A DNA stretch of 64,000 nt from positions 372,001 through 436,000 of the forward strand of contig NZ_JACHXR010000001.1 in the NCBI RefSeq assembly GCF_014192275.1, given 5' to 3'. How positions within the stretch are numbered: the first letter of the stretch is position 1; the number at the start of each line of letters is the position of its first letter. The stretch is from Halomonas stenophila (lineage in GTDB: Bacteria > Pseudomonadota > Gammaproteobacteria > Pseudomonadales > Halomonadaceae). The position numbers and the translations under genes were made by a program. This document shows, one piece after another, positions 1-64,000 of this stretch. The notes beneath the pieces were generated by a model that ran no database searches, was not told the origin of the DNA, and saw only the letters and a list, made by a program, of their open reading frames with translations.

Positions 1-684
1 CTCGATGGCATGGGCCAGCTCGACGTCCTGCTCGGCGGCGAGTTCCTCCAGGGCGCCCCGCACGCCGGAGCCGGGCTCGCGCATCAGCACGTAGTGACGG
101 GCCAGGTCCTCCAGGGTCGGCCGGTCGGCCGCGAGCAGGGGGTGGCCCGGCCAGACCACCGGAATCATCTCGTTGTCGAGGATCGGCATGAACACCAGCT
201 CCTCGTCCGGGGGCACCCTGGCCATGATCACCAGGTCATCGCGCTGCTCGGCCAGGCGCTCCAGGGCCTGGCCGCGATTGCACACACGCAGGCGGATCTG
301 GACGTTGGGGTAGTGGGCACGGAAGCGAGCCAGCAGGTGCGGTACCACATACTGGGCGGTGGACACCGCCGCCAGGTTGAGCTCGCCGCTGATGGTACCG
401 TCGAGGTCCGACAGGCTCATCTGCAGCCGGGCGACCTGGCCGAAGATGGCCCGCACCGACGCCGCCAGGGCATCCGCGGCGGGCAGGATGTGCAGCGTGC
501 GCCCGGCATAGCGGAACAGCGGCTGGCCCAGGACCTGTTCGAGCTGGCGCATCTGGGCGCTGACCGCCGGCTGGGTCAGTCCCAGGGCCTCGGCGGCCCG
601 GGAATAGGACTGGCGTTCATGGACGGCGCGGAAGACCTGGAGCTGGCGGAAGGTCAGGCGATTGAGCAGTCGGGGGGTGGTCAT
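1..684 (-). CDS. LysR-family transcriptional regulator (partial, C-terminus beyond window)
   Basis: The minus strand reads open from an ATG at 684 to the window edge, giving 228 codons of an expected roughly 300. The N-terminus is a typical LysR winged helix-turn-helix: it starts MTTPRLLNRLTFRQLQVF, followed by the recognition-helix signature SYSRAAEALGLTQPAVSAQ at about residues 26-44. The start of the periplasmic-binding-protein-like effector domain follows from about residue 90. The gene is divergent to the biotin-carboxylase-like gene at 779, with 94 bp between them, so autoregulation or control of the neighbour is plausible. The family controls many pathways; CbbR-like and amino-acid-responsive members have similar N-termini. 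The target and inducer cannot be read from this sequence. Confidence 0.9.
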   Translation of the reverse strand, partial: MTTPRLLNRLTFRQLQVFRAVHERQSYSRAAEALGLTQPAVSAQMRQLEQVLGQPLFRYAGRTLHILPAADALAASVRAIFGQVARLQMSLSDLDGTISGELNLAAVSTAQYVVPHLLARFRAHYPNVQIRLRVCNRGQALERLAEQRDDLVIMARVPPDEELVFMPILDNEMIPVVWPGHPLLAADRPTLEDLARHYVLMREPGSGVRGALEELAAEQDVELAHAIE

Positions 685-721
685 GGCGTCGTCCAGTGGG
701 GCGGGGCGCGGTAACGTCCGG

Positions 722-740
722 GCATGCCGTGTCGACATGC
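722..740. promoter_or_regulatory. Dyad in the divergent LysR/BC-like intergenic region
   Basis: GCATG at 722-726 and CATGC at 736-740 form an inverted repeat with a 9-bp spacer. It lies between a lysR gene and its divergent neighbour, where LysR operators usually sit. The operator role is inferred only from position and symmetry. Confidence 0.3.
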
Positions 741-778
741 TAGCATCGCCTCTCTCACGCTAGCCATTCGGAGTGATC

Positions 779-1684
779 ATGTCGCGACTCGCCCCTGCCG
801 TTTCCCGCCTGCTGGTCGCCGCCGGCGGTCCCGGAGGGCTTCGCCTGCGCCAGGCCTGTGCCGAACTCGGCCTGACGGCCATCCAGGCCGGCGGCAGCGC
901 CGAGGCACTGGTGGCCCGTGCCCGGGAGGCGGGCTGCGAGGCGCTTCACCCCGGCGAGGGGGGAACTGCCGAGCAGCTGGCGCTGGCCGAGGCCTGCCGA
1001 CGTGCCGGCGTGCGCTTCCTCGGCCCGCCGACCGAGCTGCTGGCGGCCATGGCCGAGGGCGGGGGCATGCGCCAGCGGATGCGCGAGGCAGGCTTGCCGT
1101 TGACCGCCGCGTCGGCGGGGCATGAGGTGCGGATGTCCCTGCTGGCCGATGGCCGGGGCCGGGTGATCTACCTGGCCCCCCGCCAGCGCCTGCACGAGGC
1201 GCTCTCGGTGGCGCCGCTTGGCTGGCTGACCGCCGAGCGCAGCGTCTATCTGGGGCGCCTGGCGGGGCAGGGCGTCGCCGCCCTGGGGCTGACGGGCCTG
1301 GTGGAGGTGCGGTTTCGCGTCGAGGGCAATCGCCTGGGGTTCGCCGCCATGGCGCCGGGGCTCACCGGCGAGGAGGCCCTGGACGAGGCCCTGAGTGGCC
1401 TGGATCCGGTGGTCGAGCAGCTGCGGGTGCTGCTCGGCGGGCGACTGCGAGAGCGCCAGCCGCGACTCGCGCCGCATGGCCATGCCCGGCTGTGGCAGCT
1501 GTCATTGCCCCCGGCGGCCCTGCTGAGTGGCGGACCGGGGCTGCGCCTGGACCGGGCACCCGGCGAGGCCGGGGCCCGCCTGCTGGCCTGGGGGCGCCGG
1601 GCCGAGGAGGCCCGAGACCGGGCGCGGCGGGGACTGGTCGAGCTGCTGGGCGAGGCGGAAGCGACGCGCCTGGCCACTCCCTGA
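779..1684 (+). CDS. Degenerate biotin carboxylase-like / ATP-grasp-related protein
   Basis: The product is 301 aa. Its first about 100 residues resemble the N-terminal Rossmann-like domain of biotin carboxylase: residues around 55-90 read EALHPGEGGTAEQLALAEAC, then FLGPP, parallel to the AIHPGYG...FIGP block of AccC. The central ATP-grasp and lid domains are much shortened, and no glycine-rich ATP loop is evident. It therefore looks like a carboxylase-derived protein that may not carboxylate anything. The ATG at 779 is chosen over the in-frame GTG at 773, because GGAG at 770-773 sits 5 nt before 779. It is divergent from the LysR gene, which may regulate it. Very rich in Ala, Gly, Leu and Arg. 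The function is unknown. Confidence 0.6.
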   Translation: MSRLAPAVSRLLVAAGGPGGLRLRQACAELGLTAIQAGGSAEALVARAREAGCEALHPGEGGTAEQLALAEACRRAGVRFLGPPTELLAAMAEGGGMRQRMREAGLPLTAASAGHEVRMSLLADGRGRVIYLAPRQRLHEALSVAPLGWLTAERSVYLGRLAGQGVAALGLTGLVEVRFRVEGNRLGFAAMAPGLTGEEALDEALSGLDPVVEQLRVLLGGRLRERQPRLAPHGHARLWQLSLPPAALLSGGPGLRLDRAPGEAGARLLAWGRRAEEARDRARRGLVELLGEAEATRLATP

Positions 1685-1723
1685 CGCGACCGTACCTCGC
1701 CGAGCGCTAATTTTTTCGCTATA

Positions 1724-1737
1724 TTGCACTGCAGCAA
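1724..1737. promoter_or_regulatory. PhaR-like dyad upstream of the DUF3141 gene
   Basis: TTGCACTGCAGCAA at 1724-1737 has TTGC/GCAA arms around a CTGCAG centre. It resembles the TTGC-rich, TGCA-centred operators described for PhaR, the granule-associated repressor of polyhydroxyalkanoate genes. A TATATT hexamer at 1720-1725 overlaps the left arm and could be a -10 box, so binding would block transcription of the downstream PHA-synthase-like gene. The match is by eye and the regulator gene is not in this window. Confidence 0.45.
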
Positions 1738-1797
1738 AGACGAGTCTCACGCGGCGAATGTCCTTCGCCTTCCCATGGCCACCCATGGAGTCCAACG

Positions 1798-4377
1798 ATG
1801 AATGCCCTGATGTCGACCCTGCCGCCAGCCGCGCTGTCCTTCATGGATCCCTTCGGTTTCGGTCGCGCCGCCTTCGACTACTGGCGCGACACCCTGGAGC
1901 GCAGCACGCTCTACCTGGATGTCATGCGCCAGCGCGGCAACCAGTATCTCGAGTATATCGAGCAGACCAAGCCCAATGTGCTGGGCTTCGAGGCCGAGGT
2001 GCTGCTGGACGGGCGTGACCTGCCGCGCCCGGTGAACTACGAGCTGCTGCGGATCCTGCCGCCCCAGGCGATGGAGACCGACCCGCGGATGCGGCCCTTC
2101 GTGGTCGTCGATCCCCGCGCCGGTCACGGGCCGGGGATCGGCGGCTTCAAGCCCGACAGCGAGCTCGGCGTGGCCCTGCGCGCCGGGCATCCCTGCTACT
2201 TCATCGGCTTCTTGCCGTACCCCGAGCCCGGCCAGACCGTCGAGGACGTGGTCGAGGCGGAGGTCGCCTTCCTGCGCCATGTCATCGACCTCCATGCCGA
2301 GACCGCGGAGAAGCCGATGGTCGTCGGCAATTGCCAGGCGGGCTGGCAGATCATGATGGCGGCGGCCCTGGAGCCCGAGGTATTCGGCCCGATCCTGATT
2401 GCTGGCGCGCCGCTGTCCTACTGGGCGGGCGAGCATGGCGGCGCGCCGATGCGCTATACCGGCGGGATGACCGGCGGCACCTGGGTGACCGCGCTGCTCG
2501 GTGACCTGGGCGCCGGACACTTCGACGGGGCCTGGCTGGTCCAGAACTTCGAGCGCCTCAATCCGGCCAATACCTGGTGGAACAAGCAGTATCGGCTCTA
2601 CGCCAACGTCGATACCGAGGCCGACCGCTATCTGGAGTTCGAGCGCTGGTGGGGCGGGCATGTGGTGCTGGGTGCTCAGGAGATCCAGTACATCGTCGAC
2701 AACCTGTTCGTCGGCAACCGTCTCTCCACCGCCCAGCTGATCACCTCGGACGGGCGTCGCATCGACCTGCGCAACCTGCGCTCGCCGGTGGTGGTGTTCT
2801 GCTCCCGGGGCGATAACATCACGCCGCCGCCCCAGGCGCTGGGCTGGATCCGCGACCTCTACGAGGACACCGACGACATCATCGCCAACGAGCAGACCCT
2901 GGTGTACTGCGTCCATGACACCACGGGACACCTGGGGATCTTCGTGTCGGGCAGCGTGTCCCGCAAGGAGCACGCCGAGTTCACCGCCAACATGGACTAC
3001 ATCGACGTGCTGCCGCCGGGGCTCTACGAGACCTCGGTCTCGCGGGCCGAGGAGCGCCCCGATGCCGAGCTGATCGAGCGGGACTACCTGCTCGAGTTCG
3101 AGCGCCGCAGCATCGAGGAGCTCGACCGGGAGGTCCAGCACCGCCCGGAGGACGATCGACGCTTCGCCACGGTGGCACGTATCTCCGAGATCAACCTGGG
3201 GCTCTATCGCCTCTTCGTGCAGCCCTGGGTCCAGGCGCTGGCGACCCCGGAGGCCGCCCACTGGATGCGGCTGTTGCACCCCAATCGCATGGGCTACCGG
3301 CTGCTGTCGGATCGCAACCCGCTGATGGTGCCGGTACCGGTGATGGCCGAGACGGTGCGCCGCGAACGCCACGAGGTGGGCCAGGACAACGTCTACCGGG
3401 CCGTGGAGGGCATCCTCTCCAGCCAGATCACCCATGTCCTCGACGCCTGGCGCAACCTGCGCGACCGGACCAGCGAGCGAGTCTTCCTGGACCTCTATGG
3501 CCAGCCCCTGTTGCAGGCCCTGGTCGGCCTGGGCGGCGACGCCCATGTGCATCGCCGTCGCCCCGGTGCCGAGCCGGAACACCGCCGCTTCGTCCAGCGC
3601 CGCCGGGAGGAGATCCATGCCCTGGTCGCCGAGGGCGGCAGCCACGAGGCGGTCATGCGCTCGGTCATCCATGTGCTGGGCGGCGCGCCCGCCAGCGACG
3701 AGCGCAACTTCAAGCGCCTGCGGGCCTCCCGTGCGGAACTCGAGCCGGGTATCCGCCTGGCCGACTTCAAGCACCTGGTGCGCGAGCAGTTCTTCATCCT
3801 CAACCAGGATCACGAGGCGGCGCTGGCGGCGATCCCGACGCTGCTGGCGGGGCAGACTGCCGAGCAGATCGAGGGGCACCTGGCGCATATCGACCACGTG
3901 CTGGCCGCCAGCGGTGAACTCAGCGAGCATGCCGCCGAGCGCTTTGCGCATATCCAGTCGCTGTTCCGCCAGGCCAAGCCGGCCGGCAGCCGGGAGACCG
4001 GCGGCGAGGGGCCAGCCTCGGCGGACGGCGCGGCCTTGGCGTCGCCCGAGGCGGATCGGGCCGAGCCGGCGGTGATCGAGAGCCGGCCGGCTGAGACCAC
4101 GCCGGTCGACCCCCCGCAGGAGACCGCCGGCTCGGCCAAGCCCCCGCAGGCGGCTGCCCCGCCGGCCGAGGCTTCGCAGCCCGCGGCCACGCCGGCCAAG
4201 ACGTCGAAGAACACCGCCGGCTCGGCCAAGCCACCGCAGGCGGCTGACCAGCCGGCCGAAGATGCGGGCAAGCCCGATCCGGCGGCCGCCAGCGACAAGC
4301 CGGCCTCCAACCGGCGTCGCAGCACGACTCGCAAGGCCAACCCGCGCCGCCGCAGCCCGGGCAAGCAAGACGACTGA
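1798..4377 (+). CDS. DUF3141 protein, PHA synthase-like alpha/beta hydrolase
   Basis: The 859-aa product belongs to the DUF3141 family, distantly related to poly(3-hydroxyalkanoate) synthases. Residues 1-about 400 form an alpha/beta-hydrolase region with a lipase-box-like VGNCQAGW at about 178-185, where PhaC has its nucleophilic cysteine in GxCxG. Candidate Asp and His residues lie in VVFCSRGDNITPP and TGHLGIF. A long alpha-helical C-terminal part follows. The last about 150 residues are low-complexity Ala/Pro/Lys with repeated SAKPPQAA blocks, ending in a basic Arg/Lys tail that might contact DNA or granules. The start is the ATG at 1798 with GGAG at 1787-1790. The upstream TTGC dyad fits PHA-linked control. 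Polymerase activity is not established for this family. Confidence 0.88.
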   Translation: MNALMSTLPPAALSFMDPFGFGRAAFDYWRDTLERSTLYLDVMRQRGNQYLEYIEQTKPNVLGFEAEVLLDGRDLPRPVNYELLRILPPQAMETDPRMRPFVVVDPRAGHGPGIGGFKPDSELGVALRAGHPCYFIGFLPYPEPGQTVEDVVEAEVAFLRHVIDLHAETAEKPMVVGNCQAGWQIMMAAALEPEVFGPILIAGAPLSYWAGEHGGAPMRYTGGMTGGTWVTALLGDLGAGHFDGAWLVQNFERLNPANTWWNKQYRLYANVDTEADRYLEFERWWGGHVVLGAQEIQYIVDNLFVGNRLSTAQLITSDGRRIDLRNLRSPVVVFCSRGDNITPPPQALGWIRDLYEDTDDIIANEQTLVYCVHDTTGHLGIFVSGSVSRKEHAEFTANMDYIDVLPPGLYETSVSRAEERPDAELIERDYLLEFERRSIEELDREVQHRPEDDRRFATVARISEINLGLYRLFVQPWVQALATPEAAHWMRLLHPNRMGYRLLSDRNPLMVPVPVMAETVRRERHEVGQDNVYRAVEGILSSQITHVLDAWRNLRDRTSERVFLDLYGQPLLQALVGLGGDAHVHRRRPGAEPEHRRFVQRRREEIHALVAEGGSHEAVMRSVIHVLGGAPASDERNFKRLRASRAELEPGIRLADFKHLVREQFFILNQDHEAALAAIPTLLAGQTAEQIEGHLAHIDHVLAASGELSEHAAERFAHIQSLFRQAKPAGSRETGGEGPASADGAALASPEADRAEPAVIESRPAETTPVDPPQETAGSAKPPQAAAPPAEASQPAATPAKTSKNTAGSAKPPQAADQPAEDAGKPDPAAASDKPASNRRRSTTRKANPRRRSPGKQDD

Positions 4378-4401
4378 ACCGCACTCGCCTCGTTGTCACC
4401 C

Positions 4402-4429
4402 CGCCCCCGCCGGCCTACCGGCGGGGGCG
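4402..4429 (+). terminator. Putative terminator after the DUF3141 gene
   Basis: A perfect 12-bp GC-only stem (4402-4413 with 4418-4429) closes a CCTA loop and is followed by TTTC. The hairpin is very strong but the U-tract is short. It lies 24 bp after the stop codon. Confidence 0.65.
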
Positions 4430-4573
4430 TTTCGCTATTATCCCGGGCTTGTCGCCGTGGAATCAGCGGTCTAGGGTCATAGGCTCGGCCCCGTCGTGAC
4501 TGGCGCGATGGCCGGTGCTGGGGTAGGGTAAGCCATTTTTCACCCGTCGAGACTGGGCGGGCCGAAACCGTCC

Positions 4574-4597
4574 GGCGCGAGCCTGCAGGCTCGCGCC
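4574..4597. repeat. 24-bp perfect palindrome, REP-like
   Basis: A perfect 24-bp palindrome centred on CCTGCAGG, with arms GGCGCGAG and CTCGCGCC, ends 19 bp before the topA start codon. It resembles the GC-rich extragenic palindromes scattered through such genomes. If transcribed it would form a hairpin in the topA leader. Confidence 0.6.
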
Positions 4598-4616
4598 TAC
4601 AGAATTGTGGAGCACT

Positions 4617-7256
4617 ATGGGCAAGTCACTGGTCATCGTCGAGTCGCCGGCCAAGGCCAAGACGATCAACAAGTATCTCGGCAACGACTTCATCGTGAAG
4701 TCGAGCGTGGGGCACATTCGTGACCTGCCGACCAGCGGCTCGGGCAAGGCGGCCTCGGACCCCAAGGAGCGTGCGCGCCAGGCCGCGGCGACCCGCAAGA
4801 TGTCCGCCGAGGAGAAGGCCGAGTACCGCCAGCGCAAGGCCCACGACCAGCTGATCCGGCGCATGGGCATCGACCCCGACCATGGCTGGGAGGCCAACTA
4901 CGAGGTCCTGCCCGGCAAGGAGAAGGTGGTCGCCGAGCTCAAGAAACTCGCCGACAAGGCGGACACCGTCTATCTCGCCACCGACCTCGACCGCGAGGGG
5001 GAGGCCATCGCCTGGCACCTGCGCGAGACCATCGGGGGCGACGAGGCACGCTATCGGCGCGTGGTGTTCAACGAGATCACCAGGAACGCCATCCAGGAGG
5101 CCTTCGAGGATCCCGGCCAGCTGAACATGCCGCGGGTCGAGGCCCAGCAGGCCCGCCGCTTCCTCGATCGGGTGGTGGGCTTCATGCTCTCGCCGCTGCT
5201 GTGGGCCAAGATCGCCCGCGGCCTGTCCGCGGGCCGGGTGCAGTCGGTGGCCATGCGCCTGATCGTCGAGCGCGAACGCGAGATCCGCGCCTTCGTCCCC
5301 GAGGAATTCTGGGACGTGCACGCCGACCTGAAGCCGGCCGACGACGCCGAGGCCTCGCCGGTGCGCTTCGAGCTGGCGCGCCAGGACGGCAAGGCGTTCC
5401 GGCCGACCTCCGAGGCCGAGACCCTGGAGCGCATCGCCGCGCTGCGCCAGGCCGCGCTGTCGATCACCTCGCGGGAGGACAAGCCGACCCGCTCGAAGCC
5501 CAACGCCCCCTTCATCACCTCGACGCTGCAGCAGGCCGCCAGCGGCCGGCTGGGCTTCTCGGTGAAGAAGACCATGACGCTGGCCCAGCGCCTCTACGAG
5601 GCCGGCTACATCACCTACATGCGGACCGACTCCACCAACCTCTCCGGCGAGGCGGTGGCCAGCGTGCGCGACTTCATCGGCGAGGAATACGGGGCGCGCT
5701 ACCTGCCCGAGGCCCCCAACCGCTATTCCAGCAAGGAAGGCGCCCAGGAGGCCCACGAGGCCATCCGCCCCTCCGAGGTGGCCCGCCGGGCCAGCGACCT
5801 GGCCGGCATGGAGCGCGATGCCGAGCGCCTCTACGAGCTGATCTGGCGCCAGTTCGTGGCCTGCCAGATGATGCCCGCCGAGTACCTCTCCACCACCCTG
5901 ACGGTGGAGGCCGACGGCTACGAGCTCAAGGCCAGGGGCCGCGTGCTCAAGTTCGACGGCTATACCCGGGTCATGAAGCCCATGGGCCGCAAGGACGAGG
6001 ACCAGTCGCTGCCGGACCTCGCCGAGGGCACGCCGCTCACGCTCGAGGCCCTGGACCCCCAGCAGCACTTCACCAAGCCGCCGGCCCGCTACACCGAGGC
6101 GAGTCTGGTCAAGGAACTGGAGAAGAAGGGCATCGGCCGGCCGTCCACCTACGCCGCCATCATCTCGACCATCCAGGACCGCGGCTACGTCAAGCTGGAG
6201 AACCGGCGCTTCTATGCCGAGAAGCTCGGCGACATCGTCACCGAACGCCTCAAGGAATCCTTCCCCGACCTGATGGACTACTCCTTCACGGCGCGCATGG
6301 AGGACAGCCTGGATGAGGTGGCCGAGGGCGAGCGCCGCTGGCGCGAGCTGCTCGATGCCTTCTACGCGGAATTCCGCGAGGAGCTGGCCGAGGCCGAGAG
6401 CGAGGAGGGCATGCGGCCCAACCAGCCGGTGCCCACCGACATCGACTGCCCGAGCTGCGGGCGCAAGATGCAGATCCGCACCGCCTCCACCGGGGTCTTC
6501 CTGGGCTGCTCCGGCTACAACCTGCCGCCCAAGGAGCGCTGCAAGGCCACCATCGACCTGTTGCCCGGCGACGAGGCGGTGGCGGCCGATGCCGGCGAGG
6601 ATGCCGAGACCGACGCCCTGCGGGCCAAGCATCGCTGCCCCAAGTGCGGCACCGCCATGGACAGCTACCTGATCGACGAGACCCGCAAGCTGCATATCTG
6701 CGGCAACAGTCCGGACTGTGACGGTTACGAGGTCGAGCCGGGCAAGTTCCGCATCAAGGGCTACGACGGCCCGACCATCGAGTGCGACAAGTGCGGCAGC
6801 GAGATGCAGCTCAAGTCCGGGCGCTTCGGCAAGTACTTCGGCTGCACCAACGAGGCCTGCAGGAACACCCGCAAGCTGCTGCGCAGCGGCGAGGTGGCAC
6901 CGCCCAAGATGGATCCGATCCCGATGCCGGAGCTGGCCTGCCAGAAGGTCGAGGACCACTATGTGCTGAGGGACGGCGCGAGCGGCCTGTTCCTGGCGGC
7001 GAGCAAGTTCCCCAAGAACCGCGAGACCCGTCCGCCGCTGGTCGCCGAGCTCAAGGCCCATGCCGAGGAGCTGCCCGAGAAGTATCGCTACCTGCTCGAT
7101 GCGCCGAGCGAGGATCCCGACGGGCGGCCCGCCCAGATCCGCTTCTCGCGCAAGCTCAAGGAGCAGTTCGTGATGACCGACGACAATGGCAAGGCCACCG
7201 GCTGGAAGGCGACCTACGCCGATGGCCGCTGGCAAGTGGAGGACAAGCGCAAGTGA
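4617..7256 (+). CDS. topA: DNA topoisomerase I
   Basis: The product is an 879-aa type IA topoisomerase that relaxes negative supercoils. The N-terminal Toprim domain (about residues 1-150) begins [16 protein letters not shown] and includes the acidic [11 protein letters not shown] motif. The catalytic tyrosine is Tyr334 in [10 protein letters not shown]. The C-terminus carries three Cys4-type zinc ribbons beginning at about Cys611, Cys674 and Cys723, the E. coli-type arrangement, then a further domain ending in Lys. The ATG at 4617 has GGAG at 4609-4612 and gives the conserved N-terminus. An in-frame upstream GTG would add four residues with no support. The stop overlaps the GTG of the next gene, so the two are probably co-transcribed. 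Confidence 0.98.
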
Positions 7257-7717
7257 CGCCCCGTTCGCGTACCAACCAGCTGCTCTACCAGGCCGAGCTG
7301 CTGCTGGCGGTGCCGCCCGGCGACGACGAGCACCGCGAGGCCCGGCGCATGGCCGGCGAGGAGGGGGCCCTGGCCCTGCTGGAACTGGCCCTCGAGTCGC
7401 TGCTGCGCGAGGTCACCGAGCATGCCGCCCTCGAGCACCACGACTGGCGCGAGCTGCTCGACCCCGCGGGGACGCCGCTGGCCGAGCTCGAGCGCCTGCG
7501 CAGCCTGGCGGCCCGGCCCGACAGCTGGCTGGCCAGGCTGCTTGGCCGCCTGGAAGCCCTGCATTCCAGCGAGGGCGCGGCCCGCCGGGCCAGCGGCGCC
7601 GCCCAGGGGCTGATCGCCGTGGGCAGCGCCGCCGCCCTGCACGAGGAGCTCCGCGACTGCCTGGCCGAGGCCAAGCGCGAGATCGCCGCGCTGCGCGAGA
7701 CCAGCGAGGAGTGGTAG
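7253..7717 (+). CDS. DUF6586-like small protein downstream of topA
   Basis: The product is 154 aa and starts at GTG 7253, which overlaps the topA stop (GTGA), a sign of translational coupling. The N-terminus [15 protein letters not shown] resembles the R-x-R-T-N-Q-K-x-Y-F-A start of the small DUF6586 proteins that follow topA in pseudomonads. The body is a predicted helical bundle with a heptad-rich C-terminus ending [19 protein letters not shown]. There is no signal peptide, membrane segment or enzymatic motif. The function is unknown; the conserved link to topA is the main clue. Confidence 0.8.
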
Positions 7718-7770
7718 CGGGGCCGGCGACGGTCAGTGCGCTGCCCGGCTTCCAGGGTTGTTGCAGCTGT

Positions 7771-7960
7771 GTTTGAAGAGGGGCGCCGGGGACAAGCCGA
7801 AGAGGAGGTCCTACGCCAGGGGTGAGGAGCACGGCTCCGAACGGGCTGGCCATGGATGGCCAGCACCGGACCTGCAAGCGGAGCGGGACGCAAGAGCGCC
7901 GCAGGGTGTCGGTAGCGTACATGGAGGTATTCACAGCGCCTCCTCGCAGGCTTGTCGACG
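7771..7960. repeat. Long intergenic repeat-like element
   Basis: The 360-bp gap between DUF6586 and the ABC-F gene has no convincing ORF. It holds a structured segment with a palindrome TGGCCATGGATGGCCA near 7849-7864, then a block running GAGCGCCGCAGGGTGTCGGTA and ending GCAGGCTTGTCGAC near 7960. This type of mosaic is familiar to me from long dispersed intergenic repeats in other Gammaproteobacteria, but only one copy lies in this window, so the repeat call rests on recall and needs a genome search. No clear promoter is visible before 8078. Confidence 0.4.
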
Positions 7961-8077
7961 GATCAGCCCCGAGCAGATACTACTATCTGATAGCAATGGC
8001 CCGGCTTCGCCAGGGGGTGAGAGATGTCGCCATAACCGGTACACTCTCGCCCCTTTTCCCCTGACCGGACCCCTCCC

Positions 8078-9664
8078 TTGATCGCTACCGCCAACGTCAC
8101 CATGCAGTTCGGGGCCAGGCCCCTGTTCGAGAACGTCTCCATCAAGTTCGGCCGCGGCCACCGCTATGGCCTGATCGGCGCCAACGGCTGCGGCAAGTCC
8201 ACCTTCATGAAGATCCTCGGCGGCGACCTCGAGCCCTCGGCCGGCCAGGTGATGGTCGAGCCGGGGGCCCGGCTCGGCCGGCTGCGCCAGGACCAGTTCG
8301 CCTTCGAGGACGAGCGGGTCATCGACACCGTGATCATGGGCAACCGGGAGCTCTGGGAGGTCGCGGCGGAGCGCGAGCGCATCTACTCGCTGCCGGAGAT
8401 GAGCGAGGCGGACGGCATGGCGGTGGCCGACCTGGAGGTGCGCTTCGCCGAACTCGATGGCTACACGGCCGAGGCCCGGGCCGGCGAACTGCTGCTGGGG
8501 CTGGGCATCCCGCTGGCCCGGCACGGCGGACCGATGAGCGAGGTATCGCCGGGCTGGAAGCTGCGCGTGCTGCTGGCCCAGGCGCTGTTCGCCGACCCCG
8601 ACGTGATGCTGCTCGACGAGCCCACCAACCACCTGGACATCAATACCATCCGCTGGCTGGAGGGGGTGCTGACGGCGCGTAACAGCACCATGATCATCAT
8701 TTCCCACGACCGCCATTTTCTCAACAGCGTCTGCACGCACATGGCGGACCTGGACTACGGCGAGATCACGCTGTTCCCCGGCAACTATGACGACTACATG
8801 ACCGCCGCCACCGCGGCGCGCGAGCGCCAGCACGCCGACAACGCCAAGAAGAAAGCCCAGATCGCCGAGCTGCAGGCCTTCGTCAGCCGCTTCTCGGCCA
8901 ATGCCTCCAAGGCCAAGCAGGCCACCTCGCGGGCGCGCCAGATCGACAAGATCAAGCTCGAGGACATCAAGCCCTCCAGCCGGGTGAGTCCCTTCATCCG
9001 CTTCGAGCAGGACCGCAAGATCCACCGCAACGCGGTCAACGTCGAGGCGATCACCAAGGGCTACGAGACTGCCGCCCCGCTGTTCGAGCGGCTCTCGCTG
9101 ACCGTCGAGGCCGGCGAGCGCATTGCCATCATCGGCCCCAACGGCATCGGCAAGACCACCCTGCTGAAGACCCTCGGCGGCGAGCTGGCGCCCGACGCCG
9201 GTGAGGTCCGCTGGACGGACAGCGCCGAGCTCGGGGTCTTCGCCCAGGATCACGGCGACGACTTCGCCAACGACGCGACCCTGTTCGAATGGATGGCCCA
9301 GTGGACCGATGGCGGCGAACAGGTGGTGCGCGGCGCCCTGGGGCGCATGCTGTTTTCCAGCGACGACATCGACAAGTCGGTGAAGGTCATCTCCGGTGGC
9401 GAGGCGGGGCGCATGCTGTTCGGCAAGCTGACGCTGACCCGACCCAACGTGCTGCTGATGGACGAGCCCACCAACCACCTGGACATGGAATCCATCGAGG
9501 CCCTCAACCTGGCGCTGGCGAACTATCCGGGCACCCTGATCTTCGTCAGCCATGACCGCGAGTTCGTCGCCTCGCTGGCCACGCGCATCATCGACATGGG
9601 GGAGGAGGGCATCAGCGACTTCACCGGCAGCTACGACGACTACCTGAGAAGCCAAGGGCTCTGA
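8078..9664 (+). CDS. ybiT: ABC-F family ATPase, YbiT-like
   Basis: The product is a 528-aa soluble protein with two ABC domains and no membrane segments. ABC-F proteins bind the ribosome E site and act in translation. Walker A motifs are GANGCGKST (about residues 34-42) and GPNGIGKTT (about 350-358). Signature and Walker B segments are [11 protein letters not shown] with [10 protein letters not shown], and ISGGEAGRM with [10 protein letters not shown]. The linker between them contains the [23 protein letters not shown] helix typical of YbiT. The N-terminus [12 protein letters not shown] matches the family start, so the TTG at 8078 is chosen although no strong ribosome-binding site precedes it. 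Length and end (DYLRSQGL) match YbiT. Confidence 0.93.
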
Positions 9665-9668
9665 CGCC

Positions 9669-9695
9669 GAGGCGTCGGACCGGCGCTTCCACACA
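9669..9695. repeat. Short copy of the dispersed GTCGGACCGG repeat
   Basis: GAGGCGTCGGACCGGC followed by CTTCCACACA lies between the convergent ABC-F and channel genes. The same GCGTCGGACCGG-CTCC-ACA string ends the longer repeats at 26449-26570 and 47308-47400, so this is a truncated copy. Confidence 0.6.
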
Positions 9696-9715
9696 AGTTG
9701 GCGGGTGTTGTGGCG

Positions 9716-10234
9716 TCAGTGGCGGTCGTTCCAGTGGCGCTGCATCTCGAGGAAGGTCAGCGACGCCGACCAGGTGATCAGCATGAAGCCGGTCAGCGAC
9801 TCGGTGCCCATCAGGAAGCGCAGCGGCCCCTCCGGGTACACGTCCCCGTAGCCCAGGGTGGTGTAGGTGATGGCCGAGAGGTAGATGTAGTCGAGGCCGT
9901 TGACGACCGTGGCCCCGGCGACGCTGGCCGAGGTGGTCGCCTCCAGCCACCAGGCCGTCAGGCCGAACAGCCAGATCTCCACCACATGGGCGCCGAGCAG
10001 GCCGAACATCAGGCCCAGGAAGCGCCGTCGCCGGGTCGGGGAGGTCCGCCGCATCAGGCCGCTGAGCACGCTCGACACCTCGTAGTGCAGCAGCACGCAG
10101 ATCACCACCAGGATGACGGTGGCACCCACCGCGGTCAGGTGACTGATATCGAGCAGGGCATCGGTCAAGGGCGCCTCCTTGGCGGTGGAATCGGGACGGG
10201 AGCGGTCGGCTCCCGTGGCCTCGATCTGCATCAT
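9716..10234 (-). CDS. Two-transmembrane potassium channel (Ion_trans_2 type)
   Basis: The product is up to 172 aa with hydrophobic segments near the N-terminus (VGATVILVVICVLLHYEV), in the middle (GLMFGLLGAHVVEIWLFGL) and near the C-terminus (MGTESLTGFMLITWSASL). Between the last two lies the pore signature TYTTLGYGD, a K+-selectivity filter. It should form a tetrameric inner-membrane K+ channel; no RCK or cyclic-nucleotide domain is attached. The start is uncertain: ATG 10234 has AGGAGG 10 nt upstream, while an internal TTG at 10168 has GGAGG 5 nt upstream and would give a 150-aa form that still contains the whole channel. The gene is convergent with the ABC-F gene. Confidence 0.85.
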   Translation of the reverse strand: MMQIEATGADRSRPDSTAKEAPLTDALLDISHLTAVGATVILVVICVLLHYEVSSVLSGLMRRTSPTRRRRFLGLMFGLLGAHVVEIWLFGLTAWWLEATTSASVAGATVVNGLDYIYLSAITYTTLGYGDVYPEGPLRFLMGTESLTGFMLITWSASLTFLEMQRHWNDRH

Positions 10235-10420
10235 CCCGACGTGACCTCCTCGGCCAGGGTATCAGTAGCAGCCCCGAGCGGGCACGGCCAGGATGCCGAG
10301 GTTCGCCGCCTGTCACGGGACATGCAGCGCCTCGAGGACTACTGAGCAGGCGACGCCCGGCGCCGAGCTGGCTAGGCTTGGGGGCAGGTTCTGCCCATCC
10401 GCCCCCTGCCAGGAGTGCCC

Positions 10421-11689
10421 ATGCGCCAGTTCCCGCACCCTTTCCCGTCACCGTCCCCTGCGACCCTGCTGCCCACCCTCGCCACACTGATCGACACCCC
10501 GCCCGCCGGCGAGGAGGTGCTCGAGGCCCATGTGCTCCTCGACGACGCCCACCGGGCTCGGGCCAGCGATATCCACCTGGATCCCTTCGAGGGCGGGGTG
10601 CGCCTGCGCCTGCGCATCGATGGCCGTGTCGTCGATGCGGCCACCGTCGAGACAGGCCTTGGTCACCGACTCATCAACCAGCTCAAGGTCCTCGCGGGGC
10701 TCAACCCGGTACCGTCGCTGGCCACCTCCGAGGGCAGCTTCGGCTGGACATCGAGCGGGAAGGGCGAGGTCGACGCCGAGGAGCGCTTCCTGCGGGTCAC
10801 GGCGGTGAAGTGCGTGGCCGGCGAGAAGCTGGCGGTGCGCTTCCTGGCACCGCCGCCCGCCTTCACCGACCCCTCGGCCCTGGGCCTTGGCGAGCAGGGG
10901 GTACGGGGGTTGAGGCGCTGGCTGGATGCCACGGGCGGCATGCTGCTGGTCGCCGGCCCCACCGGCGCCGGCAAGACCACGACCCTCTACACCCTCCTCG
11001 AGCAGCTGCGCCTCACCGACAGCCAGGTGGTCACGCTGGAGGACCCGGTCGAGTACGAACTGGCGGGCATCAATCAGGTGCAGGTCGACCCGGACCACGG
11101 ACTCGATTTCGCCTCGGGCACCCGCTCCATGCTGCGCCTGGACCCCGACTATGTGCTGATCGGCGAGCTGCGCGATCCGGGGTCCGCCCAGGCGGCGGTC
11201 TGTGTCGCCAATGGCGGCCGCTCGCTGATGGCCACCCTGCATAGCCGCGATGCCGTGGGTGTGGTCTCCACGCTGCGCCAGCTGGGTCTCGACGATGCCG
11301 AGATCGGCGCCAGTCTCGGTCTGGTGATCGCCCAGCGGCTGGTGCGGCGGCTGTGTACGGCCTGTCGCCGGCTGGAGGCCGTGGATCCCGAGGATGCCGA
11401 CTGGCTATCGGCGGTGGGGGCGCCGGTGCCCCGGCGCGCCTGGTCGGCGGTGGGCTGTGACCGCTGCCAGGGCCTGGGCTATCACGGCCGCACCGGGGTT
11501 TTCGAGCTCTGGCAGCCGTCCAGCGACGACCATGGCCGATTGTTGCGTCATGCCGACGAGACCGAGCTGCGCCATGGGCTGGTCGAGCGAGGCGAGCACC
11601 TGATGCTGGACGATGGCCTGGCCAAGGCGGAGAGCGGCGTGACGACCCTGCGCGAGGTGTTGCGGATGGGCGCTATCCTGGCGGCCTGA
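10421..11689 (+). CDS. Orphan GspE/PilB/PulE-type secretion ATPase
   Basis: The 422-aa product is a type II secretion/type IV pilus-family assembly ATPase without the usual long N1 domain. It has the ARASDIHLDP start of the N2 domain at about residue 46, Walker A GPTGAGKTTT at about 179, an Asp box, a Walker B-like YVLIGELRD where most members have GEIRD, and the His box ATLHSRDA. A four-cysteine zinc motif is visible as CTAC (about 311) and CDRC (about 346) followed by GYHGRTGVFEL. The ATG at 10421 has AGGAG at 10411-10415. No pilin, GspF/PilC or secretin gene lies nearby, so it must work with partners elsewhere or has been repurposed. Confidence 0.88.
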   Translation: MRQFPHPFPSPSPATLLPTLATLIDTPPAGEEVLEAHVLLDDAHRARASDIHLDPFEGGVRLRLRIDGRVVDAATVETGLGHRLINQLKVLAGLNPVPSLATSEGSFGWTSSGKGEVDAEERFLRVTAVKCVAGEKLAVRFLAPPPAFTDPSALGLGEQGVRGLRRWLDATGGMLLVAGPTGAGKTTTLYTLLEQLRLTDSQVVTLEDPVEYELAGINQVQVDPDHGLDFASGTRSMLRLDPDYVLIGELRDPGSAQAAVCVANGGRSLMATLHSRDAVGVVSTLRQLGLDDAEIGASLGLVIAQRLVRRLCTACRRLEAVDPEDADWLSAVGAPVPRRAWSAVGCDRCQGLGYHGRTGVFELWQPSSDDHGRLLRHADETELRHGLVERGEHLMLDDGLAKAESGVTTLREVLRMGAILAA

Positions 11690-11929
11690 CCCGGCGCAGC
11701 GCGTCCGGGTCGCCCTCGTCGGCGAGCGCTCGTCGGCGAGGGGGCATGACGAATCAGGCCACGGCCCCGGGCCCGACGCGCGAGGGGGAGACCTCGGAGC
11801 TGTCGGTGAATGGCGACGGGCAAGGGGCTGCGGCCTGGCAATGTCTCTCCCGTGCGACGCTGACATGCGCTCGGGAGGGCTCCCGGCCTGGTTATCTGCC
11901 GCCCCAGGACAAGATGCACCCCACGTCCC

Positions 11930-11958
11930 CTGACAGAGACAGCGGAATACGCTATAAA
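11930..11958 (+). promoter_or_regulatory. Sigma70-type promoter for the Tat-exported L,D-transpeptidase
   Basis: CTGACA at 11930-11935 and TATAAA at 11953-11958 are separated by 17 bp and lie about 50 bp before the start codon at 12007. Both hexamers are within one base of consensus. Confidence 0.6.
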
Positions 11959-12006
11959 GGCGCTCACGTTTCCCAGTCACGATGCTTCCTGACGAAGAAG
12001 GTGGAG

Positions 12007-12621
12007 ATGCCAGACCTTTCCCGTCGCCGATTCGGCTTGCTGGCCCTGACGGCCCCCCTCTGGCCATGGGCGAGCGTCCAGGCCAGTCCGACCCTGATGA
12101 ACGATCTGCTGGCGCAGGCCACGTCACCGCGCTATCCCAGCGAGCTCTGGGTATTGGTCGACGACCGCGAGTCCTCGCTCAGCCTCTTCCGCGGCGAGGC
12201 ACGGCTGGAGCACTATGCGCCGATCTCGCTGGGACGGGGCGGCGCCAAGCCGCAGCGCGTGAGCGGCGATCGGGCCACGCCGCTGGGCGAGTTCCGGGTG
12301 AACCGGTTCAACCGCCACAGCAAGTTCCACATCTTCGTCGGCCTGGACTATCCCACGCCGACCCATGCCCGGATGGCCCTGGCGTCGGGGCTCTACAGCC
12401 AGCAGGACTATGACGACTACTTCTCGTACTACCGTCGCCACGGTTCGCCTCCCCAGGAGACGGTGCTGGGGGGCTATATCGGCATTCATGGGGTCGGTGT
12501 CGGCGATCCCGAGATCCATCGCCGCTTCCACTGGACTAACGGCTGCGTGGCCGTCACCGATGCCCAGGTGGAGCGACTGTCGTCGATCATCGACATTGGC
12601 ACGCGAGTCGTGATCCGCTAG
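12007..12621 (+). CDS. L,D-transpeptidase (YkuD domain), Tat signal
   Basis: The product is 204 aa. The N-terminus MPDLSRRRFGLLALTAPLW contains a twin-arginine motif (SRRRFG), then a hydrophobic stretch and a likely cleavage site after SVQA near residue 26, so it should be exported folded. The mature part is a YkuD domain with His161 in GYIGIHGVG and the catalytic Cys180 in HWTNGCVAV. Such enzymes form 3-3 crosslinks in peptidoglycan or attach proteins to it. The start at ATG 12007 has AAGG 5 nt upstream, and a good promoter lies at 11930-11958. The Lpp-like lipoprotein gene follows 178 bp downstream on the same strand. Substrate choice cannot be told from sequence. Confidence 0.9.
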   Translation: MPDLSRRRFGLLALTAPLWPWASVQASPTLMNDLLAQATSPRYPSELWVLVDDRESSLSLFRGEARLEHYAPISLGRGGAKPQRVSGDRATPLGEFRVNRFNRHSKFHIFVGLDYPTPTHARMALASGLYSQQDYDDYFSYYRRHGSPPQETVLGGYIGIHGVGVGDPEIHRRFHWTNGCVAVTDAQVERLSSIIDIGTRVVIR

Positions 12622-12799
12622 GCTTTACATGCGCTAGGGACGCTCTAGTCGGTAGACAAGCGTTGTGTCTTGCTATAGAACAGCGTTTGACTCCTGTGAC
12701 ACGCAGCAGACATTGCTGCAGGAAGACCTGCACATTTGCAGGAAGCCTGTTCTGCAGGCATCACCAACGCAGTACCAAGGAAGACCCAAGGAGAACACC

Positions 12800-13063
12800 A
12801 TGACTATGAAGACCACTCTGAAGCTGACCGCCGCTGCTGCCTCTCTCGCCGTACTGGCCGGCTGTGCCTCTTCCGGCGCCCTGGAAGAAGTCCGCATGAC
12901 CGCCGAGTCCGCTCAGGCCGACGCCGCTGAAGCGCGCAGCATCGCCACCCAGGCACAGAACACCGCCAACCAGGCACAGCGCGACGCTCAGGCGGCTCTG
13001 CAGATGTCCCAGCAGAACCGTGAAGAGATGAACCGCATGTTCGAGAGTTCCATGCGCAAGTAA
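12800..13063 (+). CDS. Lpp/OprI-like murein lipoprotein
   Basis: The product is 87 aa. A lipoprotein signal peptide ends in the lipobox LAGC with Cys22 as the acylated residue. The mature about 66 residues form one continuous Ala/Gln-rich heptad helix (AESAQADAAEARSIATQAQ onward), as in Lpp and OprI, which trimerise and hold the outer membrane to the wall. The C-terminus is MRK, leaving a terminal lysine as the potential covalent link to meso-diaminopimelate. GGAG at 12790-12793 precedes ATG 12800. A strong intrinsic terminator follows directly, fitting an abundant monocistronic message. L,D-transpeptidase genes lie on both sides, which supports covalent anchoring. Confidence 0.92.
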   Translation: MTMKTTLKLTAAAASLAVLAGCASSGALEEVRMTAESAQADAAEARSIATQAQNTANQAQRDAQAALQMSQQNREEMNRMFESSMRK

Positions 13064-13076
13064 TTCCGGATCACCA

Positions 13077-13097
13077 CGCCAGGCACGCTGCCTGGCG
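13077..13097 (+). other. Hairpin between lpp and its terminator
   Basis: A 9-bp perfect stem (CGCCAGGCA at 13077-13085 with TGCCTGGCG at 13089-13097) closes a CGC loop with no T-tract. It may protect the 3' end of the lpp transcript. Confidence 0.45.
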
Positions 13098-13110
13098 ATG
13101 TAGTATCAGA

Positions 13111-13141
13111 AACCACCCCTCCCTCGAGGGGTGGTTTTTTT
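13111..13141 (+). terminator. Strong rho-independent terminator of the lpp-like gene
   Basis: AACCACCCCT at 13111-13120 pairs with AGGGGTGGTT at 13127-13136 around a 6-nt loop, and seven T residues run through 13141. Confidence 0.92.
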
Positions 13142-13234
13142 CGCTCATTGCACGTTAGCGTGACCTGTGGGAGTGCTCAGGGAGTGCTCAGGGAGCGCGA
13201 TGGCGCCGCCAGGCGCCCGGGGTATCTGAACCCT

Positions 13235-13285
13235 GTGGGAGCGCTCGATAGAGCGCGATTCTCTCGCCGCCCGCTGCGCTCCCAC
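13235..13285. repeat. REP-like inverted repeat GTGGGAGCGC...GCGCTCCCAC
   Basis: A 10-bp perfect inverted repeat (13235-13244 with 13276-13285) encloses the smaller complementary pair GCGCTC/GAGCGC. Further partial copies of GTGGGAG lie at about 13167 and 13313. The cluster sits between the lpp terminator and the end of the convergent L,D-transpeptidase gene. Confidence 0.65.
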
Positions 13286-13330
13286 GAAAAGCCGCAACCC
13301 TTGCCAGCTTGTGTGGGAGCGCCGGTGTCG

Positions 13331-14398
13331 TCAGCCCTGCGGCGGCAGCTGGTCGTACAGGCTCGGTCGGGCGGCGATCAGCTCCAGGCGGTCATACAGG
13401 GTTTCCGGGGCCGGGGTCGGTTCGGCGGGCTCGGGGGCGGACTCGAGCGCCACCGGCATGCCGCCGGGGATCTCCACCACCTCGCGCAGCCGCGAGTAGT
13501 CGACCGGGTACTCGAGCCCTTCGATGCTGGCATCGACCTGGCCGAGTGCCTCGGTAACCCGCTGGATGCTGGTGCCCTGCTTATCGTCCAGGTAGGGGTA
13601 GGCCTGGACGTAGAGGGTGCCGTCGGACCAGCCCAGCTTGAAGCTCTCGTTGATCAGCCGCACCTGGGTGCCCACCGCGATCTGGTCGAACAGATGCTCC
13701 ACGTCCTGCGGCAGCATCCGCACGCAGCCGTGGGAGACGCGCATGCCCACGCCCTCCGGCTTGTTGGTGCCGTGGATCAGGTAGCCGGGAATGCCCAGGC
13801 GCATCTTGCGGGTGCCCAGCGGGTTGTCGGGGCCGGCAGGCACCACGCCGGGCAGGGGGTCGCCGGCCTCGGCGTGCTCGCGGCGGATGGACTCCGGCGG
13901 GTACCAGGCCGGGTTCTCGACCTTCTGGGTGATGGTGGTGTTGCCCAGCGGCGTCTCCCAGTCCTGGCGGCCCACCCCGAGAGGGTAGGTCTGGACGATG
14001 CGCGGCTCGCCTTCCTCGGCCGGGGGATAGTAGTAGAGGCGCATCTCGGCGACATTGATCACGATGCCGTTACGCGGCGCATCGGGCAGGATGAACTGGC
14101 CGGGAATCGTCACCTCGGTGCCCTCGCCGGGATACCAGACGCTGACGTCCGGGTTGGCGCGCACCATGGCCCGGTAGCCGATACCGTGCTCGTGGCCGAT
14201 ATCGATCAGGGTGTCCTCCTTGTCGGCTTCGACGCTGTAGACCTCGCCGACGAGGTCGCCCTCCTCGGGCAGCAGATAGTAGCCGCGAGGCAGGTCCTCG
14301 CTGGCCTGCAGGGGGGCGGCGAAGGCGGTGCTCAGCCCGAGCAGCAAGGTGGTGCGGGTCAGGGCGCCGCGTAAAGAGGGTGCGGTCATGGTGGTCAT
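13331..14398 (-). CDS. L,D-transpeptidase, YbiS/ErfK-like
   Basis: The 355-aa product has a Sec-type signal peptide (hydrophobic RTTLLLGLSTAFAAPLQA, cleavage near residue 32). A LysM-like region at about 45-100 contains the HEHGIGYRAMVRANPDV block typical of the ErfK/YbiS/YcfS/YnhG group. The YkuD catalytic domain has the full SHGCVRM motif with catalytic Cys225. In E. coli this subgroup attaches Lpp to peptidoglycan. Here the gene is convergent with an Lpp-like gene 268 bp away, which supports the same role. The C-terminal about 80 residues are Pro/Glu-rich and extend past the enzyme domain. A second possible start is ATG 14389. Confidence 0.93.
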   Translation of the reverse strand: MTTMTAPSLRGALTRTTLLLGLSTAFAAPLQASEDLPRGYYLLPEEGDLVGEVYSVEADKEDTLIDIGHEHGIGYRAMVRANPDVSVWYPGEGTEVTIPGQFILPDAPRNGIVINVAEMRLYYYPPAEEGEPRIVQTYPLGVGRQDWETPLGNTTITQKVENPAWYPPESIRREHAEAGDPLPGVVPAGPDNPLGTRKMRLGIPGYLIHGTNKPEGVGMRVSHGCVRMLPQDVEHLFDQIAVGTQVRLINESFKLGWSDGTLYVQAYPYLDDKQGTSIQRVTEALGQVDASIEGLEYPVDYSRLREVVEIPGGMPVALESAPEPAEPTPAPETLYDRLELIAARPSLYDQLPPQG

Positions 14399-14539
14399 GG
14401 TCTCGGGTCGGAGTTGTCATGGGGGCCGACCCCGTCCGTGGGGATCGGCAATGGTGTTAGAGTGCCCCAGCCGGTGCCGGTTCGCCAGTGGCTCGGGCCC
14501 TTCGGGCTGGCGCGAGGTTCGAGGCTCGAGGGCCGAGGG

Positions 14540-17500
14540 TCATGCCGCTTCGGCCTTGCGGTTGAGGGCATCGAGCAGTTGCTCCACGACGGCGAAGCGA
14601 GTCGCCTCGTCGGCCATGTCGGCCTCGAAGCGCAGGGTGTCGGCGCCCTCCAGGCGATAGCGTTGTGGCTCCCGCTGGATCAGCTCGACCAGGATCAGCG
14701 GGTCGACCCGGGTATGGCCGGCGAAGATCACCCGGCCCCGCTCGGGGCCGGCCTCGAGGCGCGCGATGCCCAGGCGCTCGGCGCGCTGGCGCAACCGGGT
14801 CTGGCGCAGCAGGGTCTTGACCGGCGCCGGCAGCAGGCCGAAGCGATCGATCATCTCCACCTGGAGCTCCTTGAGCTCGGCCTCGCTCTCGGCGCTGGCG
14901 ATGCGCTTGTACATCACCAGGCGCTGCTGGACGTCATGCAGGTAGTCGTCGGGAATCAGCGCCGGCAGGTTGAGGCCGATCTCCACGCCCTCGTCCAGGG
15001 GCGCCTCGATGTTGGGCGTCTTGCCCTCGCGGATCGCCTTCACGGCGCGATCGAGCATCTGCATGTAGAGGCTGTAGCCGATCGCCTCCATCTGGCCGCT
15101 CTGCTCGTCGCCGAGCAGCTCGCCGGCGCCGCGGATCTCCATGTCGTGGCTGGCCAGGGTGAAGCCGGCGCCGAGGTCCTCGGCCTGGCCGATGGCCTCC
15201 AGGCGCTTGACGGCGTCCCGGGTCATCGCCCGCGGCGGCGGGGCCAGCAGGTAGGCGTAGGCCTGGTGGTGGCTGCGGCCCACCCGGCCGCGCAGCTGGT
15301 GGAGCTGGGCCAGGCCGAACTTGTCGGCGCGCTCGATGATGATGGTGTTGGCGCTGGGCACGTCGATGCCGGTCTCGATGATGGTCGAGCAGACCAGCAC
15401 GTTGAAGCGCTTGTGGTAGAAGTCGGACATCACCCGCTCCAGGGCGCGTTCCGGCAGCTGGCCGTGGGCCACGGCCACCCGGGCCTCGGGCACCAGGCCG
15501 CGCACCGTCTCGGCGGCGGTCTCGATGGTCTTGACCTCGTTGTGCAGGAAGTAGACCTGGCCGCCGCGCAGGATCTCGCGCAGCAGCGCCTCCTTGATCA
15601 CCGCCTCGTCGCGCTGCTGGACGAAGGTCTTCACCGACAGCCGGCGCGCCGGGGGCGTGGCGATGATCGACAGGTCGCGGATGCCGCTCATGGCCATGTT
15701 CAGGGTGCGCGGGATCGGCGTGGCGGTCAGCGTCAGGATGTCCACCTCGGCGCGCAGGCCCTTCAGGCGCTCCTTCTGGGCGACCCCGAAGCGGTGTTCC
15801 TCGTCGATGACCAGCAGGCCCATGTTGGGGAAGCGCATCGACTTCGAGAGCAGCTTGTGGGTGCCGATGACGATGTCGGCCCGGCCCTCCTCGATGCGCT
15901 TCAAGGCGGCGCTCTGGCCCTGGCCGGCGGTGAAGCGCGAGATCAGCTCGATGTTCACCGCGGTGTCGGCGAAGCGGTCGCGGAAGTTCTCGTAGTGCTG
16001 ACGGGCCAGCAGGGTGGTGGGCACCAGGACCACCACCTGGCGGTCCGAGTGCACGGCGAGGAAGGCGGCCCGCATGGCCACCTCGGTCTTGCCGAAGCCG
16101 ACGTCGCCGCACACCACCCGGTCCATGGGGCGGGGGGCGGTCATGTCGCCCAGCACCGCCTGGATGGCCGCGCGCTGGTCGGGGGTCTCCTCGAAGGGGA
16201 AGCTGCCGGCGAAGCGGGCGTACTCGGTGTCGGGCGGCGCACAGGCGAAGCCCTCCCGGGCCTCGCGGCGGGCATAGACGTCGAGCAGTTCGGCGGCGGT
16301 GTCGCGGATCTTCTCCGCGGCCTTGCGCTTGGCCTTCTCCCACTGTTCGGAGCCCAGCCGGTGCAGCGGCGCCAGTTCCTCGTCGGCGCCGGCATAGCGC
16401 GAGATCAGGTGCAGGCTGTCCACCGGCACGTAGAGCTTGGCGCCGTCGGCGTATTCCAGCGACACGAACTCGGCGGCCTGGCCGCCGGCCTCGAGGGTCT
16501 CGAGGCCCCGGTAGCGCCCGACGCCGTGGGCCTGGTGGACGACCGGCGCACCGGGCTTGAGCTCGGAGAGGTGGCGGACGGCCAGCTCGCTGTCGTCGGT
16601 GGCCTTCTCGCGGCGACGGCTCTGGCGCACCACCTCGCCGAACAGCTCGGTCTCGCTGATCACCGCCAGGTTCGGCGAGTCCAGCCACAAGCCGGCCTCG
16701 ATGGCGCCCTCGGTGATGGCGGTGCGCTCGCCGGTGGCGAGGAAGGCGGCGAAGTCATCGACATGGGGCAGGGCGAGCCCCAGGGGCGCCAGCGTCTCCT
16801 CGAGGGCCTCGCGTCGGCCGCGTGACTCGGCGACGAACAGCACCCGGACCTCGGGCCGCTCGTCGAGGAAGGCCGCCAGGGCGGCCAGGGGCTGCTTGCC
16901 GCGGGCGTTGATCGTGACCTCGGGAGGCGTCCGGGCGGCCGGCACCCGGGCATGGCGATGGGCCGGGTCGTCGGTGAGCTCGACCCGCGGGTGGCGCTTG
17001 ATGGCACCGAAGGCCTCGGCCACCGGCACGAAGGCCCGGTGGGGCGGCAGCAGCGGTCGGGTGGGGTCGACGCCGAGGTTATCAAAGCGACTCTCGATGG
17101 CCGCCCAGTGGTGTTCGGCGGCGGCGAAGGTGCCGGGGAGCAGGGCGACCCGGGTCCCCTCGGCGAGGTGCTCGAACAGCGTGGCCGTCTCGTCGAAGAA
17201 CAGCGGCAGGTACTGCTCGAGCCCGGGGGAGGGGATGCCCTTGAGGGCATCGACATACAGCGGACACTGGCGGGGGTCGACGTCGAACAGCGTCTCGAAG
17301 CCCTCCCGGAAGCAGGCCACGGCCGAGCGCGACAGCGAGTACTCGTGGGCGGGCAGCAGCTCGACCCCCGCCACCTTGTCCTGGCTGCGCTGGGTGTCCG
17401 GGTCGAAATGGCGCAGGGTGTCGATCTCGTCGTCGAACAGGTCGATGCGCAGCGGCGACTCGCTCCCCATGGGGAAGAGATCGATCAGTGCGCCGCGCAG

Positions 17501-17989
17501 GGCGTACTCGCCGGGCTCGAAGACCGTCTCCACGGCCCGGTAGCCGGCCCGCGACAGGCTCTCCCGGAACTTCTCCCGGTCCAGGGTCATGCCCACCTCG
17601 AGGGTCATCACCCGGCCGGCGATGTAGTCCACCGGCGGCAGGCGCTGCATCAGGGTGTTGATCGCCACCAGCACGATGCCGTGCTCGCCGTCCTGGAGGC
17701 GGCGCAGGGTGCGCAACCGGGCCGAGACGATGTCCTGGTGCGGCGAGAAGCTGTCGTAGGGCAGGGTCTCCCAGTCGGGGAAGGGCAGCACCGGCAGGCG
17801 CGAGTAAAAGCCCAGTTCGCCCTCCAGGCGCTGGGCCTGGGCGGTGTCGGCGGTCACCACCAGCAGCGGCGCGTCCTCGGCCAGGTTGGCCAGGGACAGG
17901 GCCGTGGCGCTGCCGGGAGGCGTCTGCCAGTAAAGGGTGTCGCGCAGTCCCCGGGGACGCGCGGGATCGAGAGGCGAGAAAGTCGGCAT
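14540..17989 (-). CDS. mfd: Transcription-repair coupling factor
   Basis: The product is 1149 aa, the usual Mfd length. It displaces RNA polymerase stalled at DNA damage and recruits UvrA. The order is a UvrB-like N-terminal module (about residues 1-350, including YDSFSPHQDIVSARLRTL), the RNA-polymerase-interacting domain starting near LKPGAPVVHQAHGVGRYRGL (about 475), and a RecG-like superfamily 2 translocase. The translocase has Walker A GDVGFGKTEVAMRAAF at about 627-642 and the DEEH box in LLVIDEEHRFGV. It ends with the C-terminal TRCF domain. The gene is divergent from gap with 181 bp between starts. No strong ribosome-binding site is visible before ATG 17989. Confidence 0.98.
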   Translation of the reverse strand: MPTFSPLDPARPRGLRDTLYWQTPPGSATALSLANLAEDAPLLVVTADTAQAQRLEGELGFYSRLPVLPFPDWETLPYDSFSPHQDIVSARLRTLRRLQDGEHGIVLVAINTLMQRLPPVDYIAGRVMTLEVGMTLDREKFRESLSRAGYRAVETVFEPGEYALRGALIDLFPMGSESPLRIDLFDDEIDTLRHFDPDTQRSQDKVAGVELLPAHEYSLSRSAVACFREGFETLFDVDPRQCPLYVDALKGIPSPGLEQYLPLFFDETATLFEHLAEGTRVALLPGTFAAAEHHWAAIESRFDNLGVDPTRPLLPPHRAFVPVAEAFGAIKRHPRVELTDDPAHRHARVPAARTPPEVTINARGKQPLAALAAFLDERPEVRVLFVAESRGRREALEETLAPLGLALPHVDDFAAFLATGERTAITEGAIEAGLWLDSPNLAVISETELFGEVVRQSRRREKATDDSELAVRHLSELKPGAPVVHQAHGVGRYRGLETLEAGGQAAEFVSLEYADGAKLYVPVDSLHLISRYAGADEELAPLHRLGSEQWEKAKRKAAEKIRDTAAELLDVYARREAREGFACAPPDTEYARFAGSFPFEETPDQRAAIQAVLGDMTAPRPMDRVVCGDVGFGKTEVAMRAAFLAVHSDRQVVVLVPTTLLARQHYENFRDRFADTAVNIELISRFTAGQGQSAALKRIEEGRADIVIGTHKLLSKSMRFPNMGLLVIDEEHRFGVAQKERLKGLRAEVDILTLTATPIPRTLNMAMSGIRDLSIIATPPARRLSVKTFVQQRDEAVIKEALLREILRGGQVYFLHNEVKTIETAAETVRGLVPEARVAVAHGQLPERALERVMSDFYHKRFNVLVCSTIIETGIDVPSANTIIIERADKFGLAQLHQLRGRVGRSHHQAYAYLLAPPPRAMTRDAVKRLEAIGQAEDLGAGFTLASHDMEIRGAGELLGDEQSGQMEAIGYSLYMQMLDRAVKAIREGKTPNIEAPLDEGVEIGLNLPALIPDDYLHDVQQRLVMYKRIASAESEAELKELQVEMIDRFGLLPAPVKTLLRQTRLRQRAERLGIARLEAGPERGRVIFAGHTRVDPLILVELIQREPQRYRLEGADTLRFEADMADEATRFAVVEQLLDALNRKAEAA

Positions 17990-18070
17990 GGCGTCGCTTG
18001 GGTCGTGTCGATGGGGTGACTGAGCGCATCATACCAGCCCGAGGGAGCCATGTAGTGAAACGCGGATTCC

Positions 18071-18085
18071 TGTAAAACCCCTACA
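18071..18085. promoter_or_regulatory. HexR-like dyad upstream of gap
   Basis: TGTAAAACCCCTACA has TGTAA and CTACA arms spaced as in the HexR site TGTARTNNNAYTACA, differing at two inner positions. It lies 22 bp upstream of the -35 box of the gap promoter. HexR controls gap and Entner-Doudoroff genes in several Gammaproteobacteria, so the placement makes sense. It is an eye match only. Confidence 0.4.
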
Positions 18086-18106
18086 GCGCCTGCGACCATC
18101 CCGTGA

Positions 18107-18135
18107 TTGCCCTGGCGAACGGGGCCCCGGATAAT
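18107..18135 (+). promoter_or_regulatory. Sigma70-type promoter for gap
   Basis: TTGCCC at 18107-18112 and GATAAT at 18130-18135 are 17 bp apart, 36 bp before the GTG start at 18171. Confidence 0.6.
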
Positions 18136-18170
18136 ACGCTCGTATCTCAATTCCCATAGAGAGGCCTCTC

Positions 18171-19634
18171 GTGAGTCAGCAACCCCTCGATACCGTCTTC
18201 CAGGAATGGCACGACAACCAGGCGATCGCCGAGCAGATGATCCCGCTGATCGGCAGCCTCTATCGTCACCACAACGTCGTGACCACCCTGTATGGCCGCT
18301 CGCTGTTCAACCGCAGCGTTATCCGCATCCTCAAGGACCATCGCTACGTCCGCAAGATCGAGGGGACCGAGCTCTCCGTCAAGGACACCTTCCCGCTGGT
18401 CAAGGCCATGGCCGAGCTCAACCTGGGGCCGGCCCACGTGGACGTCGGCAAGCTGGGCGTGGCCTACAAGAAGCGTGGCGGCGGCGATGCGGTGGCCTTC
18501 CTGCGCGAGGAACTGGCCGAGATCGTCGACGGCCATGATGCCGATGCCGGCAATGGCGAGCCCAAGGACGTGGTGCTCTACGGCTTCGGCCGCATCGGCC
18601 GGATCCTGGCCCGGGTGCTGATCGAGAAGGCCGGCGGCGGCAACCTGCTGCGTCTGCGCGCCATCGTGGTGCGCGGCCACGGCGACATCGCCAAGGACCT
18701 GGAGAAGCGCGCCAGCCTGCTGCGCCGCGACAGCGTCCACGGGCCCTTCGACGGCACCATCAGCGTCGATGCCGAGGCGCGCACCCTGACCGCCAACGGC
18801 AACGTCATCAAGGTGATCTATGCCGATTCGCCGGCCGAGGTCGACTACACCGCCTACGGCATCGACAACGCCGTGGTGGTCGACAACACCGGCATCTGGC
18901 GCGACGAGGACGGCCTGGGCCAGCACCTGGCCTGCAAGGGCGTGGCCAAGGCCCTGCTGACTGCGCCGGGCAAGGGCGACGTCAAGAACATCGTCTACGG
19001 CATCAACCATCAGGACATCTCTGCCGAGGATCGCATCATCTCCGCGGCGTCATGCACCACCAACGCCATCGTGCCGACCCTCAAGGTGCTCAACGACGAG
19101 TACGGCATCGCCCATGGCCACGTCGAGACGGTGCACTCCTACACCAATGACCAGAACCTCATCGACAACTACCACAAGGGCGACCGCCGCGGCCGTAGCG
19201 CGCCGCTGAACATGGTGCTGACCGAGACCGGGGCGGCCAAGGCCGTGGCGAAGGCGCTGCCGGAACTGGGCGGCAAGCTGACCGGTAACGCCATCCGCGT
19301 GCCGACGCCCAATGTCTCCATGGCCATCCTCAACCTGACCCTGGAGCGGGAGACCGACGCCGAGGCGCTCAACGACTACCTGCGTCGGATGTCCGTCGAC
19401 TCCACCTTCCAGAAGCAGATCGACTACGTCGACTCGCCGGAAGTGGTCTCCACCGACTTCGTGGGCAACCGCCATGCCGGCATCGTCGATGCCCAGGCGA
19501 CCATCGCCAACGGCAAGCACGCCGTCCTCTATGTCTGGTACGACAACGAGTTCGGCTACAGCTGCCAGGTCATCCGTATCCTGCAGCATATCTCCAACGT
19601 CAGCTTCCTGAAGTTGCCGCGCACCCAGGGCTGA
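18171..19634 (+). CDS. gap: Glyceraldehyde-3-phosphate dehydrogenase, long form
   Basis: The 487-aa product is about 150 residues longer than classical GAPDH. The NAD-binding GFGRIGR motif lies at about 139-145, so there is an N-terminal helical extension of about 130 residues. The catalytic cysteine is Cys295 in SAASCTTNAIVP, and the conserved C-terminal WYDNEFGYS is present. Long GAPDHs of this type are known from pseudomonads, where the gene also lies between mfd and nqrA, as here. It may work in gluconeogenesis rather than glycolysis, but direction and cofactor are inferred. The GTG start has AGAGG 6 nt upstream. A HexR-like dyad suggests sugar-responsive control. Confidence 0.95.
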   Translation: MSQQPLDTVFQEWHDNQAIAEQMIPLIGSLYRHHNVVTTLYGRSLFNRSVIRILKDHRYVRKIEGTELSVKDTFPLVKAMAELNLGPAHVDVGKLGVAYKKRGGGDAVAFLREELAEIVDGHDADAGNGEPKDVVLYGFGRIGRILARVLIEKAGGGNLLRLRAIVVRGHGDIAKDLEKRASLLRRDSVHGPFDGTISVDAEARTLTANGNVIKVIYADSPAEVDYTAYGIDNAVVVDNTGIWRDEDGLGQHLACKGVAKALLTAPGKGDVKNIVYGINHQDISAEDRIISAASCTTNAIVPTLKVLNDEYGIAHGHVETVHSYTNDQNLIDNYHKGDRRGRSAPLNMVLTETGAAKAVAKALPELGGKLTGNAIRVPTPNVSMAILNLTLERETDAEALNDYLRRMSVDSTFQKQIDYVDSPEVVSTDFVGNRHAGIVDAQATIANGKHAVLYVWYDNEFGYSCQVIRILQHISNVSFLKLPRTQG

Positions 19635-19640
19635 TGCCCT

Positions 19641-19668
19641 GCCGTCCCCGCCGCCCGGCGGGGACGGC
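19641..19668 (+). terminator. GC-rich hairpin after gap
   Basis: A perfect 12-bp stem (GCCGTCCCCGCC with GGCGGGGACGGC) and a 4-nt loop lie 6 bp after the gap stop codon. The T-tract after it is poor, so termination may be partial or rho-assisted. Confidence 0.55.
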
Positions 19669-19771
19669 GCTTCCTCGCCCCGGCCCCAAGCTCGCCTTCC
19701 TCAACGCTTTTTTCACCCTCTGCGACACTTCGCCCCTTGTCGCGGCGACCCCTTTGCGACCTTATGGCAGG

Positions 19772-19800
19772 TGGTCATCGCATTGGCTTCTCTTTATAAT
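19772..19800 (+). promoter_or_regulatory. Candidate promoter for the nqr operon
   Basis: A perfect TATAAT at 19795-19800 lies about 130 bp before nqrA. The hexamer 17 bp upstream (TGGTCA, 19772-19777) is a weak -35. No other feature is visible in the 294-bp gap apart from the gap-distal hairpin. Confidence 0.5.
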
Positions 19801-19928
19801 ACCGGGGATTTTTCGGGGTGGTTCGAGCTCGCCTCGGGCCCGACTGGTAACATTCTGACAAGCAATAGAATTCTAATCCATTCGCACCCCTTTCCTTCGT
19901 ATATCCGATCCATCAACTGGGCGAGACT

Positions 19929-21278
19929 ATGATCGAAGTCAAGAAAGGCCTGGATCTCCCCATCACGGGAGCCCCGGAGCAGCGCGTCGAGAATGCGCGC
20001 CCGGTGCGCCACGTGGCCGTCCTGGGTACCGACTATATCGGCATGAAGCCGACCATGGAGGTCCGGGAAGGGGACAAGGTCAAGCTGGGCCAGCTGCTCT
20101 TCACCGACAAGAAGATCGACGGCGTGCGTTTCACCGCGCCGGCCGCCGGCGAGATCGTCGCGATTCACCGCGGCGAGAAGCGCAAGCTGCTGTCGGTGGT
20201 GATCAAGGTCGACGAGACCGAGGACGCCCTGGAGTTCACCGCCCACGGCCGTGACAAGCTGGAAACCCTGGAGCGCCAGACCGTGGTCGACCAGCTGGTC
20301 GAATCCGGGCTGTGGACGGCGCTGCGTACCCGTCCCTACTCGCGCACCCCCGCCATCGATGGCACGCCGGAGGCCATCTTCGTCACCGCCATCGACACCC
20401 ACCCGCTGGCCGCCGATCCCGCCGGGATCATCAACGAGCAGCCCGAGGCCTTCGAGGATGGCCTCAAGGTGCTCGCCAGGCTAACCGAGGGCAAGGTCTT
20501 CCTGTGTGGCGCCCCCGACGCCCGGCTGCCCGGCGGCGACATCGAGGGCGTTCAGGTCGAGACCTTCGGCGGTCCGCACCCGGCCGGCCTGGTCGGCACC
20601 CATATCCATCACCTCTCGCCCGTGGCCCTGCACAAGCGGGTCTGGCACATCGGCTACCAGGACGTCATCGCCTTCGGCAAGCTGTTCGCCCAGGGCCGAC
20701 TCGACGTCAGCCGGGTCGTGGCCGTCGGCGGCCCGCGCGCCGAGACGCCGCGCCTGCTGCGCACCCGCCTCGGGGCCAGCACCGAGGAGCTGCTGGCCGG
20801 CGAGGTCATCGAGCCCGAGGAGACCCGGGTGATCTCCGGGTCGGTGTTCTCCGGCTTCACCGCCGAGGGCAGCCTGCGTTACCTGGGTCGCTTCCACAAT
20901 CAGCTCAGCCTGCTCGAGGAAGGCAACAAGCGTATCTTCATGGGCTGGATGTCGCTCGGTTCCAACCGTCACTCGGTGCTCGGCATCTACCTCTCGAAGC
21001 TCAAGGGCCTGCGCAACTATGCGCCGACCACGTCCACCAACGGCTCCGAGCGGGCCATGGTGCCGGTGGGGACCTACGAGGAAGTGATGCCGCTGGACAT
21101 CCTGCCCACCCAGCTGCTGCGCTCGCTGATTGTCGGCGACATCGAGGCGGCGATGCAGCTCGGCTGCCTGGAGCTGGATGAGGAGGACCTGGCGCTGTGC
21201 ACCTACGTGTGTCCCGGCAAGTACGAATACGGTCCCATCCTGCGTGACAACCTCACCATGATCGAGAAAGAGGCCTGA
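19929..21278 (+). CDS. nqrA: Na+-translocating NADH:quinone reductase subunit A
   Basis: The 449-aa product has the NqrA start [18 protein letters not shown]. It contains the biotinyl/lipoyl-like region [20 protein letters not shown] and the segment [16 protein letters not shown]. NqrA is the cytoplasmic subunit of the Na+-pumping respiratory complex and contributes to ubiquinone binding. It is the first gene of a tight nqrABCDEF operon: its stop overlaps the nqrB start (TGATG). Length matches the family. The complex replaces or supplements proton-pumping NDH-1 in many marine and halophilic bacteria. Confidence 0.98.
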
Positions 21279-22504
21279 TGATGGGTATCCGACAGACACT
21301 CGAGAATATCGAGCCGCACTTTCACAAGGGCGGCAAGTACGAGAAGTTCTATCCGCTCTTCGAGGCGGTCGACACCATCTTCTACACCCCGCCGAGCGTG
21401 GCCAAGACCACCGCCCACGTGCGCGATGGCATCGACCTCAAGCGGATCATGATCACGGTCTGGCTGTGCACCTTCCCGGCCATGCTCTTCGGCATGTGGA
21501 ACGCCGGCTGGCAGGCCAACCTGGCCATCGCCGACGGCTTCAGTGCCATGGGCGGCTGGCGCGAGGCCATCGTCATGACGCTCGCCGGCGGCCATGATCC
21601 GGGCAGCCTGTGGGCGAACTTCGTGCTCGGTGCCACCTATTTCCTGCCCATCTACCTGGTGACCTTCGTGGTGGGCGGCTTCTGGGAAGTGCTGTTCGCG
21701 GTCAAGCGGGGGCACGAGGTCAACGAGGGCTTCTTCGTCACCTCCGTGCTCTATGCCCTGATCCTCCCGGCCACCATCCCGCTGTGGCAGGTGGCGCTGG
21801 GCATCACCTTCGGCGTGGTGATCGGCAAGGAGATCTTCGGCGGTACCGGCAAGAACTTCCTCAACCCGGCGCTGACCGGCCGTGCCTTCCTGTACTTCGC
21901 CTATCCCGCGCAGATCTCCGGTGACGCGGTGTGGGTGGCCGCGGACGGCTTCACCGGCGCCACGCCGCTGTCCACCGCCTTCCAGAGCGGCATGGCCACG
22001 CTGAGCGAGCAGTACAGCTGGTGGGACGCCTTCCTCGGCTTCATCCCGGGCTCGGTGGGCGAGACCTCGACCCTGGCGATCCTGATCGGTGCCGTGGTGC
22101 TGCTGTGGACCAAGATCGCCTCCTGGCGGATCATGCTGGGCACCTTCCTGGGCATGGTGGCGACCAGCGCCCTGTTCAACCTGGTCGGCTCCGATACCAA
22201 CCCGATGTTCGCCATGTCCTGGTACTGGCACCTGGTGGTGGGCGGCTTCGCCTTCGGCATGGTGTTCATGGCCACCGACCCGGTGTCCGCCTCCATGACC
22301 AATCCCGGCCGGCTGATCTTCGGCATCCTGATCGGCGTCATGACCGTGCTGATCCGCGTGGTCAACCCGGCGTTCCCGGAAGGCATCATGCTGGCGATCC
22401 TGTTCGCCAACCTGTTCGCCCCGCTGATCGACCACTTCTTTGTTCAGGCCAACATCAAGCGCCGGATGCAGCGTACCGGCGTGCCGGCCGAGGAGACCGC
22501 CTGA
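21278..22504 (+). CDS. nqrB: Na+-translocating NADH:quinone reductase subunit B
   Basis: The 408-aa integral membrane subunit has about ten hydrophobic helices. The covalent-FMN motif is visible as [10 protein letters not shown], with Thr229 the expected phosphoester attachment site. NqrB forms the Na+ channel together with D and E and also carries riboflavin. ATG 21278 overlaps the nqrA stop by one base; ATG 21281 is an equally possible start. Flavin attachment needs the transferase ApbE, which is not encoded in this operon. Confidence 0.98.
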
Positions 22505-23325
22505 TGGCACAGAGCAACAACTCCATCAAGAAGATCCTGACGGTGGCGTTCGCACTTTGCATCGTGTGTTCGGTCATCGTCTCCACCGCCGCGGTCGGCC
22601 TGCGCGCCAAGCAGCAGCTCAATCAGGAGCTGGATCGCAAGTCGAACATCCTCAGCGTGGCCAACCTCTACGAGCCGGGCATGGATGTCGAGGACGCGTT
22701 CGAGTCCCGGGTCACCCCGCGGGTGGTCGACCTGCGCACCGGCGAGTACTCCGACCAGTTCGATCCGTCCACCTACGACAACTTCCAGGCGGCCCGGGAT
22801 CCGGCGTCCTCACGCACCCTGTCGGGCGATCGTGACATCGCCGGCCTGTCTCGCCAGGAGCACTACAGCACCGTCTACCTGGTGGGCGATCCGGACGACC
22901 CCGAGCAGATCATCCTGCCGATCCGCGGCCAGGGCCTGTGGGGCCTGATGCGCGGTTACATCTCGCTGGAGGGTGACGGCAACACCTTCGTCGGGATCAC
23001 CTACTACGATCACAGCGAAACGCCGGGGCTGGGGGCCGAGGTCAACAACCCGCGCTGGAAGGCCCAGTGGGAGGGCAAGCAGATCTTCGCCGACGGCGAC
23101 GACGTCCAGCCGGACATCGCCCTGGTCAAGGGCGGCGCCAGCGGCGAGACCGAGGTCGACGCCCTGTCCGGTGCCACCCTGACCAGCAAGGGGGTGACCA
23201 ACATGCTGAAGTTCTGGCTCAGCCCCGAGGGCTTCGGCGAGTACCTCGCCCGGTTCCGCAGCGGCGTCGCCCGGGACGAGGTACAGGGCGCTGCCACCGA
23301 CCTCGACGACACTGAAGGAGCCTGA
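22504..23325 (+). CDS. nqrC: Na+-translocating NADH:quinone reductase subunit C
   Basis: The 273-aa product has one N-terminal membrane helix ([23 protein letters not shown]) followed by a periplasmic FMN domain. The covalent FMN motif [10 protein letters not shown] gives Thr225 as the attachment residue, the same number as in the Vibrio cholerae protein. The start overlaps the nqrB stop (ATGA-type). It relays electrons between the NqrD/E iron-sulfur site and NqrB. Confidence 0.98.
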
Positions 23326-23327
23326 TC

Positions 23328-23996
23328 ATGTCTGCCGCAACCCCCAAGGGCGTCCTGACGACGCCGATCTTCAAGAACAACCCCATCGCGCTGCAGATCC
23401 TGGGGATCTGCTCCGCGCTGGCGGTGACCACCAGCATGAGCGTCTCGCTGGTGATGTCGCTGGCGGTGATCTTCGTCACGGCCTTCTCGAACCTGTTCGT
23501 GTCGCTGATCCGCCACCACATCCCGTCCTCGATCCGCATCATCGTGCAGATGACCATCATCGCCTCCCTGGTGATCGTGGTGGACCAGATCCTCAAGGCC
23601 TATGCCTACGAGATGTCCAAGCAGCTGTCGGTGTTCGTCGGCCTGATCATCACCAACTGCATCGTGATGGGGCGCGCCGAGGGCTTCGCCATGACGAACC
23701 CTCCCGGGCTGGCCTTCCTCGACGGCGTCGGCAACGGCCTGGGCTACGGCTTCATCCTGATGCTCGTGGGCTTCGTGCGCGAGCTGCTGGGCGCCGGCTC
23801 GGTGTTCGGTTTCACCGTGCTCACCCCGGTGCAGGACGGCGGCTGGTACGTGCCCAACGGCCTGCTGCTGCTGCCGCCGTCCGCCTTCTTCATCATCGGC
23901 CTGATCATCTGGGTGCTGCGTAGCGTCAACCCGGAGCAGATCGAGGAGAACGAGTTCCAGATGAAGGAAAACACCCAGCCGAAGGAGGCCGTGTAA
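23328..23996 (+). CDS. nqrD: Na+-translocating NADH:quinone reductase subunit D
   Basis: The 222-aa membrane protein has about six helices and belongs to the NqrDE/RnfAE family. Its conserved half-helix cysteine is visible in [17 protein letters not shown]. NqrD and NqrE form an inverted pair holding an iron-sulfur centre within the membrane. GGAG lies 8 nt before ATG 23328, and the nqrC stop is 2 bp upstream. Hydrophobic and charged residues alternate as expected for the family. Confidence 0.98.
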
Positions 23997-23997
23997 C

Positions 23998-24615
<618 letters not shown>

Positions 24616-24679
24616 GACGGCTTCCCGGCGGCGCGCCGCGCCGCCGGTGACCAGGCAACGCTAGCAATAGGAAACCGAC

Positions 24680-25912
24680 ATGGTTGATACAACAGTCATC
24701 TTGCTCGGTGTGGTCATGTTCACCGTGATCATCATCGGTCTGACCGCGGTGATCCTGGCCGCCCGCAGCAGGCTCGTCAGCACCGGGGACGTGACCATCG
24801 AGGTCAACGACGACCCCGAGCACACCCTGACCACCCAGGCCGGCGGCAAGCTGCTCAACACCCTGGCCGCCAACGGCATCTTCCTGTCCTCCGCCTGCGG
24901 CGGCGGCGGCTCCTGCGCCCAGTGCAAGTGCCGCGTGGAGGAGGGTGGCGGCGCCATCCTGCCCACCGAGGAATCGCACTTCACTTTGCGCGAGAAGAAG
25001 GAAGGCTGGCGCCTGTCCTGCCAGGTGCCGGTCAAGCAGGACATGAAGATCGAGGTTCCCGAGGAGGTCTTCGGCGTCCAGAAGTGGGAATGCGAGGTCA
25101 TCGAGAACCCCAACGTCGCCACCTTCATCAAGGAGCTCAACCTGCGCCTGCCCGAGGGCGAGGAAGTGGCCTTCCGCGCCGGCGGCTACGTGCAACTGGT
25201 GGCACCGCCCTACGACATCAAGTTCTCCGACTTCGACATCGAGGAGGAGTACCGGGGCGACTGGGAGAAGTTCGGCCTGTTCGACGTCTCCCACAAGAAC
25301 ACCGAGGAAGTCATCCGCGCCTATTCCATGGCGAACTACCCGGAAGAGAAGGGCATCCTCAAGTTCAATATCCGTATCGCCACCCCGCCGCCCAATACCA
25401 GTCATCCGCCCGGCCTGATGTCCACCTATGTCTTCAACCTGAAGCCGGGTGACAAGGTCACGGTGATGGGGCCCTTCGGCGAGTTCTTCGCCAAGGACAC
25501 CGATGCCGAGATGGTCTTCGTCGGCGGCGGTGCGGGCATGGCGCCGATGCGCAGCCACATCTTCGACCAGCTCAAGCGCCTCGACACCAAGCGCAAGATC
25601 TCCTTCTGGTACGGGGCCCGCTCCTGGCGCGAGACCTTCTACAACGAGGAGTACGACAAGCTGGCCGAGGAGCACGACAACTTCGACTGGCACCTGGCCC
25701 TGTCGGACCCGCAGCCGGAGGACAACTGGGAGGGGCCGACCGGCTTCATCCACAATGTCCTCTACGAGAACTACCTCAAGGACCATCCGGCCCCCGAGGA
25801 TTGCGAGTACTACATGTGCGGGCCGCCCATGATGAACGCCTCCGTGATCAAGCTGCTGCTGGATCTCGGCGTCGAGCCCGAGAACATCATGCTCGACGAC
25901 TTCGGCGGCTGA
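24680..25912 (+). CDS. nqrF: Na+-translocating NADH:quinone reductase subunit F
   Basis: The 410-aa NADH-oxidising subunit has an N-terminal membrane anchor ([21 protein letters not shown]). A ferredoxin-like domain follows, with [2Fe-2S] cysteines Cys73, Cys79, Cys82 and Cys114. The FAD domain contains RAYSMANYP, and the NADH-binding domain has [14 protein letters not shown] and the C-terminal YYMCGPPMM, ending in FGG. Electrons enter the Nqr complex here. A GC-rich hairpin 24-45 bp downstream may reduce read-through into nqrM. Confidence 0.98.
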
Positions 25913-25935
25913 AGCGAGCGCCGTGAGGCGACGCG

Positions 25936-25957
25936 GGCCGGCCCCTCGGGGCCGGCC
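25936..25957 (+). terminator. Hairpin after nqrF
   Basis: GGCCGGCCC and GGGCCGGCC pair over a CTCG loop, followed by TTCG. The stem is strong but the T-tract is weak, so it may be an attenuating terminator before nqrM. Confidence 0.5.
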
Positions 25958-25976
25958 TTCGTCGGTTCCGCTGCCC

Positions 25977-26005
25977 GATATGCCGATCCCGCGGGTCGGC
26001 ATATC
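25977..26005. promoter_or_regulatory. 10-bp inverted repeat between nqrF and nqrM
   Basis: GATATGCCGA at 25977-25986 and TCGGCATATC at 25996-26005 form a perfect dyad with a 9-bp GC-rich centre. It could be a regulator site or an RNA hairpin. It occupies the position where apbE is found in many nqr operons. Confidence 0.45.
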
Positions 26006-26088
26006 AGGCAACGGATCCCCTGGAGTCGAACCTCCCGTCGCGTGGTCTCAAGAGGACCCCTCTCTTTTCAAGTTCTTTGGAGCATCCT

Positions 26089-26346
26089 ATGAGCACCTTT
26101 CTCGTGGTCCTGGCCTTCATGCTACTCATCATGGCCGCCATGGCGGTGGGCGTGATCCTCGGCCAGAAGCCCATCGCCGGCACCTGCGGCGGCCTCAACA
26201 AGCTCGGCCTCAAGGAGGGCTGCGAGGTCTGTGGCGGCAAGGATGAGGTCTGTGAAGAGGAAAACCGCAAGCGCCAGGGCAGCGCGCGTCGGCGCAGCGA
26301 CGAGAGCCGCGGGGCGGATCTCGGCTACGACGCCACCAGGCGCTGA
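26089..26346 (+). CDS. nqrM: Nqr assembly factor NqrM (DUF539)
   Basis: The 85-aa product has one N-terminal membrane helix (FLVVLAFMLLIMAAMAVGVIL). A conserved cysteine cluster follows: Cys in GTCGGL, then CEVCGG, matching NqrM, the small protein needed to place the iron-sulfur centre in NqrD/E. The C-terminal tail is Arg-rich and variable. ATG 26089 with GGAG 6 nt upstream is preferred to the TTG at 26077. NqrM lies 176 bp after nqrF, with no apbE between them. Confidence 0.93.
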   Translation: MSTFLVVLAFMLLIMAAMAVGVILGQKPIAGTCGGLNKLGLKEGCEVCGGKDEVCEEENRKRQGSARRRSDESRGADLGYDATRR

Positions 26347-26448
26347 GCGGGCTTCGTGGAGCCGTAAACCTTAAGCTGTAAGTGATAAGTGAGGCCGGAT
26401 AAGTCCGCGAAGCGGGCGTTCCCACAGGAGGTGGCAGTTCGGCTCTTC

Positions 26449-26570
26449 GTGGGAGCGCAGCGAGCTGCGCGATCCGCCGCGCAGCGGCGGCAGGAGAAAC
26501 CCCGGGCGCTTCGGATGCTGGCGGCGCCATCGCCGATACGTCGGACCGGATCTATCGATCGCTCCTACAG
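26449..26570. repeat. About 120-bp dispersed repeat (copy 1)
   Basis: It starts GTGGGAGCGCAGCGAGCTGCG, contains CGCGATCCGCCGCGCAGCG and ends CGTCGGACCGG...CGCTCCTACA. The same ordered blocks occur at 47308-47400, and its right end alone at 9669-9695. The internal GCCGC/GCGGC complementarity suggests a folded REP/BIME-like unit. It marks the border between the conserved core and the glycan region. Confidence 0.65.
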
Positions 26571-26884
26571 AAGTTTCGGGACGTCGCTGTTTCTGTGTGC
26601 GCAGCTTGATACGCGATGAGAGGGCGATCGCCCGTTCCGACCCCCGCCTGACGCGCCGCGCCAATCTCCATTCCCTTTCCCACACTCCCCGGTTGTTCTC
26701 TCGAGAGGGCAGCCTCTTCGCCTGTGCGTTCAACGCGCCATGGACGTGCCCGATGTCTCATCGCCCCCGCCGGTCACCGCCCCAGACGGACGTAGACCAT
26801 AAGCCCGGCGTCCAGAGCATGACAGCGCATCAGAATAAGTATGAAAAAAACCAGCTACGCAAGAAATAAATACGTTTAGTAACA

Positions 26885-26913
26885 TTGTGTAGGGGAAAGT
26901 TAACATTTTTAAT
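26885..26913 (+). promoter_or_regulatory. Candidate promoter for the glycan cluster
   Basis: TTGTGT at 26885-26890 and TTTAAT at 26908-26913 are 17 bp apart in the AT-rich part of the gap, about 295 bp before the first gene. The predicted leader would include the 15-bp tandem repeat. Confidence 0.4.
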
Positions 26914-26970
26914 ACAACCGCCACCTAATCAATGAGGGGCGCGTCATGAGAGTGCGCGTCATCGAGGGGG

Positions 26971-27045
26971 CGTGCAAAGAGAGGGCGCGTAAAGAGAGGG
27001 CGCGTAAAGAGAGGGCGCGTAAAGAGAAGGCGCGTAAAGAGAGGA
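26971..27045. repeat. Five-unit 15-bp tandem repeat (VNTR)
   Basis: The unit CGCGTAAAGAGAGGG is repeated five times (26971-27045) with single-base changes in units 1, 4 and 5. Two more diverged units (GCGCGTCATGAGAGT and similar) precede it at about 26939-26968. Each unit carries a purine-rich GAGAGGG string. The 15-bp length preserves reading frame but no gene appears to span it. Confidence 0.85.
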
Positions 27046-27207
27046 GAAGCAGAGTCGTGCCGATGGCAATGCAGGGCCAGGGCCGGGAGCCACCATGAAA
27101 TCGATGCCTCGTTCGTTGCCTTAGGAGATGCCGTCTGCGGATGACAGCTTGGAAAAGCGGCTGCGCGCTCATGAGGTTACCAAGCCAGGGGCCAGAGTGA
27201 GGAGATC

Positions 27208-29259
27208 ATGACGACGAATTACAGGCCAGAGGTCGATGGCTTGAGGGCAGTGGCTGTTATCCCTGTCATCCTGTTCCATGCCGGCTTCGAGTGGGTCAGC
27301 GGTGGCTATGTCGGGGTCGATGTCTTCTTCGTGGTGAGCGGCTATCTGATTACCAGCATCATCTACGGCGAAATACTCAAGGGAAACTTCTCGATCGTCC
27401 ACTTCTACGAGCGGCGAGCGCGTCGGATCCTTCCAGCCCTCTTCTTCGTCACGCTCGTCTGTCTGATGGTTGCCTGGTTCTGGTTGCTACCGGAAGAGTT
27501 CGAGAGCCTGAGCGAGAGCCTGATCGCCGTCAATCTTTTCGTCTCCAATATCTACTTCTGGCAGTCCCTGGACTATTTCGCAGGGCCGGCGGAGATGCAG
27601 CCCTTCCTGCACACCTGGAGTCTTGCCGTCGAGGAGCAGTTCTACCTGTTCTTTCCGCTGTTCATGTTGATCGTGGCACGCTTCAGGCACGGGGTGATGC
27701 TGAGCATCATCGCCCTGGGACTCCTGGGCAGCCTGTTACTGGCCGAGTATGGCGCGAGTCATCACCCTACCGCCAACTTCTACCTGCTGCCGACGCGCGC
27801 CTGGGAGCTGCTGGCAGGAGGCATCATCGCCATCTACATGCACGATCACAGGATCGCTCGTTCCTGGTGGGTCAGCCGAGTGGGCGGCAGTTTCGGCCTT
27901 GCCCTGATCCTGTATGCCGCCTTCGCCTTCGATGAGACGACGCCCTTTCCCAGCCTGTGGACCGTGCTTCCCGTGCTGGGGGCATCCCTGGTGATCCTCT
28001 TCGCCAACGGCAACGATGTCGCCGGCCGCCTGCTCTCCTGGAAACCGGTCGTCGGCATCGGGTTGATCAGCTATAGCGCCTATCTGTGGCATCAGCCCGT
28101 CTTCGTCTTCGCCAAGGAGCGCAGCCTGGGGCCGATCAGTGATGGTCAGCTTCTGTTGCTCAGTGTGTTCTCGATTCTTCTGGCCTGGTTATCCTGGCGC
28201 TTCGTCGAGCAGCCCTTCAGAAACCGCCGCAATTTCACTCGAGCCCAGATCTTCAAGACAGCATTGGTGACATCCTGCCTGATGATCGGCATCGGGACGT
28301 ACGGGCTACAGGCACAAGGCATTCCCTGGCGTTTCGGTGAAGAGGTAGAACGAATCGTCAATGTGCGTATGACGAACAGTCAAGTGCCGGAGGAGTGTCA
28401 TGCGACCGAAGGCAGGTTCCTGAGAATCGACGAGACCTGTGAGTACAACGAGAACGGCGAGAAAATCGTGGTGATCTGGGGCGATAGTCATGCCACGCCG
28501 CTGGTCAAGCCGGTGGCGGATCGCGTCGATACACTGGGCATGAGGGTCAAGATGCTCGTGTATACCAACTGCCTGCCGATCGAGGGGATTTCTCGATTCG
28601 ATGAGCCGGGCTGCGGCAGGTTCAATGACCAGGTCATGGACTATCTGATAGGGAATGAAGATGTCGATATGGTGATCATGATGGCACGCTATCCGCTTCA
28701 GATCGAGGGTGAAGTCTTCGATAATGGTGAAGGCGGTATCGAGGACGGAAAAATCATGAAGGCCATACCGATGGAGCAGGAAAGCGACGCGTATCTTGAT
28801 GATGATGAGCGTATCGATATCGTTGGACAGCGACTCGAATCGACCGTCGATCGGCTGGTCAATGATGGCAAGCGAGTCGTGCTGTACTATCCAGTGCCGG
28901 AAGTGGGTTGGGATGTTCCCTACCTGCTGGCCAAGGAAAGAATTTATGGCATCGAGCGACAGGCGCCACTATCGACCAACTATGAGCGCTACAAGGAGCG
29001 TGTCGCCAGTTCCTATCGTCAGTTCGCTAGAGTGGCACCGCATCGCAATATCCTGAAAATGGAACCCTCGGCGCTGTTGTGTGATACGTACCTTCCCGGG
29101 CGATGTGCCGCCCAGATTGAAGACCAAATCTTCTACTACGATAGCAATCATCTGAGCGTTCAGGGTTCCTCGCTGCTCGTGGACCAGATGTTCCGCGATA
29201 TGGGGCACAGGGGATGGATGAACGAGCAGCAATTGAAACTGACCCAGTTGGATGAATGA
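27208..29259 (+). CDS. Membrane O-acyltransferase, AT3-SGNH fusion (OafA-like)
   Basis: The 683-aa product combines an N-terminal acyltransferase-3 membrane domain and a C-terminal SGNH hydrolase-like domain, the OafA/YrhL arrangement used to O-acetylate surface polysaccharides. The AT3 part (about 1-370) begins YRPEVDGLRAVAVIPVILFH, contains FFVVSGYLIT and RRARRILPALF, and has about ten helices. The SGNH part carries the nucleophile Ser427 in VVIWGDSHATP and the catalytic pair Asp645/His648 in DSNHLS. GGAG at 27201-27204 precedes ATG 27208. It opens the glycan cluster and probably modifies its product in the periplasm. Confidence 0.93.
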   Translation: MTTNYRPEVDGLRAVAVIPVILFHAGFEWVSGGYVGVDVFFVVSGYLITSIIYGEILKGNFSIVHFYERRARRILPALFFVTLVCLMVAWFWLLPEEFESLSESLIAVNLFVSNIYFWQSLDYFAGPAEMQPFLHTWSLAVEEQFYLFFPLFMLIVARFRHGVMLSIIALGLLGSLLLAEYGASHHPTANFYLLPTRAWELLAGGIIAIYMHDHRIARSWWVSRVGGSFGLALILYAAFAFDETTPFPSLWTVLPVLGASLVILFANGNDVAGRLLSWKPVVGIGLISYSAYLWHQPVFVFAKERSLGPISDGQLLLLSVFSILLAWLSWRFVEQPFRNRRNFTRAQIFKTALVTSCLMIGIGTYGLQAQGIPWRFGEEVERIVNVRMTNSQVPEECHATEGRFLRIDETCEYNENGEKIVVIWGDSHATPLVKPVADRVDTLGMRVKMLVYTNCLPIEGISRFDEPGCGRFNDQVMDYLIGNEDVDMVIMMARYPLQIEGEVFDNGEGGIEDGKIMKAIPMEQESDAYLDDDERIDIVGQRLESTVDRLVNDGKRVVLYYPVPEVGWDVPYLLAKERIYGIERQAPLSTNYERYKERVASSYRQFARVAPHRNILKMEPSALLCDTYLPGRCAAQIEDQIFYYDSNHLSVQGSSLLVDQMFRDMGHRGWMNEQQLKLTQLDE

Positions 29260-29318
29260 CGAGCGGACAGACACATCGGTTCCTCAATCCTGAATGGCAT
29301 GCAAGGGAAGGGAATGAC

Positions 29319-30365
29319 ATGAAGATACTGGTTATTGGCAATATGGGCTATGTCGGCCCTGTGGTGGTGAGAGAGCTGGCCAGGCAACATCCGGAGGCCG
29401 AACTGCATGGCTACGACAATGCCTATTTCGCGCACTATCTGACCGGGGTCGATTGTCTTCCGGAGCGATACCTGGCTCGCCAGTATTTCGGCGACATTCG
29501 CCAGTTGCCCGACGGCATGCTCGAGGGCTACATGGCGGTGGTGCAGCTGGCCGCCATCTCCAATGACCCCATGGGGAGTCGCTTCGCGAAGGTCACGCGA
29601 GAGGTCAACCAGGAGGCGACCGTGCGCATTGCCAGGCAAGCGGCCACGGAAGGCGTCGGCCACTTCGTGTTCGCCTCCAGCTGCAGTGTCTACGGGATGG
29701 CCAGCGGCGAACCGAGAAAGGAGACAGACCCCTTGTCACCGATGACGGCCTATGCCAAGTCCAAGATCGGTACCGAGCAGGCGCTACAGGAAATCGAAGG
29801 GGACATGGTCATTACCAGCCTGAGGTTTGCCACCGCCTGTGGCATGTCCGCGCGACTCCGGCTCGATCTGGTACTCAACGATTTCGTCGCCTGCGCCCTG
29901 TCGCAGAAGAAGATCAGCGTGCTGAGCGACGGCACGCCCTGGCGCCCCTTGATCGATGTCAACGATATGGCGCGGGCCATCGACTGGGCCGTGGCGCGCC
30001 CGGCCAGTCAAGGGGGCCGAATCCTCAGCGTCAACACCGGGTCCAGCCAGCGCAACCATCAGGTACGCGACCTGGCCGAAGCCGTTGCCGGGGCGATACC
30101 CGACACGACTCTCAGTATCAATGAGCAAGCGGCGGTCGACAGCCGTTCCTACAAGGTCGATTTCGGCCTGTTCGAGACCCTGGCACCGGACCATCAACCC
30201 AGAATGACATTGCATGATTCCATTCAGGGCCTCGTCGACGGGTTGACGCGCATGGACTTCGCCGATGCCGATTTTCGCCTTTCCTCCCTGATGCGGCTGA
30301 AGGTCCTCGAGGATCATGTGGACCAAGGCCGGCTGACGGATGCCTTGACATGGACAAGATCATGA
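29319..30365 (+). CDS. NAD-dependent epimerase/dehydratase (extended SDR)
   Basis: The 348-aa product is an extended short-chain dehydrogenase acting on a nucleotide sugar. The NAD-binding GNMGYVG motif is at residues 7-13, and the catalytic residues are in SSCSVYG (about 124-130) and Tyr145-x3-Lys149. A C-terminal substrate domain follows, with the RPLIDVNDMARAI block. ATG 29319 gives the canonical start MKILVIGN and has an AAGGGAAGG run upstream. An in-frame start at 29256 is rejected because it would add a tail with no family support. It is next to rfbF, so it may act on a CDP-sugar, although canonical RfbG sequence features are not obvious. Confidence 0.88.
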   Translation: MKILVIGNMGYVGPVVVRELARQHPEAELHGYDNAYFAHYLTGVDCLPERYLARQYFGDIRQLPDGMLEGYMAVVQLAAISNDPMGSRFAKVTREVNQEATVRIARQAATEGVGHFVFASSCSVYGMASGEPRKETDPLSPMTAYAKSKIGTEQALQEIEGDMVITSLRFATACGMSARLRLDLVLNDFVACALSQKKISVLSDGTPWRPLIDVNDMARAIDWAVARPASQGGRILSVNTGSSQRNHQVRDLAEAVAGAIPDTTLSINEQAAVDSRSYKVDFGLFETLAPDHQPRMTLHDSIQGLVDGLTRMDFADADFRLSSLMRLKVLEDHVDQGRLTDALTWTRS

Positions 30366-30432
30366 CAGGCCGGCATCGCTCATGATGCCGACCTCGGTAT
30401 CCAATACCAACAACCGAGCGGGAGTACAGATC

Positions 30433-31209
30433 ATGAAAGTCGTTATCCTGGCAGGTGGTTTCGGTACTCGTCTAAGCGAGGAGACCTCGATTCGTCCCAA
30501 GCCGATGGTAGAGATAGGCGGGCGACCTATTCTCTGGCACATCATGAAGAACTATGCCCATTTCGGCTTCAAGGACTTCGTGATCCTCGGCGGCTACAAG
30601 GTCGACTATATCCGCAATTACTTTCTCAACTACCGCGGCAAGCAGACGGATTACACCATCGACATGAAGACGGGGCGGGTCGAATGGCTGCAGGGCGTCA
30701 GCGAAGACTGGACCGTGACCGTACTGGATACCGGTGCGGAGTCGTTGACCGGCGGCAGGATCAAGCGCGCCGCGCCATTGATCGGCAATGAATCCTTCTG
30801 CCTGACCTACGGTGACGGTGTCAGCGATGTGGACATCCAGGCCCTTGTCGAGGCCCACCGTGCCTCGGATTGCTGGTGCACCCTCACGGCGGTGACACAG
30901 CCCGGACGATACGGGGCCCTGAGGCTGGATGAGGCGAGCAGTCACGTCAAGGCCTTCCGGGAAAAGGGAGCCGTGGATGGGGGGCTGATCAATGGAGGCT
31001 TCTTCGTCTGTGAACCCGAGGTGATGGACCTGATCGATGACGACCGAACGACCTGGGAGAACGAGCCGATGGAGCGCATGATCGAGATGGGCAAGCTGGG
31101 ATATTTCCACCATCAGGGTTATTGGCAAAGCATGGATTCGCTGCGTGACAAGATGGTGCTCGAGGCCAGCTGGGCGGATACCCCCCCCTGGAAGCTTTGG
31201 GCGGACTAG
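30433..31209 (+). CDS. rfbF: Glucose-1-phosphate cytidylyltransferase
   Basis: The 258-aa product matches RfbF/DdhA, which makes CDP-glucose from CTP and glucose-1-phosphate. The N-terminal nucleotidyltransferase signature LAGGFGTRLSEETSIRPKP is complete, and the metal-binding region YGDGVSDVD and the C-terminal HQGYWQSMDSLRDK are present. Length is as usual. ATG 30433 has GGAG 8 nt upstream. In most species rfbG (CDP-glucose 4,6-dehydratase) follows; here a SAF-domain oxidoreductase follows instead, so the downstream CDP-sugar is unusual or is completed by genes elsewhere. Confidence 0.95.
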   Translation: MKVVILAGGFGTRLSEETSIRPKPMVEIGGRPILWHIMKNYAHFGFKDFVILGGYKVDYIRNYFLNYRGKQTDYTIDMKTGRVEWLQGVSEDWTVTVLDTGAESLTGGRIKRAAPLIGNESFCLTYGDGVSDVDIQALVEAHRASDCWCTLTAVTQPGRYGALRLDEASSHVKAFREKGAVDGGLINGGFFVCEPEVMDLIDDDRTTWENEPMERMIEMGKLGYFHHQGYWQSMDSLRDKMVLEASWADTPPWKLWAD

Positions 31210-31262
31210 CCTTGCCTGAAAGAGTCGACGAACGAAACCTTTCCCCATTTTGTGAGACGGCC

Positions 31263-32588
31263 ATGATTATCGTAGACACAGCACTAGCGAAGAGAGCCGC
31301 GGACAACAACCCCATTCGCGTGGGCATGATCGGGGCGGGATTCCAGGGCAAGGGGATCGGCCTGCAGATCATGACGGCGACACCGGGCATGACGCTTTGC
31401 GCGGTGGCCAACCGGCATATCGAATCGGCCATCCAGGTCTTCGGGCAGGCAGGCCTCACGCCGGAGCGGTGCGATACCAGTTCGCAGATCGAGTTGGCCA
31501 TCGCCAGAGGTCAGCCCGTGGTCACGGAAGATGCCAATGCCCTGGCGACGGCAGAGGGCCTGGATGCCATCATCGAAGTGACCGGATCCATCGAGTACGC
31601 GGCACTGGCCATCCTGTCGGCCATCACCAGCGGCAAGCATGTCATCCAGATGAACGCGGAACTCGATGGTACCATCGGGCCGATCCTCAAGCGCAAGGCC
31701 GATCAGGCCGGGGTCATCTATACCTTCGCTGACGGCGATCAACCCGGCGTGCAGATGAATCTCTACCGGTTTGCCCAGGGCATCGGCCTCAGGCCGGTGC
31801 TCTGCGGCAATATCAAGGGGCTCCACGATCCCTATCGCAACCCGGCCACCCAACGCGCCTTCGCCGAACGCTGGGGGCAGAAGCCGGCCATGGTGGCCTC
31901 GTTCGCCGATGGCACCAAGATCTCCTTCGAACAGGCCATCGTCGCCAATGGTACCGGCATGCGAGTGGCACGCCGTGGCATGCTGGGGCCGGATTTCTCG
32001 CGGGGTGACCCCAATGCACCACTGATCCCCATCGAGCAGACCGTCTCCTCATTCGCCCCCTATCTGAACACCTCGAGCACCGGCCTGGTGGACTATGTGG
32101 TGGGGGCCCGGCCGGGGCCGGGCGTGTTCGTGATCGGTACGCTGGAAGACCCCCGACAGAGGCACTATCTCGAACTCTACAAACTCGGCAAGGGACCCTA
32201 TTACTGTTTCTACACCCCTTACCATCTGTGCCATTTCGAGGTGCCGACCTCAGTGGCACGCGCCGTGCTGTTCAACGACGCGGTGTTGGCGCCACAGGGC
32301 GCGCCGAGGGTCGGGGTCGTCGCCATGGCCAAGAAGGATCTATCGGAAGGCGAACGGATCACCGAATTCGGCGGTTTCGAAGTCTATGGGGTGGCGGAGA
32401 ATATGGCGACGATTTGCCGGGATAACCTGCTGCCCATCGGCTTGGCTATCGACGCCACACTGCAACACCCCGTCAGGAAGGATGCGCCTCTGACCATGGA
32501 TGATGTCCGGATGCCGGAAGGCCGGCTGGTCGATCGGCTCTACAGCGAGCAGGTCAGGATCTATTCCGGGACAACGACTCTGGCCTAA
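31263..32588 (+). CDS. SAF-domain NAD(P)-dependent oxidoreductase
   Basis: The 441-aa product begins with a Rossmann domain (IGAGFQGKG at about 23-31) related to homoserine dehydrogenase and GFO/IDH enzymes, includes the conserved EVTGSIEYAA segment and ends in a SAF domain. The last about 90 residues carry KKDLSEGERI, then NLLPIGL and KDAPLTMDDV, the SAF pattern seen in sialic acid synthases and antifreeze proteins. It is between rfbF and an rfbC-like gene, so it probably oxidises or reduces a nucleotide-linked sugar or a branched side chain. ATG 31263 is chosen; the longer frame overlapping rfbF adds residues without support. The substrate is unknown. Confidence 0.8.
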   Translation: MIIVDTALAKRAADNNPIRVGMIGAGFQGKGIGLQIMTATPGMTLCAVANRHIESAIQVFGQAGLTPERCDTSSQIELAIARGQPVVTEDANALATAEGLDAIIEVTGSIEYAALAILSAITSGKHVIQMNAELDGTIGPILKRKADQAGVIYTFADGDQPGVQMNLYRFAQGIGLRPVLCGNIKGLHDPYRNPATQRAFAERWGQKPAMVASFADGTKISFEQAIVANGTGMRVARRGMLGPDFSRGDPNAPLIPIEQTVSSFAPYLNTSSTGLVDYVVGARPGPGVFVIGTLEDPRQRHYLELYKLGKGPYYCFYTPYHLCHFEVPTSVARAVLFNDAVLAPQGAPRVGVVAMAKKDLSEGERITEFGGFEVYGVAENMATICRDNLLPIGLAIDATLQHPVRKDAPLTMDDVRMPEGRLVDRLYSEQVRIYSGTTTLA

Positions 32589-32607
32589 GCGTAAGGGGAG
32601 GGACACA

Positions 32608-33156
32608 ATGAAATTCATCGAGACGACCCTCAAGGATGCCTATCTCATCGAGCTCGAGCCCCGCGGCGATGATCGAGGATTCTTCGCCAGGACGATGTGC
32701 CGCGAGGAGTTTTCCCGAATGGGGCTGGATAGCGATTTCGTTCAGCAGAATACCTCCTTCTCGGCTCAACGCGGGACCCTCCGAGGGCTGCATTTCCAGA
32801 AACCGCCCTACGGGGAGGATAAGCTGGTTCGCTGTCTCAATGGCGCCATTGTCGATGTCATCGTCGATATCCGTGAAGATTCCGAGACGTACATGCAACA
32901 TCAGATGTTCGAGCTGACGAGCCGGAACCGTCTTCAGCTCTACGTCCCCAAGGGGTTTGCGCATTCTTTCATGACCCTGGAAGACAATACCGAAGTCAGC
33001 TATCTGGTGACGTCCTGGTATGCGCCCCAGTCCGAAGATGGCCTGCGTTATGATGATGAGGCACTGGGAATCGAGTGGCCGCTTCCGGTAACGGTCATTT
33101 CGGAAAAGGATGCAAGCTGGCCCCTGATAGCCGAGCGTCATGGTGTTCTTTACTGA
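32608..33156 (+). CDS. dTDP-4-dehydrorhamnose 3,5-epimerase-like protein
   Basis: The 182-aa cupin-fold epimerase has the RfbC landmarks: DDRGFFARTM, the catalytic His62 in LRGLHFQ, KLVRCLNGAIVDVIVD, PKGFAHSF, and RYDDEALGIEWP near the end. In this context it may epimerise a CDP-4-keto sugar instead of the dTDP substrate, because rfbA, rfbB and rfbD are absent and rfbF is present. GGGAGGG precedes ATG 32608. The gene is 19 bp after the oxidoreductase stop and in the same operon. Confidence 0.9.
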   Translation: MKFIETTLKDAYLIELEPRGDDRGFFARTMCREEFSRMGLDSDFVQQNTSFSAQRGTLRGLHFQKPPYGEDKLVRCLNGAIVDVIVDIREDSETYMQHQMFELTSRNRLQLYVPKGFAHSFMTLEDNTEVSYLVTSWYAPQSEDGLRYDDEALGIEWPLPVTVISEKDASWPLIAERHGVLY

Positions 33157-33186
33157 TTTCAGGCAAAGCAAACCAAGGGAGAGCCC

Positions 33187-34206
33187 ATGATGGATAAGGT
33201 AATCGCGGTCGTATTGACCTACAATCGAAAGGAACTGCTTCAGCGATGCCTCGAGGCTATCCAGGCGCAGACACGACCCTGTGATGACATCATTGTCATC
33301 AACAATGCCAGTACGGATGGCACCCTGGAAATGCTGAATGACGGAAGCTTTTCCGATATCAAGATCTATACGCTCAAGGAGAACAAGGGAGCGGCAGGCG
33401 GGTTCAATCTTGGCTTTCGCGTGGCCTATGATAATGGTGCCGATCATGTCTGGATGATGGACGACGATGTGATACCCGAACCCACGGCATTGGAAGCCTT
33501 GCTGGAGGCCGATGCCCTGCTCGAGGAGAAGCGTACGCCCAGGAGCTACCTCGTCTCGATGGCCTATTCCGAGGCCGGCAGGCTGACCAACCTGCCTTAT
33601 CTCAGTGAATGGCATAAGAACCATTGGCCTCAGTATCTCGAGCATGGCCTGGTAGCCGTAGGATACAGTACCTTCGTGTCGATCCTGGTACCTCGCCGCA
33701 TCCTGGAAACCTACGGGCTGCCGATCGCCGAGATGTTCATCTGGGGCGAGGATGCCGAGTTCACACTCCGTATCACCCGTGAGGCCCCCGGGTATCTGGT
33801 GGGAGACAGCAAGGTCGCCCACGTTCGCGCCGGCACCGGTGGCATCAGCATCCTGCCCGAGACCAATCCGGCTAGAATCGCCTACTACAGTCATTTTATC
33901 AGGAACAACATCTTCCTGGCGCGCAAGTACAAGACGCGCCGGCGGCTCGGTTCGGTACTCTGCTCCAACCTGATGCTCGTGCTCAAGCTACTGCTCAGGA
34001 AGGAGCCGGGCAAGGCGCGGGTCGTGCTGAAGGGCATGCGTCAGAGCCTCTACTTTTCCCCTCGAGCCGAGTCGGTGCACGCCGACTATGATGATTCGTG
34101 TATCGAACTCACCATCACCGCGCCCCATGAAGGGCGAAGCGCCACGCCCTCCCACGACAATGACGACAGGAAGCTGGTGCTGGTGAGCCACTCGTCTTCT
34201 TCGTGA
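33187..34206 (+). CDS. Glycosyltransferase family 2
   Basis: The 339-aa product is a GT-A fold glycosyltransferase. It starts with VIAVVLTYNRKELLQRCLEAI, has the nucleotide-binding INNASTDGT and the metal-binding DDD of WMMDDDV, and a later IWGEDAEFTLRI acceptor motif with the ED catalytic pair. This pattern resembles rhamnosyl/galactofuranosyl transferases of the GlfT/WbbL type. The C-terminal about 30 residues are hydrophilic and Ser-rich. GAGAG lies before ATG 33187/33190. Donor and acceptor are not predictable; the neighbours suggest the local CDP-sugar. Confidence 0.92.
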   Translation: MMDKVIAVVLTYNRKELLQRCLEAIQAQTRPCDDIIVINNASTDGTLEMLNDGSFSDIKIYTLKENKGAAGGFNLGFRVAYDNGADHVWMMDDDVIPEPTALEALLEADALLEEKRTPRSYLVSMAYSEAGRLTNLPYLSEWHKNHWPQYLEHGLVAVGYSTFVSILVPRRILETYGLPIAEMFIWGEDAEFTLRITREAPGYLVGDSKVAHVRAGTGGISILPETNPARIAYYSHFIRNNIFLARKYKTRRRLGSVLCSNLMLVLKLLLRKEPGKARVVLKGMRQSLYFSPRAESVHADYDDSCIELTITAPHEGRSATPSHDNDDRKLVLVSHSSSS

Positions 34207-34295
34207 GGTCGAAGCGGGGTCAAGATGGCATCTCGAATTCCCGTGTTCATGGCCCTCACGCCGAACTGCACGTCGCGACAACCAGGAGCCAGCCC

Positions 34296-35504
34296 ATGTC
34301 ACTCGACTCCCTCACGGATACCGACAGTGCCCTTCTGGCATCTGCCGGGGCGGCCTCGGTTGTGTCTCCGAAGGATGCGGCGGCGCCCGGGATACGTCCC
34401 AGGCCGCCCATTCTCACCACCAGCCAGCTGGGCATGGCACCCAGCGGTGATCCAGTGACGGACCATCGACACCTTCAGCGCTTTATCGACGATGTCGCCA
34501 CGGACAGGGTGATAGGAGTGATCGAGGCGGGGCACTGGTTCGTGCATCGCAAGTTGCGACTGCGTGATGGTCTGCGCCTGCGTGGTCAGGGGATGGCGAA
34601 TACCGTTATCGAAGCGCGTCCCGAGGACTGGCTCGAGGACAGGTATACGCTGATGCATCTCGATGTCGGGGAAACCCTTCATGAGAGTGGCGTTGTGCTG
34701 TCCGACTTCTCTTTGATCGGTGCCGACAAGCGTGCCACCGACAACGGCCCCCTGCTGGTGCTGTCGGGGGTCTCCGACTTCCTGATCGAGAGGGTCCGCA
34801 CCGAGGATGCCTCCAGTTACGGAATCTTCGTGGCCGGCTACGGGGTAGGGGACTTTACCAACGACATTCACAGTGACTTCTGGAACTCGACGCATCGTGG
34901 CGTGATTCGCCAGTGCCGAGCCTTGCGCGGCCAGGTCGGGATCGGCTGCGAGGGCGGGGCACAGAACGTGCTGATCATGGCCAATCATACCGATGGTCAA
35001 ACGCTACATGGTTTCCGTCTCGCCTCCGCCTATGATACCCAGCTGATCGCCAACAGCGCGATCAATACCCTGAATGCCTACTGGATCGACCGTCACGACG
35101 GCATCCATGTGCTGTACAACGTGGCCAGCCAGGTCAAGCGAGGCTGCGTGTACGGCGGCTTCCACCAAGAGCGGGACGGTCGCGTTTCGAGAGGCCTATG
35201 GATACTCGGCAATCGCTTCAGTACCTCGGGCACCACCATTACCGATGCCTATCAGGGGAATGCCGACAAGTTTACCCGTATCGTCAAGATCAAGGACAAC
35301 CTGCTCGAGGGAGGCCATGTGCGCCTGCTGTGGTCGCGGCAGGTCGATATCCAGGGCAACGATGGTGATGGTCGCAATGCCATCATCACCTCCCACGAGG
35401 TCAGTGGGTTCATCGGCAACAACTTCCTGCGACTGCACAACACCTCGGATGCCGTGATGGACCTGGGCAGGAATATCGACGCTATCGAGCCCCTCGGCCG
35501 CTGA
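34296..35504 (+). CDS. Right-handed parallel beta-helix protein
   Basis: The 402-aa product shows repeated short beta-strand rungs with Asn/Gly turns (NSAINTLNAYWIDRHDGIHVL, RIVKIKDNLLEGGHVRLLW, DIQGNDGDG), typical of pectate-lyase-like helices. The N-terminal DVATDRVIGVIEAGHW and GLRLRGQGMANTVIEA segments form the usual cap and first coils. No signal peptide is visible, so export would need another route, or it acts in the cytoplasm. ATG 34296 has CAGGAG 7 nt upstream; the frame opens earlier at 34203, overlapping the GT2 stop, but lacks a ribosome-binding site there. A role as polysaccharide lyase, epimerase or hydrolase is possible. Confidence 0.75.
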   Translation: MSLDSLTDTDSALLASAGAASVVSPKDAAAPGIRPRPPILTTSQLGMAPSGDPVTDHRHLQRFIDDVATDRVIGVIEAGHWFVHRKLRLRDGLRLRGQGMANTVIEARPEDWLEDRYTLMHLDVGETLHESGVVLSDFSLIGADKRATDNGPLLVLSGVSDFLIERVRTEDASSYGIFVAGYGVGDFTNDIHSDFWNSTHRGVIRQCRALRGQVGIGCEGGAQNVLIMANHTDGQTLHGFRLASAYDTQLIANSAINTLNAYWIDRHDGIHVLYNVASQVKRGCVYGGFHQERDGRVSRGLWILGNRFSTSGTTITDAYQGNADKFTRIVKIKDNLLEGGHVRLLWSRQVDIQGNDGDGRNAIITSHEVSGFIGNNFLRLHNTSDAVMDLGRNIDAIEPLGR

Positions 35505-36088
35505 GACTAGGCTGTCTGGCTGGAATGGGGGGCTTTCTCGTGCATTCCGGCACGACGGAAATGACTAGTTTTCTCCTCCTGCCTGATCCATTCTCCGCCC
35601 GTGACTGTGCGATCCCGCCTCTAGTGACCAGTCATCACGTTCCTTTTTTCCTGGTCCGATTGAAATGCCTTTCAATACAGGAAGATGAAGTCGGTATGCG
35701 ATTGCTTCGACTGTCATCATGCATCATGACGACTAAGTCTTTAGTAAGTCTTTAGAAATGAGAAATTCCATACTCACGACAGTTCGTTATATTTGTAATT
35801 TTGTGTAATGATGATTGTGACCCTGTATGTGTTCGGGGTGAACCTGTAATTCATCGAGTGTGATGATGCCATTCATGGAAGATGTCATTGCTGACTGTTA
35901 GCGGGCGAGAGTTTCTCTCGAAAAAAACCATGAAGCGCGCATAGCGAACATCTGGCACTTTCTGCTGGGCATCGGGCAAAGGCACCACGGATGAGCTCGG
36001 TCGGTGATTCGCCGATGAATGAGAAGGGTGGGCCACTGGACTCCAGAAGAGCACTCGGCATTTCTTGAGAGCGAGGGAGAGGAAGACC
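35505..36088. other. AT-rich intergenic region before wza
   Basis: There is no convincing gene in these 584 bp. A tandem pair of TAAGTCTTTAG lies at 35734-35755, and the following 80 bp are strongly AT-rich, a likely promoter/regulator zone for wza. A CGAGAG-TTT-CTCTCG hairpin at 35906-35921 is followed by seven A residues; it has no T-tract on the plus strand, so it is not a terminator for plus-strand transcripts. No ops motif was found here. Confidence 0.5.
35734..35755. repeat. Tandem 11-bp direct repeat upstream of wza
   Basis: TAAGTCTTTAG occurs twice with no spacer, one DNA helical turn apart, so a regulator could bind both on the same face. Position suggests an activator or repressor site for the wza-wzc operon. 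Confidence 0.55.
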
Positions 36089-37210
36089 ATGAACAAGCTG
36101 ACACGCAGCACCTGCTTGGCTGTCGCACTGCTTCCTGTGAGCCTGGTGGGAGGGTGTGCTCTGGCACCCGGTGGCCATATCGATTATGAAGCGCAGGAGA
36201 TGAACCTGGATAATCAGGTGGATATCGTGTCGATCACGCCGCAACTGATCTCGAACTATCGTGCCGAGAATGGCACCACGAAGGCGCAGTCGATGTCGCC
36301 CGAGATGATACGCGAGATCGAGGAATATCAGTATTATGTCGGGCCGGGTGATGTACTGAATATCATCGTCTACGATCATCCGGAACTGACCATTCCGGCG
36401 GGCAGTGAACGCAGTGCAGAAGAATCGGGTACCCTGGTCCATGCCGACGGCACCATTTACTATCCCTATATCGGCAACATTCAGGTAGAGGGGAAGACCG
36501 TCAACCAGATCCGTAGCATCCTCACCCAGCGCCTGGCGACCTATATCGCCGAGCCCCAGGTCGAGGTGAATGTGGCGGCCTTCCGCTCCAAGAAGTACTA
36601 CATCAGCGGCGAGGTCGAAGCTCCCGGCACACAGCCCATCACCAATGTGGCCATGACCGTGCTGGATGCGATCAGCCAGGCGGGGGGGGCCACCGAAAAT
36701 GCCAACTGGCACAACGTCACCCTGACGCGTAACGGCCAGGAACGGACGCTGTCTCTCTACGACATACTGAAGAAGGGTGATCTGACACAGAACACCCTGA
36801 TGCAGGCCGGTGACGTCCTCCATGTCTCCTCGGCAGAGAACCAGAACATCTCCGTGCTGGGCCAGGTGCGCAACCCGGGCAATGTTCAGGTGGGTAGGGA
36901 ATACCTCAGTCTCACCGATGCCCTGTCTCGGGCCGGGGGCGTCGTCGAGAGTCGTGCCGAACCTTCCGGCATCTTCGTGATTCGGGCGAAGCCGCAGGGC
37001 AGCGACAAGATGGCGACCGTCTTCCAGCTCGATATCTCCAACGCCGTCGCCCTCAACATGGGGTCCTATTTCCCGCTCGAGCCTCAGGACGTCGTCTACG
37101 TGACGTCTGCACCGCTGGCTCGCTGGAACAACGTCATCAGTCTGCTGCTGCCGTCCATCAGCCTGCCCAGTACGGTGGCTGACACGACCAGTGATGTTGG
37201 CGACCTCTGA
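36089..37210 (+). CDS. wza: Outer-membrane polysaccharide export lipoprotein
   Basis: The 373-aa product is a Wza-type polysaccharide export protein. A lipoprotein signal peptide ends in LVGGC with acylated Cys23. The PES domain (YYVGPGDVLNIIVYDHPEL) is followed by SLBB-type domains (YISGEVEAPG and ISVLGQVRNPG). The C-terminus RWNNVISLLLPSISLPST is the amphipathic segment that forms the helical barrel across the outer membrane. GGAG-rich sequence precedes ATG 36089. It pairs with wzc downstream, with no wzb between them; a phosphatase gene is at 47709. A remnant of a second wza lies at 47493. Confidence 0.97.
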   Translation: MNKLTRSTCLAVALLPVSLVGGCALAPGGHIDYEAQEMNLDNQVDIVSITPQLISNYRAENGTTKAQSMSPEMIREIEEYQYYVGPGDVLNIIVYDHPELTIPAGSERSAEESGTLVHADGTIYYPYIGNIQVEGKTVNQIRSILTQRLATYIAEPQVEVNVAAFRSKKYYISGEVEAPGTQPITNVAMTVLDAISQAGGATENANWHNVTLTRNGQERTLSLYDILKKGDLTQNTLMQAGDVLHVSSAENQNISVLGQVRNPGNVQVGREYLSLTDALSRAGGVVESRAEPSGIFVIRAKPQGSDKMATVFQLDISNAVALNMGSYFPLEPQDVVYVTSAPLARWNNVISLLLPSISLPSTVADTTSDVGDL

Positions 37211-37232
37211 TCCACTCGAGCCACTCCGTGTG

Positions 37233-37282
37233 ATGGCAACCTCAGGCAGCGGGTCATCCAGGACCGCGCATGAGGTTGCCAT
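37233..37282. other. 12-bp inverted repeat between wza and wzc
   Basis: ATGGCAACCTCA at 37233-37244 and TGAGGTTGCCAT at 37271-37282 are perfect complements with a 26-nt spacer. They fill the place where wzb normally lies. The structure could be a regulatory hairpin or the scar of a deletion. Confidence 0.55.
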
Positions 37283-37345
37283 GATACCCGAGGCAGGGTC
37301 TTCCAGAGCGGTGTTTCGCCGCACCCTTCCAAGGATGACATCAAC

Positions 37346-39586
37346 ATGACCAGTTTGCATACGAACACCATGGTACAACCCCGCCAAGGGATGTCTCCTT
37401 CCCCCACCATGCCCCTTGGTGAAGAAAATTTCGATCTGGGACGCCTGCTTGGCATACTGATCGATAACAAGTGGAAGATTATCCTGTTGACCCTGTTGTT
37501 CGGGATCGCCGGCTTCGTCTACTCGCAGCTCGTCACCCCTATCTACCAGGGGGATGCCCTCGTCCAGGTGGAAAGGGCCGGTGGCAATAACGGTGCCGAC
37601 GAGATCGCGGCGATGCTTACCGAAGAAGAGCCGAGGACGGCGGCACAGGTGGAAATCCTGCGTTCCCGGCTCATCATCGGCCAGGCGGCGAGCCAAGAGA
37701 AGCTGGATATCAGCGTCTCACCCGTCGTTTTCCCCGTCGTCGGCAACGCCATCATCCGCCACGAGATCCTGCGTCCCGCCTTCGCCGAGGGCCGGCCCGA
37801 GGTATGGGGCGGCGAGAGCATCAGCGTGGAATCGCTGAGCGTCGATCCGGAGCTCGTGAACAAGCCGCTCATCCTGGAGGTGACCGGCGACGGCGGCTAC
37901 CGGCTCCTCGATCAGGAGGAGGAGGAGGTGCTGTTGACCGGCTGGCCCGGTGAGCGGGCCGAGGCCAGCACCCCCTGGATCGAGATCCGGGTCGGCGAGA
38001 TCCAGGCGCCGCCCGGGGCCCGATTCACCGTCGTCAAGCGCAGCCCTCAGGGGGCGATCAACAGCCTCAAGAGCCGCTTCAATGTCCTGCAGAAGGGGGA
38101 GAGCGATACCGGCGTCCTGGAACTGATCCTGATTGGCCCCGATCGCGCCGAGGTGGAGTCGTCGCTCAATGCCATCGCCGAGGTGTATCTGGCGCAGAAT
38201 ATCGCCCGCCAGGCCGCCGAGGCCGAGAAGAGCCTGGACTTCCTCGACAAACAGCTGCCGCGGGTGCGGGAGCAGCTGGTGCAGGCCGAGAATCGGCTCA
38301 ACGACTACCGCACCGAGCAGGAGAGCGTCGATCTGACTCAGGAGACCCAGAACGTCCTGACCAGCATGGTCGATATCGAGAGCCGCATGAATGAGCTCGA
38401 GATGCAGGAATCCGAGCTGTCGCGGCGTTTCACTCCCAATCACCCGGTCTATGCCGCCCTGCTCGACAAGAAGGCCCAGCTCCAGCGCGAGCGGGCCAAC
38501 CTGGAAGAGCGCACCAGCAACCTGCCCGAGACCCAGCAGCAGATCCTTCGGATGACCCGTGATGTGGAGGTCACCCAGCAGATCTACGTGCAGCTGCTCA
38601 ACCGCATGCAGGAGTTGAACATCGCCAAGGCCGCCACCGTCGGTAACGTGCGCATCATCGACTTCGCCATGGTCAAGCCCTGGCCGATCAAGCCGAGGCC
38701 GGCGCTGATCATGGTCATCGCCATGCTGGTGGGGCTGCTGCTGGCCATTAGCCTGATCCTGCTGCGCGGGCTGCTCAGCAAGGGCGTCGAGAGTGCCGAG
38801 CAACTGGAGGATCTCGGCCTGCCGGTCTATGCCACGGTGCCCCGCTCCTTCGACCAGATGAAACTCGTCAAGCGCATCAAGTACCGCAAGGACAAGGTCT
38901 CCAAGCATGCCATCGGCAGTTTCCTGGCCAAGTCCCATCCCACCGACATGGCCGTGGAAGCGATCCGCGGGCTGCGCACCAGCCTGCACTTCGCCATGAT
39001 GGATGCGCGCAACAACTGCATCATGATCACCGGCCCGAGTCCGGGGATTGGCAAGAGCTTCATCACCATCAACCTGGCCTTCGTCTGTGCCCAGGCGGGG
39101 CAGAAGGTGCTGGTGCTCGATTCGGACATGCGCAAGGGCAACTTGCACCACACCTTCAAGGACAAGTCCGAAAAGGGGCTCTCCGAGGTGATCTCCGGCA
39201 AACTGTCCGCCGAGAAGGCCATCCGCGCCTCCGATGTGCCTGGTCTTCACTACATGACACGTGGCGTTGCACCGCCCAACCCCTCCGAGCTGCTGATGCG
39301 TCGAGAGTTCGCGGAGATGGTGGGGGAGGTCAGCCAGGCCTATGACCTCGTCTTCATCGACACGCCGCCGATCCTGGCCGTCACCGATGCCTCCATCATC
39401 GGCAAGGTGGCCGGCACTTCCCTGCTGGTCGCGCGCTTCGGTGTCAACCCGCTGCGCGAGGTCAAGATTGCCGTGCGTCGCCTGGAGACGACCGGGGTCG
39501 AGGTGAAGGGCTGCATCCTCAACGCGATCGAGAAGACCGCCGCCATCAGCTATGGGTACGGTTATTACAACTATTCCTATAAATGA
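37346..39586 (+). CDS. wzc: Polysaccharide co-polymerase / BY-kinase Wzc
   Basis: The 746-aa inner-membrane tyrosine autokinase controls polymer length and export. Membrane helix 1 is at about 43-60, then a long periplasmic coiled-coil region follows with GNVRIIDFA before helix 2 at about 452-474. The cytoplasmic kinase has Walker A GPSPGIGKSF (about 563), Walker A' LVLDSDMRKG (about 589) and Walker B VFIDTPPIL. The C-terminal cluster YGYGYYNYSYK provides the autophosphorylated tyrosines. It lies 135 bp after wza. A second, clearly paralogous wzc is present at 51226. Confidence 0.97.
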   Translation: MTSLHTNTMVQPRQGMSPSPTMPLGEENFDLGRLLGILIDNKWKIILLTLLFGIAGFVYSQLVTPIYQGDALVQVERAGGNNGADEIAAMLTEEEPRTAAQVEILRSRLIIGQAASQEKLDISVSPVVFPVVGNAIIRHEILRPAFAEGRPEVWGGESISVESLSVDPELVNKPLILEVTGDGGYRLLDQEEEEVLLTGWPGERAEASTPWIEIRVGEIQAPPGARFTVVKRSPQGAINSLKSRFNVLQKGESDTGVLELILIGPDRAEVESSLNAIAEVYLAQNIARQAAEAEKSLDFLDKQLPRVREQLVQAENRLNDYRTEQESVDLTQETQNVLTSMVDIESRMNELEMQESELSRRFTPNHPVYAALLDKKAQLQRERANLEERTSNLPETQQQILRMTRDVEVTQQIYVQLLNRMQELNIAKAATVGNVRIIDFAMVKPWPIKPRPALIMVIAMLVGLLLAISLILLRGLLSKGVESAEQLEDLGLPVYATVPRSFDQMKLVKRIKYRKDKVSKHAIGSFLAKSHPTDMAVEAIRGLRTSLHFAMMDARNNCIMITGPSPGIGKSFITINLAFVCAQAGQKVLVLDSDMRKGNLHHTFKDKSEKGLSEVISGKLSAEKAIRASDVPGLHYMTRGVAPPNPSELLMRREFAEMVGEVSQAYDLVFIDTPPILAVTDASIIGKVAGTSLLVARFGVNPLREVKIAVRRLETTGVEVKGCILNAIEKTAAISYGYGYYNYSYK

Positions 39587-39589
39587 CCG

Positions 39590-39632
39590 CTGAGGCTCGG
39601 AGCGGAGCAAGGGGCTACGCTCCGAGCCTCAG
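39590..39632 (+). other. 15-bp inverted repeat between wzc and wzy
   Basis: CTGAGGCTCGGAGCG (39590-39604) and CGCTCCGAGCCTCAG (39618-39632) form a perfect 15-bp stem with a 13-nt loop, starting 3 bp after the wzc stop. With no T-tract it is more likely an mRNA-stability or rho-linked attenuation hairpin than a simple terminator. Confidence 0.6.
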
Positions 39633-39681
39633 GTAGGGGAGCATCACACCGGCGACGCCAGAGAACCCCAAGCGTAGGTGG

Positions 39682-41031
39682 ATGACCGTGAAATATTCAA
39701 CCAGAGCCATGGACGTCGACAGCTTCCGAGGGGGCCTCCGGTACATCCACGGGGTGACCTATCGAAATATCATCATGTTGACGCTGTTGCTGTATCTCTA
39801 CCTGCTGAGCCCCTATTTCGATGTAGGCGGCATGCTGATCCACGGCGGCATGATCTCGATCTTCCTGTTCTTCGTCGCTCATTATCGTCTGGTCCTCAGG
39901 TCATTTCAGCAAGCATCCCTGCTGCTGACGCTCATCGGGCTATGCCTGTTCTGCCTGTATAACCTGATCCTGATCATCGTCTATATGGAGGCCTTCAGCA
40001 CCTCCTTCCAGAACTACATGATCCAGGTGGGAATCTACATCCTGCTGGGCTTCGTCCTGGCCTTCTACATGATCGACAAGGCGCTCGACCTGGATCAGGC
40101 ACTGACCCTGTGCTTCCGGCTGATTGCCTTCGTGGTCTTCATCAACGCCATCATCATCCTGGTGGAGTATCACTTTCCGCCGTTCCGCCAGTTCGTGGAG
40201 TCCATGCTGTACCAGCAAGAGAACACCAATATCAACTATCTGACCCGCGAGTACCGGCTTCGCGGTATCGCCTCCGGGGGCGCGGCCAATCTCTCGCTCT
40301 TCCACGGCACCGTGCTGGTGCTGCTCCAGGCCCTCTATATCAAGCGCAAGATCGGCTTGCTGTATTTCCTGGTGGCCTCGGTGACCATCTTCACCTCGCT
40401 GCTGTTCATCGGCCGCACCGGTATCGTGGTCGGCTTCATCGGCATCGTTCTGTTTCATTTTCTCAACCTGATGATGTCGCGGCAGAAGGCGTCCATGCGG
40501 CGGGTCATTCTCTACATCAGCATTTCGGCTATCGTGGTCATCGCCCCCCCGGTGTTCGCCATGCTCTTCCCCGATAGCCTGCTGGGTTACTCCATCAGCT
40601 TTCTCTATGAGGGCGTCGAGGGAATTCGTCAGGAGGGAACGGTCACCACGGTGGCCAGCATGTTCGACATGACGGGCCAGTGGCTGAAGCTTCTGTTTGG
40701 CGTGGGGGCCCACTGGGGGGATTTCAATCTGCAGGGACGCGTGGATGCGGGGTATATGCGGATGTTCACGGCCCTGGGTATCCCGCTGGCCGTGCTCTTC
40801 TATCTGCTGATCGGCTATCTCGCTCGGTTCCTGCTGGTGATTACCCATTACAAGAGCCTGTGGATCGTCATCATGATCATCATGTTCATCGCCGAGATCA
40901 AGGAGCCGTTCATCTTCAAGGGATACTCGGCAAGGCTGATGTGGATGTTGATCGGCATGGGAATCTGTTACACCTTCTGTTCGCCTTTCTATGAGGAACA
41001 GGTGAAATCCACGCCGAGAAAGAGCGCCTGA
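39682..41031 (+). CDS. Wzy-like polysaccharide polymerase / O-antigen ligase family membrane protein
   Basis: The 449-aa product has about eleven hydrophobic helices and little else, as expected for Wzy polymerases, which join repeat units in the periplasm. A larger periplasmic loop between about residues 300 and 360 contains YEGVEGIRQEGTVTTVASMFDMTGQW and an HW motif (VGAHWGDFNLQGRVDAGYMR), similar to the large loop of Wzy/WaaL proteins. AGGTGG at 39676-39681 sits 6 nt before an in-frame GTG at 39688, so the true start may be two codons downstream. It follows wzc after a strong inverted repeat. Confidence 0.82.
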   Translation: MTVKYSTRAMDVDSFRGGLRYIHGVTYRNIIMLTLLLYLYLLSPYFDVGGMLIHGGMISIFLFFVAHYRLVLRSFQQASLLLTLIGLCLFCLYNLILIIVYMEAFSTSFQNYMIQVGIYILLGFVLAFYMIDKALDLDQALTLCFRLIAFVVFINAIIILVEYHFPPFRQFVESMLYQQENTNINYLTREYRLRGIASGGAANLSLFHGTVLVLLQALYIKRKIGLLYFLVASVTIFTSLLFIGRTGIVVGFIGIVLFHFLNLMMSRQKASMRRVILYISISAIVVIAPPVFAMLFPDSLLGYSISFLYEGVEGIRQEGTVTTVASMFDMTGQWLKLLFGVGAHWGDFNLQGRVDAGYMRMFTALGIPLAVLFYLLIGYLARFLLVITHYKSLWIVIMIIMFIAEIKEPFIFKGYSARLMWMLIGMGICYTFCSPFYEEQVKSTPRKSA

Positions 41032-41099
41032 GGCTTGTCTGGAAAGTCGGCGAGCACAGTCACTTTTCAGGCATCGATTAGGGGAGGAGGGAGAGCGTC

Positions 41100-42044
41100 A
41101 TGCGGCCACTCGTCAGTGTCATCATCCCCGTCCACAACAAGGGAGACTACGTATCACGGGCCCTGCAGTCCGTGCTCGACCAGAGCTATCCGCGGCTCGA
41201 GGTGCTGGTCGTCGATGATGCCTCACGGGACGATAGCCTGGCCCGCGTCGCCCGCTTCGACGATGCCCGGATCCGGGTACTGCGAAGGGAATGCCCGGGG
41301 CCCGGCGGCTACGCCGCGCGGAACCTGGGGATCCAGCAGGCCCGCGGCGACTGGGTCGCCTTTCTCGACGCCGATGACGTCTGGCTGCTCGACCATCTCG
41401 ACCAGTCGATGGGGATCGCCGTCCGCTATCCGGAAATCGCGCTCATCAGCGCGGCGCGTCTCCTGCAGCGGGGCGGTCGGCAGCAACTGGACGCCTTCGC
41501 CGAGCGCTTCATGCCCCGGGGCCCCCAGGTGCTCCATCTCACGGATTACCTGAAGCAGGCCTGCCAGGGGCGGCGTGCCATGGGTACCAACTCGGTGCTG
41601 ATCAAGCGGGCCGCGCTCGATACCCATCGGGTCTTTCCCGAAGGCCGCACGCAGCGCTCCGGCGATCTCTATGCCTGGGTGGAGCTGCTGGCGAGATTGA
41701 AGTATCTGGTCTGGTCGCCCCATGTCGCCTCCGTCCACCACGGGGACGTGATCGGCGTGTCCCGCAACAATATCCCGTCCATGGCGCTCTTCCGCGACAT
41801 GGTCGAAGATCTCCGCGCGTACACCACCCAGGAGGACGAGAAGTGGTTGAAGATCTACGCCAACCAGATGATCAAGTACGCCTGGCTCGAGCAGAAGAAA
41901 AAGCGTGAGGCGCTGCCGGTCTCGGCACTGCCCGGTGCCTTCTACTGGACGCATGGCCGGGGCTATTGCCTGAAGTGGACGATGCTCTCCCTGGTGCCCT
42001 TCGGGGTACTCGAATGGTTGAAGCAGCACTCGCCGGCCGACTGA
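41100..42044 (+). CDS. Glycosyltransferase family 2
   Basis: The 314-aa GT-A enzyme begins RPLVSVIIPVHNKGDYVSRAL. It has the nucleotide-binding VVDDASRDDSL and the DXD-type FLDADDVWL at about 92-100. It is a cytoplasmic sugar transferase building the repeat unit. A GGGGAGGAGGGAG run gives a very strong ribosome-binding region before ATG 41100. The gene lies between wzy and the double GT4 frame on the same strand. Donor specificity cannot be inferred. Confidence 0.93.
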   Translation: MRPLVSVIIPVHNKGDYVSRALQSVLDQSYPRLEVLVVDDASRDDSLARVARFDDARIRVLRRECPGPGGYAARNLGIQQARGDWVAFLDADDVWLLDHLDQSMGIAVRYPEIALISAARLLQRGGRQQLDAFAERFMPRGPQVLHLTDYLKQACQGRRAMGTNSVLIKRAALDTHRVFPEGRTQRSGDLYAWVELLARLKYLVWSPHVASVHHGDVIGVSRNNIPSMALFRDMVEDLRAYTTQEDEKWLKIYANQMIKYAWLEQKKKREALPVSALPGAFYWTHGRGYCLKWTMLSLVPFGVLEWLKQHSPAD

Positions 42045-42080
42045 GGCCTGCCGCGATCACGCCACGACAGGGAGCCCTGC

Positions 42081-44459
42081 ATGCATATCGTCCATGTCAT
42101 CACCAGCCTCTACCCCGGGGGCGCCCAGTCGGCCCTCTGCCGGCTGTGCACGGGCGACACGTGCCACCGTCACACCGTCATCGCCATGCTCGGCGGTGGT
42201 GCCCTGGAGGAGACGCTACGCGCTCACGGGGTCGAGGTGTTCTCCCTGAACTGTACCCGCCTGAGTGGGCTGCTCGCCGGGAGCGTGACCCTCTACAGGC
42301 ACCTCAGGCGGTTGCGTCCGGATCTCGTCCAGACCTGGATGTACCATCCCGACCTGGTCGGCGGGCTCTGCGCGCGCCTCGCCGGCATTCGCCACGTCTG
42401 CTGGGGGATCCGCCATACCGCCCTGGAGGCGGGGCAGAGCTCTCGCTCCTCGATCCTCGCGGCCAGGCTCGGTGCGCGCCTGTCGGGATGGGTTCCCGAG
42501 CGCATCGTCTGCTGCGCCCATGAAGCGGCCGAGCTGCATGCCTCGCTCGGCTATCGTGCCGACAAGCTGGTGGTGATCGCCAACGGCTACGACCTCGCCG
42601 ACTTCCGGCCCCGCGAGGACGCCGCCGCGCAGCGCGCCGCACTGCTGGGTGACGACGCCGACCGGCCCGTCCTGGGCATGGTGGGGCGCTTCAATGCCCA
42701 GAAGGATCACCGGAACCTCCTCGAGGCGCTGGCCGAGGTGCAGGCCCGCGGCCAGGATTTCCTGTGCCTGCTGATCGGCGCACGCCTCGATGCCGACAAC
42801 GCCGAGCTGGTCGGTTGGATCGACGCACGGGGCCTGGCGTCGCGGGTTCGCCTGCTGGGCGTGCGCTCGGATATCCCGCGGCTGATGAACGCCCTCGACC
42901 TGCACGTGCTCTCCAGCGCCTTCGGCGAGGGTTTTCCCAACGTGATCGCCGAGGCCATGGCCTGCGGAACGCCCTGCGTAGGCACGGCGGTCGGCGACAC
43001 CGCGCGGATCATCGACGAGACCGGCTGGCTGGTGCCTCCCCGGGAGCCGACGGCGCTCGCGCAGGCGATCCTGGCCGCGCTTGACGAGCGCGAGAGGCAG
43101 CCGGCGCGCTGGGCCGAGCGGCGCCAGGCCTGCACCCGACGCATCGCCGATCACTTCACCCTGGAGCGGATGGTGAGCGCCTTCGACGACGTCTGGCGCG
43201 AGTGCCTCGGTGACACCCGCGACAGGGCGGGGCGGCGATGGGGCGGGGGGGGCGGCAGGGCGCAAGGGACGGACAGCGAAAGAGGAGCGCTCATGAACCG
43301 GGAACCACAGGGGACCTTCCTGATCATCGCCGGGGCGCCGGTGTCGCTGGTCAGCTTCCGCGGCCACCTGATCGCCGAGCTGATCGCCCTGGGGCTGAGG
43401 GTCCATGCCGCCGGCCCCAACCTGCCCCCGGACAGCCCGGTCCGCGCCGAGCTGGAGCGGATGGGCGCACGGGTCCATGAGGTCTTCCTCAATCGCACGG
43501 GCATCAGTCCGCTGGACGACCTGCGCACCCTGATCGGCCTGGTCGGCCTGATGCGGCGCATCCGGCCCGACTATGTGCTGGGCTACACCATCAAGCCGGT
43601 GATCTTCGGCACCCTGAGCGCCTTCCTGGCCGGGTGTCCGCACCGCTTCGCGCTGATCACCGGGCTTGGCTACGCCTTCTCGGACCACGAGGTCGGCCGC
43701 CGGCAACGCCTGATCGGCGGGCTCGTCACCGGCCTCTATCGCCAGTCGCTGCGCTTCGCCCACAAGGTGTTCTTCCAGAACCCCGACGACCAGGCCCTGT
43801 TCCGGCGACTGGGCGTGCTGAACGGGGCCACGCCTTCGGTGGTGGTCAACGGTTCCGGGGTCGACGTCGACCATTACGCCCCGCGGGCGCCGGCCCCGCG
43901 CCCGACCTTCCTGCTGATCGCCCGCCTGCTGATCGACAAGGGGGTGCGCGACTATGCCGAGGCCGCCTATCGCCTCAAGGCGGAGTTTCCCGAGGCCCAC
44001 TTCCTGCTGGTGGGGATGCTGGACAGCAACCCGCGGTCGATTCCGCCCGCGGAGCTGGCTCGCTGGGAGGCCGACGGCGTCATCAGCTATCTCGGCTCGA
44101 TGCGTGACGTGCGCGAGGCCCTCGGGGCCGCCAGCGTCTTCGTGCTGCCCAGCTTCTATCGCGAGGGCGTGCCGCGCACCATCCTCGAGGCGCTGGCGAT
44201 GGGACGGCCGGTGATCACCACCGATACGCCCGGCTGTCGCGAAACCGTGGTGGACGGCGAGAACGGCTACCTGGTCCCCCCGCGGGACGTCGACAGCCTG
44301 GCCGCGGCCATGCGTCGCTTCCTCGAGCGTCCCGAACTGGCGATCAGCATGGGCGAGCGCGCCCGGCAAACGGCCCTGACGAAGTATGACGTCAGGCGAG
44401 TCAACGCGGTGATGCTCAAGGAGATGGGGTTCACATGCTCAAGCGATGCTTCGATGTGA
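42081..44459 (+). CDS. Tandem GT4 glycosyltransferases read as one frame (probable fusion by G-tract)
   Basis: The open frame encodes 792 aa with two complete GT-B glycosyltransferases. Residues 1-about 380 start MHIVHVITSLYPGGAQSALC and contain the family-4 EX7E region FGEGFPNVIAEAMACGTP. Residues from about 405 start MNREPQGTFLIIAG and contain FYREGVPRTILEALAMGRP. The joining segment is a low-complexity GRRWGGGGGRAQG encoded around an 8-G tract at 43245-43252. With one G fewer, the first enzyme would stop at the TGA at 43294, overlapping the internal ATG at 43293 (ATGA). Two coupled genes are therefore the likely ancestral state. The frame ends 25 bp inside the next gene. Confidence 0.85.
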   Translation: MHIVHVITSLYPGGAQSALCRLCTGDTCHRHTVIAMLGGGALEETLRAHGVEVFSLNCTRLSGLLAGSVTLYRHLRRLRPDLVQTWMYHPDLVGGLCARLAGIRHVCWGIRHTALEAGQSSRSSILAARLGARLSGWVPERIVCCAHEAAELHASLGYRADKLVVIANGYDLADFRPREDAAAQRAALLGDDADRPVLGMVGRFNAQKDHRNLLEALAEVQARGQDFLCLLIGARLDADNAELVGWIDARGLASRVRLLGVRSDIPRLMNALDLHVLSSAFGEGFPNVIAEAMACGTPCVGTAVGDTARIIDETGWLVPPREPTALAQAILAALDERERQPARWAERRQACTRRIADHFTLERMVSAFDDVWRECLGDTRDRAGRRWGGGGGRAQGTDSERGALMNREPQGTFLIIAGAPVSLVSFRGHLIAELIALGLRVHAAGPNLPPDSPVRAELERMGARVHEVFLNRTGISPLDDLRTLIGLVGLMRRIRPDYVLGYTIKPVIFGTLSAFLAGCPHRFALITGLGYAFSDHEVGRRQRLIGGLVTGLYRQSLRFAHKVFFQNPDDQALFRRLGVLNGATPSVVVNGSGVDVDHYAPRAPAPRPTFLLIARLLIDKGVRDYAEAAYRLKAEFPEAHFLLVGMLDSNPRSIPPAELARWEADGVISYLGSMRDVREALGAASVFVLPSFYREGVPRTILEALAMGRPVITTDTPGCRETVVDGENGYLVPPRDVDSLAAAMRRFLERPELAISMGERARQTALTKYDVRRVNAVMLKEMGFTCSSDASM
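43245..43296 (+). other. G8 tract and ATGA junction inside the double GT4 frame
   Basis: Eight consecutive G residues (43245-43252) are followed, 40 nt on, by ATGA at 43293-43296 with GAGGAG upstream at 43282-43287. In the frame reached by losing one G there is no stop before that TGA. The layout has the hallmarks of a slippage site deciding between a fused protein and two coupled proteins, or of a sequencing/assembly error in a homopolymer. Confidence 0.8.
43293..44459 (+). CDS. Second GT4 glycosyltransferase, internal start of the double frame
   Basis: Translation from ATG 43293 gives 388 aa covering the second GT-B unit alone (IIAGAPVSLVSFRGHLIAEL at the N-terminus, EX7E region near the C-terminus). 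GAGGAG lies 5 nt upstream. It resembles GT4 enzymes of the PglA/WcaL kind that act next to a PglC-like initiating transferase, which is the next gene. It may be made independently of the fusion. This entry overlaps the longer frame on purpose. Confidence 0.7.
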   Translation: MNREPQGTFLIIAGAPVSLVSFRGHLIAELIALGLRVHAAGPNLPPDSPVRAELERMGARVHEVFLNRTGISPLDDLRTLIGLVGLMRRIRPDYVLGYTIKPVIFGTLSAFLAGCPHRFALITGLGYAFSDHEVGRRQRLIGGLVTGLYRQSLRFAHKVFFQNPDDQALFRRLGVLNGATPSVVVNGSGVDVDHYAPRAPAPRPTFLLIARLLIDKGVRDYAEAAYRLKAEFPEAHFLLVGMLDSNPRSIPPAELARWEADGVISYLGSMRDVREALGAASVFVLPSFYREGVPRTILEALAMGRPVITTDTPGCRETVVDGENGYLVPPRDVDSLAAAMRRFLERPELAISMGERARQTALTKYDVRRVNAVMLKEMGFTCSSDASM

Positions 44460-45058
44460 CGGTCGCTGCCGGCCTGCTGGCGCTGCTGGCGCCGCTGCTG
44501 CTCGTCGTGGCGCTACTGGTGCGCTGGCGGCTCGGCTCGCCGGTGTTCTTCATTCAGACCCGCCCGGGACGCCACGCCGAGCCGTTTCGCATGGTCAAGT
44601 TTCGCACCATGCGCGATACCCGCGACGCGCAAGGCGAGCTGCTGCCCGCGAAATGCCGACTGACCGCCTTCGGCAGCCTGCTGCGCTCCACCAGCCTCGA
44701 CGAGCTGCCCGAGTTGTGGAACGTCCTGAAGGGCGACATGAGCCTGGTCGGCCCCCGGCCACTGCTGGTGGACTACCTGCCGCTCTATACCCCCGAGCAG
44801 CGGCGCCGCCACGAGGTACGCCCCGGCATCACCGGCTGGGCCCAGGTCAACGGGCGCAACGCCATCACCTGGGAAGAGAAGTTCCACTACGACATCTGGT
44901 ATGTCGACCACCAGTCCTTCCGGCTGGATATCAGGATCCTGATGTTGACGGCCAGAAAGGTGTTCATTCGTGAAGGTATCTCCCACGCCAATGATGTTGG
45001 CATGCCGAGGTTTAAGGGGGTGAAGTCGGCGTGCAAGAGGAGCAACGAACATGACTGA
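44435..45058 (+). CDS. PglC-like initiating phosphoglycosyltransferase
   Basis: The 207-aa protein is a monotopic phosphoglycosyltransferase that moves a sugar phosphate onto undecaprenyl phosphate. The N-terminal re-entrant hydrophobic helix (VTVAAGLLALLAPLLLVVALLV) is followed by KFRTMRD, the catalytic SLDELPELWNVLKGDMSLVGPRPL with the Asp-Glu dyad, and RPGITGWAQVNGRN. The short size without extra membrane domain is the PglC class, often specific for bacillosamine-type amino sugars. The start overlaps the GT4 end by 25 bp. A second, long WcaJ-type initiating enzyme is at 53455. Confidence 0.94.
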   Translation: MLKRCFDVTVAAGLLALLAPLLLVVALLVRWRLGSPVFFIQTRPGRHAEPFRMVKFRTMRDTRDAQGELLPAKCRLTAFGSLLRSTSLDELPELWNVLKGDMSLVGPRPLLVDYLPLYTPEQRRRHEVRPGITGWAQVNGRNAITWEEKFHYDIWYVDHQSFRLDIRILMLTARKVFIREGISHANDVGMPRFKGVKSACKRSNEHD

Positions 45059-46127
45059 CAGGATCAACATCCTCGTGACGGGGGTGGGGGGACCCACACC
45101 CCGCAGCTTCGTCAGGTCGATTCTCGAGTCGGCCTGTGAGCGCTATCGATTCGTGGGAGTGGATGCGAATCCCCTGGGCATCGGCCTCTATGACCGGGAC
45201 AGCTACCTCGATACCTACGTGGTGCCGGAGGCCGACAGCGACGATTACTGGTCTGCCATCGGCCGCATCGTCAATCGGCACGAGATCGCCTTGGCCGTGG
45301 TCATGCCGGAGGTCGAGGTGCTGGCCTGGGCCAGGGCCCAGGAAGAACACAGGCTGCCCTGCAAGGCGTTCGTTCCCGCCTATCAGGCGAGTCGCGTCCT
45401 GGTGGACAAGAAGGCGATGCATGACGTCCTGCACGGCAAGCAGTATCTGCCGAAGCATTGCACCTTCTCGAACGGCGCCGATATCGGCGACCTGCCGTTA
45501 CCCTATCCGTTCTGGGTGCGTGCCACCACTGGGTCGAGCGGTCTCGGCTCCCTGAAGGTCAACAACCGGCAAGCCCTCGACGAATGGGTGCGCATCAACC
45601 CCGCCGTGGAGGAGTTCATTGCCTCGGAATTCCTGCCGGGCCGAAACCTGGCCTGCAAGCTGCTCTATGTCGATGGCCAGCTGCTGCGCTCGGCGTGTGC
45701 CGAACGGGTGGAGTACATCATGGCCAAGGTGGCTCCGTCCGGCATCACCGGCAACACCGCCTTCGGGCGCCTGATCAATGACCGGCACCTGGTCGATATC
45801 GCCGATGACGCCATCCGGGAGGTCTTCGCCCGCCATGGCATCCAGCCGCACGGCGTGTTCACGGCGGATCTCAAGGAAGCGGCAGACGGGCAGCCGATGA
45901 TCACCGAAATCAACGTGAGGTGCGTGGCCTTCGTGTCGGCATTGGCCAGGGCCGGCGCCAATCTGCCCCTCGATTACCTCGAGGCCAACCTGAATCCCGA
46001 TGGGTTCTCTTTCGCCTATCGGCACTATGTGTTCCAGGACGACATGATCTTTCTGCGCGACGTCGATGAAGCGCCGGTGGTCATGAAGGAAAGCGAACTC
46101 CTGACGCGCGAGGCCTTCGATGATTGA
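45051..46127 (+). CDS. ATP-grasp enzyme (carbamoyl-phosphate-synthase-like)
   Basis: The 358-aa protein has an N-terminal pre-ATP-grasp domain (INILVTGVGGPTPRSFVRSI) and an ATP-grasp core with the lid PFWVRATTGSSGLGSLKV at about 147-163 and metal ligands in MITEINVR near 285-292. Enzymes of this type form an amide or peptide bond using ATP and are found in glycan clusters next to DegT aminotransferases, where they may couple an amino acid or acyl group to an amino sugar. It overlaps its neighbours on both sides by 8 bp (45051-45058 and 46120-46127), so the three genes are probably translated together. Confidence 0.88.
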   Translation: MTDRINILVTGVGGPTPRSFVRSILESACERYRFVGVDANPLGIGLYDRDSYLDTYVVPEADSDDYWSAIGRIVNRHEIALAVVMPEVEVLAWARAQEEHRLPCKAFVPAYQASRVLVDKKAMHDVLHGKQYLPKHCTFSNGADIGDLPLPYPFWVRATTGSSGLGSLKVNNRQALDEWVRINPAVEEFIASEFLPGRNLACKLLYVDGQLLRSACAERVEYIMAKVAPSGITGNTAFGRLINDRHLVDIADDAIREVFARHGIQPHGVFTADLKEAADGQPMITEINVRCVAFVSALARAGANLPLDYLEANLNPDGFSFAYRHYVFQDDMIFLRDVDEAPVVMKESELLTREAFDD

Positions 46128-47292
46128 TGGACCCTTTTCTCCCTGGCCCTGCTTCACCGAGGAAGAGGCCCGGGCCGTGGAAGAGGTCCTGCTGTCCAAC
46201 CGGGTCAATTACTGGACGGGACACCAGGGCCGTGACTTCGAGCGCGAGTTCGCCGAGAGCCTGGGCTGCGAATACGCCATCGCCGTCAGCAACGGCACGG
46301 TGGCCCTGGAGCTGGCCCTGCGCGGCCTGGGCATCGGCCCCGGCGACGAGGTGATCGTCACCTCGCGGACCTTCCTGGCCTCCGCCTCCTGCATCGCCGC
46401 GGTGGGCGCCACCCCGGTCTTCGCCGATGTGGATCGCGATTCCCAGACCATCACCCCGGCGACCGTGGCCGCCGTGATCACGCCCCGCACCCGGGCGATC
46501 ATCGCTGTGCATCTGGCGGGCTGGCCCTGCGACATGGCGGGCCTGATGGCGCTGTCCCGCGATGGCATCGCGATCATCGAGGACTGCGCCCAGGCTCACG
46601 GCGCCCGCTATCGGGGCCAGCCCGTGGGCGCCATCGGCCGGGTGGGTTGCTGGTCGTTCTGCCAGGACAAGATTCTCACCACCGGCGGGGAGGGCGGCAT
46701 GGTCACCACCAGCGACCCGGCGCTCTGGCAGCGCATGTGGGCCTACAAGGACCACGGCAAGAGCTGGCAGGCCGTGCACGATCCCTCGCCGCCTTCCGGC
46801 TTTCGCTGGCTGCACTACAGCCTGGGCACCAACTGGCGGATGGCCGAGATACCGGCGGTCATCGGTCGGATCCAGCTGCGTCGGCTACCGGCCTGGTCGG
46901 CGGCGCGTCGCGCCAATGCCCAGCGCATCTGGGCGGCGGCGGAAGCGTGCCCCGGGCTCCGCGTGCCCGTCGTTCCCGACGACATCCAGCACGCCGCCTA
47001 CAAGTGCTATGTCTTCGTCGAGCCCCAGGCGCTTCATGCCGGTTGGAGCCGGGACCGCATCATCGAGGCGGTCGTCGCGCGCGGCGTGCCCTGCTTCAGC
47101 GGCTCCTGTTCCGAGGTCTACCTCGAGAAGGCCTTCGACGACACCGGCTGGCGACCCGACACCCGCCTGCCCGTGGCCCGCGAACTCGGCGAGACCAGCC
47201 TGATGTTCCTCTGCCACCCCACCCTGACGGAGCAAGAAATCGACACCACCTGCCGCGTGCTCGACGACGTCATGGCTCAGGCCGCCGGCTGA
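46120..47292 (+). CDS. DegT/DnrJ/EryC1/StrS sugar aminotransferase
   Basis: The 390-aa PLP enzyme installs an amino group on a keto-sugar nucleotide. It has the SNGTVALELALRGLGIGPGDEV cofactor-phosphate region, the aspartate in IIEDCAQAHGARY, and the Schiff-base Lys184 in SFCQDKILTTGGEGGM. Length is typical. It starts inside the end of the ATP-grasp gene. With the PglC-like transferase it suggests a bacillosamine-like or other amino sugar as the first residue, although the expected 4,6-dehydratase and acetyltransferase are not next to it. Confidence 0.94.
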   Translation: MIDGPFSPWPCFTEEEARAVEEVLLSNRVNYWTGHQGRDFEREFAESLGCEYAIAVSNGTVALELALRGLGIGPGDEVIVTSRTFLASASCIAAVGATPVFADVDRDSQTITPATVAAVITPRTRAIIAVHLAGWPCDMAGLMALSRDGIAIIEDCAQAHGARYRGQPVGAIGRVGCWSFCQDKILTTGGEGGMVTTSDPALWQRMWAYKDHGKSWQAVHDPSPPSGFRWLHYSLGTNWRMAEIPAVIGRIQLRRLPAWSAARRANAQRIWAAAEACPGLRVPVVPDDIQHAAYKCYVFVEPQALHAGWSRDRIIEAVVARGVPCFSGSCSEVYLEKAFDDTGWRPDTRLPVARELGETSLMFLCHPTLTEQEIDTTCRVLDDVMAQAAG

Positions 47293-47307
47293 GCCGGCCC
47301 CTTCCTC

Positions 47308-47400
47308 CGCGATCCGTCGCGCAGCGGCGGTGGGGGATGCCACGGGCGCCTGATGGTGCCATCGGGCTCTCTGCTGAGGCGTCGGACCGGCACTCCCACA
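47308..47400. repeat. Dispersed repeat (copy 2)
   Basis: It shares CGCGATCCG(T)CGCGCAGCG, GCCATCG and GCGTCGGACCGG...CTCCCACA, in that order, with 26449-26570. It sits between the aminotransferase and the wza remnant, at a likely recombination boundary. Confidence 0.65.
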
Positions 47401-47492
47401 ATTCTCAAGGATGTGCCGCGGCACCTTGCTGTACGCTGCCGATGGCTATCGGCGCTCGGCACTCTGGGTGGCTGCGCCTGGGCCCTGGCAGC

Positions 47493-47702
47493 CGCCTGGC
47501 CACCGTGTACCAGCTCGATGTCAGCAACGCCGCCGTCTCCACCCTCGGCAACCGCTTCCAACTCGAGCCAGAGGGTGTGGTCTACGTGGCCACCGCGCCC
47601 ATCGCCCGCTGGAACCGCGTGATCAGCCTGCTGCTGCCTTCGGTGCAGCTGCCGGGTACAATCGCGGAATCCAGTACCGACGTGCGTGATGTCAGCGAGT
47701 AG
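47493..47702 (+). pseudogene. 3' remnant of a second wza
   Basis: The frame reads RLATVYQLDVSNAAVSTLG, then LEPEGVVYVATAPIARW, then the helix NRVISLLLPSVQLPGT, and ends at TAG 47700. This aligns residue for residue with the C-terminal about 68 residues of the intact Wza at 36089 (KMATVFQLDISNAVALNMG... RWNNVISLLLPSISLPST). The first about 300 residues are missing. A short LGTLGGC lipobox-like string in another frame just upstream (47455-47475) may be what is left of the signal peptide, implying a large internal deletion. The wzb gene follows 6 bp later, the usual wza-wzb order. Confidence 0.88.
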
Positions 47703-47708
47703 ACCCCT

Positions 47709-48146
47709 ATGTTCGAGCGTATCCTGGTGCTTTGCACCGGCAATATCTGTCGCAGCCCCGTGGCCGGCGCCCTGCTGGCGGCGCGACTGCCCAACAAGCA
47801 GATCGAGACCGCCGGTCTCAACGCCCTGGTCGGCCAGGGCGTGGAGCCCAAGGCGCGACGCCTGGCCGAGGCGGAGGGGCTCGATGTCAGCGGTCACGAG
47901 GCGCGCCAGCTCACCAGCGAGATCCTCCAGGGCGCCGACCTGGTGCTGGTGATGTCCGCTGGCCAGCGCCTGGTGGTCAGCCAGATGGATCCCGCCGCCC
48001 TGGGCAAGACCATGCTCTTCGGCCGCTGGCTCGAAGGTGGTCAAGGGCATGAGATTCCCGATCCCTATCGCAAGAGCGATGAGGCCTTCCAGCAGGTGCA
48101 CAAGTTGCTGGTGCAGGCCGCCGACAGCTGGGTCGGCAAGCTGTAG
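47709..48146 (+). CDS. wzb: Low-molecular-weight protein tyrosine phosphatase (Wzb-type)
   Basis: The 145-aa phosphatase dephosphorylates the tyrosine tail of Wzc. The P-loop CX5R motif is CTGNICR with nucleophile Cys9 and Arg15, followed by SP. The general-acid aspartate lies in the DPYR motif near residue 117. Length and start are typical. It follows the wza remnant by 6 bp and is the only wzb in the window, so it probably serves both Wzc proteins. Downstream of it the ancestral wzc has been separated by 3 kb of debris. Confidence 0.95.
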   Translation: MFERILVLCTGNICRSPVAGALLAARLPNKQIETAGLNALVGQGVEPKARRLAEAEGLDVSGHEARQLTSEILQGADLVLVMSAGQRLVVSQMDPAALGKTMLFGRWLEGGQGHEIPDPYRKSDEAFQQVHKLLVQAADSWVGKL

Positions 48147-48225
48147 CGCCCCCAGCCTAGCTCAAGTTGACCGAGATCCGTCAGCACCAGGCACTGGATC
48201 GGGGGCATGCCGTGCACTGTGTCGC

Positions 48226-49200
48226 TCACCTGCTCGAAGAAGGTGGGCCGTTCGGGCGATCCTGCCCGTTGTGCTGGTCAAGCCTCAGCCTGGCAACCAG
48301 ACCGTGGACCTGGACGAGATGCTGGGTGATACCTGGCGCTGCGCTGGCAGGAGCGACCTCCGGGCTACGGCGCAGGTTGAGCGCTGGATCGATGACGTCG
48401 CCGGGCACCTCGAGCGCGAATTCATGACGCAGGATCTCCATGGCGGCGAGCGCCATGAGGTCGTTGGCCGCGAAGAGGGCGTCTGGTGGCGTAGGAGAGC
48501 CGACCAGGCGGCGGGTCGCCTGGCAGGCGTCGTCGTAGCGATAGTTGCCGATCTCGATCGCCGGGCAGGTCTGGTCCATGGAATGCAGGCCCTCGAGGAA
48601 GCCCGCCTCACGCTGCTGATGCGTTGAGGAGTCCGGCAAGCCGCCCAGGAGGGCAATGCGTCGATGCCCGAGGGACGCCAGGTGGCGACCGGCCCAGTAG
48701 CCGCCCTGAACGTTGTCGCTGCCCACCTGGCTGATCCCGGCATAGTCGACCGTGCGATTGATGATGACGACCGGGATGCCGAAGTCGTCCACCAGCCCGG
48801 TTTGGTGCTGGGTCATGGTGATGGCCAGCATCAATACCCCCTCGACCTGGCTGCGGATGATGTCATCGAGCACGGCGTCGAAATCACCACTCGGTGGGGC
48901 GAAGAACATCAGCAGGTGATAGCCCTGCGCCTGGAAGAAGCGAGAGGCCTTCTCGAGCATGAAGCTGTAGAAGGGGTTCTCCAGGCTGTAGGTCACCACG
49001 GCGATGGTGCGACTCGAGCGCGTGATGAGCGAGCGGGTGATCGTGTTGGGGCGATAGCCCAGCTCGCGGGAGGCGTCCATTACCTTCCTGCGCGTCCCCT
49101 CCGAGACCTTGGCGTTGGGAGAGAAGCTACGGCTGACGGTGGATTGCGAGACGCCGGCCAACCGGGCGACATCGCGTGAGGTAACGGATTTTCTTTTCAT
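48226..49200 (-). CDS. LacI-family regulator with an abnormal C-terminus
   Basis: The first about 265 residues are a normal LacI protein: helix-turn-helix VTSRDVARLAGVSQSTVSRSFS, then the sugar-binding domain with NRTVDYAGISQVGSDNVQGG and ALFAANDLMALAAMEIL. After EVPGDV, where the family has VIGFDD, the sequence changes to an Ala/Pro/Arg-rich tail (IDPALNLRRSPEVAPASAA onward) with no LacI features. The last about 60 residues are probably encoded by unrelated DNA brought in by a deletion or insertion near 48420. DNA binding may persist but effector response is doubtful. It starts at ATG 49200; its gene ends the decayed TRAP/BKACE operon. Confidence 0.8.
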   Translation of the reverse strand: MKRKSVTSRDVARLAGVSQSTVSRSFSPNAKVSEGTRRKVMDASRELGYRPNTITRSLITRSSRTIAVVTYSLENPFYSFMLEKASRFFQAQGYHLLMFFAPPSGDFDAVLDDIIRSQVEGVLMLAITMTQHQTGLVDDFGIPVVIINRTVDYAGISQVGSDNVQGGYWAGRHLASLGHRRIALLGGLPDSSTHQQREAGFLEGLHSMDQTCPAIEIGNYRYDDACQATRRLVGSPTPPDALFAANDLMALAAMEILRHEFALEVPGDVIDPALNLRRSPEVAPASAAPGITQHLVQVHGLVARLRLDQHNGQDRPNGPPSSSR

Positions 49201-49228
49201 CGATTCCGGGCCGAAAAGGGTGGCTGGG

Positions 49229-49933
49229 CTAGGAGGCAGGGTCGACGCGCTCCAGGGAGCGGTAGGTGTCGATCTTCTGCACATAGCGACGGCTGTTGTC
49301 CAGCGCCGACTGCACTTCGTCGTCGGTCAGCTCCCTGACCACCTTGGCGGGGGCGCCGACGATGCAGTGCTCTCCGATCTCGGCGCCTTTCAGCTGCAGC
49401 ATCTCGCGCGCCTCGTCGGGGGTCGCGAGCTCGAAGGAGAGGCCCTCGAGGATCTCGCGGACCTTGGCCACTTGGCTGGCATTGCTCTCGGCAAGCTTGC
49501 CCGGCGCCAGCCACAGCGAGTCCTCGAGCCCCACGCGGACATGGCCTCCCATGGCGGCGGCCTGGGCGGCGATGCGCATCTGGCTGCTGCCAGCCCCCAG
49601 CACGGACCACTCATAGTCATCGCCGAACAGCCGGTTGGCGGTGCGGCGCATGTGCATCACGTCTTCCGGATGGGGGCCGATGCCGCCCAGGATGCCGAAC
49701 ACGCTCTGCACGAAGATTCGCCCCCCGACGATGTCGCGATCCATCAGGTGGCGCAGGCTGTAGAGGTGGCCGATATCGTAGCATTCGCACTCGAAGCGAG
49801 TACCGTTCTTGCCGCCCAGTGTCATGGCCGTCTCGATGTCGGCGAAAGTGTTCTTGAACACCAGGTCACGGCTGTTCTCGAGGTGGGTGCGCTCCCACTC
49901 GTGCTGGAAGCTAGCGTAGCGGTAGCGCCTCAT
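49229..49933 (-). pseudogene. 5'-truncated beta-keto acid cleavage enzyme (BKACE, DUF849)
   Basis: About 230 residues match the C-terminal three quarters of BKACE enzymes, which convert beta-keto acids plus acetyl-CoA: RYASFQHEWERTHLENSRDLVFKNT, FECECYDIGHLY, FGILGGIGPHPEDVMHM, WSVLGAGSSQM and GGHVRVGLEDSLW. The N-terminal about 80-120 residues, including the first metal-binding HxH strand, are missing. The frame joins the end of dctQ directly, so the first half was lost in a deletion. Without the metal site the product should be inactive. Confidence 0.85.
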
Positions 49934-50410
49934 CGAGCAACAGCCCCAGGCTGTTAATCACGATGACCACACCGCCCGCGGGAATGGCCATGTAGGGCCA
50001 CATCATGGAAATGCGGGTGCTGGGGGCGGTCTGGTTGGAGACGCGATCCGTCAGGTCGAAGCCGTACTTGACCATGATGAAGGCGAAGAGGGCGGAGCAC
50101 AGGATGATGGCGATCCGCAGCAGGCAGGCCAGCGTCTTGCCGGCATACTCCAGCACGATGTCCACGGAGATCAGCTCCCCTTGCGGTAGGCATAACCGAT
50201 CCTGAGGAAGGTCAGACAGAGCATGGCGAAGCGGGCGATTTCATCGGAGAAGAACAGTGGGATTCCGACCACGAATCGGGCGAATACCTGCCAGAAAATG
50301 AGCACGGTCATCACCAGCAGAAGGGCGGCCAGTGACCAGCCGATAAGACGGTTGAACTGATTGATGACCCTATTCGCCAGCAATAGAGTAAGTCTCCGTT
50401 GCTGCCTCAT
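49911..50410 (-). pseudogene. Frameshifted TRAP transporter small permease (dctQ)
   Basis: Two adjacent minus-strand frames make one DctQ protein. The first ends ...SDEIARFAMLCLTFLRIGYAYRKGS at TGA 50166-50168. The second continues ...VDIVLEYAGKTLACLLRIAI, TM helix, then QTAPSTRISMMWPYMAIPAG. A one-base loss in the GGGG tract at 50177-50180 explains the break: restoring it gives RKGELISVDIV. The C-terminus is fused to the BKACE fragment by a deletion that also removed dctM. The gene is non-functional. Confidence 0.85.
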
Positions 50411-50461
50411 ACGTCAGTAGGGCGCCCGCAGGTAGTCGTGTTGTCTGCGGGCGTCGTGGCC

Positions 50462-50664
50462 TCAGTACTCGTAGTTGATGGCAGCGTCGACCAGATCCTC
50501 ACCGACGGTGGGGGGCCCACTTGTCGATCACGGGTTTGACCGCTTCACGGAAGGAAGCGAGGTCGGGGTGGGTCACGGCCATGCCCAGTTCCTCGAGCTG
50601 CCCGAGGTAGCGCTCCTCCAGCGCCTGGCTGGCTTCACGCTGTACCGGCAGTGCGCCACTGCGC
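50462..50664 (-). pseudogene. C-terminal remnant of TRAP solute-binding protein (dctP)
   Basis: The minus strand reads QREASQALEERYLGQLEELG, then VTHPDLASFREAVKPVIDKW, the usual helical C-terminus of DctP. It then shifts frame in a GC run and continues APTVGEDLVDAAINYEY before TGA. It is about 60 codons of an expected about 330. It lies upstream of dctQ in the order typical of dctP-dctQ-dctM operons. Confidence 0.7.
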
Positions 50665-50666
50665 AT

Positions 50667-50779
50667 AACCGCAAGGGATGGCTATTCGCCGGCGGCCTCA
50701 AGAGGCGGAGGCTAGCGCCACGATCTACCTGATCGGCAGCCCGTCGGTCCGCCTGCTTGATCAGGTCAAATCCAAGTGA
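50667..50779 (+). mobile_element. IS66-type transposase C-terminal remnant
   Basis: The plus strand reads NRKGWLFAGGLK and then, in another frame, AEASATIYLIG, matching the RKxWLFxGSxxGxxASATIYSLIETAK end of IS66 TnpC transposases. It is frameshifted and only about 35 codons long. It abuts the truncated dctP, so an IS66 insertion probably started the decay of the TRAP operon. Confidence 0.5.
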
Positions 50780-51225
50780 AACGTCAAAGAACCCGGGAAA
50801 GAATACGCCGGTGATCAAAGATAGCTTCGTGGTAGAACCAGGAAATATCTTGGCTTCGTCCTCACGATTTCAGGTAATAAAAGCAGCATAACAAATCCAG
50901 TTTATAATGACGTTTATCCTTTGAAAGAACTAAAAAAGGCATTAAGGTAGTTCGTGTAAAAGCCTCCGGTACTAGTTTTGTAATCATTTCATCATGGCTA
51001 TCTTCATGCTTGAGTAGCTGGTGTTTCTTTCTCACACTTACTCAACGTCACAGTTTGCTTGCACAGTGTGAACAATGTCGGGGGCTCGGTGAGATTCGCG
51101 ATGATATCCCGGGGCGGTAGCGTGGCCAACGGCTCGTAATCGCACCAATAGGCATCCCCATCTAGGTTGTCCCACGCGGACGTTATCCAGTCCTTTTTCC
51201 TTCAATGTCCAGCAAAGGACGTCCC
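50780..51225. other. AT-rich leader region of the second glycan operon
   Basis: There is no gene here. Positions 50820-51000 are rich in A/T with AAAG and TTTG runs unlike the flanking core. The last 120 bp hold the ops-like motif at 51113-51124. Candidate promoter hexamers are present but none has good spacing, so the start of transcription is unresolved. Confidence 0.5.
51113..51124 (+). promoter_or_regulatory. ops / JUMPstart-like element (RfaH recruitment)
   Basis: GGCGGTAGCGTG, preceded by GG, is identical to the 3' part of the enterobacterial JUMPstart sequence, whose ops core GGCGGTAG pauses RNA polymerase so that RfaH is loaded for long glycan operons. It lies 101 bp before the wzc2 start on the coding strand, within the expected leader. 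The motif is directly visible; RfaH dependence is inferred. Confidence 0.72.
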
Positions 51226-53406
51226 GTGACAGATAAGCTTCCCTTGCCATCATCGGCGGTGCCGGACATCGATCTTGGCCACTTCGTCGGCTGGCTGGTC
51301 GATCATAAATGGCTGATTGCTTTGGTGATGGTGCTATTTGGCATGGGTGGCTACCTGTATGCCGGCTCGCAGCCCCGCATCTACAGTGCCGATTCGCTCG
51401 TTCAGGTGGAAAGCGAGAACGGCTCGCTGATCAACCTGCCCGGGATGTCGGGTCAGGTCAGCGTCGAGCAGAATCGGACCCTGACCGAGATCGGCATCCT
51501 GCAATCGAGAATGGTGCTGGGTGAGGCCGTCGATCGCGAAAACCTGACCATCCGCGTCTCACCCCAACGCTTGCCCTTCCTCGGTAACTTCCTGGTCAAC
51601 CAGGGCGTGTCCGTGCCGTCCTTGATGCGTGACCAGCCCTATGTGTGGGCCAACGAGTTTGCCAAGGTGTCGCGCTTCGAGGTGCCCGGTGGGGCGGATC
51701 CAGGCCCCTACATCATCCGCTCGACGGGGGACGGTGGTTACGTCCTGCGTCAGGAGGAACGGGCTCTGTTGACCGGCCAGGCCGGCGAGACGGTGCACAG
51801 CGACGATGGTTATCGGTTATTCGTGCAGCGCCTCCAGGCGCATGCAGGCGCCGAGTTCCTGCTCTACCGGAGTACCCGGCTGAGTGCGATCAACGCGCTC
51901 AAGTCGAGTTTGAGCAGCCACCAGGCGGAGGGCGAGTGGTTGGTCAATCTTCGCCTGACCGGCCAGGACAAGACGCAGATCGAGGATACCCTCAACACCA
52001 TCATGCAGGTCTTCCTGGCCCAGAATATCGAGCGTCAGTCCGCCGAGGCCGACCGCCAGCTAGCGTTCCTCGAGGAGCAGATTCCCCAGGTGGGTGAGCG
52101 GCTCTCCGCTTCCGAAACCAACCTGAACAGCTATCGTGCCCAGCGCGACTCCGTCGATCTGGACTTTGAGACCGAAACCATGCTGAACAAGCTGGTGGCG
52201 TTCGAGAACCAGCTGTCGGATATCGAGTTCCAGCGGGTGGAGCTGGAGCGGCGGTTCACCAGCATCCACCCCACTTACCAGGCGCTGTTGGACAAGAAGC
52301 AACAGCTGCAGGCAAACAAGGCGGAACTGGAGAGTCGCATCACGGACCTCCCCGAGACCCAGCAGGAGATCCTCAGGCTCGAGCGGGCGGCGCGCGTCAA
52401 CCAGGAGATCTATGTCCAGCTGCTCAACAAGCAGCAGGAAATGCGTCTGGTCCAGGCGGGCACTGTCGGCAATGTCAGGATACTCGACACGGCCGTCGTC
52501 CAGCCTTCGCCCATTGCGCCGCGTTCGAACCTGATCATGATGCTGAGCCTGCTCATGGGCCTGCTCGTCGCCATTGCCCTCGTCATGGCCCGCTACCTGC
52601 TCAACCGGGGTATCGAGACACCCAAGCAGCTCGAGGAGCAGGGCCTGCCGGTCTATGCCACCGTCCCCCTCTCGAGGGAGCAGGCCAAGCTCTCGGAGGG
52701 CTTCAAGGCCGGCCTGAACCGCCGCAAGCATGCTCGCCTGGACGACCTCCTGGCGTTGCGAAGCCCGACCGACCTCTCCATCGAGGCAGTGCGTAGCCTG
52801 CGTACCAGCCTGCACTTCGCGATGCTGGAGGCGGGTGACAATCGGCTGATGCTCACGAGCTCCTCGCCGGCGGTCGGCAAGAGCTTCATCAGCGTCAACC
52901 TGGCCGCGGTCTGTGCCCAGGCTGGCCAGAAGGTACTGGTCATCGACGGCGACATGCGTAAAGGGCATGTCCACCATGCCTTTCATGGCGACAGCGAAGG
53001 GGGGCTCTCCGAGTTGCTCGGCGGAAAGCTGACTCTGGAAGGTGCGATCCATGCCTCCAAGGTGGAGGGACTGGATTACATCGCCCGGGGTGTTTCTCCG
53101 CCTAACCCCTCCGAGCTGCTGATGCAGCCGAGTTTTTCCCGGCTGATGGCGGAGATATCGTCCCGCTACGACCTGGTGATCATCGATACCCCGCCGGTGC
53201 TGGCAGTGACCGATGCCGCCATCATCGGCAAGCAGGTCGGTACCAGCCTACTCGTGGCACGTTTCGGCATGACTCCACCCGGTGAGATAGAGGCAACGGT
53301 GGAGAAGCTGGAAAACAGCGGCATCATCCTCAAGGGCGCCATTCTCAATGCGATGCGCCGCAAGGTGTCCACCAAATACAGTTATTACACATACGCTTAT
53401 AAATAG
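51226..53406 (+). CDS. wzc: Second Wzc-type BY-kinase / co-polymerase
   Basis: The 726-aa paralogue of the protein at 37346 has membrane helix 1 near residue 25-43 (WLIALVMVLFGMGGYLYAG), a periplasmic coiled coil, and helix 2 near 440 (LIMMLSLLMGLLVAIALVMA). The kinase has Walker A SSPAVGKSF (about 546), Walker A' LVIDGDMRKG and Walker B VIIDTPPVL. The tyrosine tail is YSYYTYAYK, different from the first copy. GTG 51226 is preferred over ATG 51205 because AAAGGA lies 6 nt upstream. The adjacent wza and wzb have been lost or displaced (remnant 47493, wzb 47709). Confidence 0.96.
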   Translation: MTDKLPLPSSAVPDIDLGHFVGWLVDHKWLIALVMVLFGMGGYLYAGSQPRIYSADSLVQVESENGSLINLPGMSGQVSVEQNRTLTEIGILQSRMVLGEAVDRENLTIRVSPQRLPFLGNFLVNQGVSVPSLMRDQPYVWANEFAKVSRFEVPGGADPGPYIIRSTGDGGYVLRQEERALLTGQAGETVHSDDGYRLFVQRLQAHAGAEFLLYRSTRLSAINALKSSLSSHQAEGEWLVNLRLTGQDKTQIEDTLNTIMQVFLAQNIERQSAEADRQLAFLEEQIPQVGERLSASETNLNSYRAQRDSVDLDFETETMLNKLVAFENQLSDIEFQRVELERRFTSIHPTYQALLDKKQQLQANKAELESRITDLPETQQEILRLERAARVNQEIYVQLLNKQQEMRLVQAGTVGNVRILDTAVVQPSPIAPRSNLIMMLSLLMGLLVAIALVMARYLLNRGIETPKQLEEQGLPVYATVPLSREQAKLSEGFKAGLNRRKHARLDDLLALRSPTDLSIEAVRSLRTSLHFAMLEAGDNRLMLTSSSPAVGKSFISVNLAAVCAQAGQKVLVIDGDMRKGHVHHAFHGDSEGGLSELLGGKLTLEGAIHASKVEGLDYIARGVSPPNPSELLMQPSFSRLMAEISSRYDLVIIDTPPVLAVTDAAIIGKQVGTSLLVARFGMTPPGEIEATVEKLENSGIILKGAILNAMRRKVSTKYSYYTYAYK

Positions 53407-53454
53407 ATTTTTATTGTTAGAAGCAAACAGCAGCAAGTTGGCTGCCACCAGCGA

Positions 53455-54753
53455 ATGGACAACGTCATGGTCACTGTTACCACTGTCTTCCCGGGTCAAG
53501 GGTGGCAAGCACGTCTTGTCAAAAGGCTGCTGAATAATGACAAGTTGCAGCTGTGGCTGGGCTTGGCCTTCGCTGTCCTGCTGCCTTCGCTGGTAAGCCG
53601 GGAGAGCCTCTTGTGGCAGACCGCCGGTCCGACCCAGTGGCTTACCTTCCTGCTCACGACCCTGGCCTACTGGTGTTCGATGACGACCGTGCAGCGCATG
53701 GGACGCCTGCCCGGAACCTGTGTCCATCGGTTGAGCATCCCGGTCACGTCGGTATGCTTCGCGATTCCCTACGCGGTTGTGCTCTTCCTGGAACGCGAAC
53801 TGCTCGATGAGCTCTATCTCGCCGGTTACCTCCTCACGATGCTCTACGGTACCGCCGGTTACCGGATCGGGCGGCACTATCGGGTGCTCAAGCTCGGCGT
53901 AGTACCCTTCGGCAAGGCACCCAGCCTGTGTCAAAACCACGGCGTCGAGTGGCATAGCCTCGGTACACCTGAGCTGGGTAATGTCGGCATAGATGGTGTA
54001 GTTGCCGACTTGTACGACGATCTCCCTCCTGAGTGGGAGCGCTTCCTGGCCGACTGCACGCTTCATCGCCTCCCTGTCTACCATGCCACCACCACCTTGG
54101 AGTGGCTGACCGGGCGTGTGCAGCTGGGGTACCTCTACGAGAATCGCTATGGAAGCCTGCGCCCGGATGAGGGCTACGAGATGCTCAAGCGCTGCCTGGA
54201 CCTCCTCACCGTGCTGGCAACGCTCCCTCTCACCTTGCCGTTGATGGTGATCACCGCCATCGCGATTCGCCTGGAGAGCCGGGGGGCCGTCCTCTTCACC
54301 CAGCAGCGTATGGGCTTCCAGTGCCGCCCCTTCACCGTCTACAAGTTCCGCAGCATGTACACCCACCAGCAGGGCAATGGCTACACCGAGGATAGCGAGG
54401 ATCCGCGCATTACCCGTGTAGGCAAGGTGATCCGCAAGTATCGCGTGGATGAACTGCCCCAGCTGTTCAACGTGCTGAAGGGGGACATGAGCCTGATCGG
54501 TCCACGTCCGGAATCCATGGACCTGGCCAGCTGGTACCAGAAGGACGTACCGTTCTTCCACTATCGCCACGTGGTGCGCCCCGGCATCTCCGGCTGGGCT
54601 CAGGTGGAACAGGGCTATGCTGCCGAGGTGGATGGCATGAATCGCAAGCTGGAATACGACTTCTACTACATCAAGAACATTTCGTTCTGGCTCGACCTGC
54701 TGATCGTGCTGCGCACCATCCGTACCGTGCTGACTGGCTTCGGAAGTCGTTAA
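53455..54753 (+). CDS. WcaJ/WbaP-type undecaprenyl-phosphate sugar phosphotransferase
   Basis: The 432-aa initiating transferase belongs to the large polyprenyl glycosylphosphotransferase class. Four N-terminal hydrophobic segments (about 25-130) and a soluble linker come before the catalytic half: KRCLDLLTVLATLPLTLPLMV, VYKFRSMYTHQQGN, YRVDELPQLFNVLKGDMSLIGPRPE with the Asp-Glu pair, and RPGISGWAQVEQGY. It starts synthesis of a repeat unit by adding a hexose-1-phosphate. It follows wzc2 directly. With the PglC-like gene at 44435 the region has two initiating enzymes, implying two lipid-linked products. Confidence 0.95.
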   Translation: MDNVMVTVTTVFPGQGWQARLVKRLLNNDKLQLWLGLAFAVLLPSLVSRESLLWQTAGPTQWLTFLLTTLAYWCSMTTVQRMGRLPGTCVHRLSIPVTSVCFAIPYAVVLFLERELLDELYLAGYLLTMLYGTAGYRIGRHYRVLKLGVVPFGKAPSLCQNHGVEWHSLGTPELGNVGIDGVVADLYDDLPPEWERFLADCTLHRLPVYHATTTLEWLTGRVQLGYLYENRYGSLRPDEGYEMLKRCLDLLTVLATLPLTLPLMVITAIAIRLESRGAVLFTQQRMGFQCRPFTVYKFRSMYTHQQGNGYTEDSEDPRITRVGKVIRKYRVDELPQLFNVLKGDMSLIGPRPESMDLASWYQKDVPFFHYRHVVRPGISGWAQVEQGYAAEVDGMNRKLEYDFYYIKNISFWLDLLIVLRTIRTVLTGFGSR

Positions 54754-54788
54754 CCCCCGCACCTCTAACCTCGGTCCTCGTCCCCGAC

Positions 54789-56597
54789 ATGCTCTCCCAG
54801 CTCAAGGAACTCTATTCCCTGCTCACCGACGAGCAGCGCAAGAAGCTTCTGCGCCTCCAGGTCCTGGTGCTGCTGATGTCCCTCGCCGAGATCGCTGGCG
54901 TGGTCTCCATCGGTCCCTTCATGGCCCTGGTGGGTGACATGAGCCAGCTTCAGGGCGAGGGGATGCTGGCCGAGCTTTACCGCGGCAGCGGTGCCGCGAC
55001 GCCACGCGCCTTCCTGTTCTGGCTGGGCATCGGCGTGCTGGTGGTGCTCACCGGTGCAGCCCTGGTCTCGATGTATACCATCTGGCGGCTCTCCATGTAC
55101 GGGGCGCGGGTCGGGGGTGAGCTTTCCAGTCGACTCTATCGCCACTACATGCATCAGCCATGGCTGTTCCACGCCAGTGGTAGCAGCAGTCAGTTGACCA
55201 ACCAGATCGCCCAGGAGTGCGCGCGGATCACCACGGGCATCATCCATCCATTGATGCAGATGAATGCCAAGCTGGTGATGGCAACGTTGATGTCGGTCGT
55301 GATTTTCGTCTACAACCCAATGGTCGCGGTGTTGGGGCTGCTGATCTTCTCGGGCGCCTATTTTCTTCTCTACCGCACGGTGCGACGGCGCCTGATACGC
55401 AACGGCAGGGCGATTTCCGGTGCTCAACATCAGCGCTTCAAGCTGATGGGCGAAGGGTTCGGCGGGATCAAGGATGCCTTGCTGCTGGGTCGCCAACAGC
55501 TGTTCACCGATCGTTTCGACGCGGCCTGCGAACGCTTTGCCAGGGCGCAGGGCACCAATCAGGCCATGAGTCAGGCACCCCGCTATGCCATGGAGCTGGT
55601 GGCCTTCGGCAGCGTGATCTTCCTGGTGCTCTACCTGCTGGCCGCCCATCAGGGCAACCTTGGCACCATCCTTCCGGTCCTTTCTGTCTACGCCCTAGCA
55701 GGCTTCAAGCTGTTGCCCGCCTTTCAACAGGTCTATACCAGTATCTCGCGCATCCGGGGAAACCTGGCGGCTTTCGAGGCCTTGCGGGAGGACCTGCGCG
55801 CCAGTGCCCTGGTGCATGCCATTAGCCGTCACCCGTCTCCTGAACAGAAGGAACACGGCTGGGCGCCACGCCATGCCATCCATCTCGAGAAGGTGACCTT
55901 TACCTACCCAGGCAAGCAGGAGCCGGCGTTGCGGGGGGTGGATATCGAGATCCCGGTCAACCAGATCGTCGGCCTGGTGGGGGCTTCCGGTTCCGGCAAG
56001 TCAACCACCATTGACTTGTTGCTGGGTCTGATCGAACCGCTCCAGGGCCAGCTGCTGGTCGATGACCAGCCGGTGACAACCATGAACCGGCGTGCCTGGC
56101 AGAACATCCTGGGGTTTGTGCCTCAGTCGATCTTCCTGGCCGACAGCAGCATACGCGAGAACATTGGCTTCGGCTTGTCACCTGATGTCATCGATGATGA
56201 AAAAGTCCGCCATGCCGCGAGTCTGGCACACCTGGATGAGCTCCTGGCGGAGCTGCCTGATGGCCTGGAGACGCGGGTCGGGGAGCGGGGAGTACAGCTC
56301 TCCGGCGGTCAGCGCCAGCGTATCGGCATTGCTCGAGCACTCTATCACGATGCCGAGGTGCTGATTCTGGACGAGGCCACCAGCGCACTGGATGGTATTA
56401 CCGAAAAAATGATCATGGAGGCAATTCATGAGTTTTCCGGAAAGAAGACCATCATCATGATCGCCCACCGACTGACCACGGTAAGACAGTGCGACCACAT
56501 CTATCTCCTTTCCAGGGGAGAGGTTGTGGATCAAGGCAATTATCAATCACTGCTGAAGCGTAACAGGACATTCCAGCACATGGCACAACATGCCTAG
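54789..56597 (+). CDS. ABC-type lipid-linked oligosaccharide flippase (PglK/MsbA-like)
   Basis: The 602-aa half-transporter has a six-helix membrane domain (about 1-330) and an ABC domain with Walker [10 protein letters not shown] (about 398), Q-loop VPQSIF, signature LSGGQRQR (about 504) and Walker [12 protein letters not shown]. Its start, [21 protein letters not shown], is typical of the PglK group, which flips undecaprenyl-diphosphate oligosaccharides. No Wzx-type flippase was found in the window, so this protein may provide export for the local repeat unit. It starts 36 bp after the WcaJ-type gene. Confidence 0.92.
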
Positions 56598-56704
56598 ACG
56601 GTAGCCCTCAAGAAGTTTCAGCCCTCGCGGGTTCTCGCTGCAATACCCAGCATGAAAGTGAAAGTTTCCAGGCGGTCATTTCTGTCAAGCAGCAGGAGAG
56701 TACA

Positions 56705-57706
56705 ATGATAAACACCATACTAGTGACCGGTGGGGCAGGGTTTCTGGGGTCGCACCTGTGTGAGCGGTTGTTGAACGAGGGAAATAATGTCATCTGTGTC
56801 GACAACTTTTCTACGGGTAGCAAGGATAATATATTGCATCTGCATGGCAATCCGAGATTCGAGATTATACGTCATGATATAAACCTGCCTTTATTTGTGG
56901 AGGTTGATCAGATATACAATCTCGCCTGTCCGGCAAGTCCGGTGCATTATCAACTCGATCCCGTGCAGACCATCAAGACCAACGTGCATGGCTCCATCAA
57001 TCTACTGGGGCTGGCCAAGCGCACCAAGGCGAGGATTCTGCAGGCATCAACGAGCGAAGTGTATGGTGATCCGGACGTGCACCCTCAGCCCGAAACCTAC
57101 TGTGGCATGGTCAATCCCATTGGACCAAGGAGTTGTTATGACGAGGGCAAACGTTGTGCCGAGTCCTTGTTCTTCGACTATCACCGCCAATATCAGATGG
57201 ATATCAAGGTGGCGCGAATCTTCAATACATATGGGCCTCGCATGCACCCCGATGATGGGCGCGTGGTCAGCAACTTCATCATGCAGGCACTACAGAATAA
57301 GGATATCACAATATATGGAGACGGGCACCAGTCACGAAGCTTCTGCTATGTCGATGACCTGGTCGATGGCTTGATTCGGCTCATGAGTACCGAAAAGTTG
57401 GTCGGCCCCATCAACCTGGGCAATGATGGGGAGTTCTCGATGAAGGAGTTGGCGGAAAAAGTAATAAGGCTAACGGGCAGCAGAAGTCAGCTGAGCTATC
57501 ATCCCTTGCCCATGGATGATCCAAGGCAACGTCGTCCGGATCTTCGGCAGTCCAAGGAGAAGCTTGGATGGAAGCCTAGTGTGGCACTGGAAGAGGGGTT
57601 GACTAGGACGATCGACTACTTTATTGGCTTGCTGGAACGTCATGGCAATACCGTGAATGTCAACGCGACGGTCAACATGCCGGAGTTCACTATCCAGGCA
57701 ACCTGA
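56705..57706 (+). CDS. UDP-glucuronate decarboxylase (UDP-xylose synthase)
   Basis: The 333-aa extended SDR has the UXS landmarks: [16 protein letters not shown] with GxxGxxG at about 8-13, [23 protein letters not shown], the catalytic Tyr145 and Lys149 in [28 protein letters not shown], and [11 protein letters not shown]. These are diagnostic for conversion of UDP-glucuronate to UDP-xylose. The last about 20 residues extend past the domain. AGGAG precedes ATG 56705. It indicates xylose (or a product such as arabinose) in the polymer. GC content drops from this gene onward. Confidence 0.93.
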
Positions 57707-57887
57707 AAATGATGCAAAAAGCGCCCAGGAAGCATGTACCGAGGTATATGAAAGTGACATGACAGGCATGGCTACAGGCTTGTCGAAAAACTCGGAATGC
57801 AACAGGTGACGGATTTCTATGCAGGTACTCTTCAGATCCACGTCGATCTTTTTGAGTCACCATGTGGATAACTCTACAAGGTTGCTT

Positions 57888-59156
57888 ATGACGATAAAAA
57901 TAGTAATGAAGCGTGTGGCCAGAAGCGTGATAAAGGCGCCCATGAAAAAAATCCCGATCCTTCTGGAGCATGCCTGCTTCGTCAGTCCGAAGAAATCCAG
58001 CTTCGCTGTGTGGTATAGCAACAAGGTCTCCGACCAAGGCGTTGCTTATTCAGATCATATCGCCGCAGGGGAAGTGGGAGGACCCCCTCCTATAGATTGG
58101 AGACGAAACAGCAAGGTCAAGTTTTCGGGTGTGTGTGTGTTGTCCTTCGCGAAGCTTTTGATGTGCCGCCCACTGGAGGTGCATGAGCGGCATCCGGATT
58201 CGCGAAAGGCCATTGTCTGTACCAGAAACTATCGACCACTGAAGTACCCCGGGTCGCAATCGTTATTGTTTTCCTTGACATTCATACGCAGAAATCTGAG
58301 GCATTGGCTGAAGGAAGACGGGAATGGCATCCTCCCGGGAAATGTGGCGCTACTGGGTAATAGCGTATTTGACAATGCCAATTACTATCACTTCTGGACT
58401 GATGTGATTGCAGATATCTGGTATATTAGACAGCATCTTCCCGAAAAAGACCTTCCGGATTATTATCTTGTTCCTCACTCGAACACGTCATGGCAGTGGG
58501 ATGTTTTGAGCCTGTGTGGCATACAACAGTCGCAGGTGATTCCCTATTCCGGGAATGAAACTTTCTCGCTCGAGAAGTTGACAATACCGGTTCGAGACAA
58601 GGGGGCAATGAACTTGCCGTCTTGGCTGTGCCGCGCGATGCATGACATGTGTGAGTGGTCGCCCAGAGCGCAAAGGGGAGAGCGTCTGATCTTCGTTTCT
58701 CGTGCCGATGCCGGCCGTCGGCGCGTTGCCAACGAGGAAATCATCCGGGAGCGTTTACGTCAAAAGGGATTCGAAGTGCATACCCTGAACGGTTTGAGTG
58801 TCACGGAGCAACAGCAACTGTTCGCCTCGTCCGCCATTATCTGTGCGCCACACGGCGCCGCCTTGACTAACCTGGTGTGGTGTGGCCCCGGTACCGTCAT
58901 CATCGATCTTCTCTCCGAGCGGCACTTGATTCCTTGTTTTCGTGAGTTGGCGGCGCAAAACCGGCTGTTTTATTACCCTGTTGCTTGCCAGCAGGTGGAG
59001 GGCGTCACCAGTGGCATAAAGGGCGATATAGTCGTGTCGCTTGCTCAGGCCGAGTCGATCTTGGATATCGTTGATCATCATAAGAAGAAATCTAGTGATC
59101 TAATGGAAGAGCAAGATGGCGATGTGCCGATAGGTAAGTCTACGCCCATCAGTTGA
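57888..59156 (+). CDS. Glycosyltransferase family 61 protein
   Basis: The product (422 aa from this start) has the GT61 pattern: GNSVFDNANYYHFWTDVIADIWYI in the N-terminal half, LIFVSRADAGRRRVANEEI, and CAPHGAALTNLVWCGPGTVIIDL near the end. GT61 includes xylosyltransferases of plants, which fits the adjacent UDP-xylose synthase. AAGG at 57878-57881 lies 6 nt before ATG 57888; the frame opens further upstream at 57819, so the start is uncertain. It is followed by a small gap to the next transferase. Confidence 0.85.
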   Translation: MTIKIVMKRVARSVIKAPMKKIPILLEHACFVSPKKSSFAVWYSNKVSDQGVAYSDHIAAGEVGGPPPIDWRRNSKVKFSGVCVLSFAKLLMCRPLEVHERHPDSRKAIVCTRNYRPLKYPGSQSLLFSLTFIRRNLRHWLKEDGNGILPGNVALLGNSVFDNANYYHFWTDVIADIWYIRQHLPEKDLPDYYLVPHSNTSWQWDVLSLCGIQQSQVIPYSGNETFSLEKLTIPVRDKGAMNLPSWLCRAMHDMCEWSPRAQRGERLIFVSRADAGRRRVANEEIIRERLRQKGFEVHTLNGLSVTEQQQLFASSAIICAPHGAALTNLVWCGPGTVIIDLLSERHLIPCFRELAAQNRLFYYPVACQQVEGVTSGIKGDIVVSLAQAESILDIVDHHKKKSSDLMEEQDGDVPIGKSTPIS

Positions 59157-59248
59157 AAGATATTGACGATAAAAGGACAAGCGGACTCGAACCGGATGAG
59201 CCCTCATTCCCGACCAGGCTTAATGCTGAAAGAATCAGGAGCTGAATA

Positions 59249-60097
59249 ATGGAAACCGGCCGCGTCATAGTGAGCTGCACTACGACAGCGCAGCGCCTGG
59301 GAATGCTGTTCTATGCCGTCGAGTCTATAAAGAAACAGCGGGTGCTGCCAAGCAGGATTCAGGTCAATATCTCCAGGGAGCCCTACCTGGGTGATACCGG
59401 AATCAAGGAGGTGTCCGACTGGCTTAACCATGAGCTGGTGGACGTGAAGTGGGTAGACAACATCGGGCCTTTTCGCAAGCTCCTTCCGGCTATCAATGGC
59501 TGTTCCGATAACGATCTGGTCGTCACCATGGATGACGATATCCTCTACCATCCTGAATGGCTGGGCAACCTGCTGAAAAGTGCCAGTACGCATTACGATT
59601 GCATCGTCTGTGCCAGGGCTCGTTACATGAAGCAGTCGTTGCTGGGAGGCTGGCAGAACTATTCGCACTGGCACCTGGCAAGCAAAGCCACGCGCGCCCT
59701 GAGCATGTTACCAACCGGAGGAGCGGGTGCGGTCTATAGACGCTCACTTCTGGATCTCGATTTTCTGAATGACCCGCGGTTTCTGGAGATATCACCAACA
59801 ACGGATGATCTGTGGTTCAGGATGGCGAGCCTTAGAAAAGGCGTACCCGTCCATGTGGACCCGGAAATAGATGCAAAGAATATTTATCTTATTCATCATG
59901 ACGGCCTTGGAAAAGTCAACTTTCCGGGAAGAAAGGGATCCTTCCTCAACAAGATTTACCAACGAACGGTAGGGTACTGCCGCGATACACTGGGTTTCGA
60001 TTATTATGAAAATGACAGAGCATGGACACGGGTATATGACTACTCGAGGAACTGGAAGAGACCAATATCCGGCGGAAGCCAAGTGAAGAATGCCTGA
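59249..60097 (+). CDS. GT-A fold glycosyltransferase
   Basis: The 282-aa product begins VIVSCTTTAQRLGMLFYAVESI, a GT2-like start, and has the metal-binding DDD in VVTMDDDILYHPEWL. The later PTGGAGAVYRRSLLDLDFL and TTDDLWFRMASL segments match acceptor/catalytic regions of glycosyltransferases described as family 2 or galactosyltransferase-like. There is no membrane segment. It is on the same strand as the GT61 gene with a 92-bp gap. Specificity is unknown. Confidence 0.82.
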   Translation: METGRVIVSCTTTAQRLGMLFYAVESIKKQRVLPSRIQVNISREPYLGDTGIKEVSDWLNHELVDVKWVDNIGPFRKLLPAINGCSDNDLVVTMDDDILYHPEWLGNLLKSASTHYDCIVCARARYMKQSLLGGWQNYSHWHLASKATRALSMLPTGGAGAVYRRSLLDLDFLNDPRFLEISPTTDDLWFRMASLRKGVPVHVDPEIDAKNIYLIHHDGLGKVNFPGRKGSFLNKIYQRTVGYCRDTLGFDYYENDRAWTRVYDYSRNWKRPISGGSQVKNA

Positions 60098-60208
60098 TAT
60101 GACGAGTGGTCGAGCCGTTCCTTTGCAGCACTTACCGCTAGTTTCGTCTAACTCATATGCCCGGCCGATGACGGGCCGAGGTACTTCGGTAACCAGTAGG
60201 ACCCGATT

Positions 60209-61294
60209 GTGAAAATTGCGATGCTGATGCCAGATCTGCGGGGCGGTGGGGTGGAACATATCCGGCTAGTGCTGGCGAAGGAGTTTGCCCGGCGAGGGCA
60301 TCGCGTGGAATTCGTGCTGTTGCAAGCCAGAGGGGAGCTACTGGCCAAAGCAGAAGCCCTCTTTTCAGTGCATGATCTCGCCTGCGAACGTATCCGCTAT
60401 CTGCCGCTGGCTCTGGCCCGCTATCTCAGACATCAACGCCCCGACGCGCTGATTGCCGCCATGTGGCCTTTGACGGTTATTGCTCCCGTGGCTCGTCTGC
60501 TGTCGGGTCACTCGTGCACGCTGATCGTATCGGAACATGCCATTCTGTCGGCACAGTATGCTGGCTGGGGAAGCATCCATCGGTTTTTGCTGAGAAGCAG
60601 TACGGCCATCGGCTATCGGCTTGCCGATGCCTGTATCGGGGTGTCGCGTGGGGTGGCTGACGACATGCAGAAACTCTCGCTCCAGCCAGCCGGTCTTTTT
60701 ACGGTAGTGCATAATCCGATGCGCTCCCAGCGCTGTCCGTCAACCCGGCAGCTGGCAGAAGCCGAAGCGCTATGGGGGCAGGGGGGGCCACGCATTCTGA
60801 CGGTCGGCTCCCTGAAGCCGGTCAAGAATCATGCCCTCCTGTTACATGCCTTCTCCAGGCTGGTGAACCACGCCTCGGCACGGTTGATGCTGCTGGGGCA
60901 GGGGCAGCAAGAGGCCAGCTTGCGGGCACTGGCTAGCGAGCTCGGTGTTGCTGGACGTGTTGTCTTTGTCGGATTTCAACCGGACCCCACTCCTTTTTAT
61001 CATACCGCTGACCTCTTTGTTCTTTCGTCCGACCATGAGGGTTTCGGTAATGTCATCGTCGAAGCTTTGTCCTGTGGGACGCCCATCGTTTCGACGGCTT
61101 GCCCCTCTGGCCCAGCCGAAATATTGAACAATGGCGAGTACGGTTTCCTCGTGCCGGTGGGTGATGATGCAGCACTGGCTGACGCCATGGCGGCATCACT
61201 ACAAGGTGAGCACCCGCGTGAGCGCCTGATCGCCAGGGCGGGCTGCTTTTCTCCCTCGGTGGCCGCAGACAAGTATCTCGAGCTGCTGAGTTGA
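60209..61294 (+). CDS. Glycosyltransferase family 4 (GT-B)
   Basis: The 361-aa enzyme starts KIAMLMPDLRGGGVEHIRL and has ILTVGSLKPVKNHALLLHAF at the second Rossmann domain, VVFVGFQPDP, and the EX7E region DHEGFGNVIVEALSCGTPIVS. It is a retaining transferase adding a hexose in the cytoplasm. It begins at a GTG (60209) with weak ribosome-binding sequence. Its stop touches the next frame. It is intact, unlike the GT4 gene at 62804. Confidence 0.93.
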   Translation: MKIAMLMPDLRGGGVEHIRLVLAKEFARRGHRVEFVLLQARGELLAKAEALFSVHDLACERIRYLPLALARYLRHQRPDALIAAMWPLTVIAPVARLLSGHSCTLIVSEHAILSAQYAGWGSIHRFLLRSSTAIGYRLADACIGVSRGVADDMQKLSLQPAGLFTVVHNPMRSQRCPSTRQLAEAEALWGQGGPRILTVGSLKPVKNHALLLHAFSRLVNHASARLMLLGQGQQEASLRALASELGVAGRVVFVGFQPDPTPFYHTADLFVLSSDHEGFGNVIVEALSCGTPIVSTACPSGPAEILNNGEYGFLVPVGDDAALADAMAASLQGEHPRERLIARAGCFSPSVAADKYLELLS

Positions 61295-61308
61295 AGGTGA
61301 AAGGCCTC

Positions 61309-62043
61309 ATGTCTATTCAGGAAAGTTTTATCAGTCATGGCTCACATCCTTGGTTCGTGGAGTTTGTCGGCCCGGGGTGCAGTGGGAAAACTACCTTGCT
61401 GAAGTGTCTGAAAAGCCGTTATGGGGACGAGTTTTCCTATATTGGCGCTCCAGAGCTTACACGATTCTCCAGAGCCATGACGCGGCTTCGCGAGGTGCTG
61501 TGCAACAGGCGAGTGTTTAATGGCTATCATCTCGATGCGTCTTCCCGAGGGAGGCTGATAAAAGGATTTTCAACGGTCACGGGCGGGCTGGATTGGTATG
61601 CGAGATGCCGTGGTGGCATCTTTGTGGTGGATGAGGGACCTTTTCGTGTCCTGATGGATTACGCCGTCCAGGGGGAAATTCCATATCAGCTCTGGAGAAA
61701 CTTCTGCATAAAGGCGCTGGAAGAGCTGGCACGCTACAGGATCCTGCTGATTGTTGTGCAGGCGGATCCAGCCGTTCGTGTCGAGCGCGGCAAGAAGCGC
61801 CGAGAAGCGTCCGGGAAGGCGGCGACAGAGGGCTATCCAGGCGCCGGCGCTGATGGGGCATCATCCCCACCGCGCCGGTTCTTCCGCGAGGAAGCCATTA
61901 GCCTGATTGAGACTGGAAAGTACAAGAACTTTCATATTGTCACACTGCTCAATGACAATGAAGCGGGGGAGGTGGCGTTGCGAGCGCGCCACCTCATCCA
62001 TGATCGCACGGCCTGCACCAAGGGGCTCAAACCTGTTAACTGA
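61309..62043 (+). CDS. P-loop NTPase / kinase-like protein (first of a pair)
   Basis: The 244-aa soluble protein has Walker A GPGCSGKTT at residues 21-29, a later FVVDEGPFRVLMDYA region that may hold the catalytic base, and VQADPAVRVERGKKRR, which looks like the arginine-rich lid of small-molecule kinases. AAAGG 4 nt before ATG 61309 supports this start; an earlier TTG at 61291 overlaps the GT4 stop. It does not match a glycan-assembly family I can name. A kinase acting on a sugar, lipid carrier or small precursor is possible. The next gene is a diverged relative. Confidence 0.7.
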   Translation: MSIQESFISHGSHPWFVEFVGPGCSGKTTLLKCLKSRYGDEFSYIGAPELTRFSRAMTRLREVLCNRRVFNGYHLDASSRGRLIKGFSTVTGGLDWYARCRGGIFVVDEGPFRVLMDYAVQGEIPYQLWRNFCIKALEELARYRILLIVVQADPAVRVERGKKRREASGKAATEGYPGAGADGASSPPRRFFREEAISLIETGKYKNFHIVTLLNDNEAGEVALRARHLIHDRTACTKGLKPVN

Positions 62044-62067
62044 ACGCTTACACTTCGTGCCTTGGCT

Positions 62068-62766
62068 ATGAGAGATTGTTATATCGAGATCATCGGGCCA
62101 TCGGGCTCTGGAAAGACCGCACACTTGGCGGTCTTGAGTGAAGATTCTCGTTTTACTATCGATACGCGACATCATATCCGTCAGCATGTGTTTATACTGG
62201 TCAAGTCGATATGGGTCTGGCTGTTTTTACAGATAAAGTTTTTCCTACTTGATGCCCGGCTGATCATGTTCAAGCGGGTCTGTGTCTACCATGCGGCGTT
62301 AAAGACCTCATCGCTTGGCGAGAAGAGGGTCAAGCGTAACCAGCATCTGAAAATGGGACATCTGGTGGATGAGGGGGCTTTACATGTGTTGCTGATGCAT
62401 AAATTCGCCTCGCTGAAGGAGAAGGCTGCATGGTCTTATTTTTCCAGAAAGCAGCTCTGCCAGCTTGTTGAAGACAAGAATGTGATCGTCTTTTTCCTCT
62501 CCGTGGATGAGGGGCTGCGACGTGAGAGACTGGAGCGTCGTAATGAAATAGAATCGGAAAGATTGCGTGTGGAGAATAATCTGCGGAGTCTAGCCTTCGG
62601 TCCCCTGGGGATCGAGTTTATCCGTTCCGTGACGTGTGATGGTGATGGTCGCTTGAAGGTTGTGGTTGTGGACAACAATGCTGAGGGTGGGATCGAGTCT
62701 AATGTCGAAGGAATAAGGGAAGCTTTTCTTGCGCACCGTGCTTATCCTGAACATCTTTCACAGTAA
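62068..62766 (+). CDS. P-loop NTPase / kinase-like protein (second of a pair)
   Basis: The 232-aa protein has Walker A GPSGSGKTA at residues 10-18, LVDEGALHVLL at the position equivalent to VVDEGPFRVLM in the preceding gene, and a basic VDEGLRRERLERR lid-like helix. These shared landmarks suggest the two genes arose by duplication, but the rest is very different. A hydrophobic stretch at about 47-66 (FILVKSIWVWLFLQIKFFLL) may contact the membrane. ATG 62068 is chosen over TTG 62062. Both are in a low-GC zone. The function is unknown. Confidence 0.68.
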   Translation: MRDCYIEIIGPSGSGKTAHLAVLSEDSRFTIDTRHHIRQHVFILVKSIWVWLFLQIKFFLLDARLIMFKRVCVYHAALKTSSLGEKRVKRNQHLKMGHLVDEGALHVLLMHKFASLKEKAAWSYFSRKQLCQLVEDKNVIVFFLSVDEGLRRERLERRNEIESERLRVENNLRSLAFGPLGIEFIRSVTCDGDGRLKVVVVDNNAEGGIESNVEGIREAFLAHRAYPEHLSQ

Positions 62767-62803
62767 GGCGCTTGATCCAGACGCGTGATATAGCCGATTT
62801 CAT

Positions 62804-63312
62804 ATGCAAAATCCCCATGATATGAGCAGTTGTCTGAAGTCCACTTTGTTCATTACCTATGATGGCCTGCTTGACCCGCTGGGTGGTAGTCAAGTTATGC
62901 CTTATCTGTACCGAATTGCGAACCATCCACGTCAGTTGCATATCTTGAGTTTCGAGAAGGCGTACCGCTTCAGGAGTGGGGAAAGTGCGCTGCGGAAGGA
63001 GCTGAAAACACAAGGTATCGGGTGGACGCCACTGACCTTTACATCGCGAATGGGGAAACTGGGCAAAATGTGGGACCTGCTTCGAATGTATGCCACGGCA
63101 CTCAGGATGCAGCGGCGCTATCGATTCGGTATCGCTCATTGTCACAGCTATCCGGCCATGCAGGTCGGCTGTTTCCTTCGAGGTTTCACGGAGGTGAAGA
63201 CGATATTCGACATGCGGTGGCTATGGGTCGACGACAGGATTGAGGGGAACTTCTAGCCGCAGTACCGCTGGCTCTATCGCTATTAAAAGCGAGTGGAGAG
63301 GCACCTTGTGGA
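62804..63312 (+). pseudogene. GT4 glycosyltransferase broken by stop codons
   Basis: The frame starts normally (STLFITYDGLLDPLGGSQVMPYL, typical of a GT4 N-terminus) and reaches VKTIFDMRWLWVDDRIEGNF. It then stops at TAG 63254. Reading on in the same frame gives PQYRWLYRY, stop, KRVERHLVECADD, which is what the family shows next. Then similarity ends. So at least two nonsense changes and loss of the C-terminal half have destroyed the gene. No residue of the EX7E catalytic region is left. Confidence 0.8.
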
Positions 63313-63458
63313 GTGTGCAGATGACCGGGACTGAATACCGAAGATTCTGCGCTTATTTATTGAATTCAGAGCTGTCCGCGTACGACATGTCATCCATAAT
63401 TTTATTGGTAAATTCAGGTCCTAATAAGACCGGATGTTGTTTGTGTAATGGTGCATAA

Positions 63459-64000
63459 ATGTTGACAGTCCAGGATAGGGTGCAGATCTGGTTGAAGCAC
63501 TCGCAGTTTAGTATTGGTATGCCTGACTGGGTTTATCGTTACCTGTGGATGGGAGGCGATCCATTTATTGAGGGCTTTCATCGCTACCAATCTATCTTCA
63601 TTCATATCCCAAAAGCGGCAGGAAGCAGTGTGGCCGATGCCTTATTCAAGGAGTCGGGAGGGCACCGCCCCATCCGTCGATATTTAGCTTATTCTCCCGA
63701 TCTTGTGGACCATTATTTTACTTTTACATTCGTGCGCAACCCGTGGGACCGGTGTCATTCTGCTTATCATTATTTTGCATGCCGAGCTGGTTCGGACGCG
63801 CACAGAGATCATCGCTGGGCCAGTGCAGTGTTGTCTGGTATAAATTCATTCCGGGAGTTTGTTTTGCTTCTCAAGGATCTGGATTATGCAAAGAGGATAA
63901 AGCGTTATGATCATTTTCGGGATCAAGTGGACTGGTTGGTGGATCCGGTTGCTGACGATTTTATGGTAGATTTTATCGGGCGGTTTGAGGTGCTGGGAGA
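63459..64000 (+). CDS. Sulfotransferase family 2 (partial, runs off the window)
   Basis: From ATG 63459 the frame is open to the window end (180 codons). The 5'-phosphosulfate-binding motif is visible as FIHIPKAAGSSVAD at residues 47-60 and the 3'-phosphate-binding motif as FTFVRNPWDRCHSAYHYF at about 90-107. Both are characteristic of PAPS-dependent carbohydrate sulfotransferases. It probably sulfates a sugar of the local polysaccharide. The start is uncertain because no strong ribosome-binding site precedes it. The preceding 200 bp are the tail of the GT4 pseudogene and AT-rich filler. Confidence 0.88.
   Translation, partial: MLTVQDRVQIWLKHSQFSIGMPDWVYRYLWMGGDPFIEGFHRYQSIFIHIPKAAGSSVADALFKESGGHRPIRRYLAYSPDLVDHYFTFTFVRNPWDRCHSAYHYFACRAGSDAHRDHRWASAVLSGINSFREFVLLLKDLDYAKRIKRYDHFRDQVDWLVDPVADDFMVDFIGRFEVLG

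Follow-up and report, generated by a model that had tools for sequence, protein, structure and literature searches.

The closest described parallel to the locus studied here is the NgoAV system of Neisseria gonorrhoeae. According to the accessible text of the report, hsdS1 and hsdS2 become fused, with altered specificity, when a poly-G tract loses one G, and strains carry 6, 7, 8 or 9 G at this position (PMC9577141). A second case is EcoKI, where joining of the overlapping, coupled hsdM and hsdS genes gave a working enzyme, as stated in the abstract (PMC3510504). In a survey of Neisseria, a tract of at least 9 G was taken as the sign of poly-G phase variability, as far as the excerpted text describes it (PMC5953494). 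We found no report in the open literature of homopolymeric phase variation in Halomonas, nor of a homopolymer or frameshift associated with an exopolysaccharide glycosyltransferase.

We analysed a stretch of 64,000 nucleotides from Halomonas stenophila (hereafter the window, whose coordinates are used throughout), which contains a Wza/Wzc-type polysaccharide cluster. This cluster includes a wza-like gene with Poly_export and SLBB domains (36065-37210), a wzc-like gene (37346-39586), a protein without Pfam match (39682-41031) and a GT2-family enzyme (41100-42044), followed by two GT4 glycosyltransferase regions that we refer to as GT4-A and GT4-B. Downstream lie a Bac_transf sugar-phosphate transferase (44435-45058), a protein with weak similarity to carbamoyl-phosphate-synthase-like families (45051-46127) and a DegT-type aminotransferase (46120-47292). 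The catalytic region of GT4-A, taken as residues 1-379, the part alignable with Halomonas maura, occupies 42081-43217 on the plus strand and matches PF13692, PF00534 and PF13439. Its similarity to NCBIfam TIGR03088 is distant, with a score of 248.9, below the cut-off of 409. GT4-B comprises 388 aa (43293-44459, plus strand), matches PF13692 and PF00534, and is 95% identical to a separate H. maura gene. A promoter scan of 41900-44600 found none.

A tract of eight G (43245-43252, plus strand) lies between the two GT4 regions. The initial annotation had described both domains as complete, and this is borne out, since each half alone matches GT4 Pfam models (PF13692, PF00534, PF13439/PF13579). We recomputed the reading frames for tract lengths of 5-11 G. 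With 8 G, the sequence as given, and likewise with 5 or 11 G, one long frame is open; at 8 G it spans 42081-44459 on the plus strand and encodes both complete GT4 regions in 792 aa, the architecture of a double-GT4 enzyme, which agrees with the fusion claimed earlier. With 7 or 10 G, GT4-A is 404 or 405 aa long and stops at the TGA of 43294-43296, in an ATGA overlap (43293-43296, plus strand) with the GT4-B start codon at 43293. The loss of one G therefore has the consequence that had been predicted for it. The internal start also has its own Shine-Dalgarno-like GAGGAG (43282-43287, plus strand), 5 nt upstream of the ATG, and overlap and GAGGAG together give the layout of two putatively coupled genes. 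A third state, absent from the initial annotation, appears with 9 or 6 G, where the GT4-A frame runs to 466 or 465 aa and ends at 43480. Both GT4 regions and the GT4-B start are intact at every length from 5 to 11 G, so slippage would produce no OFF state.

This anatomy works like a known kind of fusion switch, which makes the junction a candidate only. It had been proposed that slippage of the G tract switches between one double enzyme and two separate ones and so alters the polysaccharide in a phase-variable manner, and the match with the proven NgoAV case, as its accessible text presents it, speaks for this proposal. In both, a short G tract lies at the end of the first gene, a one-base change joins the next gene in frame, and the tract lengths are similar (6-9 G there and 8 G here). 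The two differ in that the NgoAV tract has been shown to vary in length from strain to strain and to change specificity, whereas one genome was read here; in that the split form of NgoAV truncates a two-part specificity protein, whereas both halves here are complete enzymes; and in that relatives of this strain are without the tract. In EcoKI, as at our locus, a small change of frame unites two overlapping genes, translationally coupled there and putatively so here; EcoKI differs in being an engineered restriction-modification fusion that, by its abstract, involved no homopolymer tract.

Among 89 other genomes of the genus that we searched, 14 contain GT4-A at an E value of 1e-100 or better, and its ATG start is conserved in all 14. 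GT4-B lies directly downstream in 13 of them, the exception being one genome (G104) without GT4-B. All 13 congener pairs consist of separate genes that differ in frame, and none of the 13 junctions contains a run of G or C longer than 4. The ATGA overlap is present in five of these pairs, namely H. maura and four other congeners, with other spacings in the remainder. GT4-A and GT4-B are separate too in H. cerina, which came from the named collection only. In another congener (G062), GT4-A is less closely related (36% identity) and belongs to a same-frame pair with a stop codon between the genes.

The closest relative examined was Halomonas maura CECT 5298 (G016), with protein identities of 91% for GT4-A and 95% for GT4-B. 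Here and in other halomonads the orthologous pair occupies the same place in the same cluster order, but the genes are separate and have no G tract. In H. maura, GT4-A is 404 aa long and ends in ATGA. Alignment of window positions 34855-47310 with this genome produced a single block (12,460 columns, 91.7% identity). Within predicted genes it has one 3-base gap in the wzc-like gene, two compensating 1-base gaps in the last codons of the gene at 39682-41031, and a 1-base gap at 43253, the 3' edge of the G tract, which is the sole frame-changing gap in a gene body over 12.46 kb. The spacing from the GT4-A ATG to the GT4-B ATG is 1212 in our sequence, compared with 1211 in H. maura. Since H. maura is one base shorter and has the 404-aa/ATGA layout, the 8 G represent a +1 change relative to it, and the joined frame a departure from the separate-gene layout of the relatives.

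The same comparison is compatible with a sequencing or assembly error, in which the true tract would be 7 G and the genes separate, with an ATGA overlap as in H. maura. The initial annotation had already named a homopolymer sequencing error as the alternative to a switch. A 7-G reading reproduces the H. maura length and layout exactly, the gap stands alone as a frame-changing event in the aligned gene bodies, and the surrounding sequence is very G-rich. Sequencing can fail in such a G-rich, motif-rich context. Against an error stands the quality of the assembly, which has 34 contigs, 100% completeness and 0.13% contamination, together with the behaviour of the other G runs in this genome.

The genome contains 32 runs of exactly 8 G and nine longer ones. 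At the level of open reading frames, 24 of the 32 lie inside predicted ORFs (the junction tract included), seven lie between genes, and one (L167) was flagged as a possible break, although it is intergenic on its coordinates. The other G8 tracts at a distance of over 150 bp from either ORF end number 15, and all are in frame. This control detects gene-breaking errors only, and tracts near gene ends are less informative for it; zero errors in 15 tracts correspond to at most ~18% per tract (95% bound). We also scanned 13 G8 tracts with Pfam (12 and L179). In 8 of the 13, one match extends across the tract (L141, L145, L150, L157, L160, L162, L165 and L179); in L166 the tract falls between two domains of one enzyme, in L143, L144 and L167 the matches stop short of it, and L152 has no match. 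Among the tracts near a gene end, L179 alone shows a strong signal in a different frame past the tract, and there an HATPase_c match runs across the tract. A codon-score test on 300-bp flanks placed 13 of 30 loci in the same frame with strong flanks. L167 was among these and was rejected as a same-frame tract, because it consists of two genes with a stop before the tract, and for this reason we prefer the ORF-level count. The 15 in-frame interior tracts and the spanning Pfam matches indicate that G8 errors are not frequent in the assembly. With no break in 15 and a bound of ~18%, an error at the junction is possible but not favoured, and we consider it unlikely.

Three of the 32 exact G8 runs lie within ~12 kb in the window and at first appeared clustered. 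Enrichment in the polysaccharide region was rejected, as 100 dinucleotide shuffles of the window average 6.53 G8 matches, compared with 3 in the actual sequence (both strands counted), and both other runs are in frame. These two are 8-base G/C runs at 36682-36689, inside the wza-like gene, and at 31181-31188, within the final codons of a gene resembling a sugar-nucleotide transferase. Elsewhere in the genome, G8 runs occur within genes for a CysS-like synthetase, a sulfate permease and a Na/H exchanger. The longest run found in the genome has 16 G (L170:3094-3109; G000:C15:92593-92608) and immediately precedes a minus-strand ORF (1929-3008) whose translation reads like a cation-exchanger membrane protein; as a candidate for length variation this run is preferable to the junction G8. 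Runs of 9 G and 10 G, ~100 bases apart (L171:2847-2855 and 2955-2964; G000:C26:4346-4354 and 4454-4463), fall within a single membrane-protein-like ORF of 466 aa, which matches DUF6708 weakly and below the cut-off.

The linker or tail that holds the junction tract (43221-43292, plus strand) has 41 G in 72 bases (57%). Runs of at least 8 G arose in 24% of shuffles and in 26% of first-order Markov copies of this 72-base linker. The tract itself is thus unremarkable, being common in simulated linkers and, in the window as a whole, below the shuffle mean. Judged from sequence, the unusual part is the joined frame relative to the relatives and not the tract. Compared with H. maura, the linker has no further gaps, yet it has strongly diverged, and after the tract it differs at all three codon positions. 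A selection test on the 15 codons after the tract had too few changes to tell the frames apart. Residues 359-407 fall below a pLDDT of 50 in the predicted structure (mean 72.0, pTM 0.49, 19 rows). Together, the strong divergence, the changes at all codon positions and the low pLDDT suggest that the linker is weakly constrained.

A pattern scan found overlapping candidate G-quadruplex-type motifs that include the tract (43225-43268, plus strand; four runs of at least three G, with loops of 1-7). On the coding strand, such motifs could influence sequencing, replication or the transcript. A homopolymer of eight bases precisely at the junction, surrounded by these candidate motifs, would also suit slippage of RNA polymerase or the ribosome on the G run, by which one gene would yield both the joined and the single enzyme with the DNA unchanged. 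However, the ordinary RNA fold at the junction is no better than that of shuffled sequences (z 0.63), the tract is not conserved, and GT4-B has its own start, which makes slippage unneeded. We regard expression slippage as very improbable.

Next to the congener pairs, none of which is fused, we observed no GT4-A/GT4-B fusion among 87 other matching genomes in a family search of 274 genomes, nor among 39 matching genomes in a class sample of 368. In a collection of 80 named loci, whose genomes are partly shared with the congener set, a GT4-B-like neighbour is present in 16 and fused in none. Four apparent fusions (G135, G062, G335 and G587) were rejected on inspection, which revealed separate genes or other neighbours; their long frames arose because the search reads through stops. 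In two of these genomes (G062, L196:1400-1500, and G335, L203), GT4-A/GT4-B-like pairs lie in one frame with a stop codon between them. The absence of this fusion from the other genomes examined also fits a one-off assembly error, and to that extent counts against a real indel.

Double-GT4 frames of 623-858 aa do occur at six distant loci (L081, L084, L088, L095, L098 and L103), with 27-38% identity to GT4-A and no G or C run of 6 or more. Both halves are GT4-A-like in L081, L084, L088 and L095, the second half of L081 being partial, and one half is GT4-A-like in L098 and L103. The first four are tandem double GT4s in Pelagibacteraceae, Rickettsiales and Verrucomicrobiaceae records. As candidates for a fusion of this particular pair all six were rejected: they are double GT4s, and none is GT4-A/GT4-B. 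They resemble our locus in carrying two GT4 regions within a single open frame and differ in that their second half is not GT4-B-like. The initial annotation had held that homologues fused without any G tract would speak against a switch. Such proteins exist in a loose sense, as these distant double GT4s, but their second half resembles GT4-A and not GT4-B. Double-GT4 proteins are thus viable in nature, but this pair is unseen in fused form in the genomes examined.

For the proposed phase-variable switch, these data are largely unfavourable. The tract is missing from 13 of 13 congener junctions; retention in related lineages, a supportive sign and not a strict requirement, was found in 0 of 13. 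Every frame state retains the catalytic regions and the second start, G8 is not enriched in the window, and the other G8 runs of the genome lie in genes such as those for the synthetase, permease and exchanger named above. The 8 G also fall short of the 9 G applied to hypermutable length in the excerpted Neisseria survey (PMC5953494), but this threshold is a convention, since NgoAV varies at 6-9 G according to the accessible text of its report (PMC9577141). The claim of phase variation is therefore not upheld, and we consider such a switch improbable. Slightly less probable still is the specific form in which, in a free-living halophile, the G tract reversibly fuses and splits two consecutive exopolysaccharide glycosyltransferases and tunes chain assembly without an OFF state.

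Our preferred reading is that a real, lineage-specific indel of one base, with a small effect, arose in a linker that is mutable and under weak constraint. We assign it a probability of about 0.6; this figure and the ranking of the alternatives are matters of judgement and were not computed. The real indel is favoured by the comparison with H. maura (1211 against 1212, and the 404-aa/ATGA layout) and the 13 separate congener pairs, by the 15 in-frame interior G8 tracts, and by a linker that is G-rich enough for a chance G8, predicted to be disordered and changing at all codon positions. Double-GT4 proteins also occur naturally elsewhere, and the EcoKI fusion is functional by its abstract (PMC3510504). 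A one-base gain in the G-rich linker would have fused two formerly separate, overlapping exopolysaccharide GT4 genes. Ribosomes starting at 42081 would then make the 792-aa double enzyme, while those starting at 43293, where GAGGAG is retained, could still make GT4-B alone. The change is probably near neutral, because both catalytic regions stay whole. We infer a genuine eighth G, use of the internal start and a small effect.

In conclusion, the main relevance of this junction is for annotation, and it would be premature to treat the 792-aa protein as a proven bifunctional enzyme. Should the eighth G be genuine, the locus would be a small natural case of a one-base fusion of overlapping pathway genes in which the second start is kept. 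If its length does vary, it would represent a fusion-type switch in a polysaccharide pathway beyond the host-associated bacteria in which such switches are usually studied.
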